33,878 nucleotides of DNA, from positions 1-33,878 of the IMG/VR virus record IMGVR_UViG_3300049893_001811, one strand, 5' to 3'. Under the pieces are notes generated by a model. The model saw only the letters and a program-made list of their open reading frames with translations, did no database searches and had not been told where the DNA came from. Origin of the DNA: a virus. Below, in pieces: positions 1 through 33,878 of the stretch (position 1 is its first letter; each line of letters begins with the position of its first letter). The position numbers and the translations under genes are program-made.

Positions 1-1371
1 GTCGGAGTCAGGGTGCGCTCGCGCGCGCTCGTCGGCACCGAGCGCGGTACTCGCCAGTGTTTGCAAGGGATCTGACGGGTGCGCTCGTTCGACGTCCTCC
101 CGCGCTCGCTCGTCGTGAGCGCGGTCGCCGTCCAGACCGCGCTCGCGGCCCTCGAGCGCAATCCCGGCCTCGTTGTCCACAAGTTCTTCCACAGCCGCCT
201 CGGCGGCCTGGCGGCGGTACTTCACGGCCGCCTGGACCTTCTTGTAGCCGTGGCCCTTGCCGCTGGCGCGCAGTGCGTCGGACGCCTTGCGGGCCGACAC
301 GTCGACGGGCAGGCCGAGCTCGTTGAGCCGGTCGGCGATCTCCTTGGTGCCCGCCGGCCACCCGGCGCCCGTCGCGCTGACCGGCATGGCGAACGTCATG
401 GTGCCGTCGACCTCGGCGACGACGATGTCGGTGACCTCGGGGAACCAGCTCATGCGCCGGTGGGTGGCCGTGATCCGCTGGCCCGTCTCGGTGCGCTCGA
501 GGCGAATCACGACGTCGACGTCGTCGTTCTTGGCCGACGTGCCGCGCTGGCCCTTGCTGGTGTCCTTGCCGGAGTGGTCGAGGCGCTTCCAGCCGATGCC
601 GTGCTGCTTGAGCAGCAGGCCGGTGTGGCGGTAGAAGGCGCGCATGGTGTCGGCGTCGTTCTCGTCGCCCTGGATGACCCGGCTGGTGGTGTCGATGATG
701 ACGAACTTGGCGCCGACGGCGAGGGCCGCGGCGAGCAGCGCCTGGCCGCCGGCCTCGGTGTCGAGCGGCGGCAGGCTGGGCAGCAGGGCGTAGTGCAGGT
801 TGGACAGGTCGTCGTCGGGCCCGTAGCCGAACTCTGCGAGCCGGTCCCGCAGGTCCTCGAGCGTCATCTCCATGTCGACGTACAGGACGCTCATGGGCTC
901 GCTGGCGGGCTTGAGCAGGAACGGGCGGCCGGTCGCCAGGGCGGCGCAGGCGGCCAGCACCAGGTAGCTCTTGCCGGTCTTGGCCCCGGCGTAGAGCGCA
1001 TGGCTGCGCCGGAGGGCGAACAGCGGCTCGAGCAGCCACTCCTGCTCGTCGAGCTCGGCGTTCCAGAACTCGTGCCAGTCGATGAGGTAGGGCCCGAGCG
1101 GGTTGGCGCCGTCGTCGCCGACCTCGGCCGGCGGCGTGGCGTCCCACTCGGTCCAGCGGTCGGGGTCGCCGCCCGCTGCACGGATGGCGTCCTTGATGCG
1201 GGCCACCATGGCGGCGTCGGTCAGCGGGTCGCTGCCCGACTCGATGCGCTGGCGCCACTCCTCGGCCTCGAGGTGCAGCCGGGTGGTGCGCTCCTGGGGC
1301 GTCTCGCGCCTGGGCCGGTTGGCCGGCATCGGCGGCGGTGGCCCGAGGTCGGGCCGCTCGTCGTCGGTCAT
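1..1371 (-). CDS. RecA-fold AAA ATPase, RepA/DnaB-like (3' end outside window)
   Basis: The reading frame is open from the start to base 1 without a stop, so only the first 457 residues are seen. Residues 129-135 form a Walker A loop (GAKTGKS), and a hydrophobic strand ending in VIIDT at 224-228 is the Walker B. A DHSGK stretch near 265, followed by a KGQRGTSAK-like segment near 273-281, is typical of the AAA_25/RepA hexameric helicase group. In the family these proteins use ATP to load or drive replication on DNA. Two starts fit: ATG at 1371, or GTG at 1377, which would overlap the upstream TGA as GTGA; I chose ATG because it follows closely and the frame is identical. The visible C-terminus (about 400-457) is charged, repetitive and low-complexity. 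It is the last gene of the early operon in this window. Family sure; exact role (helicase, loader or recombinase) inferred. Confidence 0.82.
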   Translation of the reverse strand, partial: MTDDERPDLGPPPPMPANRPRRETPQERTTRLHLEAEEWRQRIESGSDPLTDAAMVARIKDAIRAAGGDPDRWTEWDATPPAEVGDDGANPLGPYLIDWHEFWNAELDEQEWLLEPLFALRRSHALYAGAKTGKSYLVLAACAALATGRPFLLKPASEPMSVLYVDMEMTLEDLRDRLAEFGYGPDDDLSNLHYALLPSLPPLDTEAGGQALLAAALAVGAKFVIIDTTSRVIQGDENDADTMRAFYRHTGLLLKQHGIGWKRLDHSGKDTSKGQRGTSAKNDDVDVVIRLERTETGQRITATHRRMSWFPEVTDIVVAEVDGTMTFAMPVSATGAGWPAGTKEIADRLNELGLPVDVSARKASDALRASGKGHGYKKVQAAVKYRRQAAEAAVEELVDNEAGIALEGRERGLDGDRAHDERAREDVERAHPSDPLQTLASTALGADERARAHPDSD

Positions 1372-1373
1372 GG

Positions 1374-1553
1374 TCACGCCCATTGCTCGCGCTCGGAATC
1401 GCCGCACCAGTCGTGCGGCTTCACGATCGGCCACAGCGCCACGAAGGTCGTCCCGTCATGCGCTACCGCAGGCGCGTGCCGGTGGCACTCACTCGCGTCG
1501 GCGTCGTAGTAGACGCACGCATCACAGATGCATGGGTCAGTTACCTTCTCCAC
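1374..1553 (-). CDS. Small zinc-ribbon-like protein, 59 aa
   Basis: This short gene starts at GTG 1553 behind a good ribosome site (GGAAGGAC about 6 bases upstream). Its stop overlaps the possible GTG start of the ATPase gene downstream. Four cysteines (C-x-C-x2-C near residues 8-13 and a C-H-R-H-A-P motif near 23-28) and aromatic residues between them resemble small phage and prophage metal-binding proteins with a C..C...C-R/H-R-x-A-P pattern. A zinc-binding role is inferred from this pattern alone; the target is unknown. It sits between the possible ssDNA-binding protein and the ATPase, so a role in replication is plausible by context only. Confidence 0.7.
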   Translation of the reverse strand: MEKVTDPCICDACVYYDADASECHRHAPAVAHDGTTFVALWPIVKPHDWCGDSEREQWA

Positions 1554-1589
1554 TGCTTGTCCTTCCGATCTCAATGGGTGGTCGAGCAC

Positions 1590-1621
1590 GGCCCGGCAGG
1601 AGCTCCACCTCCTGCCGGGCC
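1590..1621 (-). terminator. 13-bp perfect hairpin between two early genes
   Basis: Bases 1590-1602 and 1609-1621 are perfect inverted complements (13 bp, all GC-rich) with a 6-base loop at 1603-1608. The hairpin lies just after the stop of the ssDNA-binding-like gene and ends 36 bases before the next start. No T tract follows on the minus strand, so it may be an inefficient or factor-dependent terminator, an attenuator, or a 3' stabiliser of the upstream message. Confidence 0.6.
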
Positions 1622-1627
1622 GACCGC

Positions 1628-2023
1628 TCAGAAGTCGTCGTCGGGCGCGGCGTCGGGGCCCGGCGTGCCGGTCAGCTCCTCGACCTCGCCCGGCTTGGCG
1701 TCGCGGGCCTGGACGGTGAACTCCTTGCCGACGCCCTTGGGCGCCTCGTAGGTGCCCGACCAGGTCACCCGGCAGATGCGGCCCAGGCCGAGCTTGGGCG
1801 CACCGTTGGCCAGGTTGCGCTTGAGGCTGGCCTGGCTGCCGTTGATGATGACGTTGCCCTCGGTCGTGCCCAGCACGATCTGCGGCACGGGCTGGCCGTT
1901 GAAGTCGGTGCCGCCGTCCACGCTGTACGCGACGATGACGCCCTGGTAGAAGTCGCCCACGTTCTCCCACTTGGCGTAGGAACCGGTGACGCTGCCGACG
2001 TCCTCAAAGTCGTCGATGCTCAT
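1628..2023 (-). CDS. Possible single-stranded DNA-binding protein, 131 aa
   Basis: The protein begins at ATG 2023 after a GAGAGGGC ribosome site. It is predicted to be mostly beta-strand in its middle, with alternating hydrophobic residues, glycines and basic residues (for example K-R-N-L near 88-91). It ends in a flexible Pro/Ala/Asp tail finishing D-D-D-F. Bacterial SSB proteins end in an acidic tail closing with a Phe that recruits partner proteins, so tail and neighbourhood (exonuclease, ATPase, nucleases) suggest ssDNA binding. I do not recognise a diagnostic OB-fold motif, so the function is inferred. It is the only early gene bounded on both sides by gaps holding hairpins or repeats, which could give it its own expression level. 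Confidence 0.55.
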   Translation of the reverse strand: MSIDDFEDVGSVTGSYAKWENVGDFYQGVIVAYSVDGGTDFNGQPVPQIVLGTTEGNVIINGSQASLKRNLANGAPKLGLGRICRVTWSGTYEAPKGVGKEFTVQARDAKPGEVEELTGTPGPDAAPDDDF

Positions 2024-2044
2024 GTTGATGCCCTCTCTGTGGCT

Positions 2045-2079
2045 GTTGCTTGTTGCTTGCGGTCGGCCGGTCGGCCGGC
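2045..2079. repeat. Two adjacent short tandem duplications in a 59-base gap
   Basis: GTTGCTT is repeated directly at 2045-2051 and 2052-2058, and GGTCGGCC at 2061-2068 and 2069-2076. Bases 2066-2070 and 2075-2079 can also pair as a 5-bp stem with a 4-base loop. The gap lies after the coiled-coil gene and before the ssDNA-binding-like gene on the minus strand. No T tract is seen, so termination is uncertain. Confidence 0.5.
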
Positions 2080-2082
2080 GCT

Positions 2083-2286
2083 CTAGGTGGCCAGCCGCGC
2101 GAGCTGCTGCTCGATGCGGCGGACCTCGGTCTGTGCGGCCGACAGCGCCTGGCGCAGCCGGTCATTCTCCTGCTCAGTGGCTTCCATCTCGTCGATGAGC
2201 CGGCCGAGGTCGGTAGCCGTGACGTGGAGCACCTGGGCGCCGTCGAACTGCCTGACGAACACCCGCCAGTACGGCGAGCGGCTCAC
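2083..2286 (-). CDS. Small coiled-coil protein, 67 aa
   Basis: GTG at 2286 overlaps the TGA of the methyltransferase gene (GTGA), fixing the start by translational coupling. The first 30 residues look like a small beta-containing segment (W8, V9-F10, then a D-L-G-R-L turn). Residues 30-65 form a long heptad-like helix with Leu/Ile/Ala in core positions and many Glu, Gln and Arg, predicting a coiled coil. It ends with TAG. No family was recognised. Its fixed coupling to the DNA methyltransferase could mean an accessory subunit, but that is guesswork. Confidence 0.65.
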   Translation of the reverse strand: MSRSPYWRVFVRQFDGAQVLHVTATDLGRLIDEMEATEQENDRLRQALSAAQTEVRRIEQQLARLAT

Positions 2287-3434
2287 GCCGCGCCCTCCTG
2301 CTCGACGACGTCGAGAAACATCCCGCACCGCTTGCGAGCGAGGTCGGCGTTCCTGGCGTCGAGGTCGATCCCGACGGCGTCCCGGCCGAGGCCGTTCGCT
2401 ACTGCGAGGGTCGTCCCGCTCCCGGCGAACGGGTCGAGGACGATCCCGCGCCGGTAGTCCTCGTGGCCGCAGTCGGTCCAGCCGGTGGTCGTTGCGTTCC
2501 GAACGGCCGTATGGCCGACGCCGCCGCCGGTGGGCCCGTTGCGTTCGGCGTCGCGTTGCTCTGACGCGTACGGCGAAGGGGTGACTTCCACCATCCGCCG
2601 CCGCGGTTCCCCGCAGGTCCGGCAGACGTGCTGCGGGCACATCGCGAGCACCGGCCGGACGAGGAGCAACCGCGGCCAGGTCGCGTAGTGGGAGCCCTTG
2701 TACGCCTCGGGCGAGACCTTCCACCAGTCGAGCGGCGGCGCGCCGGAGGGGTTCTGTGGACACTGCTGAGGTCCACGTTCGCCGCCCTTGTCGTTGGCGG
2801 TGTGCTGCTCGTCGGCTCGGTCGTTCGGAGTCCGCACCGCGTCGAGGTCGAACCACCGGGTCCGCGACCGCGTGGCGATGACCATGACCGACGTCGCCGG
2901 TCGGAACTTGTCGCCCAGGGCGCCGACCGGCGGGTTCGGCCGGACCCACCGCACCAGGTTGCGGACCCGCCACATACCGGCCGGCGACTCCTCGCCGGTG
3001 AGGACGTTCCGGCCGTAGGCGAGGCAAGCGGCGTACAGCTCGGGGACGATGCACAGAGACTTTGCAAGCGGCCAGCCATCGCGCTTGTCGGAGCCGGCGT
3101 AGGTGTCCTTTGCCGTCTGCGTTCGCTTGCCGTCGCCCTTGAGGTCGCCGCCAGAGCCACCGCTCCCCGAGTACGAGTCCCCGAGCTCAACGGCGATCGA
3201 CCCGTGGGGCGCGAGCACGCGTCCCCATTCGGCGGTCAGGGCGAGGAGGGTGTCGAGGAACTCGGCCGGCGTCGGCTCCTGGCCGATCTCGCGACCCTTG
3301 TCGGGATGGTCGTCGGGAAGGTACGACCGGAGCGCCAGGAACGGCGGCGATGTCAGGACGAGGTCGACGCACCCGTCGGCCATCGTCCCGAGGACGTCGA
3401 AGACGTCTCCCACGTGGTAGGTGCTGGCAGTCAT
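2283..3434 (-). CDS. Beta-class DNA methyltransferase (N4-cytosine or N6-adenine), 383 aa
   Basis: The catalytic motif IV is TSPPF at residues 28-32 and the AdoMet-binding motif I is DPFAGSGTT at 334-342. The order IV before I defines the beta class; SPPF/SPPY is commonest in N4-cytosine enzymes, so m4C is somewhat favoured. An inserted cluster with C266, H269, C271, C274 and C322-G-H looks like a zinc finger just before motif I. No restriction endonuclease is next to it, so it is best read as an orphan phage enzyme that protects DNA from host restriction. ATG at 3434 overlaps the upstream stop (ATGA), and the stop overlaps the next gene (GTGA). Specificity cannot be read from sequence. Confidence 0.9.
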   Translation of the reverse strand: MTASTYHVGDVFDVLGTMADGCVDLVLTSPPFLALRSYLPDDHPDKGREIGQEPTPAEFLDTLLALTAEWGRVLAPHGSIAVELGDSYSGSGGSGGDLKGDGKRTQTAKDTYAGSDKRDGWPLAKSLCIVPELYAACLAYGRNVLTGEESPAGMWRVRNLVRWVRPNPPVGALGDKFRPATSVMVIATRSRTRWFDLDAVRTPNDRADEQHTANDKGGERGPQQCPQNPSGAPPLDWWKVSPEAYKGSHYATWPRLLLVRPVLAMCPQHVCRTCGEPRRRMVEVTPSPYASEQRDAERNGPTGGGVGHTAVRNATTTGWTDCGHEDYRRGIVLDPFAGSGTTLAVANGLGRDAVGIDLDARNADLARKRCGMFLDVVEQEGAA

Positions 3435-3694
3435 CCGTCCCCCTTGATGGGCTTGCCCCACGGCAGGTCGCCCAGGGCGTCGTAGAGGCGTCCGTCGCTG
3501 GGCCGCAGCTCGCCGTTGAAGCTGTTGGCGTTGCGGTGGGCGGCCACGGCGCAGCGCAGCCGCAGCAGCTCCTCCTCGAGCTCGCAGATGCGGTCCGACG
3601 CCCGTGCGAGCAGGCCGGTGTCGAAGTGCTTGCCGACCTCGGCGCACTCCTGGGCGGCCAGCAGGTCGTCGGGCAGGCTCGTGGTGCCGCTCAC
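3431..3694 (-). CDS. Small helical protein of unknown function, 87 aa
   Basis: The start is GTG 3694, overlapping the stop of the exonuclease gene as GTGA, and the stop overlaps the methyltransferase start as ATGA. Residues 10-55 are a Leu/Glu-rich helix (around I37-C-E-L-E-E-E-L-L) likely to dimerise. A polar segment with N57-A-N-S-F-N and a G-R-L-Y-D-A-L-G-D-L motif follow. No family recognised. It may be a partner of the exonuclease or methyltransferase, judging only from coupling. Confidence 0.65.
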   Translation of the reverse strand: MSGTTSLPDDLLAAQECAEVGKHFDTGLLARASDRICELEEELLRLRCAVAAHRNANSFNGELRPSDGRLYDALGDLPWGKPIKGDG

Positions 3695-5220
3695 GACGCC
3701 ACCTCCTCGCCGTCGATGCCGTTGGCGTCGGTGTCGCACGCCAGGTCGGCGAGCTGCGTGGCCTCGTCGAGCGACAGCGACCCGAGGACGCCGCCGACGG
3801 TCACGCCCTGCTGCTCGGCCAGGTCGCCGACGACGTCGACGAGCAGGCGCCGCACGAGGGCCGCACCGGCCTCGGGCCCGTCGGCCTTCTCGGCGATGCG
3901 TGCCAGGTACATGGCGGCCCGGCTGACCTCGAACGCCCACAGGGTGACGTGCTTGCCGCGGCCCATCTTGAAGTCGGCCGAGCCTTCCTCGACGGCCTCG
4001 GCCTGCCACACCTTGATCCACGCCTTGACGCCGGCCGACTGGCGGCGGGCCCGCTCGCGCAGCATCTGCAGCGCACCGGCGTCGACGGGGCCGCCGAGCT
4101 CGGGCCGCTGGCGAATCGGTACGACCTCGGCGACCTGCACGGCCGGGGCCGGGGGCTCGACGGGCAGCGGCTCGTCGGACCAGGGCAGCTCGAAGACGCG
4201 CTCGATGGCGTCCATCTGCTCGTCGGTCCACTCCTCCGCGGCCTTGGGGCCACGGACGCCGGGCAGCTCGGCCTGCCACTTGGCCTTGACGTCGAACGGC
4301 AGGGTGGCGAGCAGGCGCTGGCGGCGTCGCTCGAGCAGGTCGTCGGCCCCAGTGCCGGGGAACGCCTCGGCCACGAGCTCTGCCGTGGGCCGTTCGTCGT
4401 TCGTGGCGGCAGGAACCTCGAACGCCGTGAGCAGGTCACGGCGGCTGCGCCAGCGGTGGGCGAAGACGGCGTGGTCGAGCGCCTCGCGCCCGGCGGTGAT
4501 GTCGAGCCACTTGAGCGTGGCCGGACCGCCCTTGGCGGGCAGGTGGCAGATGATGGCCCGCTCCTGGTCGACCTCGGGCATGGGCCGGTGCGTCTCGGCG
4601 TGCGGGTCGTACAGCGTCTCGGCCGCTGCATAGATGCTCAACTGGACCGCATACCCGCCACTTCCGTACGCCACGCTGGACCCAGTTTTCAGGTCGAAGA
4701 TGTAGCGGCGGCCGCCCACCATGACGTGGCAGTCGGCCATGCCGGCGATGCCGAGCTCGGCGAGGACGTGGATCTGCTCCACGGCGTCGAGGCAGACCGT
4801 CACGCCGTGGGCGTCCATGACGCGCCGGTACTCGGCGATCCGCTCGGCGAACGCCTCGGGCACCTCGGCCGCCGGGTCGAGGTTGACCTTCTCGACGACC
4901 CGGTGCAGGGCGGTGCCCATCGACGCCGCAGCGTCGGCGCCCGAGGCGTCGAGGGCCTTCTGGCAGACGCTGTTGAGCGTGTCCTTGTCGTCGATCGTCG
5001 TCGACTGCACCTGGGCGAGCAGGTCGGGCCGCGACGCCAGGCCGACGGCGACGTGGCGCTGCTGCCACTTCTCGATGGCGTGGCGGCTGTCGAGCAGACC
5101 GCTGATGGTCGTGGCCCTGGTCATGGCGACCGGCTTGCCGCCGCCCTCGGGCGTGATGAGGTAGCGGCCCCAGCGGTCCCGCCTCGGTCCCTCGCCGACC
5201 GTCTCCATCTCGTTGCTCAT
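3691..5220 (-). CDS. Cas4/RecB-like PD-(D/E)XK exonuclease, 509 aa
   Basis: The N-terminal half carries the RecB-nuclease signature: a G-T-A-L-H motif with H106, D163 after a hydrophobic strand, D176-x-K178 in the strand Y-I-F-D-L-K, and Q193-x3-Y197 (the QxxxY motif that helps bind DNA). In phages these enzymes resect double-stranded ends for recombination or process replication intermediates. The C-terminal part (about 340-509) is Pro-rich then helical, and carries no motif I know. ATG 5220 has a good ribosome site (GGAAGGAC, about 8 bases upstream) and also overlaps the WhiB stop (ATGA). The family's usual catalytic residues all appear intact. No RecT-type partner was seen; the ssDNA-binding-like gene nearby may fill that role. 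Confidence 0.85.
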   Translation of the reverse strand: MSNEMETVGEGPRRDRWGRYLITPEGGGKPVAMTRATTISGLLDSRHAIEKWQQRHVAVGLASRPDLLAQVQSTTIDDKDTLNSVCQKALDASGADAAASMGTALHRVVEKVNLDPAAEVPEAFAERIAEYRRVMDAHGVTVCLDAVEQIHVLAELGIAGMADCHVMVGGRRYIFDLKTGSSVAYGSGGYAVQLSIYAAAETLYDPHAETHRPMPEVDQERAIICHLPAKGGPATLKWLDITAGREALDHAVFAHRWRSRRDLLTAFEVPAATNDERPTAELVAEAFPGTGADDLLERRRQRLLATLPFDVKAKWQAELPGVRGPKAAEEWTDEQMDAIERVFELPWSDEPLPVEPPAPAVQVAEVVPIRQRPELGGPVDAGALQMLRERARRQSAGVKAWIKVWQAEAVEEGSADFKMGRGKHVTLWAFEVSRAAMYLARIAEKADGPEAGAALVRRLLVDVVGDLAEQQGVTVGGVLGSLSLDEATQLADLACDTDANGIDGEEVAS

Positions 5221-5570
5221 GGCTGGTGTCCTTCCTTCTTCATGGCTGTTCTCTGTCGGATGTCGGTGCCGCCCCAGGTCCCCGCCTGCGGGTGGTGGTC
5301 GAGCGCGTAGGCCAGGCACTCGACCTGGACGCCGCAGGACTCGCAGAGGGTCCGTGCGGCGACGATCTCGGCCATGCCCCGTCGTCCGGCGCCGGGCGGC
5401 GGCACGAACAGGTCGGCGGCCTTGGCATGGCCGAACGTCCAGGCGAGCGTGAGGGCCCGCTCGGTGCGGCACTCGCCATGGGCCATCCACGACGGTCGCC
5501 GCTCTGCCAGGTCGAGCAGCTCGTCGACGCTCATCGGCTCGTCGCTGGTGGGGCGCTCGAAGTAGGTCAC
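5217..5570 (-). CDS. WhiB-family iron-sulfur transcription factor, 117 aa
   Basis: Four cysteines are in WhiB spacing: C34, then C76-x2-C79-x5-C85. The G-[TVI]-W-G-G turn of the family is at 97-101, followed by a basic tail (R-Q-R, K-K). WhiB proteins hold a 4Fe-4S cluster and regulate by binding the primary sigma factor; phage copies (for example TM4 gp49) are known to affect host WhiB functions and superinfection. GTG 5570 overlaps the methyltransferase stop (GTGA), with a GAGGTGG ribosome site upstream. A longer N-terminus is blocked by the upstream gene. A likely role is phage or host transcription control. Confidence 0.9.
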   Translation of the reverse strand: MTYFERPTSDEPMSVDELLDLAERRPSWMAHGECRTERALTLAWTFGHAKAADLFVPPPGAGRRGMAEIVAARTLCESCGVQVECLAYALDHHPQAGTWGGTDIRQRTAMKKEGHQP

Positions 5571-6901
5571 TCGTCCACCTCGTCGAACAGGGAGACCGCG
5601 CCGGGCGTCTCTTTGCGGACCTGCGTCGGACCCTGGACCGGGCCGAACCTGGCCTCCCGCTCCGCCCAGGCGACGCGGCCCTCGATAAGGGGCAGGTAGT
5701 CGGCGGTTAGTTCGATCCCGACGGCGTCGAAGCCCTCCAGCACCGCGGCGGCGAGCGTGGTGCCGCTCCCGGCGAAGGGCTCCAGCACGGTCCCGCCGGG
5801 CGGGGTCACGAGCCGGACGAGCCACCGCATGAGGTCGAGCGGCTTGACGGTCGGGTGGAAGTTCTGCTTTATGGTTTCGTTGCGGTTGCGTCGCTCCCAC
5901 GACCCTCCGCTCGGCCTCTCGTCGCCGACCTGCATTTGCACCTCCGGCAGTCCGTCGAGCCCGGCGTTCCGCTCGGCGCGGTCGGGCTTGGCGACGTAGC
6001 GGAAGGAGGTCAGGTCGTCGTCGGTGAACCCGGCCACGGTGAAGAACCGCGAGGCGCCCGCCTCGTCGTCCCCGCTCTGCCGGTCGAGCACCTCGGCGGC
6101 CTCGGGGTCGAGGACGACGTTCGCGGGCCAGCGGCCGAGGCCGTCGACCGGCTTCCCGAAGTCACCGTTCAGTACGTCGCCGAGGATTCCGTTACTGGGT
6201 CCCGCAGTGCACCCGGCTGTCCCGCCGTCCGTCCCCACCCGGCACCCGTCGACGTTCAGGGCGCCGGTGCCGTGGGCCAGGACGTTCGCCGCCACGGTCC
6301 CCGCCAGCGGCTTGCGGGCCACGACGACCGGCTCGTGGGCGGGCTTGAGCGCGGTGCCCCACCCTTCCCACCTGGCGGCCTCCGGCGTGGCGGGCGCGGT
6401 GATAAGCGCCGAGGCAAGTCGCGTTTGCGTTGTGCTGGACCCGAGTCCGTGTCCGAAGGCGCCAGTCCCGCTCGAATGGCCGCTCAGGTGGTAGCCAGGC
6501 CGGTCCAGCTTGTCCCCCACGACCTCCCGCTCCGCGCCCGCCGCCTTGTCGATCGCCTTCGAGACGTCGAGCGACTTCGGGAAGCCGGACCCGTAGAGCC
6601 AGTGGATGGAGTCGCGGACCTCGAACCCGGCGTCCTCGACGGCGCAGGCGAGGCGGTGGTAGGTGCGGGTCCCGCCGAACGCCAGGAGGTGCCCGCCGGG
6701 CTTCAGGACCCGGAGGACCTCGGCCCAAAGGGCGGCGTCGTAGGCGACGCCCTGGGCGTCCCACGCCTTGCCCATGAACCCGAGCTCGTAGGGCGGGTCG
6801 GTCACGACGGCGTCGACCGAGGCGTCGGGAAGGCCGGCGAGGACCTCGCGGCAGTCGCCGTGGTGGAGCGTCACGCGCCGGGTGGTGAGGTGCGGGGTCA
6901 C
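5567..6901 (-). CDS. Second beta-class DNA methyltransferase, 444 aa
   Basis: Motif IV is TDPPY at residues 34-38 and motif I is EPFAGSGTT at 374-382, preceded by an H-P-T-V-K-P segment typical of N6_N4_Mtase enzymes. The order is again beta class; DPPY is usual for N6-adenine methylation. The large middle region (about 100-330) is the probable target-recognition part. It shares no close similarity with the first methyltransferase except the motifs, so two different specificities are likely. GTG 6901 overlaps the nuclease stop (GTGA). No cognate endonuclease is visible, so host-restriction evasion or epigenetic control are the plausible roles. Confidence 0.9.
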   Translation of the reverse strand: MTPHLTTRRVTLHHGDCREVLAGLPDASVDAVVTDPPYELGFMGKAWDAQGVAYDAALWAEVLRVLKPGGHLLAFGGTRTYHRLACAVEDAGFEVRDSIHWLYGSGFPKSLDVSKAIDKAAGAEREVVGDKLDRPGYHLSGHSSGTGAFGHGLGSSTTQTRLASALITAPATPEAARWEGWGTALKPAHEPVVVARKPLAGTVAANVLAHGTGALNVDGCRVGTDGGTAGCTAGPSNGILGDVLNGDFGKPVDGLGRWPANVVLDPEAAEVLDRQSGDDEAGASRFFTVAGFTDDDLTSFRYVAKPDRAERNAGLDGLPEVQMQVGDERPSGGSWERRNRNETIKQNFHPTVKPLDLMRWLVRLVTPPGGTVLEPFAGSGTTLAAAVLEGFDAVGIELTADYLPLIEGRVAWAEREARFGPVQGPTQVRKETPGAVSLFDEVDE

Positions 6902-7386
6902 GCCGACGTCCTCGCTGCGTGGCAGAGGGCCCTGAACCGCACGACGGCCCAGCGCCGCCCGTTGCGGTCCGACCACACGACGGCGTCGTGGCGCGACAGC
7001 CACAGGTCGGCCTGGCAGGTCGTCGACGGCCGGGTGACGAGGATCTCGTGCCCGTCGAGGCGCACCAGCCAGTCGTCGTAGGGCAGGACGCAGACGTCCT
7101 CGCCGACGTCCCGGCTGCCCTCGGTCTTGCGGACGACGACCGGCACGAGCGTCTCGCCCGCCTGCCGCTCGGCCTGGCGCAGCCACGCCGGCCACGCCGT
7201 GTCGGCGACGTTCTTGCACTCGATGGCGACGCCCACCGGGCCGACGACGTCGCCGGGCTGGTGCGTGCCCGAGTGACCGAGCACCGAACGGGTCGTGGCG
7301 GCCTCGGGGTAGCCCGAGCGCCGCAGGTAGTGGACGACCTCGAGCTCGTAGCGGTGGCCCTTGCGCCGCGAGTAGGCCCCGGTCAC
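6898..7386 (-). CDS. Holliday-junction-resolvase-like endonuclease, 162 aa
   Basis: The residues E14 (in a helix following a basic N-terminus), D46 (P-G-D-V-V) and E56-x-K58 (I-E-C-K-N) match the Hjc/VSR-like PD-(D/E)XK nuclease pattern found in phage junction resolvases. A conserved W-P-A-W-L-R-Q-A helix follows, as in related actinophage nucleases. The C-terminal 50 residues are an unassigned beta-rich region. GTG 7386 overlaps the upstream WhiB stop (GTGA). Its likely task is to cut branched DNA formed by replication or recombination before packaging. Other nuclease roles are possible. Confidence 0.75.
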   Translation of the reverse strand: MTGAYSRRKGHRYELEVVHYLRRSGYPEAATTRSVLGHSGTHQPGDVVGPVGVAIECKNVADTAWPAWLRQAERQAGETLVPVVVRKTEGSRDVGEDVCVLPYDDWLVRLDGHEILVTRPSTTCQADLWLSRHDAVVWSDRNGRRWAVVRFRALCHAARTSA

Positions 7387-7736
7387 TCGGTCCACCAGGC
7401 ACGCAGTGCTGACTCGGCCTTGCGCTCGTCGTGGCGAGCCTTCTTGCACTCGTCGGAGCACAGGAGCTGCTGGGCGCTGTACGGCCTGAACTTGTCGCCG
7501 CAGTGCAGGCACGGCCGTCCGATGTCGGCCGTCCTGCGCCACTCGCGCCGCTGCCGGGCGCTCATGCCCCCATACACGCCGTCCTTCTCGAAGGCGTTCT
7601 CCTCGAGGCACTGCTCGGTGACCGGGCAGCCTTGGCAGATGGCGACGGCGGCGAGGAACCCGGCCGTGTCGCCCCTCGTGGGGAAGAACACCTCGGCGTC
7701 GACGCCGAGGCAGTTGGCCTCCTGGTGCCAGGTCAC
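7383..7736 (-). CDS. WhiB-like protein fused to a C-terminal zinc ribbon, 117 aa
   Basis: Residues 1-68 carry the WhiB set: C9, C34-x2-C37-x5-C43, and a G-V-Y-G-G turn at 53-57 followed by a basic R-Q-R-R. Residues 76-97 then hold a second four-cysteine set, C76-x2-C79 and C93-x3-C97 (C-S-D-E-C), which looks like a small treble-clef or ribbon zinc site followed by a basic helix. Iron-sulfur binding is expected from the family; zinc binding in the second part is inferred. GTG 7736 overlaps the upstream stop (GTGA). The extra domain could give it sequence-specific DNA contacts that ordinary WhiB proteins weakly have. Confidence 0.82.
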   Translation of the reverse strand: MTWHQEANCLGVDAEVFFPTRGDTAGFLAAVAICQGCPVTEQCLEENAFEKDGVYGGMSARQRREWRRTADIGRPCLHCGDKFRPYSAQQLLCSDECKKARHDERKAESALRAWWTE

Positions 7737-8344
7737 GCCGCCCCCTGGTACTCGGCGCCCGACAGCGACATCAGCACGCCCACGAACTGCCACTGGCGGC
7801 GGCAGGCGCGCGAACTGCAGCGCAGCATCTGCGTGACCCGTAGCCCTGAGCTTGTCGTGGCCGAGGGCGTCTGCTGCACGACGTGGCTGCCGCAGTGCGG
7901 GCAGGACACCGGGATGCGCAGCTCGGGCACCACGTCGGGCACCGGCTCGGCGGCCTTGGCCGAAGCGGCCAGTCCTCGGTTGTACGCCGTCTGTGCCGCC
8001 GTGCACTCGTCGCAGCGGCACCCGGCGTTGTAGGTGCGCCGCTCGCCGTGCTGGCGCTCCGGCCTTCGGGAGACGCCCCCGTTGCGCTCGGAGTACCGCT
8101 TGCGCTGGTAGGCGGCCTCGGCGGCCCGGCACTCCTCGCACCTGCACCCGCCGGCGTACATGGGGCGCGTCCCATGCTCCTTGGCGGCCGGACGCCTGCG
8201 CACGTCGCCCCTCTTGCGTGCCTCGTAGCGCTCCTTGGCGTAGGCGGCCTGAGCCGTCTTGCACTCCTCGCAGCGGCAGCCCGCCTGGTAGGTGGCGGTC
8301 AGGCCGTGCTGGCGCTCTGACATCGGGATCTTGCGGCGGGGCAT
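7733..8344 (-). CDS. Triple CRC-x2-C zinc repeat protein with C-terminal ribbon, 203 aa
   Basis: A module of about 40 residues (H-G, then Y-x-A/G-G-C-R-C-x2-C and A-x2-A-Y) occurs three times. Its cysteines are C23/C25/C28, C67/C69/C72 and C109/C111/C114. A separate ribbon follows with C148-x2-C151 and C176-x4-C181. Linkers between repeats are rich in Arg and Lys. The repeat is a pattern seen in actinobacterial phage proteins, usually without an assigned function. DNA or RNA binding is inferred from metal sites plus basic linkers. ATG 8344 shares one base with the upstream stop (TGATG), and the stop overlaps the WhiB start. Together with the WhiB pair it forms a run of metal-binding regulatory candidates. 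Confidence 0.8.
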   Translation of the reverse strand: MPRRKIPMSERQHGLTATYQAGCRCEECKTAQAAYAKERYEARKRGDVRRRPAAKEHGTRPMYAGGCRCEECRAAEAAYQRKRYSERNGGVSRRPERQHGERRTYNAGCRCDECTAAQTAYNRGLAASAKAAEPVPDVVPELRIPVSCPHCGSHVVQQTPSATTSSGLRVTQMLRCSSRACRRQWQFVGVLMSLSGAEYQGAA

Positions 8345-8550
8345 CAGCGTCCCCTCCGCAGCACGGCCAGCACCCGGCCCAGCACGTCGTCGTCCGACCG
8401 CAGGGCGAGCTTCTCGGCCGCGGCGATGTTGGCGCGCAGCTGCTCGACCTCGATCGTCAGGCGCCGGTGGTCGACCTCGAGCAGGCGAAGACGACCCTCG
8501 AGCTGCGTGACGCCCAGCCAGCGGCGGACCCACTCCACGACGGGGCCCAT
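8344..8550 (-). CDS. Small coiled-coil protein, 68 aa
   Basis: The sequence starts with an amphipathic helix containing W7 and W11, then residues 18-52 form a heptad-like helix (Leu/Ile/Val at regular positions with Arg and Glu), and the end is basic (L-R-R-G-R). It joins its neighbours by TGATG on both sides. No family recognised; a DNA- or membrane-associated oligomer is possible. Real gene status rests on coupling and codon bias. Confidence 0.6.
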   Translation of the reverse strand: MGPVVEWVRRWLGVTQLEGRLRLLEVDHRRLTIEVEQLRANIAAAEKLALRSDDDVLGRVLAVLRRGR

Positions 8551-8915
8551 CAGCGCGTCGCCCACGGCCTGGTGCCGTGCTTGGTCCGCATCACGAGCGC
8601 CGCCCTGACGTTGCAGGTGGCGTCGCCCCAGCTGTAGTTGGTGCAGCCCACGGCCCGGTAGAACGGGTTGGAGTAGCGGAGCAGCATCTGGAAGCAGCCA
8701 CGGGCCGAGGAGCGCCGGTTCGCTGCCGTCGGGATGCCACGGGACTCCCGGTGGACGATGCGGTGGGCCCACGCCTGCCACGCCGGCGGCCAGTAGGCGT
8801 CGACCGCTGCGTGGCACGGGCCGGAGTACCCGGCGTGCGCCGGTGCGGCGCCGGCCGGAGCAGTGGCGAGCCCGGCCGGCGCCAGGAGCAGGAGGACGAC
8901 CAGGGCGCGCCTCAT
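8550..8915 (-). CDS. Secreted lytic-transglycosylase-like protein, 121 aa
   Basis: A signal peptide is clear: M-R-R, a Leu/Val-rich core at about 4-12, and an Ala-rich region ending near A28. The mature part has the catalytic-Glu segment H-R-E57-S-R-G, then S70-A-R-G-C-F-Q-M, which matches the E-S motif and the G-x-x-Q/M-Q core of SLT/resuscitation-promoting-type muralytic domains. Cysteines 34, 74, 91 and 101 could form two disulfides, as expected outside the cell. Such enzymes cleave the glycan of peptidoglycan. It starts at ATG 8915 (ATGA with the upstream stop) inside the early operon, far from the lysis genes. The domain is short compared with usual SLT enzymes (about 110-150 residues). 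Confidence 0.78.
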   Translation of the reverse strand: MRRALVVLLLLAPAGLATAPAGAAPAHAGYSGPCHAAVDAYWPPAWQAWAHRIVHRESRGIPTAANRRSSARGCFQMLLRYSNPFYRAVGCTNYSWGDATCNVRAALVMRTKHGTRPWATR

Positions 8916-9130
8916 CGGTCCACCTCCTCGAACTCGAGGGTCAGCGGCGCCGGGCGCTCGCCCAGCACGTCGGCGAGGTTCTCGCAGACGTTGATGAGCT
9001 TGCGGCGCAGCGTGTCGAGGGCGTTGCCGAGGTCGTAGACCTCGTGGTGGATGGCGTCGAGCTCGATCTGGACGCTCTCGGCGAGCTCCACGAGCTCGGC
9101 CACGAAGATCGGATCGTGCATGTCGGTCAC
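8912..9130 (-). CDS. Small acidic helical protein, 72 aa
   Basis: GTG 9130 overlaps the upstream TGA (GTGA) and the stop overlaps the transglycosylase start (ATGA). Residues 8-60 are one or two long helices rich in Glu, Leu, Ile and Asp with heptad-like spacing; the protein is strongly acidic. No family recognised. Its place directly before the secreted enzyme gives no firm clue to function. Confidence 0.6.
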   Translation of the reverse strand: MTDMHDPIFVAELVELAESVQIELDAIHHEVYDLGNALDTLRRKLINVCENLADVLGERPAPLTLEFEEVDR

Positions 9131-9405
9131 TGGTCGTTCTCCTTGGTGATGTCGGCGACCTCGGCGAGCACGTCGTCGAGGCCTAGGTCGGTGGCGCACC
9201 GGCTGAACCAGCCGGGGCAGCGGTCATCGAGGTCGTAGGTGGCGATGGCGGCAGCCAGCTCGGAGCGGTGCCGCCGGACGCGCTTGCCGTCCGGCGTGTG
9301 GACGTCGAACCAGCCGTCGGCCATCGGGACGATGCGGCGGCTGTCGGCGGCCGGCTGGAACCGGCCGTCGGCCTTGCCGCCCTTCCTGGCGGGTGCCCGG
9401 CCCAT
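9127..9405 (-). CDS. Unknown protein, 92 aa
   Basis: The N-terminal 25 residues are basic and Gly/Ala-rich, probably disordered. Residues 28-50 look like a small beta hairpin (W32-F-D-V-H, then K-R-V-R-R-H-R). A helical acidic C-terminus (about 72-92) follows. Two cysteines (C63, C70) lie near W66. The start ATG 9405 shares a base with the upstream stop (TGATG). No family recognised. Confidence 0.6.
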   Translation of the reverse strand: MGRAPARKGGKADGRFQPAADSRRIVPMADGWFDVHTPDGKRVRRHRSELAAAIATYDLDDRCPGWFSRCATDLGLDDVLAEVADITKENDQ

Positions 9406-9692
9406 CAGGCACCGTCCTCGTCGTTGCGGCGCTCGAGGCGCACGACCTCGGCCAGCGGGTGGGCCGTCGGGTGGTGGCGCTGGGCCCGCTGCTCCTCGAG
9501 CAGCTGCACCCGGCCGGTGGTGAAGCCGTTGGCGTAGCCCTCGCGCCAGGTGCGCACGAGCTGGTCACGGTCGGCCGAGCGGTCCTTGCCCTCGGCCTGG
9601 TACTCGGCGGCCACCTTGGTGGCGGTGCCGACGACCACGCCGACGAACAGGCCTGTGGCGAACGACGCCGCAGTCAGCAGCACGGCGCTCAT
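9405..9692 (-). CDS. Single-pass membrane protein, 95 aa
   Basis: Residues 2-26 form one hydrophobic segment (Leu, Val, Ala, Gly; G-L-F-V-G-V-V-V-G core), followed by a positively charged, helical cytoplasmic-type tail of about 65 residues containing many Arg, Glu and Gln. This arrangement resembles small phage membrane anchors. ATG 9692 overlaps the upstream stop (ATGA). No function recognised. Confidence 0.65.
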   Translation of the reverse strand: MSAVLLTAASFATGLFVGVVVGTATKVAAEYQAEGKDRSADRDQLVRTWREGYANGFTTGRVQLLEEQRAQRHHPTAHPLAEVVRLERRNDEDGA

Positions 9693-10003
9693 CGACCGAC
9701 CTCCTTGTCGAGGTCGGCCTCGGCCTCGTCCCTCGCCTCGCGCCAGAACAGGTAGTCCTCGCACTCGTCGGCGATGGGCTGGAAGGTCTTTGTGGCGTTG
9801 TGCGCCATCGACCCGGCGTCGGCGATGCGGCGCAGCACGGTGTCCACGTCGGGCCCTGCGCCGAGGGCGCTGCGGGCACGCTCGGCGAGGAAGACGACGG
9901 CCTCCACCGCCAGCACCACCTTGCGCTGGTAGTCGGCGGGGTCGACCTGGCCGCCGAGGGCGTCGAGCAGGTCGAAGACGGCCTTGGATTCGGTGATGTT
10001 CAT
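9689..10003 (-). CDS. Unknown helical protein, 104 aa
   Basis: The sequence is mostly alpha-helical, with Ala/Leu/Val-rich stretches at 8-17 and 26-43 and an acidic C-terminus (E86-D-Y-L-F-W then R/E/D repeats). It is joined to both neighbours by ATGA overlaps, which supports it as a real gene. No family recognised. Cytoplasmic location is likely because no signal or membrane segment is present. Confidence 0.6.
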   Translation of the reverse strand: MNITESKAVFDLLDALGGQVDPADYQRKVVLAVEAVVFLAERARSALGAGPDVDTVLRRIADAGSMAHNATKTFQPIADECEDYLFWREARDEAEADLDKEVGR

Positions 10004-10149
10004 CGGGCCACCCGCCCGTCCCGCTGGGCGGCGTCGACGATGCGGCCGACACGACGGGCACGGGCCGCAGCCCGGCGCGCCTCGAGCCACCCGCCGACGA
10101 ACGGCACGGCCGTCATGGCGCCGACGGCGGCGAACCCCACGACCCTCAC
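10000..10149 (-). CDS. Tiny membrane-anchored protein, 49 aa
   Basis: GTG 10149 overlaps the upstream TGA (GTGA) and the stop overlaps the next start (ATGA). Residues 2-21 are a hydrophobic helix with Gly and Pro (V-V-G-F-A-A-V-G-A-M), followed by a strongly basic Arg/Ala tail. This makes a single-span protein with a positive inside domain. Function unknown. Confidence 0.55.
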   Translation of the reverse strand: MRVVGFAAVGAMTAVPFVGGWLEARRAAARARRVGRIVDAAQRDGRVAR

Positions 10150-10514
10150 AGCTCGGCCCCGATCTCTCGCAGCTCGGCCACGAGCTGGTCGTCGAGCGGG
10201 TTGGCCCGCACGCTGTCGACGTAGGCCACCAGGCGGCGCAGCGTCGGCAGGAGCAGCGGGTCGAGCTCCTCCTGCTCGGCGAACAGGCGAACGGCCAGGG
10301 CGTCCTGGTCGGTGGCCCGCACGCCGAGGGCGGCGAGGCCCTGCTGCCCGGCGCCGACGAGCTGGCGGCACGCAGCCTCTGCCATCTCGGCGCCTGCGAC
10401 GATGTAGCGCACGCCGTCCGGGAGGTGCAGCCACAGGATGGGCGTGCCGCCCGACCTGCTCAGCTCGGCCGTCGCGACGGACTCTGCCCGCCACGCTCCT
10501 TGGATCTCTGCCAT
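10146..10514 (-). CDS. First gene of the early operon, unknown, 122 aa
   Basis: ATG 10514 is preceded by a strong ribosome site (AAGGGAAGGAA, 6-9 bases upstream) and by the hairpin-rich control region, so it is probably the first gene of the leftward operon. The N-terminal 45 residues include a small beta segment (P29-I-L-W-L-H-L-P-D-G), then two or three helices follow, rich in Leu, Ala and Glu. No family recognised. Operon position makes an immediate-early function plausible; nothing in the sequence proves it. Confidence 0.65.
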   Translation of the reverse strand: MAEIQGAWRAESVATAELSRSGGTPILWLHLPDGVRYIVAGAEMAEAACRQLVGAGQQGLAALGVRATDQDALAVRLFAEQEELDPLLLPTLRRLVAYVDSVRANPLDDQLVAELREIGAEL

Positions 10515-10538
10515 TGTGGGTTCCTTCCCTTGTTGGGA

Positions 10539-10583
10539 CGCACCCGGCCGGAGCTCATTGCCGTGATCAGCCGGCCGGGTGCG
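10539..10583 (-). terminator. 13-bp hairpin in the early-operon leader
   Basis: Bases 10539-10551 and 10571-10583 are perfect inverted complements, with a 19-base loop. The stem is almost all GC. It lies 25 bases upstream of the first early gene on the minus strand. Without a T tract it could be an attenuator, or a stop for transcripts entering from the right. Confidence 0.55.
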
Positions 10584-10630
10584 CACTTGTTGCCCTCCGC
10601 AGTGGTGCGGGGTCCTGTTGCCAGGAGGAA

Positions 10631-10669
10631 GCGGCAGGCCCCCAAGAGAAGGAAGACGGGGCCTGCCGC
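10631..10669 (-). terminator. 12-bp hairpin in the control region
   Basis: Bases 10631-10642 pair perfectly with 10658-10669, leaving a 15-base purine-rich loop. It is the second strong hairpin upstream of the leftward operon. The two hairpins in tandem suggest termination or attenuation, but no T run follows on either strand. Confidence 0.55.
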
Positions 10670-10803
10670 TACCGCCGGGCCCAGGGCGGGCTCTCGGCGG
10701 TCAGGTTCTTCGGTGTGACTCGCGCCACTCGGGCGCAACAATCCGACGCACGGAGGGCGCAGGTGTGCGTACCGTCGCTGCGTGGTTCTGCGGATGTCGG
10801 CTA

Positions 10804-10819
10804 GTTACCGTGCGATAAC
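10804..10819. promoter_or_regulatory. Imperfect palindrome, possible operator
   Basis: The 16-base element begins GTTA and ends TAAC, with 6 of 8 symmetric positions pairing (mismatches at positions 5 and 8 of each half). It is one of the few AT-containing places in the GC-rich divergent region and could bind a repressor or integrase accessory protein. No second copy was found nearby, so the call is tentative. Confidence 0.3.
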
Positions 10820-10867
10820 TCATCGGTCCCTCGGGGCTCGTGCTTCGTGGGCGGGCAACGTAGAGCG

Positions 10868-10897
10868 TTCCGACGCGCAGGTGGTGGATGGTCGGAA
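10868..10897. repeat. 7-bp inverted repeat in the integrase leader
   Basis: TTCCGAC at 10868-10874 is matched by GTCGGAA at 10891-10897 with a 16-base spacer. In the region expected to hold attP, such a pair could flank a crossover core or be a protein-binding site. Only the symmetry is seen; function is inferred. Confidence 0.35.
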
Positions 10898-11024
10898 GAT
10901 TCTTGGCGGCGGGCACGGTAGCGCCGGCCAGAGACACGCCATGACCACAAGTTGCAGACGCAACGCACGGCGCGAAGGCTCCCGCCTCCGTGCCCCTGTA
11001 CGGGGCAGCGAGAGGGAGGAAGAC

Positions 11025-11786
11025 ATGAAGCACCTGACCTTGTCCGCGCTCGTCCCGCTGTGGATCGTGAGCCGCTCGTACCGTCCGGCCTCGGCCCGCC
11101 AGCGGGGCATCCTGCTGGCGCAGTTCGTGGCCGTCGTCGGCGACGTGGCGCCGGCCCAGCTCGACCTGCCCGACGTGCTCGCCTGGTGGGCCACCACGGA
11201 GCGCATGGCGACGAACAGCCGCCGGGCTCACTACATGGCCGTCTCGGGGTTCCTGCGCTGGTGCGTCGCCGTCGGCGCGGCCGAGCGCAACGTCCTCGAC
11301 GCCGTCAAGGTGCCCGCCGAGCCGCGCCTGGTGCCCAAGGCCCTCGACGCCCGGCAGGTCGCCGCAGTGTCCGCAGTGGTGCCCGACGGCCCGATGCGGG
11401 TCGCGTTCGCCCTGGGCCTGCACGCCGGGCTGCGCCGCTCCGAGGTGCTGGCCCTGACCGGCGCCGACGTGCACGACGGCGAGCCGCCGCTGCTGCTCGT
11501 GCGCCGCAAGGGCGGCCACCAGCAGCTCGTGCCCGTCGACCACCCGGTGCTGCGGGCCGTGCTCGCCGGTGCCGGCGACGGGCCGCTGGTGCCGGTCCCC
11601 GCCGGGTCGTTCTCGGCCCGCTGGTGCCGCCTGTTCGCCCAGGCCGGGGTGCGTGGCTCGTTCCACTCGCTGCGCCACACCTGGGCCACCGACGCGCTGG
11701 CGTCGGGGATGTCGGTGCGCACCGTCCAGGAGCGCCTCGGGCACCAGTCGCTCGAGCACACGGCCCGCTACCTGCGGCCCGGCTAG
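11025..11786 (+). CDS. int: Tyrosine recombinase (integrase), short form, 253 aa
   Basis: All catalytic residues of the family are visible: R137 (in A-G-L-R-R-S-E-V), K162 (R-R-K-G-G), H214-x2-R217 (H-S-L-R-H), H240 (L-G-H-Q) and the nucleophile Y249 (T-A-R-Y). The N-terminal 95 residues form a SAM-like core-binding domain. There is no separate arm-type DNA-binding domain, so it is XerC-like in size (253 against 330-400 for lambda-type integrases). ATG 11025 follows AGGGAGGAAG by about 3 bases and a small hairpin (10992-11006). An upstream in-frame extension lacks coding character. It shows that the phage is, or was, temperate. Confidence 0.93.
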   Translation: MKHLTLSALVPLWIVSRSYRPASARQRGILLAQFVAVVGDVAPAQLDLPDVLAWWATTERMATNSRRAHYMAVSGFLRWCVAVGAAERNVLDAVKVPAEPRLVPKALDARQVAAVSAVVPDGPMRVAFALGLHAGLRRSEVLALTGADVHDGEPPLLLVRRKGGHQQLVPVDHPVLRAVLAGAGDGPLVPVPAGSFSARWCRLFAQAGVRGSFHSLRHTWATDALASGMSVRTVQERLGHQSLEHTARYLRPG

Positions 11787-11821
11787 TTCGCAGACAACAG
11801 TCCAAGGGAAGGGACCACACC

Positions 11822-12148
11822 ATGCGACTCACAATGCACAAGCAGATAGACCCGGTACTGCTGCAACAGGCACTCGTCGACGCCTGCGCCCACCTGCGCA
11901 CCGACGACGGCTACCTGTGCCCCAGGCACGTCTACCGGGCGCTGCTGTCGGGCGCCCTCGACGACGCCGTCGTGGCCGAGCAGTGGGGCACCGAGGACGA
12001 GCGGCGGCGCCTGCACCGCAACGACGAGTCACGGCTGGCGTTCGACGCCGCCGTCGTGGCGTCCGTCGTGCCGGGTCCGTGGTTCGTGCCGTTCGAGCCT
12101 TGTGCGGCGCTGCGGAGGGCAGGAGCAGCGCGAGCTAGTCGTGGTTGA
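11822..12148 (+). CDS. Unknown protein downstream of integrase, 108 aa
   Basis: ATG 11822 is preceded by AAGGGAAGGG at good distance, 35 bases after the integrase stop, so the two are likely co-transcribed. The protein is mainly helical, with an H-V-Y-R-A-L-L segment near 40-46, an acidic/basic E-D-E-R-R-R-L helix and a conserved-looking W-F-V-P-F-E-P near 88-94. It is not a recognisable excisionase or repressor; the position makes an accessory recombination or regulatory role possible. Its last 14 bases overlap the end of the convergent holin gene. Confidence 0.6.
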   Translation: MRLTMHKQIDPVLLQQALVDACAHLRTDDGYLCPRHVYRALLSGALDDAVVAEQWGTEDERRRLHRNDESRLAFDAAVVASVVPGPWFVPFEPCAALRRAGAARASRG

Positions 12149-12356
12149 TGGCGGACGCCGAGTCGTGGTCGCTGCCGAGGTCCTTGGAGACCAGGCCGAT
12201 GACCGCGGCAAACCCGGCGGCCACGGCGGCGACGAGGAGCGCCTTGGCGCTGTCCATCGAGGTCACGCCGGCCATCTGCGTCGCAGCCAGGGCGAGGGCC
12301 GCCTGCACGAACGTGCGGACGACCCGCTCGAGCAGGTCCTTCTGGAACTTGGTCAT
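12135..12356 (-). CDS. r1t-type holin, 73 aa
   Basis: The N-terminus has the K-x2-L-E-R-V-V-R-T-F-x-Q-A pattern of the r1t holin family, followed by two hydrophobic segments (about 17-31 and 37-56) joined by a short turn with M-D-S-A-K-A. A polar acidic tail ends the protein. Holins assemble in the cytoplasmic membrane and set the timing of lysis. ATG 12356 has a GAAAGGTGA ribosome site inside the preceding gene's end, 4 bases apart. It is the last gene of the late operon, and its 3' end overlaps the convergent plus-strand gene by 14 bases. Confidence 0.85.
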   Translation of the reverse strand: MTKFQKDLLERVVRTFVQAALALAATQMAGVTSMDSAKALLVAAVAAGFAAVIGLVSKDLGSDHDSASAINHD

Positions 12357-12360
12357 GGGT

Positions 12361-13380
12361 TCACCTTTCGCAGGGGATCGCCGTGCGCCAGCCGAGGCCG
12401 TCGCCCGTGAGGTAGGCCACCGCCTGCTGGGGCGGCTCGACCGGGAAGTTGCACTCGGCGGAGAACGCCGAGTAGCCGACGACGCTGCCGTTCACGGTGA
12501 ACTGCGGGCCGGTCGTCAGCTGGTGCCAGTGGCCGAGGAACAGGTGCTCGAACGGTCGGCCGAGGCCCGCCTGGCGCTGCTGCTTGCGAGCGGTGAGTCG
12601 CATGATCGGGGGCCAGACACCGCCGATCCCCCCGCCGCCCCGTGCCTGGTCGCCGTGGGTGAGCAGGTAGCGGCGGCCGAAGACCTCGAACTCGGCGTCG
12701 CTGGCCTCGTCGATCGACCAGGTGATGCGGGCGTCGTCGGCGGTGAGCCGGGCGACGAGGTGCGCCAGGTGCCAGTCGAGGTTGTCGCGGGCCTTGAGGT
12801 GCGACCGCTTCTTCATGGTCATGCGGCCGTGGTTGCCGACGACGCACGGGACGTGGACGGCGCCGTAGGCGTCGGCCAGCAGCGTGAACGCCGCAGCGAG
12901 CTGCTCCGACCAGTACAGCAACGAGCCAAACATCGTGTCTGCGGCGTCCTGCAGGTGCGCCACGTCGATCGGGCCCGTCATCATGTCGCCGCCCCACAGG
13001 ACGACGACGCCCCGTACGTCGGCGGTGGGGCCGACCTTGGGCAGCTCGGCGAGCCGGTGGGCCCAGCACTTCAGGCGCTCGGTGGCGATGGTGCGGTCGT
13101 AGGCGTTGACGCCGGCCACGTCCTCGGGGCGCACGACCTCGTCGAAGTGGCAGTCGGACAGCATGGCGACCACGACGGCCTCGCCGGTCTTCGGCCGCTT
13201 CTTCAGCGTCCAGCGCGGCGGCCGGGGCCGGAGCCGGTCGATGCCCTCGAGCACGGCCAGGCGGCCGACGGCAAGGTCGAGCGCGTCCTCGGCGGCCTTG
13301 AGCTGCGAGCGCAGCCGGTCGGTGTCCCGGCGGCTGGCGGCGGCGGCGAACTCGTCAAGGCTTGGTCGTTCGTCGCCCAC
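12361..13380 (-). CDS. Calcineurin-like metallophosphoesterase, 339 aa
   Basis: The five metal-binding motifs appear in order: D76-x-H78 (S-D-C-H), G-G-D132, G-N183-H184, H242-G-D, and G-H-W-H at 283-286. They define a two-metal phosphodiesterase. The N-terminal 60 residues are helical (Leu/Ala/Asp) and could oligomerise. The family includes nucleases, cyclic-nucleotide phosphodiesterases and phosphatases, so the substrate is not set by the motifs. Its place between endolysin and holin is not the usual spot for a DNA-repair nuclease. ATG 13380 lies inside the upstream gene (26-base overlap). Confidence 0.85.
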   Translation of the reverse strand: MGDERPSLDEFAAAASRRDTDRLRSQLKAAEDALDLAVGRLAVLEGIDRLRPRPPRWTLKKRPKTGEAVVVAMLSDCHFDEVVRPEDVAGVNAYDRTIATERLKCWAHRLAELPKVGPTADVRGVVVLWGGDMMTGPIDVAHLQDAADTMFGSLLYWSEQLAAAFTLLADAYGAVHVPCVVGNHGRMTMKKRSHLKARDNLDWHLAHLVARLTADDARITWSIDEASDAEFEVFGRRYLLTHGDQARGGGGIGGVWPPIMRLTARKQQRQAGLGRPFEHLFLGHWHQLTTGPQFTVNGSVVGYSAFSAECNFPVEPPQQAVAYLTGDGLGWRTAIPCER

Positions 13381-13585
13381 GGGTGCGCCTCCAGTGGTCG
13401 ACCTTCGAGTGCGTCGCGTCGGCGTAGCCCAGCGACTTGAGCCACGCCACGACCTGGCTGCTGGAGATGTCGCCCGACTCGTCGATCTGCTTCAGCACGT
13501 CGGCCGGCAGTGTCTCCATCCACGAGCGGTAGCCGGACTTCGTGGGGTTGGCCTTGGCGAACTCCTCGAGCGTCGGCTTCTTCAT
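13355..13585 (-). CDS. Small predicted DNA-binding (HTH-like) protein, 76 aa
   Basis: A helix-turn-helix-like core is predicted: L-P-A-D-V-L-K-Q-I (about 26-34), then a turn with S-S-S-Q-V-V-A-W-L-K-S-L-G-Y (41-55), and a basic C-terminus (R-R-T-R-G-R-R). A similar 'LP..v...I......I..WL...GY' pattern occurs in small phage DNA-binding proteins. Starts at ATG 13585 (TGATG with the endolysin stop) and runs 26 bases into the metallophosphoesterase gene. DNA binding is inferred from pattern; the target is unknown. Confidence 0.6.
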   Translation of the reverse strand: MKKPTLEEFAKANPTKSGYRSWMETLPADVLKQIDESGDISSSQVVAWLKSLGYADATHSKVDHWRRTRGRRTTKP

Positions 13586-14031
13586 CAGGCCCCGAAGAGG
13601 AAGTGGTCGAACCAGCGCCGCAGCTCGGGGGTGTCGGGCCGGGACGCCATGTCGATCGTCTGGGAGCAGTGGACGTGGTCGTAGTGGTTCTTCGGCCGGT
13701 ACGGCTGGGCGCCCTTGTCGCCGGTCCAGCGGGTGTCGCGCCAGATGACCTCGCCGACGCCGATCTGGTCGCAGGCGTTGACCAGGCGCAGGAAGAGCTC
13801 GTCGCCGGTCTCCTTGTTGGGCACGAACCAGTCGATGCCCCGGCCCGCAGCGTGCGTCGACCAGGTCGTCAGGCTGCCCCGGACCTTGCGGCTGTTGTAG
13901 ATGCCGCCGGTCTTGACGCCACGGGGCGCCATGCGGGCAAGCACCACGTCGGACAGGGCACGGGAACCGGGGCGTGGCCCCTGGATGGCCTTGGCCTCGG
14001 CCGCAGTGACGGGCTGATACTTGGGCGGCAT
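13585..14031 (-). CDS. Endolysin, M15-like zinc peptidase, 148 aa
   Basis: The zinc triad of the VanY/M15-type peptidases is seen: H60-x6-D67 (S-T-H-A-A-G-R-G-I-D) and H121 in the H-Y-D-H-V-H sequence. A W-R-D-T-R-W segment near 97-102 lines the active site in related cell-wall peptidases from actinobacteria and their phages. It would cut the peptide stems or crossbridges of peptidoglycan. There is no signal peptide, so the holin is needed for release. No separate cell-wall-binding domain is present, making it a short single-domain enzyme. The start ATG 14031 lies 2 bases after the upstream stop. Confidence 0.82.
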   Translation of the reverse strand: MPPKYQPVTAAEAKAIQGPRPGSRALSDVVLARMAPRGVKTGGIYNSRKVRGSLTTWSTHAAGRGIDWFVPNKETGDELFLRLVNACDQIGVGEVIWRDTRWTGDKGAQPYRPKNHYDHVHCSQTIDMASRPDTPELRRWFDHFLFGA

Positions 14032-14033
14032 GC

Positions 14034-14345
14034 TCAGTCCTCCTCGAGGTCGGGCTGTTCGGCACCGAGGTGGCGGTGCAGCTTCTCGGCGAGCTCGTCG
14101 TGCTTGTCGTCGAGCCCGTCGATGCGGTGGCCGAGGCCGTCGACCTTGCCGCCGAGCTCGCCGACGCTGCGCACGACGTCGCCCATGAGCCGCTGCGACT
14201 CGCTGTGCTGCTCGGTGTTCTCCTTGGCCTGCTTCTCGGCGACCTTGCGGGTGCGGCTGGTCATCACGGCGGCCACGGCGGCAGGGATGGCGGCGAGGAT
14301 GGCGCAGGTCCCGCCAATGATGGAGACGATCACTGCGTCGCTCAT
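14034..14345 (-). CDS. Membrane protein with coiled-coil tail, holin-associated, 103 aa
   Basis: A single hydrophobic segment occupies about 4-28 (V-I-V-S-I-I-G-G, then A-A-V-A-A-V), followed by Arg/Lys and a long helix with heptad-type spacing and G-K/G-H-R-I-D-G-L-D repeats (about 32-93). This layout resembles the DUF2746-type proteins often beside endolysin genes of actinophages. It could be a second holin component or a spanin-like regulator. ATG 14345 overlaps the upstream stop (ATGA). Role inferred from position. Confidence 0.6.
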   Translation of the reverse strand: MSDAVIVSIIGGTCAILAAIPAAVAAVMTSRTRKVAEKQAKENTEQHSESQRLMGDVVRSVGELGGKVDGLGHRIDGLDDKHDELAEKLHRHLGAEQPDLEED

Positions 14346-14638
14346 GTGTCGCCGTCCGTCAGGATCTGCGTGGCCACGGGCTTGAGGTCGTCGAGGCTGG
14401 TGGCGTCGACGATGGCCTGGGCAAGCAGGTGGAGCGGGTCCGGCACGGGTGCCGCCGGGCCGGTATGGGCGGCGACGACGGCACCGAGAGCCACGTCGTC
14501 CTGGGCGCCGGGCGTGTACACGGCGACGAGGCCGCCGACGTCGTTGGCGTCGACGACGGTGGCGTCGACGGCCCGCAGCTCGGTGGCCAGGAGGCCGAAG
14601 TCGACCGGGCCGGGCGTCGGGTACAGGACACGGATCAT
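14342..14638 (-). CDS. Unknown protein after the tail fibre gene, 98 aa
   Basis: The protein has a beta-rich N-terminal half (I2-R-V-L-Y, V-D-F-G-L-L-A, A-T-V-V-D) and a helical C-terminal half ending in acidic residues. It is joined on both sides by ATGA overlaps to the tail fibre and the membrane protein. Small genes after tail fibres often encode fibre chaperones or attachment proteins, but no such motif was identified. Confidence 0.55.
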   Translation of the reverse strand: MIRVLYPTPGPVDFGLLATELRAVDATVVDANDVGGLVAVYTPGAQDDVALGAVVAAHTGPAAPVPDPLHLLAQAIVDATSLDDLKPVATQILTDGDT

Positions 14639-16059
14639 GCGGCCACCTTGTTGACGGACAGCGAACCGAGGTTGAAGGTCTGCGTGGCGCCCGAGGCGCT
14701 CGTCGTGACCAGCAGGTCGAGGGTTAGCGAGCCGGAGCTGATCGTCTCGGTGGCCGTGCCGGTCATGGCGTAGGGCACCGCAGTGGCTGCGCTGGCGTTC
14801 GTGTTGAACACGAGGGTCATCGCCCCGGCCTGCGACGTGGTCGTCAGCACGCGGACCATGGCCTGCAGGTGGGCGACACGGGCCGTGGCCGAGTTCGACA
14901 CGAGCGGCGTGACCGACAGCATCGTTGTCGCACCGATCTTGAGAGCGAACGTGACGTTTTTGTTGGTGCCGCTGGACTGGGTGAAGTTGATGCCTGCGTC
15001 GATGAGAAGCACGTCGCCGGCGGCGCAGGCCGGAATGGTGACCGTCGAGGTCAGCAGCGACGTGGCGACGGTGGGCTCGGTGACGGTCGAGCCTGCGCCC
15101 TGCCCGCCTACGGCCTTGGTGGACAGCCGGGCCGAGGGCACCGTGCCGGTGGACAGGTCCGACGCCGAGCCCGAGGTGGCGACGGTGGCTAGGCCGCTGA
15201 TCTTGCTGGTGGCGATGGCGGCACTGGCGCTGATGTCGCCGTTGACGATGGTGCCGTCGGTGATGTCCGAGCTGGTGATCGTCGACTTGCTTGCCAGCGT
15301 CCCGGCGTCGCTGATCGTCGCCAGCAGCTGCGTGCCGGTGTGGTTGGCCCGGTTGAGCAGGGTGGCGTCGGAGCTGTTCGCCGTGGCGCCCGAGGCGATG
15401 CCGTCGAGCTTCGACTTGTCGGCCGAGCTCATGGCGCCCTGTGCCGAGGTCGACGCTGCGGGGAGCCGGGCGGCGTCGAACGTGCCGGAGGTGATCTTGC
15501 TGGCGGCGAGGTTGGGCACGTCGGCGGCGGCGACGTTCGCCCAGGCCGGTGCGCCGGTGCCGTCGATGCGCAGCACCTTGCCCTCGGCGAGGGACTGCCC
15601 GGCCCATGTGGGCAGGTCGTAGCTCGAGCCCTGTCGGGTCGTGATGGCCCAGCCCCAGGTGCCGCCGGCGTCGACAGACGTGAACCCGACGCCGTTGCCG
15701 GAGCGCACCAGGAACGTGGTCGACCCGACTCCGTCGAGGAACACGTCGGTCCCGGCGCAGGTCACGGTGACGTCTGCACCGGCGCCGACGAGGACGGTTC
15801 GGCCGCTCTTCGCCTGTGCGCTGGGCAGCACGACCGTGGACCCGGTGGACACGACGGTGGTCTCGTGGGTGATCGTGTACGACGCGGCGCTCGTGTAGAT
15901 CGAGTCGCTGCGCTGGTACTGCGGGTGGTCGTCGCCGGTGGCGAGGCCCGTCAGGTCGCTGTGGGCGGTGACGCCGCCGCCTCCGCCGCCCTCGTGGACG
16001 ACCGTGGCGACGTTGATGCGGACGCCGGCCTTCGTGGTGAGCTGGACGGCGGCGCTCAT
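14635..16059 (-). CDS. Tail fibre / minor tail protein, 474 aa
   Basis: The middle contains the short phage-fibre motifs S-A-D-K-S-K-L-D-G-I-A-S-G-A (about 225-238) and L-N-R-A-N-H-T-G-T-Q (about 248-257), which recur in many side-tail fibres. The region before is beta-rich with repeated T-V-x-V-T strands; a Gly-rich run (G-G-G-G-G-G) lies near residue 28. The C-terminal third (about 355-474) is an all-beta, Ser/Thr-rich domain likely to be a receptor-binding or trimer tip. It is presumed to form trimers at the tail tip that recognise the host surface. ATG 16059 overlaps the upstream stop (ATGA). Confidence 0.8.
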   Translation of the reverse strand: MSAAVQLTTKAGVRINVATVVHEGGGGGGVTAHSDLTGLATGDDHPQYQRSDSIYTSAASYTITHETTVVSTGSTVVLPSAQAKSGRTVLVGAGADVTVTCAGTDVFLDGVGSTTFLVRSGNGVGFTSVDAGGTWGWAITTRQGSSYDLPTWAGQSLAEGKVLRIDGTGAPAWANVAAADVPNLAASKITSGTFDAARLPAASTSAQGAMSSADKSKLDGIASGATANSSDATLLNRANHTGTQLLATISDAGTLASKSTITSSDITDGTIVNGDISASAAIATSKISGLATVATSGSASDLSTGTVPSARLSTKAVGGQGAGSTVTEPTVATSLLTSTVTIPACAAGDVLLIDAGINFTQSSGTNKNVTFALKIGATTMLSVTPLVSNSATARVAHLQAMVRVLTTTSQAGAMTLVFNTNASAATAVPYAMTGTATETISSGSLTLDLLVTTSASGATQTFNLGSLSVNKVAA

Positions 16060-16406
16060 CGGACGATCGAGTCCGTCGGGATGATGCGGCCCTGCACGAA
16101 CGTCACGACCGTGCCGGACTTGGTGCCCTGAATGGCGTAGACGAGCGTGTCGCCGGGCGTCCAGTCGTCGGTGGTCGTCGCCGAGACCTTGGCCAGCAGC
16201 GCCAGCGTGGTCGACGTCGACGTGTCGGTGAACGTGAACGTGCCCACGGTGCTCGACGAGCTCGGCGTAGCGCGTACCTGGCCGGTCCACGACCAGCCGT
16301 TCCACGCGTAGTCGTCGCCGGTGCTCGAGACCTCGACCTCGAGCGTGTCGCCTACCGGCCCGACGAGGTCGACCTCGGAGCCGTTCGGGATGGCTTTCCA
16401 GCTCAT
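16056..16406 (-). CDS. Small beta-rich minor tail protein, 116 aa
   Basis: ATG 16406 has a good ribosome site (GGAGGGC) in the 17-base gap before it. The sequence is all-beta with W19-x-W-type aromatic pairs near the centre, and the N-terminal pattern G-S-E-V-D-L-V-G-P-x-G-D-T-L-E-V resembles the baseplate/BppU-like N-terminal domain of small tail proteins. Placement between the two beta-rich tail genes supports a structural role. Family assignment is tentative. Confidence 0.6.
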   Translation of the reverse strand: MSWKAIPNGSEVDLVGPVGDTLEVEVSSTGDDYAWNGWSWTGQVRATPSSSSTVGTFTFTDTSTSTTLALLAKVSATTTDDWTPGDTLVYAIQGTKSGTVVTFVQGRIIPTDSIVR

Positions 16407-16423
16407 CGGGTGCCCTCCAGGGG

Positions 16424-17122
16424 TTAGTACTTGATCTGGCCGACCGACCAGCCGGGGCTCGGACCCACAGGGATCGGGTTGTCGATGCCGAACGTCTTGG
16501 CCATCCACGGGTTCGACGTACTGGACGTCAGCGTCGGGCCGCCGTAGCTGCCGGGCGTGACCTGCTGGTCGAGCAGCCGTGTCGTCGGGGCAGCGGCCTG
16601 GTTCGCCTGGCTCGTGTAGCCGTTGGCGGTGCCGATCGTGAGCGTGCCGCCAGAGTCGGCCTGCGACACGATGCAGACCAACGTGGCCGGGTACGCCGGG
16701 CTGGTGACGCTGCCGCCGGTGAACGACGTCGAGGCGTTGGCCGTCTCGTCAAGCGACTCAATGGTGACGGCCGGGCTGCCCGAGCCGCGCCACACGAATA
16801 TCTGGGCCCGCCAGGCGAACGTGCCGGTGGTCGACGCCGTGATCGTCGGGTTGGCCTCGGCACCGCTGTGCGCCTTGAAGTAGACGTCGAGCGTCGCCTT
16901 GGGGTTGGACGACGTGCCGCCGGTCTTCTGCAACGGGCCGCCGACCGTGTCCCATCCTGCGGGCGGCGAGAACGTGAACGGTGTGCCGCTGGTCTGGCCA
17001 CGGAGAACCATGACCATGGCGTCGCCCGCTGCGAGACTGCCGGGCAGCGGCAGCGTCAGCGACAGCAGCGAGGTCGTCGAGAGCTGAGAGCTCGCACTGA
17101 GGTAGGTGAAGTTGCCGGCCAC
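16424..17122 (-). CDS. Minor tail protein with jelly-roll-like repeats, 232 aa
   Basis: GTG 17122 lies one base after the upstream stop. The protein is beta-rich throughout, with a P-P-A-G-W motif near 57 and repeated T-x-T/S-G-T strand-turns, and G-T-F-A-W-R-A-Q-I-F near 99-108. It resembles surface-exposed tail proteins with carbohydrate-binding-like folds found after Gp37-like genes. No catalytic residues were noted. The exact family is not known to me. Confidence 0.65.
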   Translation of the reverse strand: MAGNFTYLSASSQLSTTSLLSLTLPLPGSLAAGDAMVMVLRGQTSGTPFTFSPPAGWDTVGGPLQKTGGTSSNPKATLDVYFKAHSGAEANPTITASTTGTFAWRAQIFVWRGSGSPAVTIESLDETANASTSFTGGSVTSPAYPATLVCIVSQADSGGTLTIGTANGYTSQANQAAAPTTRLLDQQVTPGSYGGPTLTSSTSNPWMAKTFGIDNPIPVGPSPGWSVGQIKY

Positions 17123-17123
17123 G

Positions 17124-17939
17124 TCAGTAGCCGGGGCCGCCGACCATCTGCACCGACAGGTTCGCAGCACCCGTCCCTGCAGCGGTCGTCTCGACGGTCA
17201 ACCAGTCGAACGCCGTGAGCGACACGTCGGTCAGCAGCGCCGTCTGGTGGTAGCGGCCCGAGTTCAGCGACAGCGTCGCAACCGTCGACCCGTTCTTCTT
17301 GACGACCACGGTCGTCGTCGACGTGCCCGGCGTGTCGAGCGTCGCGTCGACCTGGGTGATGCGCACGGTCTTGTCGGGCGACCAGCGGGCCGAGCCCTCG
17401 ACGGCGAGGGTGGCCTGCGAGAACGTGGCGGGCGTGACGACCTCGACCTTGCCGGACAGCACCTGGGCGTCGAGCGGGCGCACCAGCTGCGCCTTCGGCG
17501 AGCGGCCGGCCAGGGTGCCGTCGCCGACCCGCTTGAGCCACAGGCGCGTCCGGTCGGCGAACGCGTCGGCCTTGGTGTCGAGCTCGGGCACGAACTTGGC
17601 GAAGCCCTCGTCGTCGACGTTGCAGGTGATCGCCACGACCCGGTACGACGTGGGCGTCGAGCCGTCGGGGCCCGGGGCCGTCACGGAGTCCCGCACCCAC
17701 ACGCCCTTGTAGGGCGTCTCGGCGTCGCTCGTCGGCTCGATGCCGATGGTGACGGTGCGCTGCAGCTGCGAGTAGAGCGCCAGGGTGTTCTGGCCGGACT
17801 CGGCCGCCGAGTCGCCCTCCTCGAGCGAGGACAGCGACAGGAAGCCCTCCCGGCGACCGTAGGACGAGATCGACCCGGCGTCCGTCTCGGCCTTGTAGCC
17901 CTTGGCGTAGCGCACCAGGACGGCGTTGAGGATCGTCAC
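17124..17939 (-). CDS. C-terminal part of Gp37-like minor tail protein, 271 aa
   Basis: The frame is the same as that of the upstream gene: TAG (17945-17943), GCC, then GTG at 17939. Its first 40 residues (I-L-N-A-V-L-V-R-Y-A-K-G and the S-S-Y-G-R-R-E-G-F-L segment) continue the Gp37-like fold that begins before the stop, and the rest (about 150-271) is a beta-rich domain likely exposed on the tail. Either it is translated from its own GTG (an AAGGG site is about 7 bases upstream) or it is the end of a 684-residue readthrough product. The split is inside a conserved region, so it is a candidate for recoding or a nonsense mutation. Confidence 0.75.
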   Translation of the reverse strand: MTILNAVLVRYAKGYKAETDAGSISSYGRREGFLSLSSLEEGDSAAESGQNTLALYSQLQRTVTIGIEPTSDAETPYKGVWVRDSVTAPGPDGSTPTSYRVVAITCNVDDEGFAKFVPELDTKADAFADRTRLWLKRVGDGTLAGRSPKAQLVRPLDAQVLSGKVEVVTPATFSQATLAVEGSARWSPDKTVRITQVDATLDTPGTSTTTVVVKKNGSTVATLSLNSGRYHQTALLTDVSLTAFDWLTVETTAAGTGAANLSVQMVGGPGY

Positions 17940-17942
17940 GGC

Positions 17943-19181
17943 CTAGCCCTTCTCGGTGTGCACGAGCTCGGTCAGGTTCGTCCCGGCGGCGTAGGTGGCG
18001 CCCGAGGCGTTGGAGCCGCCCTTGACGTAGGCGTTGAGGCGCAGGCCGACCGGGTCGACGGTGACGTCGAGGTAGGCGTCGCCCAGCTGGCGCAGCACCG
18101 AGAGGTAGTCGGCGCCGATCTGGAAGTTCTCGCCGAGCATCCACGGCCACGGGTCGCCCGCAGAGTCGGTCTCGGAGTCGAACGACAGCGTCCAGCCCGT
18201 GAGAGCCCCACGGGCCGCAGCCTCGAGCAGCAGCTCGAAGACGGCGCCGCCGGCCGTCCGGCCGGGGACCGTCGTCGGGTAGTCGAGCGCCTGCCAGGTG
18301 GCGTCGGTCTTGAACACCGACGAGGCAGTGTCGAGCACGCCGTCGGTCGGCAGCGAGTGGGCCGACACGGCGACCATGCCCCGGTACAGGCCGTTCGGGC
18401 TGTTCTCGTAGACCTCGGCCTCGATGCCGATGGCGTGCGTGCCGGCACTGAGCGGCACGACGGTGCGGTAGCACTCCTCGAAGCTGAACGCCGGGTACTG
18501 CTCGGTCTCCAGCACGACGATGCCGTCGACGTAGAGCGTGGCCCGGTTGTCGGCCGCCAGGTACACGACGAGGTCCATGTCGGTCGGCGCCGTGTAGACG
18601 TAGATGAAGTAGCAGGTGCCCGACGGCGTGACGTTGCCGTAGTTCTTCGACCACAGCCAGCAGGCCGTCGACGGCGACGGCCAGCCCTTCGGCGGGTACC
18701 AGGGGACGTACAGCGGCGGGTCGCCGTCGATGCGGGTGGCGATGGCGTCGTGGCGGACGTACGCGTAGGGCCAGCCGAGCAGGTACGGGTTCTCGGCAAA
18801 GCACCAGTTGAAAGGCCGCACGTCGGAGGCGGGCTTCTTGTCGACGCCACCCTTCGGGTAGACGACGGCGTCCTCCCACAGCGACAGCAGGCCACGGCCG
18901 GAGAGCTCGACGACTTGGTCGACATCCTCGCCCTGGGCGACCATCCGCAGCTCGCGCTGCTCGACGACGCCGGCAAAGGCGGGCTGGCCGTCGACGAGGA
19001 AGCGCACGACGGTGCCGTAGGTGGCCGAGGCCAGGGCGGTGTCGGTGACCTCGAGGCGCAGCGACCAGGTGCCGCAGTCGTTCAGGGTCTCCTGCCAGCG
19101 GTGGTCGAACGCCTTTGGCAGCTCGGCCAGCCGGGTCGAGTTCGTCGAGTTGTAGAGCTCGGCGGTGACGGTGGCGGCCAT
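17943..19181 (-). CDS. Gp37-like minor tail protein, N-terminal part with lectin-like insertion, 412 aa
   Basis: The N-terminal 110 residues follow the pattern of the siphovirus ReqiPepy6 Gp37-like family: W-x-x-R-L tube-forming strands, then V-V-E-L-S-G-R-G-L-L-S-L-W-E-D. About residues 155-290 carry an insertion with A-A-D-N-R-A-T-L-Y-V-D-G-I and G-T-H-A-I-G-I-E, which resembles PA14-type sugar-binding modules. The Gp37 part then resumes near 300 and runs to the T-N-L-T-E-L-V-H-T-E-K-G end, where TAG interrupts the domain. The start is ATG 19181. Family members usually make tail-tip or baseplate structures; cleavage of the host coat is not implied. Confidence 0.8.
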   Translation of the reverse strand: MAATVTAELYNSTNSTRLAELPKAFDHRWQETLNDCGTWSLRLEVTDTALASATYGTVVRFLVDGQPAFAGVVEQRELRMVAQGEDVDQVVELSGRGLLSLWEDAVVYPKGGVDKKPASDVRPFNWCFAENPYLLGWPYAYVRHDAIATRIDGDPPLYVPWYPPKGWPSPSTACWLWSKNYGNVTPSGTCYFIYVYTAPTDMDLVVYLAADNRATLYVDGIVVLETEQYPAFSFEECYRTVVPLSAGTHAIGIEAEVYENSPNGLYRGMVAVSAHSLPTDGVLDTASSVFKTDATWQALDYPTTVPGRTAGGAVFELLLEAAARGALTGWTLSFDSETDSAGDPWPWMLGENFQIGADYLSVLRQLGDAYLDVTVDPVGLRLNAYVKGGSNASGATYAAGTNLTELVHTEKG

Positions 19182-19182
19182 G

Positions 19183-19326
19183 TCAGGACGTCCTCGGGCC
19201 GCGCCGCACCCGGGCCTTGCGCACGATGGCGCCCAGCACGACGGTCACGTTCGCTGCGTTGAGCGTCGGGGCCTGTGGCACTGCGGTCTGCGAGACGACC
19301 GGCAGCGAGACGGTCACGTCGGCCAT
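19183..19326 (-). CDS. Tiny tail-region protein, 47 aa
   Basis: A small frame starts at ATG 19326, sharing one base with the upstream stop (TGATG), and ends at 19183, one base before the next ATG. Its beta-like Val/Thr stretch (V-S-L-P-V-V-S, V-T-V-V-L-G) is followed by a basic tail (R-K-A-R-V-R-R). Codon bias and junctions support it as a gene; function unknown. It could be a small structural peptide of the tail. Confidence 0.55.
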   Translation of the reverse strand: MADVTVSLPVVSQTAVPQAPTLNAANVTVVLGAIVRKARVRRGPRTS

Positions 19327-19727
19327 CAGATGCTGAACCAGCCAGAGGCTGACACGGTGAGCGTGATGTTGCCGCCCGAGGTCACGATCGAGATCGCCGC
19401 CGACGAGGCGTTCGTGTCGAACCAGGCGATGAGCGGGCTCGTCGAGTCGGTGCCGGTGTCCTTGTAGACCCAGATCCCGGTGACCGTCGAGCCTGCAGCC
19501 ACGGCGCTGAACGTCGGGTCGGCCGAGTCGAACGCGCCGCCGGTGGTCGTCTTCGACGCCAGCGTGGTTGTCGCCACCCGGTTGCCGGCGGCGACGTCGT
19601 CGAGGTAGTCGTGCGCCGAGCTGTACGAGTACGTCTTGGTCAGGACGACCTTGATCGTGTCGTTCAGCAGGTCGATGTCGCCGTCGAGGAACAGCTTGCG
19701 TGCAGATGCCTGGACTGCGTTCGCCAT
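19326..19727 (-). CDS. Tail protein of unknown role, 133 aa
   Basis: The N-terminal segment (A-R-K-L-F-L-D-G-D-I-D-L-L-N-D-T-I-K-V) is followed by a Y-S-Y-S-S-A-H-D-Y-L motif and a beta-rich, Ser/Thr-rich C-terminus ending W-F-S-I. Actinophages often carry such a protein between the distal tail and Gp37-like genes. The start is ATG 19727. Location and composition indicate a tail structural protein; no enzymatic features are present. Confidence 0.65.
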   Translation of the reverse strand: MANAVQASARKLFLDGDIDLLNDTIKVVLTKTYSYSSAHDYLDDVAAGNRVATTTLASKTTTGGAFDSADPTFSAVAAGSTVTGIWVYKDTGTDSTSPLIAWFDTNASSAAISIVTSGGNITLTVSASGWFSI

Positions 19728-19728
19728 G

Positions 19729-20202
19729 TCAGACGATCCTTCCGCTAGGGATCGACAGCTCGATGACCGCCTTGGTCCAGCTGCCGTCCTCCGAGATGGT
19801 CCCGAGCTCCATGCCCAGGACGTGCACCGGCTCGGTGCGCGTGGTGCCGTCCGGCATGGTCAGCACGGCCGAACGGGTGCCGTCGCTCGTGCCAGTGGGC
19901 GCCACGACGTTGGTGATGAGGTAGTCGACGTTGGCCTGCAGGCCCTCGTACTTGTCGGCCACGGCAGCGCCGGTCCGGTCGTGGGTGCCCGAGACCAGCA
20001 TCTGCAGGCTGCGCACCGTGACGGTGGCCCGGCGCTGGTAGGCGATGACGCCTGCGGCGCCCGGCAGGATGCGGTCGGAGCCCCGCACGTTCGCCGGGAG
20101 CCACAGCTCGTAGAGGTTCAGCACCTTCCAGGCCGGGCCGTTCATGGCGACGCCGCCGATGGTGAGGTCGCCCGCCGCCGTGTTGTACGTCAGCTTGGGC
20201 AT
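19729..20202 (-). CDS. Probable distal-tail-type minor tail protein, 157 aa
   Basis: It follows the tape measure directly (2 bases apart), as distal tail proteins do in siphoviruses. The fold looks like a beta-sandwich, with L-Y-E-L-W-L near 30-35 and repeated V-x-V strands, for example A-T-V-T-V-R-S-L. It probably connects the tail tube end to the Gp37-like hub. The start is ATG 20202. Assignment rests mainly on order and composition. Confidence 0.62.
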   Translation of the reverse strand: MPKLTYNTAAGDLTIGGVAMNGPAWKVLNLYELWLPANVRGSDRILPGAAGVIAYQRRATVTVRSLQMLVSGTHDRTGAAVADKYEGLQANVDYLITNVVAPTGTSDGTRSAVLTMPDGTTRTEPVHVLGMELGTISEDGSWTKAVIELSIPSGRIV

Positions 20203-20204
20203 CG

Positions 20205-22631
20205 TCAGCGTCCGATCAGGTAGGCGGCGTCCCGCTGCTTGCGCACGACCTCGGTGGCGGTCAGCACCGGGTCCGTGGTCGTGATGTTGAACGTGTTGCC
20301 GCCACCGCCGGCGAGCATGGCCTCGACGCCGCGCACGAGCGCCTTGGAGTCGTCGGAGTCCATGACGAAGCCCGAGCTCGAGGGCACGAACATCTCGGCG
20401 CCCATCTCGTTGACCATCGACCGCTGGCCCTTGGCGAGCGGGCCGCCGAGGGCGCGACGGCGCCTGCTCCTCGGCAGCACGCCCTGGCCGGGACCGAAAC
20501 CTGGAATCTGGCCTGGGACGTACTGCGGAAGGTTGACAGGATCGACCTCGACGCGCACCGTGCGAGGTCGTGTCGCCTCGTCGATCAACCGGTTGGCCGT
20601 AGCGATGTCGCCCGCCAGCAGTGCGTTGTCGATGGCGACGCGAACCTCTTGCGGGGCCTCACTGAGGTCGGTCTGGAACAGCGCCAGACGCTGCTTGACG
20701 AGCGCCAGCTGCTCCTCGACCTGCGTGATCTTGAGCGCTACCTCGATCTGCTGGTCCGTGAGCCCGGCCAGTCCCAGGTACTGCTGGATCTGGTCGGGCG
20801 GGATGCCGGCAGCCTGCAGCGCCTTGGTCAGCACGTCGCGGTACTGCGCCGCCAGGACCGGCACGAGCTCCTCGTTGCCCGACGCGATCAGCGACTGGAA
20901 CTGCTTGGCTGCGGCGTCGCCGATCGCCAGCAGTGACGTGATCGCCTTGCCGGACGCCTCGGTGATCTTCGTGACGTCGAACGCCTCGAGGAAGTTCTTG
21001 GGCAGACCGGCCAGGTCCTCGTTGAGCGTGCGCAGCTTGTCGCTGAGGTTGACCGTGGCGCTGGCGATGTCGTCGAGCTGCGTGCCCTGCTCGATGGAGT
21101 CGCCGAACGCCTTGGCTCCGGCCTGGGCGGCCTGGTAGGCGTCGTCGAGCGACCGCACCTTCTGCTCGTAGGCGGCCAGCGTCTTCTGGATGCCCTCGAT
21201 CGAGGCGTTCTCGCTGTCGATCGCGTCGACAGCGTCTTCAACGGCCTTGTTCTGGTCTCGCTGAGCGACGGTTGCGGCAGCGGTGGCGCCGGCGGAGAGG
21301 CGGATCTGCTCTTTGTAACGCTTGATGTCGCCCTCAAGCGCCTTGATGTTGCTGGAGCTGCCAGTCGTGTTGTTCTCAAGGACGGCAATCGCGTTGGAGA
21401 GTGCTTGGATGTTGCCGTCCTTGCTCAGACTCTCCAGCGTTCGCCGAACGTCGCTCAGGCCGATGTTGATGCCCTCAACCGACAGTCGCTGGTCGAAGAA
21501 CAGATCCTCAAGGCCAACGCTCGAGAGGCTGTCGAACAACCCCTTGCTTTCCTGCTCGGCAGCCTTGAACGCCTTGCCGAGCTCTGCCGGGCCCTTTGCG
21601 TCCGCCAGGTCGCCGACGGCGGCCTTGAACTCGACGCTCTGCAGTCGAGCACTCTCAAGAGCCTGAATGATCTGGAACACCGCTAGGGCGCCAGCAGCAA
21701 TGCCGATGCCCGCAGCAGCCTTGCCGAACCTCGTCAGGCCGCCCTCGGCGTTGAACGCAGCGTCCTTGACCTTCGTGAACTGGCCGGCAAGCACTGCGAG
21801 GCCGCCGACGGCAGTGACGGCGATGCCCCCCACGGCGCCGACCCGGCCGACGCTCTCGCCGATGGCCGGGTTCAGGTTGTTGAGCGCCCCCAACGCACCG
21901 TTGGCGCCGCTGGCAAGGTCGGAGAAGACGCCGGCGGCACCCTTGCCGACCGTCTCTCCGAGGTCGCCCAGGTTGTTCTTGAGGATCTGCAGCTGGCCGC
22001 TGAAGGTCTTGCCCTCGGCCACTGCGAAGCCCTGCACCGAGCTCGACAGGGCGTCGACGGTCGCCCCGAAGGCGTCCGTCTTGAGCCGGGTGGCGTCGAT
22101 GTCGATCCCGGCCTTCTTGAGGGCGCCCGCCGACCCGCCGATCGACTTGCCGACCATCTTGGCCGCAGCGTCGAGGTCGATGCCGAGCTTGCGGGACAGG
22201 TCGACGACGAGGGGCGTGACCCGCTTGACCTGGTCCTCGGTCAGGCCGAACTGCACGAGGAGCGACTCGGCCCCGACGATGGCGTCGCCGTCGGCGGCAG
22301 TCACCTGCTGCAGCGAGGTCGCCAGGTCGGTGAGCGCCTTGCCGCCGTTGGTGAACGCCTTGTCGCTGTTGCGGATCGAGTTGTCGAGCTTGATCTGCTG
22401 CTGCTCGGCCTCGTCCGACGCCTGGGCGAGCTTGTAGAGCCCGCCGATCACCGCAGCGCCGCCGATGGCGGCCTTCGTCCCGATCGACGTCAGGCGCGCC
22501 GAGGTCTTCTCGGCGCCCCTCTCGAGCTTGGCGTCGAGCCGGTCGGCAGCGGTGCCGGCCTTGTCGAGCTCACGGACGGCGCCCTTGGCGTCTGCGTCGA
22601 TGAGGATCTGCAGACGTTCCAGGAGTGCCAC
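20205..22631 (-). CDS. Tail tape measure protein, 808 aa
   Basis: Its length, position after the chaperone pair and composition (long Ala/Leu/Gln-rich helices; two hydrophobic stretches near 50-75 and 255-310) are typical. The N-terminus, with L-Q-I-L-I-D-A-D-A-K-G-A-V-R-E-L, is the usual tape-measure start. Several G-A-x-x-G-x-L-A stretches occur in the membrane-like part. It sets tail length, about 0.15 nm per residue (roughly 120 nm), and is thought to leave the tail at infection. GTG 22631 follows the chaperone stop by 3 bases in the same frame. Confidence 0.9.
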   Translation of the reverse strand: MALLERLQILIDADAKGAVRELDKAGTAADRLDAKLERGAEKTSARLTSIGTKAAIGGAAVIGGLYKLAQASDEAEQQQIKLDNSIRNSDKAFTNGGKALTDLATSLQQVTAADGDAIVGAESLLVQFGLTEDQVKRVTPLVVDLSRKLGIDLDAAAKMVGKSIGGSAGALKKAGIDIDATRLKTDAFGATVDALSSSVQGFAVAEGKTFSGQLQILKNNLGDLGETVGKGAAGVFSDLASGANGALGALNNLNPAIGESVGRVGAVGGIAVTAVGGLAVLAGQFTKVKDAAFNAEGGLTRFGKAAAGIGIAAGALAVFQIIQALESARLQSVEFKAAVGDLADAKGPAELGKAFKAAEQESKGLFDSLSSVGLEDLFFDQRLSVEGINIGLSDVRRTLESLSKDGNIQALSNAIAVLENNTTGSSSNIKALEGDIKRYKEQIRLSAGATAAATVAQRDQNKAVEDAVDAIDSENASIEGIQKTLAAYEQKVRSLDDAYQAAQAGAKAFGDSIEQGTQLDDIASATVNLSDKLRTLNEDLAGLPKNFLEAFDVTKITEASGKAITSLLAIGDAAAKQFQSLIASGNEELVPVLAAQYRDVLTKALQAAGIPPDQIQQYLGLAGLTDQQIEVALKITQVEEQLALVKQRLALFQTDLSEAPQEVRVAIDNALLAGDIATANRLIDEATRPRTVRVEVDPVNLPQYVPGQIPGFGPGQGVLPRSRRRRALGGPLAKGQRSMVNEMGAEMFVPSSSGFVMDSDDSKALVRGVEAMLAGGGGNTFNITTTDPVLTATEVVRKQRDAAYLIGR

Positions 22632-22634
22632 GGG

Positions 22635-23044
22635 CTACGACCTCGACTCGTTGAGCAGCCGGAGGCTGCGGACGGACTGACGGAGAGTCACGTCTGGGGG
22701 CCAGCCGAACTCTCTGGCGCACCAGACGATCCAGGCGTCGCTTCCGCGGCCGCCGAACCCTGTTTTGGGATGCCGCCCTCGTACAAGGTCGGCAGGTCCT
22801 CCTCGACCGTCTCGAAGGTGCCCTCGAGCAGGTCGCGCATCGTGAGGTCGGCAGGCGTCGCGCCGACATGCTCGCAGCACGCGGCGTAGACGTAGCTGGC
22901 GACCTTGGCGGTCTGGATCGGGTGCGCTGCGATGCGCCACCACTCCAGCTCGCAGTCTGACTCCAGAGTGACCACTGCCGTGAGGGGCAGGTCAGCGATC
23001 CTGACCTGCCCCTTCGGCGTGGTGACAGCCCACTCCTCAGCCAT
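22635..23044 (-). CDS. Tail assembly chaperone fusion made by -1 frameshift (gpGT-like), 136 aa
   Basis: The first 94 residues are shared with the shorter chaperone. At the CCCAAAA slip site (22763-22769) ribosomes can shift back by one, so K94 is followed by T-G-F-G-G-R-G and 42 residues in all to TAG at 22635. The extra part contains W-I-V-W-C-A-R-E-F-G-W-P-P-D-V and a basic helix, the usual signature of the T part, which contacts the tail tube protein. The coordinates cover one -1 junction, so the segments are 23044-22764 then 22763-22635. Confidence 0.85.
22688..23044 (-). CDS. Tail assembly chaperone (gpG-like), 118 aa
   Basis: The start ATG 23044 shares a base with the major tail protein stop (TGATG). 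The protein has an acidic beta-rich N-terminus (V-R-I-A-D-L-P-L-T-A-V-V), W35-W36, and a helix near 48-70. The last 24 residues after the slip site are Ala/Ser/Pro-rich and probably disordered. Chaperones of this type keep the tape measure soluble and recruit the tail tube protein. The abundance ratio to the fusion is set by the frameshift. Confidence 0.83.
   Translation of the reverse strand: MAEEWAVTTPKGQVRIADLPLTAVVTLESDCELEWWRIAAHPIQTAKVASYVYAACCEHVGATPADLTMRDLLEGTFETVEEDLPTLYEGGIPKQGSAAAEATPGSSGAPESSAGPQT
22763..22769 (-). promoter_or_regulatory. -1 ribosomal frameshift slip site CCCAAAA
   Basis: Read on the minus strand, the heptamer C-CCA-AAA (X-XXY-YYZ form) sits at the only place where the two chaperone frames join correctly: codons 93-94 (CCA AAA) of the short form. 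After shifting, the next codon is ACA (22763-22761), leading to the fusion tail. A GC-rich stretch with a GGCGGCCGCGG core starts about 7 bases downstream and could form a stimulatory structure. Confidence 0.85.
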
Positions 23045-23445
23045 CAGCCGACGTAGCTGACCGAGGTGGCGGCGGCCCAGGAGCCGGACGCCTCGACCGC
23101 ACCGCCGACCGAGGTCGACACGGTGATGTCGAAGGTCGCCGTGCCGAACCAGTACTTCGTGGTGTCGGAGGTCGTCGGGTAGAGGTAGAACGCCCGGGCG
23201 TTGCCGTCGGCCACCTTCTGCAGGCCGCCGGCGGAGTCCCAGAAGCCCGAGAACGAGCCCGAGGCGTCGGCCAGACCGGCGATGTAGGTCTTGGTCGTGT
23301 CGCCGAACGAGGTCACCTCGGTCTTGTCACGGGTCTGCTGGATGTCGAAGGTCGTGAGGTTGGCGACCGTCGACGCGGAGCCGTTGGCCCCGACGCTCTG
23401 GTCGACCTTGAGCTGGCCGTTACGGCCGGTGATGGGAGAGGCCAC
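23044..23445 (-). CDS. Major tail (tube) protein, 133 aa
   Basis: GTG 23445 is preceded by a strong site (AGAAGGAG). The sequence is an all-beta tube-protein type, with T-F-D-I-Q-Q-T-R-D-K-T-E-V-T-S-F-G-D-T near 32-50, which corresponds to a characteristic strand-loop in the lambda/HK97 V-type family, and a G-x-F-S-G-F-W segment near 63-69. It polymerises into hexamer rings to form the tail tube. It is shorter than many relatives (150-200), apparently lacking an extra Ig-like domain. Confidence 0.85.
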   Translation of the reverse strand: MASPITGRNGQLKVDQSVGANGSASTVANLTTFDIQQTRDKTEVTSFGDTTKTYIAGLADASGSFSGFWDSAGGLQKVADGNARAFYLYPTTSDTTKYWFGTATFDITVSTSVGGAVEASGSWAAATSVSYVG

Positions 23446-23475
23446 GGTGGGCTCCTTCTGTGCTTGGGGTGGGTG

Positions 23476-24501
23476 TCACACGCCGAGCGCCGACAGCAGG
23501 CGCTCTGCGTTCTTGGGGAACGTGCGGTCGGCGACCGCCGCTCGGGCTTGTTCGGCGGCGTGCTGCCGCTCGGTCGGGTGGGCCTTGGCCCAGCGCAGGA
23601 TCTCGCCGAGCTCCTCGGGGCTGTCGAACGTGGGCAGCATCGGGAAGAGCTCGTCGGACTCGGGGCGGGACTGGCGGGCGAACCAGGTGCCGGTGGCGGC
23701 CAGCTCGACCTCCCGGGGCCCGACGGCCCAGCCGTCGGCGCTGGAGCTCAGCCCGCCGTCGTCCTCGAGGCGGTACAGGTTGAACGAGGCGGCGGCGCCC
23801 CGGTACAGCCCGACGGCATCCGCGTTGTCGATGCAGGTGTCCAGCGGGTGCACGACCCGGCTGGCGAGCTCGGGCGACGTGTGCTCCCAGTTGCCGGCGA
23901 GTGCCAGGTCGAGGCCGGTCCAGTCGACCCGCTCGAGGAACCGCTGCCGGGACGGGTAGCCGGTGCCGACGAACGCCACGTCGCTGGTGCGCGTGGCGGG
24001 ACCTGGGCAGTGGACGCTGGGCCGGTAGCAGTGCGGGCCGTAGAGCACGGGCGCCTTGGTGCGCTCACGGTAGACCTCGGCATTGACCGGGTCGTTGAGC
24101 ACGATGGCGTCCCAGCCCCACTCGACCTTGGCGGCGGTGCGCTCGGTCTCGTAGGGCTCCTCGGTGGCGACCAGGACGACCTTGTGGCCGCGGTCCCGCA
24201 TCATCTCGACGAGCATCTCGTACATGAAGAAGCCGGAGACCACCAGCACGAGGTCGGGCCACCAGGCGTAGCACTCGGCCCTGATGTGGCCGGCGGCGAG
24301 GTGCGCCACCTCGGCCTGCTCGTAGGGCTGCACCCATGCGCCGGTGGCGTCCTGCTGGTGCGCCGTGGAGTACCACTGCAGGAGCTTGTCGAGCTCGAAG
24401 AGCCGGGTCTCGACGCCAAGGGCGGCGAGGCCCTCGGCCCAGCCCCGGTAGACGTCGGCGACCGAGTAGTTCGGCCCCGGTGCGACGACGAGGGCCCTCA
24501 C
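23476..24501 (-). CDS. CgeB-like glycosyltransferase, 341 aa
   Basis: The N-terminal half has a Rossmann-like start (A-L-V-V-A-P-G-P-N-Y-S-V) and the second half the D-V-A-F-V-G-T-G-Y-P-S-R motif followed by E-R-V-D-W, features of GT-B enzymes related to CgeB (DUF3880/Glyco_trans_1 type). The C-terminal end includes L-E-D-D-G-G-L-S-S-S and G-P-R-E-V-E-L-A-A, where nucleotide-sugar-binding Glu residues lie in the family. GTG 24501 overlaps the upstream stop (GTGA). It interrupts the head-tail/tail gene order, so transfer of sugar onto virion proteins is a sensible idea. Donor and target are unknown. Confidence 0.82.
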   Translation of the reverse strand: MRALVVAPGPNYSVADVYRGWAEGLAALGVETRLFELDKLLQWYSTAHQQDATGAWVQPYEQAEVAHLAAGHIRAECYAWWPDLVLVVSGFFMYEMLVEMMRDRGHKVVLVATEEPYETERTAAKVEWGWDAIVLNDPVNAEVYRERTKAPVLYGPHCYRPSVHCPGPATRTSDVAFVGTGYPSRQRFLERVDWTGLDLALAGNWEHTSPELASRVVHPLDTCIDNADAVGLYRGAAASFNLYRLEDDGGLSSSADGWAVGPREVELAATGTWFARQSRPESDELFPMLPTFDSPEELGEILRWAKAHPTERQHAAEQARAAVADRTFPKNAERLLSALGV

Positions 24502-25010
24502 CGGAACGATTCGAGGAGCGACCGCTGGTGCGTCAGCTTGAAGATGCGCATGGCCTGCGGCTCCCCGACCTTGATGCCCCGGGACCAGGTCTTCTTGCCC
24601 TTGGTCCCCGGGTGGTTGACAGCTGATGCGAACCCGCCGCCCTGGAGCGCGAGCGCCTTGCGGCGGTTGCGTCCACGGGTGCGGTTCTTGATGGCGTGCG
24701 GCTTGGCGCCGCCCTCGAGGTAGACCCACAGGCCGATCGGCTTGGGCTTCAGGAGCGCCGTGGCGTTCTCGTAGCCCTTGACGTCGTAGTAGGCGCCGAG
24801 CTTGGGGGCCCGGTAGTTGCCCTTCACCGGGCTCCACCCCCAGTGGCTCATGCGCAGGTCGCCGCCGGTGTCGGAGGCGCCGGAGGCCAGCGTCGCCTCC
24901 TTGTAGGCAAGGGCTGCGGCAGACACTGCCTGGCGGTTGGCCTTGCCCGAGGCGCGTGCCGCCTTCTGCAGCTTGTTCGCCAGTTCCTTGCCGGAGCTGG
25001 ACGTGCCCAT
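24498..25010 (-). CDS. Head-tail joining / tail completion protein (HK97 gp10-like), 170 aa
   Basis: An N-terminal helix-rich part (residues 9-45) is followed by a basic beta domain with R-N-R-R-K-A and H-P-G-T-K-G-K-K-T-W near 132-141, a pattern common to gp10-type tail terminators in actinophages (the N-H-P-G-T-K-G motif is frequent). It connects the tail to the head. ATG 25010 shares a base with the upstream stop (TGATG). Confidence 0.8.
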   Translation of the reverse strand: MGTSSSGKELANKLQKAARASGKANRQAVSAAALAYKEATLASGASDTGGDLRMSHWGWSPVKGNYRAPKLGAYYDVKGYENATALLKPKPIGLWVYLEGGAKPHAIKNRTRGRNRRKALALQGGGFASAVNHPGTKGKKTWSRGIKVGEPQAMRIFKLTHQRSLLESFR

Positions 25011-25417
25011 CAGCCGATGACCTCGAACTGCGCCGTCATGGCCCAGTAGCCGGACTCGCCGACGGTGAGCTCGCGCAGGTCGCCGGTGGTCGCCATGCGG
25101 AGGTCGGAGACCCGGCCGTCGAGCGTCGGGTCGTCCTCGAGGGCGGCCTGGACGCTGCGGCTGTTGGCCGGGTCCATGAGTGCGAGCAGGTCGTCGAAGG
25201 CGTTGACGTTGCGGCCGGAGACGGCGACGGTGAGCTCGATCGTGAAGCGCCGTGCGCCAGGACCGAAGGAGAGGTGCGGCTCAAAGGTGAAGCCGGTGAG
25301 CAGCACGGCCGGGGCCACGACGTCCTGCGGCGGGACCCGGTAGACGTTGACGCCCGGGCAGCCTGCGGAGAGCGCTGTCTCGATGCCGTCGAGGACGTCG
25401 GCGTTGGTGGCCGGCAT
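25010..25417 (-). CDS. Head-tail connector / tail terminator-like protein, 135 aa
   Basis: The protein has an N-terminal helix with D-V-L-D-G-I-E-T-A-L (residues 7-16), a beta segment with R-F-T-I-E-L-T-V-A-V-S-G-R, and a mixed C-terminus. The position between the gp6-like connector and the gp10-like protein, and beta-strand pattern, fit a minor tail or connector component. ATG 25417 shares a base with the upstream stop (TGATG). Assignment is by order; the family is not firmly recognised. Confidence 0.65.
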   Translation of the reverse strand: MPATNADVLDGIETALSAGCPGVNVYRVPPQDVVAPAVLLTGFTFEPHLSFGPGARRFTIELTVAVSGRNVNAFDDLLALMDPANSRSVQAALEDDPTLDGRVSDLRMATTGDLRELTVGESGYWAMTAQFEVIG

Positions 25418-26046
25418 CAGGCGAGCCCCGGCGACAGCAGCTTGTACGGCTGGAGCATGGCGTCGATGTCGGGGTCGAGGCGCGAGACACGGACGACGCC
25501 GAACTCGCCGAACCCGGCGACGCCGAGCGGCGACTCCTGGCGCTTCATCACCCGTGCCACCTGCAGGCGGCACGCCTGCTTGACCTGGGCGGGCACGGCG
25601 GGCCAGCCCCAGGTGCCGGTGATCTGCGTGAGGAACCGGCGGCCGGTGCCTGCAGTCCCGCCGGGGATCGGGAACCAGACCTGGTTGAACAGCTCGACGT
25701 GGGTGTAGGGGCCAGCCTCGGGGAACCCGCCGCCGGCAGGAGGCAGCAGCGCGTAGTTGGTGGCGCCGATCGTCTCCTCGAAGGTGCCGTCGCCGTCCCG
25801 GTCGACCTTGAGGGTCGTGACCGAGACGAGGTCGTTGAACGCCCCGAGGGTCAGCATGGACGCCGACTGCGTCTCGAACGTGCGGGCCTCGGCGGTGTGC
25901 TGGAAGAACGACCGCTGGCAGGCGTTGTCGATCGCCCGGGACACGGCAGTGACGACGTCGTCGAGCAGCTCGGTGTCGGCGAGGTCCGACAGGCCGGCGT
26001 AGGTGCGGGCCTCGGCGGTGGTGAGGTAGCCGTTGGTGATGGTCAC
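25417..26046 (-). CDS. Head-tail connector (gp6-like adaptor), 209 aa
   Basis: The start Y-L-T-T-A-E-A-R-T-Y-A-G-L and the helix with L-L-D-D-V-V-T-A-V-S-R-A-I-D-N-A-C are the hallmark of the HK97 gp6-like adaptor that sits below the portal. The middle is a beta region and the C-terminus a helix with R-L-Q-V-A-R-V-M-K. GTG 26046 overlaps the glycosyltransferase stop (GTGA). In most HK97-type phages this gene follows the capsid gene directly; here three cell-surface genes are interposed. Confidence 0.88.
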   Translation of the reverse strand: MTITNGYLTTAEARTYAGLSDLADTELLDDVVTAVSRAIDNACQRSFFQHTAEARTFETQSASMLTLGAFNDLVSVTTLKVDRDGDGTFEETIGATNYALLPPAGGGFPEAGPYTHVELFNQVWFPIPGGTAGTGRRFLTQITGTWGWPAVPAQVKQACRLQVARVMKRQESPLGVAGFGEFGVVRVSRLDPDIDAMLQPYKLLSPGLA

Positions 26047-26576
26047 GACTGGCCCTCCCTCGGGCGCACGATGTAGCCGACCTCGGTCGACAGGGCGATG
26101 GTCCGGCCCTGGTCCATGAACCGGCGGACGAGCTCGAAGTCCTCGCCGCGGAACGTGGCCGGCGGTCCGGCGATGAACGGGTTGGCCCGCCAGATGTCGG
26201 TGCGGACCATGAAGCTGATGCCGACGTTGCCGTGGTCGAGCGGCCAGCCCGGCCGAGGCACGGGACCGAGGTGCGGGTGCCACATGGTGTGGATCAGCAC
26301 GTCGACGTCGGGGTGCATCTCGAGGCCCCGCCTGTAGACGTCGGGGACCAGGACGTCGTCGTCGTCGCAGAACGCCACGAAGTCGGTCCAGACGTGCTCG
26401 GCGGCGGCATTGCGGACGAGGCCCGGGCAGCCGAGGTCGACGTGGAGCGAGGCGTCCACGTCGGGGCACCCGTCGGCGACGACGAGCACCTGGTGGGCGA
26501 AGGCGTTGGCCGAGGCCACTGCCCGCTCGAGGGTGTCGCGGCCGGTCGTGGGGATGACGACGCAGATGGTCTTCAT
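26043..26576 (-). CDS. GT2-family glycosyltransferase, 177 aa
   Basis: The GT-A start V-V-I-P-T-T-G-R (residues 6-13) and the metal/nucleotide-binding acidic cluster D71-D-D-D74 after F-V-A-F are clear. A later G-E-D-F-E-L-V-R-R-F motif near 143-152 is the usual acceptor-side E-D. At 177 residues it is short for the family (commonly 220-350), a compact core without added domains. ATG 26576 overlaps the preceding membrane gene (ATGA). It is the third gene of a sugar-transfer cassette. Confidence 0.85.
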   Translation of the reverse strand: MKTICVVIPTTGRDTLERAVASANAFAHQVLVVADGCPDVDASLHVDLGCPGLVRNAAAEHVWTDFVAFCDDDDVLVPDVYRRGLEMHPDVDVLIHTMWHPHLGPVPRPGWPLDHGNVGISFMVRTDIWRANPFIAGPPATFRGEDFELVRRFMDQGRTIALSTEVGYIVRPREGQS

Positions 26577-27394
26577 CCGACGACCGGGTCCCGCCACCAC
26601 ACGACGTGCACGACGACGGCGAGCAGGAGCCACTGGACGGGCACGACGCCGGCGGCCGTGAGGCACACGACCGGGCCGGCCACCGCCTGGTAGACCCGCA
26701 CGGTGTCGGTGACGACGACGAGCAGCAGGTAGGCGACTGCGAGCGTGACGAGCAGCTGCGGCGTCGGGTCGAGCAGTGCGGCGAGCCCCACGCCCCACGG
26801 CGCCACCATGAACCAGGCGTTGCGCCACTGGCCCTTGTGGTGCTCGAGCGAGCTGCGCACCGGGTGGTCGTGGACCCGCTGCAGCAGCGGCTGGCGGGTC
26901 ACGTCGTCGATCTGCGGGCGGCGCGCCAGCATGGTGACGGCCGGGACGACCAGGCCGACGAGCGCCAGCGGGTTCCAGGCCCACAGTGCGACGAGCACCG
27001 GCGAGGACTCCTTGACGCAGGCCGCCCACAGGGTCAGCACGACGCCGATGACGGGCTGGCCGTGCACGAAGCACCCGGCCGCCCAGACCGACAGCGCCAT
27101 CGACGGCAGGTCGACGCCCACGGGCCGGACGGTGTGCGGTCCCCAGACGCCCGGCAGGGCCACCAGGAGCGCCGCTGCGGCCGCTGCGACCTGCCAGGTG
27201 GCGCCGGTCCCCAGCGCCCACCAGAACGTCCCAGAGGCCAGCAGGGGCCACGAGAGCGCCCACACGCCCCACCAGAGCTTGATGTCGTCGCCGCACACGG
27301 CCGGCAGCAGCCAGCGCAGGTTGAACGGCTTGGCGACCCGCACACCCTGGCCTGCGAGCCAGTAGCGGGCGGCGTCAGGCCCGAACGTTCTCAT
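26573..27394 (-). CDS. Polytopic membrane protein, GT-C-like, 273 aa
   Basis: At least six hydrophobic segments are seen, for example near 43-60, 68-82, 95-110, 115-140, 208-230 and 248-268. A conserved-looking R-P-V-G-V-D-L-P-S loop (about 91-99) followed by A-A-C-V-K-E-S-S-P (about 124-132) is reminiscent of GT-C membrane glycosyltransferases that use polyprenyl-linked sugars, though I cannot assign a family. The N-terminal P-F-N-L-R-W-L-L-P segment is notable. It overlaps its upstream neighbour by 20 bases and the next by ATGA. Confidence 0.7.
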   Translation of the reverse strand: MRTFGPDAARYWLAGQGVRVAKPFNLRWLLPAVCGDDIKLWWGVWALSWPLLASGTFWWALGTGATWQVAAAAAALLVALPGVWGPHTVRPVGVDLPSMALSVWAAGCFVHGQPVIGVVLTLWAACVKESSPVLVALWAWNPLALVGLVVPAVTMLARRPQIDDVTRQPLLQRVHDHPVRSSLEHHKGQWRNAWFMVAPWGVGLAALLDPTPQLLVTLAVAYLLLVVVTDTVRVYQAVAGPVVCLTAAGVVPVQWLLLAVVVHVVWWRDPVVG

Positions 27395-28184
27395 CGACCG
27401 TGGACAGGTTGAGGTCGTCGAGGTTGACCGGGTTGGTCCTGGTCTCCTCGGGCCACCAGACCTTGGGGCCCTTGTGGTGGCCGACGTGGGCGGTGGTGTC
27501 GACGTAGACCTTGTGGCCGGTCAGCTCCTGCAGGCGCAGGCAGAACGAGATGTCCTCGCCGAGCGACCACTCCTTGCCGGTGCGGGACTGCACGACGTCG
27601 AAGCCGAACCAGCCGTTCTTGACGCTGCCGGACGCCTCACGCATCTCCTCGAGCACCGAGCGGTGCACCATCAGGCAGCCGGTGCCGGTCGCAGCGACCT
27701 CGCAGACGGTGCCCTCGGGCCAGTCGAGCAGCACCTGCGTGACGGTGTCGTCGTCGTGGGCGAACAGCGTGGTGAGCGGCCCGTCGGCGGTGACGATGAC
27801 GCACAGGCCGCCGAGGACCCGCAGGTCCATCTGGGCGCAGCGTGCGACCATGCGGTGCATGAGGTCGGGGTCCCAGACCATGTCGGAGTCCAGGAACCAG
27901 AGCCACTGCGCCTCGGCGTAGGACTCGTTGGTGAGGAACTCGTCGACCAGGCGGTTGCGCGCCTTGGCGAGGTTGGCCGTCGCCTCGACGCACAGGTAGT
28001 TCTGGAACAGGCGCAGCTCGACGGGGTTCGGGTGCTCGGGGCACCCTGCCTGCTCCCAGAGCGCCACGCTGCGCTCTCGGTCGTAGACGTCCATCTCGAC
28101 CAGCGACCGCAGCCAGCGGCTGCTGATGTCGTGGCCGGTACTCGGGAAGGCCACGACGACCTTGCCCACCAGCTCTTCGTTCAC
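27375..28184 (-). CDS. GT2-like glycosyltransferase, 269 aa
   Basis: The D-x-D motif is in W-L-W-F-L-D99-S-D101-M-V-W and a second acidic motif G-E-D-I-S-F-C-L-R-L lies near 220-229, as in GT2/TagA-like family enzymes found in actinophages. I chose GTG 28184 because a GGAGGGC ribosome site is about 6 bases upstream; an earlier TTG is possible but would run through a hairpin. It follows the capsid gene after a terminator-like hairpin and starts the sugar-transfer cassette. Acceptor unknown; virion glycosylation is a known theme in mycobacteriophages. Confidence 0.82.
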   Translation of the reverse strand: MNEELVGKVVVAFPSTGHDISSRWLRSLVEMDVYDRERSVALWEQAGCPEHPNPVELRLFQNYLCVEATANLAKARNRLVDEFLTNESYAEAQWLWFLDSDMVWDPDLMHRMVARCAQMDLRVLGGLCVIVTADGPLTTLFAHDDDTVTQVLLDWPEGTVCEVAATGTGCLMVHRSVLEEMREASGSVKNGWFGFDVVQSRTGKEWSLGEDISFCLRLQELTGHKVYVDTTAHVGHHKGPKVWWPEETRTNPVNLDDLNLSTVDENVRA

Positions 28185-28201
28185 GGTTTGCCCTCCGTAG
28201 C

Positions 28202-28259
28202 GACAGCGATGACAGCGGGTGACAGCGAGGGAGCCCGGCGCCGCTGTCAAGCGCCGGGC
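28202..28259 (-). terminator. Hairpin plus GACAGCG repeats after the capsid gene
   Basis: Bases 28233-28241 pair with 28251-28259 (9 bp, GC-rich, 9-base loop), 29 bases downstream of the capsid stop on the minus strand. GACAGCG occurs directly three times at 28202-28208, 28211-28217 and 28221-28227, and once inverted in the hairpin loop (28242-28248). The position suggests partial termination, so that capsid mRNA greatly exceeds glycosyltransferase mRNA. No T tract follows. The repeats could be protein-binding sites. Confidence 0.55.
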
Positions 28260-28287
28260 CCCCTCGAAGGTTCAGCCGATCAGCCGA

Positions 28288-29637
28288 TCAGCTGAGGACC
28301 TGCTTGAAGCCCGTGCCGGACAGCACGCAGGTCGCCACCGGGAAGCGGCCGGCGGTGAAGGCCGAGAAGCCGTAGGCCACCAGGCGCACGCTGAGCTGGT
28401 CCGCGAGGACCTCCTCGAGGCGCAGGCCGATCGGGGCGGCGCCGTCCTCCATGTGGAGCACGTCGGCACGACGGGTGACGATGATCCGGTCCTCGTCGGT
28501 CGAGGCGCCGAGGTTCGTCGGCACGCCGGCGTCGGTGATGACGGGGATGCCCGCCACGGAGCCGACTGCGGCGTAGCCGGCGGCCACGCCGTTGCCGACG
28601 GCGTTGAAGCCGGGGCCGTCGATCTGGACCAGCGGCCGGTTCGACGAGTCGGACTGCGCGCACAGCCACGCCCAGCGGCGGGGGTGCATCACGATCAGGT
28701 CGGCGGCGGCGTAGCGGGACGCGTTGACCTTGCCGATCGCGTTGTGCAGCGACGACACGAGCGAGGCGCCCGTGGTGCCGGTCCAGCCGGCGGTCTGCAC
28801 CGACGTGGTGTTGAGGATGCCGAAGTGGCCGCCGGCGGTGCCGTCGCCCGAGATCGCCGAGACGTTCGTCTTGGTGGCGTAGTCGGCAGCGAGGTCGGCG
28901 AGCAGGATCTCGGCGATGCCGGCCCCACGCTCGACGGCCTGGCGGGACAGGACCTGCTGGCCCGCGAACGTGCGCACCGGGACGGTCAGGGTGTCGGTCG
29001 TCTCGGTGGTGTTCGAGACGGCGGTGTTCTCGGTCGCCTGGGCGGCCACGGTCGTCCCGGCGGTGGCCCGCGGGATCGAGATGGTCATGCCCTGCGCCGG
29101 GAGCGCCACGTTGGTGATCGCCGACAGGAACGGACGGCCGGACTTGAGCGCCGGGGCGAACAGCTCGGTCAGGTACTGCGGGACGACCAGCGCACCGAAG
29201 TTGCCGGTGGTCGAGCGGTACTCGGCGAGGGACTCCTGCCGGTTGCGCTCGAGGCGCTCGGCGGCGGCACGGTCGCCGTCCTTGGCCGCGAAGGCGTCCG
29301 CGAGGAAGTCGTGGTCGCCGCCGGGGCGGTAGGTGCGGGCCTCGGACACGACCGCGATCTGCGGGGTGGCGTCGGCCAGCTCGGCGCGGATCTCTGCCGC
29401 GGCCTCGTTGCGCTCGTTGAGCTCGGACATGTCAGCCTCCTGGGCCTTGAGAGCGTCGATGCGCTCGTCGATGGAACGGAGCTCGTCGCGCGCGGCGTCG
29501 AACTCCAGGGTCTCTTCGGGGGTGAGGTCGGTACGGCCCTCGCTCTCGACGGCGTCGAGGATGGCGGTGACCTTGGCCTCTGCGCCCTCGCGCTCGTCGA
29601 GCGCGGCGGCGATCAGGGAGCGGATCTGCTCCAGCAT
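28288..29637 (-). CDS. HK97-fold major capsid protein with N-terminal scaffold (delta) domain, 449 aa
   Basis: The first ~80 residues are a charged coiled coil (for example D-A-A-R-D-E-L-R-S-I-D-E-R-I-D-A-L) typical of the delta domain, cut off by the prohead protease. The mature part contains the G-A-L-V-V-P-Q-Y E-loop-side segment near 147-154 and a C-terminal P-domain/A-domain region. No scaffold gene is separate, in agreement with the fused design. The ATG follows an AGGAG site. About 115 bases of unassigned DNA separate it from the protease gene; I see no promoter there. Confidence 0.93.
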   Translation of the reverse strand: MLEQIRSLIAAALDEREGAEAKVTAILDAVESEGRTDLTPEETLEFDAARDELRSIDERIDALKAQEADMSELNERNEAAAEIRAELADATPQIAVVSEARTYRPGGDHDFLADAFAAKDGDRAAAERLERNRQESLAEYRSTTGNFGALVVPQYLTELFAPALKSGRPFLSAITNVALPAQGMTISIPRATAGTTVAAQATENTAVSNTTETTDTLTVPVRTFAGQQVLSRQAVERGAGIAEILLADLAADYATKTNVSAISGDGTAGGHFGILNTTSVQTAGWTGTTGASLVSSLHNAIGKVNASRYAAADLIVMHPRRWAWLCAQSDSSNRPLVQIDGPGFNAVGNGVAAGYAAVGSVAGIPVITDAGVPTNLGASTDEDRIIVTRRADVLHMEDGAAPIGLRLEEVLADQLSVRLVAYGFSAFTAGRFPVATCVLSGTGFKQVLS

Positions 29638-29752
29638 GGGGTGCTCCTAGGGAGTCGTTGGACAGGGACCACCGGGTGCTGCCAGGTGCCGACCAGGTGG
29701 GCCTCGGGGCCCGGCGTGGTCGACGGCGTGGCGTGCGGCGCGGTGTTTGGGC

Positions 29753-31078
29753 CTACGGCCGGGCGAGCCGGTCGAACTGGGCCCGTGCGACGTCGAGGCG
29801 CCGGCCGGTGGCGACGACCTCGTCGGTCGCCTCCTCGGCCTGCGGGGCCTCGTCGTTGCGCAGCTTGGCGACGGTGGCCGGGTTGGCCGGGTACGTCACC
29901 ACGGAGACGTCGAAGAGCTGGACCTCTCGGATGGTCCGCAGCGAGTAGTCCTTCGACCACTCCTGCCGGCCCTCGCCCTTGGGGATGCGGAAGGCGAAGC
30001 TCATCTGGTCGAGGTCGCCACGGTTCATGGCCGACCGCAGCTCCTGGACCGTCGGGTTGGACGGGTCGAGCTCGGCGCGCACCTTGAGGCCGATGTCGTC
30101 GGACTCGAGCTCGAGCGTGCCCTCGCCGCCACGGCTGCGGGCCAGCGGCACGCCGTCGTGGTTGACCAGCAGACGGACGTCGGCCTCGCCGGCCGACTTG
30201 GCTGCGGCGCCACGGCTGATGACCTCGGTGAACCCGCCGGCCTCGGGACCGCCTGCCACGTCGTAGCGGTACTCGTAGACCAGGGCGTAGCCCTCGAGGA
30301 CGGGCGTGTCGCCGTCCATGCGCAGCTCGACGTCGGCCAGGCGGCGGTGCTCGACCTCGGGCAGCTCGATGCCGTCGTCGGTGCGGCGGTACTCGTCGTT
30401 GACGGTCATGTCGGACCTCGTGGTGTCGGTGCCCTCCGACTCGGACCCGGGCAGCAGCGCCTCGGGGATGATCCACAGCTTGCAGACGGCCTCGGGGGCG
30501 ATGTCGCCGTCGACGACCTCGCAGGCCCGGGCGCCCTCGTAGAAGACGCACGAGGAGCAGACCATGCCCTCGAACGGCGACTCGGCGACGTAGTGGGCGC
30601 CGTCGGGGCCGATGCCCTGGTCGAACTTGCCGAACAGCTCGGCGACGCCCTCGACGGCGTCGTACAGCGCCGCCTGGCGCGGCGTCACGGGGTAGATCGA
30701 CTCGGGCATGTCGCGCGTCTCGTCGCTCATCTGCGTGCTCGTTCCTCGTTCGTCCTCGCTGTCGAGGCTGCTCAGGGTCGACTCGGCCCAGGTCCGGCCG
30801 GGGTCGCCGCCCCACGCCGACCAGGCCACACGGCCCGGCGTCGGGTAGCCGGGCTCGCCGTAGTTGAAGCCTTCGGCCTCGGTGTCCGGCTCGTGCCGGG
30901 CGAAGTAGGACGCCATCCGGCGCACGACGTCCTCGCTGACGGCGACGCCGTCGGCGAGCTGCTGGGCCCTGCGGCGGCCGGTGGCGGTGAAGCCGTCCCC
31001 GGCGAGGCCCTCGGCGATCCACTCGACGGCCTTGGCCGCCTCGTCCTGCACGCCCTGGGGCGGGGTGTAGTCGGGCAT
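29753..31078 (-). CDS. Prohead protease with two extra N-terminal domains, 441 aa
   Basis: Three parts are seen. Residues 1-100 form a helical domain with M-A-S-Y-F-A-R-H-E and P-G-R-V-A-W-S-A-W-G-G-D, a module found in actinophage structural fusion proteins. Residues 174-199 hold four cysteines (C174, C177, C186, C199) in a C-x2-C-x8-C-x12-C pattern with an I-P-E end. Residues 235-425 are the S78-type serine protease: L-E-G-Y-A-L-V-Y-E, H307 (L-L-V-N-H-D), S360 (Q-M-S-F-A-F) and V-S-V-V-T-Y-P-A-N-P. It cleaves the capsid scaffold domain during maturation. ATG 31078 shares its stop base with the portal gene. Confidence 0.87.
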   Translation of the reverse strand: MPDYTPPQGVQDEAAKAVEWIAEGLAGDGFTATGRRRAQQLADGVAVSEDVVRRMASYFARHEPDTEAEGFNYGEPGYPTPGRVAWSAWGGDPGRTWAESTLSSLDSEDERGTSTQMSDETRDMPESIYPVTPRQAALYDAVEGVAELFGKFDQGIGPDGAHYVAESPFEGMVCSSCVFYEGARACEVVDGDIAPEAVCKLWIIPEALLPGSESEGTDTTRSDMTVNDEYRRTDDGIELPEVEHRRLADVELRMDGDTPVLEGYALVYEYRYDVAGGPEAGGFTEVISRGAAAKSAGEADVRLLVNHDGVPLARSRGGEGTLELESDDIGLKVRAELDPSNPTVQELRSAMNRGDLDQMSFAFRIPKGEGRQEWSKDYSLRTIREVQLFDVSVVTYPANPATVAKLRNDEAPQAEEATDEVVATGRRLDVARAQFDRLARP

Positions 31079-32202
31079 CAGACGGCGGGCGGGACGTCGG
31101 CCGGCTGCTCGAGCGGCGGCAGGTCCTCGATCTGGCGCACCTCGTCGACCGTCTTCCAGCCGGCGGCGATCGCCGAGGCGTGGGCGTTGTAGCGGTCGAG
31201 CGTCGTCATGCGCAGCAGGGCGTCACGGGTCGCCTGGACGTACTGCGGCCGGGGCAGCAGGTCGGTCAGGCCGGACTCGAGCACGACCAGCACCGGGTCG
31301 ATGGCGTAGCGGAGCAGGTCGAGGGCTCTCGACTCGACGTTGCTGTAGGTCATCGAGGCGCCGGACTCCGAGCCCACCATCTCGGGCGGCACGCCGAAGA
31401 ACCGGCACACGTCCTGCACGGAGACCTTCTGGGCGTTGAGCCACTCGGCGTCCTGCGGGGCGATCGAGATCGCCTTGTACGAGAAGCCCTGCCCGAGCAC
31501 CGCCACGCCACGCTCGGCGGTCACGGCGTGCTGCCAGCGGTCCTTGATCGCCGCAGCCTGCTCGGCGGTGAGCTCGGCGTCGGTCTCAAGGGTGCCCGTC
31601 GGGATGCCGCCGGACGTGAACCACTGCGAGCCGTACTGCTGCGACGAGACGCCCATGCCGACCGACTGGCGGGCGGCGGTCAGGGCGCTCATGCCGAGCG
31701 GCGAGCCGGGCATCGTGTTGATCGAGCGGTGCCAGATCGTCGACGGGTCGACGTCGACGCCGCCGACCTTGTAGGTCACCTGGTCGGTACGCCAGTCGTA
31801 GTCGGCAGCGACCAGGTCGGGGTGCAGGATCTGCACCGCCGTCGGCAGCGCCATGTTGTTGCGGCTGAGGACAAGGCCGTAGACGTTGCCGCGCAGCACC
31901 AGCGAGTAGACCGCCTGGGACAGCCACGAGGCCAGCGGCTGCGTGCCGTTGGGCTGGCGGAGGATCTGCGGGTCGGGGATGCGGGTGTCAATCCCGCCGG
32001 CCTGCCGGTAGGCGTGGAACGGCAGGGTCGAGATCAGCCGGGCGTACAGGCTTGAGCACGCCCACACCGCCGAGTGCGTCAGCGCGACCGAGTCGGTCAC
32101 GTTCACGGTCTTCGGCGACAGGCGCATCATCTGCGCTGCGTGCACGAGCTCGCCGGCCGACGGGCCCGAACGCTGCTCAGGCTTGGGGAAGAAGAGGCCC
32201 AT
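31078..32202 (-). CDS. HK97-type portal protein, 374 aa
   Basis: The sequence L-T-H-S-A-V-W-A-C-S-S-L-Y-A-R-L-I-S-T-L-P near 42-62 and the L-R-G-N-V-Y-G region are signatures of the Phage_portal family. Its C-terminus ends with Pro-rich residues (P-P-L-E-Q-P). The dodecameric portal is the DNA-entry ring of the head. ATG 32202 lies one base after the small membrane gene stop, with a GGAG site upstream, and its stop joins the protease start as TGATG. Confidence 0.92.
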   Translation of the reverse strand: MGLFFPKPEQRSGPSAGELVHAAQMMRLSPKTVNVTDSVALTHSAVWACSSLYARLISTLPFHAYRQAGGIDTRIPDPQILRQPNGTQPLASWLSQAVYSLVLRGNVYGLVLSRNNMALPTAVQILHPDLVAADYDWRTDQVTYKVGGVDVDPSTIWHRSINTMPGSPLGMSALTAARQSVGMGVSSQQYGSQWFTSGGIPTGTLETDAELTAEQAAAIKDRWQHAVTAERGVAVLGQGFSYKAISIAPQDAEWLNAQKVSVQDVCRFFGVPPEMVGSESGASMTYSNVESRALDLLRYAIDPVLVVLESGLTDLLPRPQYVQATRDALLRMTTLDRYNAHASAIAAGWKTVDEVRQIEDLPPLEQPADVPPAV

Positions 32203-32203
32203 G

Positions 32204-32347
32204 TCAGCGACGCTCCAGGAGGATGCCGAGGCCGACCAGCAGCAGCCCCGTCACCAGGAGGCCGAGGCGGAGGTCGACGGTCCATGCGGCGGCGGCCACG
32301 AGCGTGGCCCCGAGCAGCTCGAGGATGGTCGTGAGCTTCGAGCGCAT
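32204..32347 (-). CDS. Tiny two-span membrane protein, 47 aa
   Basis: ATG 32347 to TGA 32204 gives a protein with two hydrophobic stretches (about 6-22 and 27-43) split by a W-T-V-D-L-R-L turn, ending R-R. It sits between the terminase and portal genes, where actinophages often keep an unassigned small membrane protein. The neighbouring stop and start are only 1-4 bases away, which supports a real gene. Function unknown. Confidence 0.6.
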   Translation of the reverse strand: MRSKLTTILELLGATLVAAAAWTVDLRLGLLVTGLLLVGLGILLERR

Positions 32348-32351
32348 GGGC

Positions 32352-33776
32352 CTACCAGACGGCGAGGACGGGATCGGCCGCCGGCTTGGCGGGGATCGAG
32401 GTTGCGCCCCACAGGGCGAGGGTTGCCGCCACCAGCGGCGAGATGTCGACGGCCGACGACGACCGGGACCAGGCCCAGGCGTCGCCCAGCTTGCGCTTCG
32501 CCGAGCCGGTCACCGCTGCGGTCAGCGGCGGCTGGCCGCGGTGGCGCAGCTTGTCGTTGATGACGGCGTCGTAGATCCGGCCGCATGCCGACGCCATGTC
32601 CCGGCTGCCCGACACGACGACCGGGATGCCTGCGGCCTCCAGGTCGGGGATGACCGAGGCGGCGGGACCGGCGCCGTCGACCACGAGGGCACGAGGCTTC
32701 CAGCGGTCGTGGAGCTCGATGCACCGGGACACCACCCAGTCGGTGCCCTTGCGGTGGTCGACGAGCTCGACGCCGTTGCGGTCACCGGCCGGTCCGGCGG
32801 CCACGATGCTCGCCGAGGACCGGTCGGGCGTGAAGTCGAGGGCGAAGACGAGGTCGTCGCCCAGCTCCAGCGCAGTGTCCTCGCGCCGGTTCCACGTCGA
32901 GACCGGGATCGGCGACGCGACCGCCGCCGAGGTCCAGCGGTTTAGGTAGGCCCGCTCGGCCTCGGCCAGCTCCATGCTGGCGAAGTCGGCGCGCAGTGCT
33001 TCGAGGCTGATCGTGTGACCGAGCGCTGGGTGGCACGCGAGCCAGGTGGCGTCGGCGGTCGGGTCGTCGTCGTCGCCCGCCGACCACTCGAAGTAGGCCA
33101 TGCCGCTGGCCTCGCCGGTCGAGCAGGACTCACGGCCACGGTCGACCTTGGAGCGCAGCCAGGTGCTCGAGGCGGTGCCGGCCGTGGAGATGATCCACAG
33201 CTGCGGCTGCTCCCTGGTAATCATGGCGGGCTTCAGCGACTGCTCGAGCCGGTTGTCGTGGGCGAACGCCTCGTCGACGACGGCAAGGTCGAGCGACTGG
33301 CCGTGGCCCGCCTTCTCGGTCGTGGCCACGATCGTCTGCAGCGAGCCGTTGCCCCAGCGGACCGCCTCGCTGCCGTTGGAGTGCCGGACCTCGAACATCG
33401 GCTCGAACTCGGACTGCTCGAGCATCGGGACGTGCTCGTCGCGCCACTTGTGGCGGGCGTCTTGGGCGGTCTGCGCCGTGTAGACGATCCGCTGGTTCCC
33501 GCCGAACGGGCCGAGCGCCCGGTGCGTCATCACCGACAGCAGCAGGGTCGTCTTCCCGGCCTGGCGGGGCACGGTCACCACGACGGTGCGGTAGGCCAGC
33601 AGCCCGGTGGCCGGGTCGATCTCGAGGGCCACGTCGACGACGTGGCGCTGCCACGGCATCAGCGGCGTGCCGAGCTTGGTGGCAATGGCCGCCACGCCGG
33701 CGCCGTGGGTGGGCCGGTCAGTCCGCTCGGTACTCCACCGCGGCGGACAGCTCGGCGGCGAGGCGGTCGAAGGCAT
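32352..33776 (-). CDS. terL: Terminase large subunit, about 474 aa
   Basis: The Walker A-type loop V-P-R-Q-A-G-K-T-T is near residues 69-77 and the Walker B V-V-D-E-A near 166-170. The nuclease part has L-D-F-T-P-D-R-S-S and V-V-D-G-A-G-P metal-binding segments. It is the packaging motor that cuts and translocates concatemeric DNA. ATG 33776 is chosen because a GGAGAG site lies about 5 bases upstream; GTG 33695 is the alternative. It overlaps the small subunit gene by 59 bases. It ends with TAG. Confidence 0.9.
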   Translation of the reverse strand: MPSTASPPSCPPRWSTERTDRPTHGAGVAAIATKLGTPLMPWQRHVVDVALEIDPATGLLAYRTVVVTVPRQAGKTTLLLSVMTHRALGPFGGNQRIVYTAQTAQDARHKWRDEHVPMLEQSEFEPMFEVRHSNGSEAVRWGNGSLQTIVATTEKAGHGQSLDLAVVDEAFAHDNRLEQSLKPAMITREQPQLWIISTAGTASSTWLRSKVDRGRESCSTGEASGMAYFEWSAGDDDDPTADATWLACHPALGHTISLEALRADFASMELAEAERAYLNRWTSAAVASPIPVSTWNRREDTALELGDDLVFALDFTPDRSSASIVAAGPAGDRNGVELVDHRKGTDWVVSRCIELHDRWKPRALVVDGAGPAASVIPDLEAAGIPVVVSGSRDMASACGRIYDAVINDKLRHRGQPPLTAAVTGSAKRKLGDAWAWSRSSSAVDISPLVAATLALWGATSIPAKPAADPVLAVW

Positions 33777-33878
33777 CGGTCTCTCCGTGGTGCGACAGCA
33801 GCTCGACGACGTTCCGCAGCTCACGGCTGACGGAGGCGACGGCCGTCCCGGCGCCCTGGTCAAGGGTGTCGGCGAGCG
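33718..33878 (-). CDS. Probable terminase small subunit, C-terminal fragment (5' end outside window)
   Basis: The window's right edge cuts the gene; the last 52 complete codons are seen, ending in TGA at 33718. The visible part is helical (S-R-E-L-R-N-V-V-E-L-L and F-D-R-L-A-A-E-L) and acidic. Position directly before the large subunit, with overlap, is the basis for the call; no DNA-binding domain is visible in the fragment. Confidence 0.6.
   Translation of the reverse strand, partial: LADTLDQGAGTAVASVSRELRNVVELLSHHGETDAFDRLAAELSAAVEYRAD

Follow-up and report, generated by a model that had tools for sequence, protein, structure and literature searches.

A siphophage tail-hub gene divided at a stop/start border, probably by an old and fixed fission

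The tail hub forms the core of the phage tail tip; phages, secretion spikes and injection systems have its fold in common, built from one chain. In the virus record analysed here (33,878 bases, 71% G+C; hereafter the window), the hub is encoded by two adjacent genes, hub-N and hub-C, which share one reading frame and are separated by a single TAG codon. The locus raises the question of whether this stop is a real gene end, or whether it interrupts what is still one gene.

The locus and its border

The minus strand of the window carries genes for the portal, the protease, the capsid, the major tail protein and the tape measure. The tape measure gene (20205-22631, minus strand; PHROG 1533) is followed on the same strand by an ORF at 19729-20202, an ORF at 19326-19727 (PHROG 644) and a small ORF of 47 residues at 19183-19326, directly before hub-N; the pair thus occupies the place of a hub gene, after the tape measure and distal tail genes. 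Hub-N (17943-19181, minus strand), recognized from its ORF, PHROG profile, structure and dN/dS, runs from an ATG to the TAG and encodes the N-terminal 412 residues of the tail-hub protein, including an inserted PA14/lectin-like domain. Hub-C (17124-17939, minus strand), recognized from its ORF, PHROG profile, dN/dS and a start codon kept in relatives, runs from a GTG to a TGA and encodes the C-terminal 271 residues, namely the remainder of the hub domain and a C-terminal stretch of about 120 residues.

At the border, the TAG (17945-17943, minus strand; residue 413 of the joined protein), which is supported by the sequence, the relatives and the structural model, is followed only by GCC (17942-17940) before the GTG of hub-C (17939-17937, minus strand). 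The sequence and its ORFs confirmed an earlier sequence-only reading of one open frame broken by a single TAG, but the read-through product comprises 685 residues rather than the 684 given there. A Shine-Dalgarno-like GAGAAGG (17948-17954, minus strand) lies 8 nt before the GTG, within the E-K-G codons of hub-N, and its duplex with the anti-Shine-Dalgarno sequence has an energy of -5.6 kcal/mol, which is mid-range and of ordinary strength for the window. GAG AAG GGC did not vary in six of the seven contigs that carry the split (the window and five others); GAGAAGG as such is absent from the seventh, L079. The distance from stop to start was a 3-nt gap in the window, a 4-nt gap in L007 and an ATGA overlap in L079, the spacing of a translationally coupled pair. 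Synonymous changes were seen in 0 of the last 5 codons before the junction, versus 46% of amino-acid-identical codons overall, a difference that is suggestive but too weak for use.

One hub domain, cut in a predicted hairpin turn

Both chains matched PHROG 31834, a single tail protein with a profile of 1704 positions. The upper chain aligned to profile positions 5-371 (1.1e-31) and the lower chain to positions 430-558 (5.7e-8), and the joined protein matched at 1.6e-42. A tblastn search of phage records located both halves in a single gene of Arthrobacter phages KellEzio, Kitkat, BeatusComedenti and DanielleIgnace; in Microbacterium phages Magritte and Triscuit and in Curtobacterium phage Shrew, the match was to the upper half. 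The Arthrobacter phage proteins (gp35 of KellEzio and BeatusComedenti, gp36 of Kitkat and gp28 of DanielleIgnace; minor tail proteins of PHROG 31834) are homologous to both halves at about 26-31% identity, and resemble them in lying downstream of the tape measure gene, in the same predicted hub fold and in the inserted lectin-like domain. They differ in that a single uninterrupted gene of about 1700 codons encodes them, in their long additional C-terminal domains and in having no stop at the border. When the two parts were aligned to these full-length Arthrobacter, Microbacterium and Curtobacterium phage homologues, as had been proposed as a check, all of the intact proteins continued through the junction without a stop. 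The intact gene was also present in over 30 viral contigs, comprising 11 contigs (L020-L030), 24 checked members of the L028 group, all without the stop (these two sets overlap by a few contigs), and L080, L082 and L083. Genome contigs were also scanned for prophage relatives, and none were found. Judged from the profile and the homologues on either side, the border is placed inside one tail-hub domain and not between domains, as the sequence-only reading had held. Its label of Gp37-like stood only in part: Gp37-like proteins were among the fold matches, but Pfam PF14594 (Sipho_Gp37) reached 21.8 bits, below the cut-off of 26.2, and covered residues 14-110 only.

When modelled, the joined protein (mean pLDDT 64, with low confidence in the C-terminal third) matched the solved structures of Mu gp44 (1wru; E 3e-11, TM 0.69 by target) and the MuSo2 tail protein 3cdd (TM by target up to 0.70). 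It also matched the T5 tail tip, T4 gp27 and other hubs and, among viral models, the KellEzio minor tail protein; the model of the intact Kitkat protein gave the same set of matches. In the joined model, the TAG falls between strands 403-411 and 420-425, and in the better Kitkat model (pLDDT 72) the matching site is a turn between strands 402-410 and 416-421. The predicted site of the cut is therefore the turn of a beta-hairpin in a hub fold like that of Mu gp44 and T4 gp27. Given that position, a chain break would likely be tolerated, and two chains could rebuild the fold. Mu gp44 (1wru), T4 gp27 and the T5, Bxb1 and Douge tail-tip proteins match the joined protein in fold but are single polypeptides, with sequence identity to it of about 10%, whereas at the gene level the hub here consists of two ORFs. 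We thus file the hub-N/hub-C pair as a split variant derived from the gp27/gp44-like hub family, and not as a typical member of it.

The insert of hub-N (about residues 120-277, 18351-18824, minus strand; borders approximate), found by profile match, resembles the PA14-like lectin of Pleurotus ostreatus (6kbj/6t1d; sequence profile E 4e-15), which suggests a sugar-binding role at the tail tip. In the fold search of viral models, the third-ranked match was A0A6J5RC48, a 454-residue protein of an uncultured phage (432 columns, TM 0.68 by target, 25% identity), the length of which would fit a separate upper half.

Relatives with the same split and the competing explanations

Six other contigs, from six different metagenomes, carry two ORFs broken at the same point, with three different frame relations at the border. 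In four of them (82-84% identical), the border reads GGC-TAG-GCC-GTG or GGC-TAG-GCG-ATG, in frame; the hub genes of L016 and L017 are identical, and these two may be one phage. In L007/L019 (77-78% and 70% identity), it reads GGC-TGA-ACGC-ATG and the second gene lies in the +1 frame. In L079 (39% and 37% identity), it reads GTG-ATC-ACATGACG, and the TGA and ATG overlap as ATGA in a third frame relation. All split contigs thus have a start codon at the same point of the protein (GTG, or ATG as in L001, L004, L007 and L079), while the frame and the type of stop vary. The gene order around the split is common to the relatives. The dN/dS was 0.06-0.35 for the upper half and 0.11-0.36 for the lower half; both halves evolve under purifying selection. 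In a tree with the intact homologues, the split members formed one clade (support 100/100), which was adjoined with moderate support (89/91) by the intact L080; the tree was rooted by midpoint only. The comparison of these contigs indicates that the stop is a real gene end and that the split is of long standing, its members having diverged to below 40% identity. Because the split has been kept so long in this lineage, the TAG reads as a gene end rather than as an error or a readthrough signal.

The sequence-only reading had offered four options (readthrough, re-initiation at the in-frame GTG, a recent nonsense mutation or a base error), and had named, as grounds for refutation, relatives in which two separate proteins meet at exactly this border; six contigs are of this kind. 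A continuous gene with a recent nonsense mutation or a miscalled base would fit the fact that one base change to a sense codon joins the frames. This explanation is, however, already refuted by the relatives: the border recurs in six contigs of different metagenomes, four with the same TAG, two further relatives differ in frame at this point, and purifying selection is seen on both halves at dS of about 0.4 and beyond. We accordingly reject both forms of this explanation as having next to no probability. Equally negligible is the idea that TAG encodes an amino acid throughout the genome, for which the open frame, and nothing else, could be cited. In the GC3-based gene set of the window, TAG terminates five other ORFs, two of them doubtful plus-strand frames, and clearly ends the head protease gene at 29753-31078; moreover, one relative has TGA at the border. 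Reassignment is rejected on this stop usage and on the relatives, as the sequence-only reading had argued from TAG usage, although its count of at least six other genes ending in TAG was not fully reproduced.

Programmed amber readthrough, by which some ribosomes would pass the TAG and make a 685-residue fused hub beside the short chain, accounts for a frame that is open on both sides of the stop, for the conservation of GAG AAG GGC TAG GCx in the four closest relatives and for intact homologues that are one chain. However, the stop with its in-frame extension is kept in the four close contigs, whereas L019 and L079 have another stop and another frame; because L007/L019 and L079 place the second gene in other frames, readthrough could not join the parts there. 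Also, the second part retains a start codon at its beginning, and the RNA around the stop folds no more strongly than shuffled sequences (z -0.24). Readthrough is hence disfavoured and unlikely, and of the four options it is re-initiation at the GTG that the data support. That the split is the ancestral state, with the intact relatives being gene fusions, would be compatible with the midpoint placement of the root, but we judge it very improbable, given that intact genes lie to either side of the root as drawn, that one (L080) is found beside the split clade, and that distant phages have single-chain hubs in the solved structures.

Probable fission of the hub gene, its expression and its precedents

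The explanation that we consider highly probable (about 0.88) is that this siphophage tail-hub (gp27/gp44-like) gene is a fixed fission, cut once in the stem of the lineage at the hairpin turn and expressed as two chains by coupled re-initiation. One fission of an ancestral single hub gene, in the stem of this phage lineage, is the simplest reading because the border point is shared, the split members form one clade, both halves are under purifying selection and intact homologues surround them. Stop/start borders of this kind point to termination followed by re-initiation, with the chains made in linked amounts. Ribosomes that end hub-N at the TAG would restart at the GTG three bases on, and GAGAAGG just before the stop would aid this restart; such translational coupling would give two chains in linked amounts, and the mechanism of expression is probably ordinary. 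At the tail tip, the hub fold would be re-formed, with the last strand of hub-N pairing with the first strand of hub-C. We infer the re-forming of one hub from the conservation of both halves and from the predicted position of the cut. A more tentative reading, to which we give a little less than even odds, is that this lineage has a tail hub obligately assembled from two chains, with the cut inside the beta-hairpin of the hub domain, unlike the single-chain solved hubs. If so, the C-terminal chain could be exchanged, or its amount set separately.

The literature that could be searched, without most subscription papers, yielded no direct precedent for a split tail hub, but only split enzymes and one split tape measure. 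Split phage genes include nrdA of Aeromonas phage Aeh1, topoisomerase gene 60 of T4 and gene 43A/43B of 44RR; in Aeh1, the two NrdA polypeptides reassemble and have been shown to be functional (PMC2988022). Like the hub genes, these are contiguous coding regions in which a functional part is interrupted, so that two polypeptides result and have to reassemble, as the hub chains presumably do. They differ in that the proteins are enzymes and the split is due to a homing endonuclease or an untranslated insert (PMC2988022), whereas the hub is a structural protein divided by a stop/start border only, with no inserted gene. In Clostridium perfringens phages CP34O and CP13O, the tape measure gene is split, and fission or fusion was left open (PMC3118219); here too a tail structural gene that is a single ORF in relatives is divided between two adjacent ORFs, but the protein is another one. 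The split hub thus adds a new variant to the phage gene fissions, and the protein affected is an unusual one. A lineage in which the cut has been kept to below 40% identity provides a natural split-protein site for the study of hub assembly, and it warns against taking every in-frame stop in a phage gene from a metagenome for an error or for readthrough.

Several observations were also made on the surrounding genes. The gene directly after hub-C (16424-17122, minus strand) was poorly conserved among the split contigs (34% identity in L002/L003, with no copy found in L001 or L015), unlike the two genes preceding the 47-residue ORF, which were 72-88% identical; on these identities, the contrast would be as in a host-range region. 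Within the last 120 or so residues of hub-C (17127-17498, minus strand), residues 182-266 have weak relatives in viral contigs L036-L038 (31-34% identity), and this stretch is possibly an exchangeable module. Elsewhere in the window, a DNA methyltransferase-like gene (5567-7402, minus strand; PHROG 67, E 1.7e-80) was found; its residues 169-582 cover just profile positions 116-348, a hint that the enzyme carries an insert.
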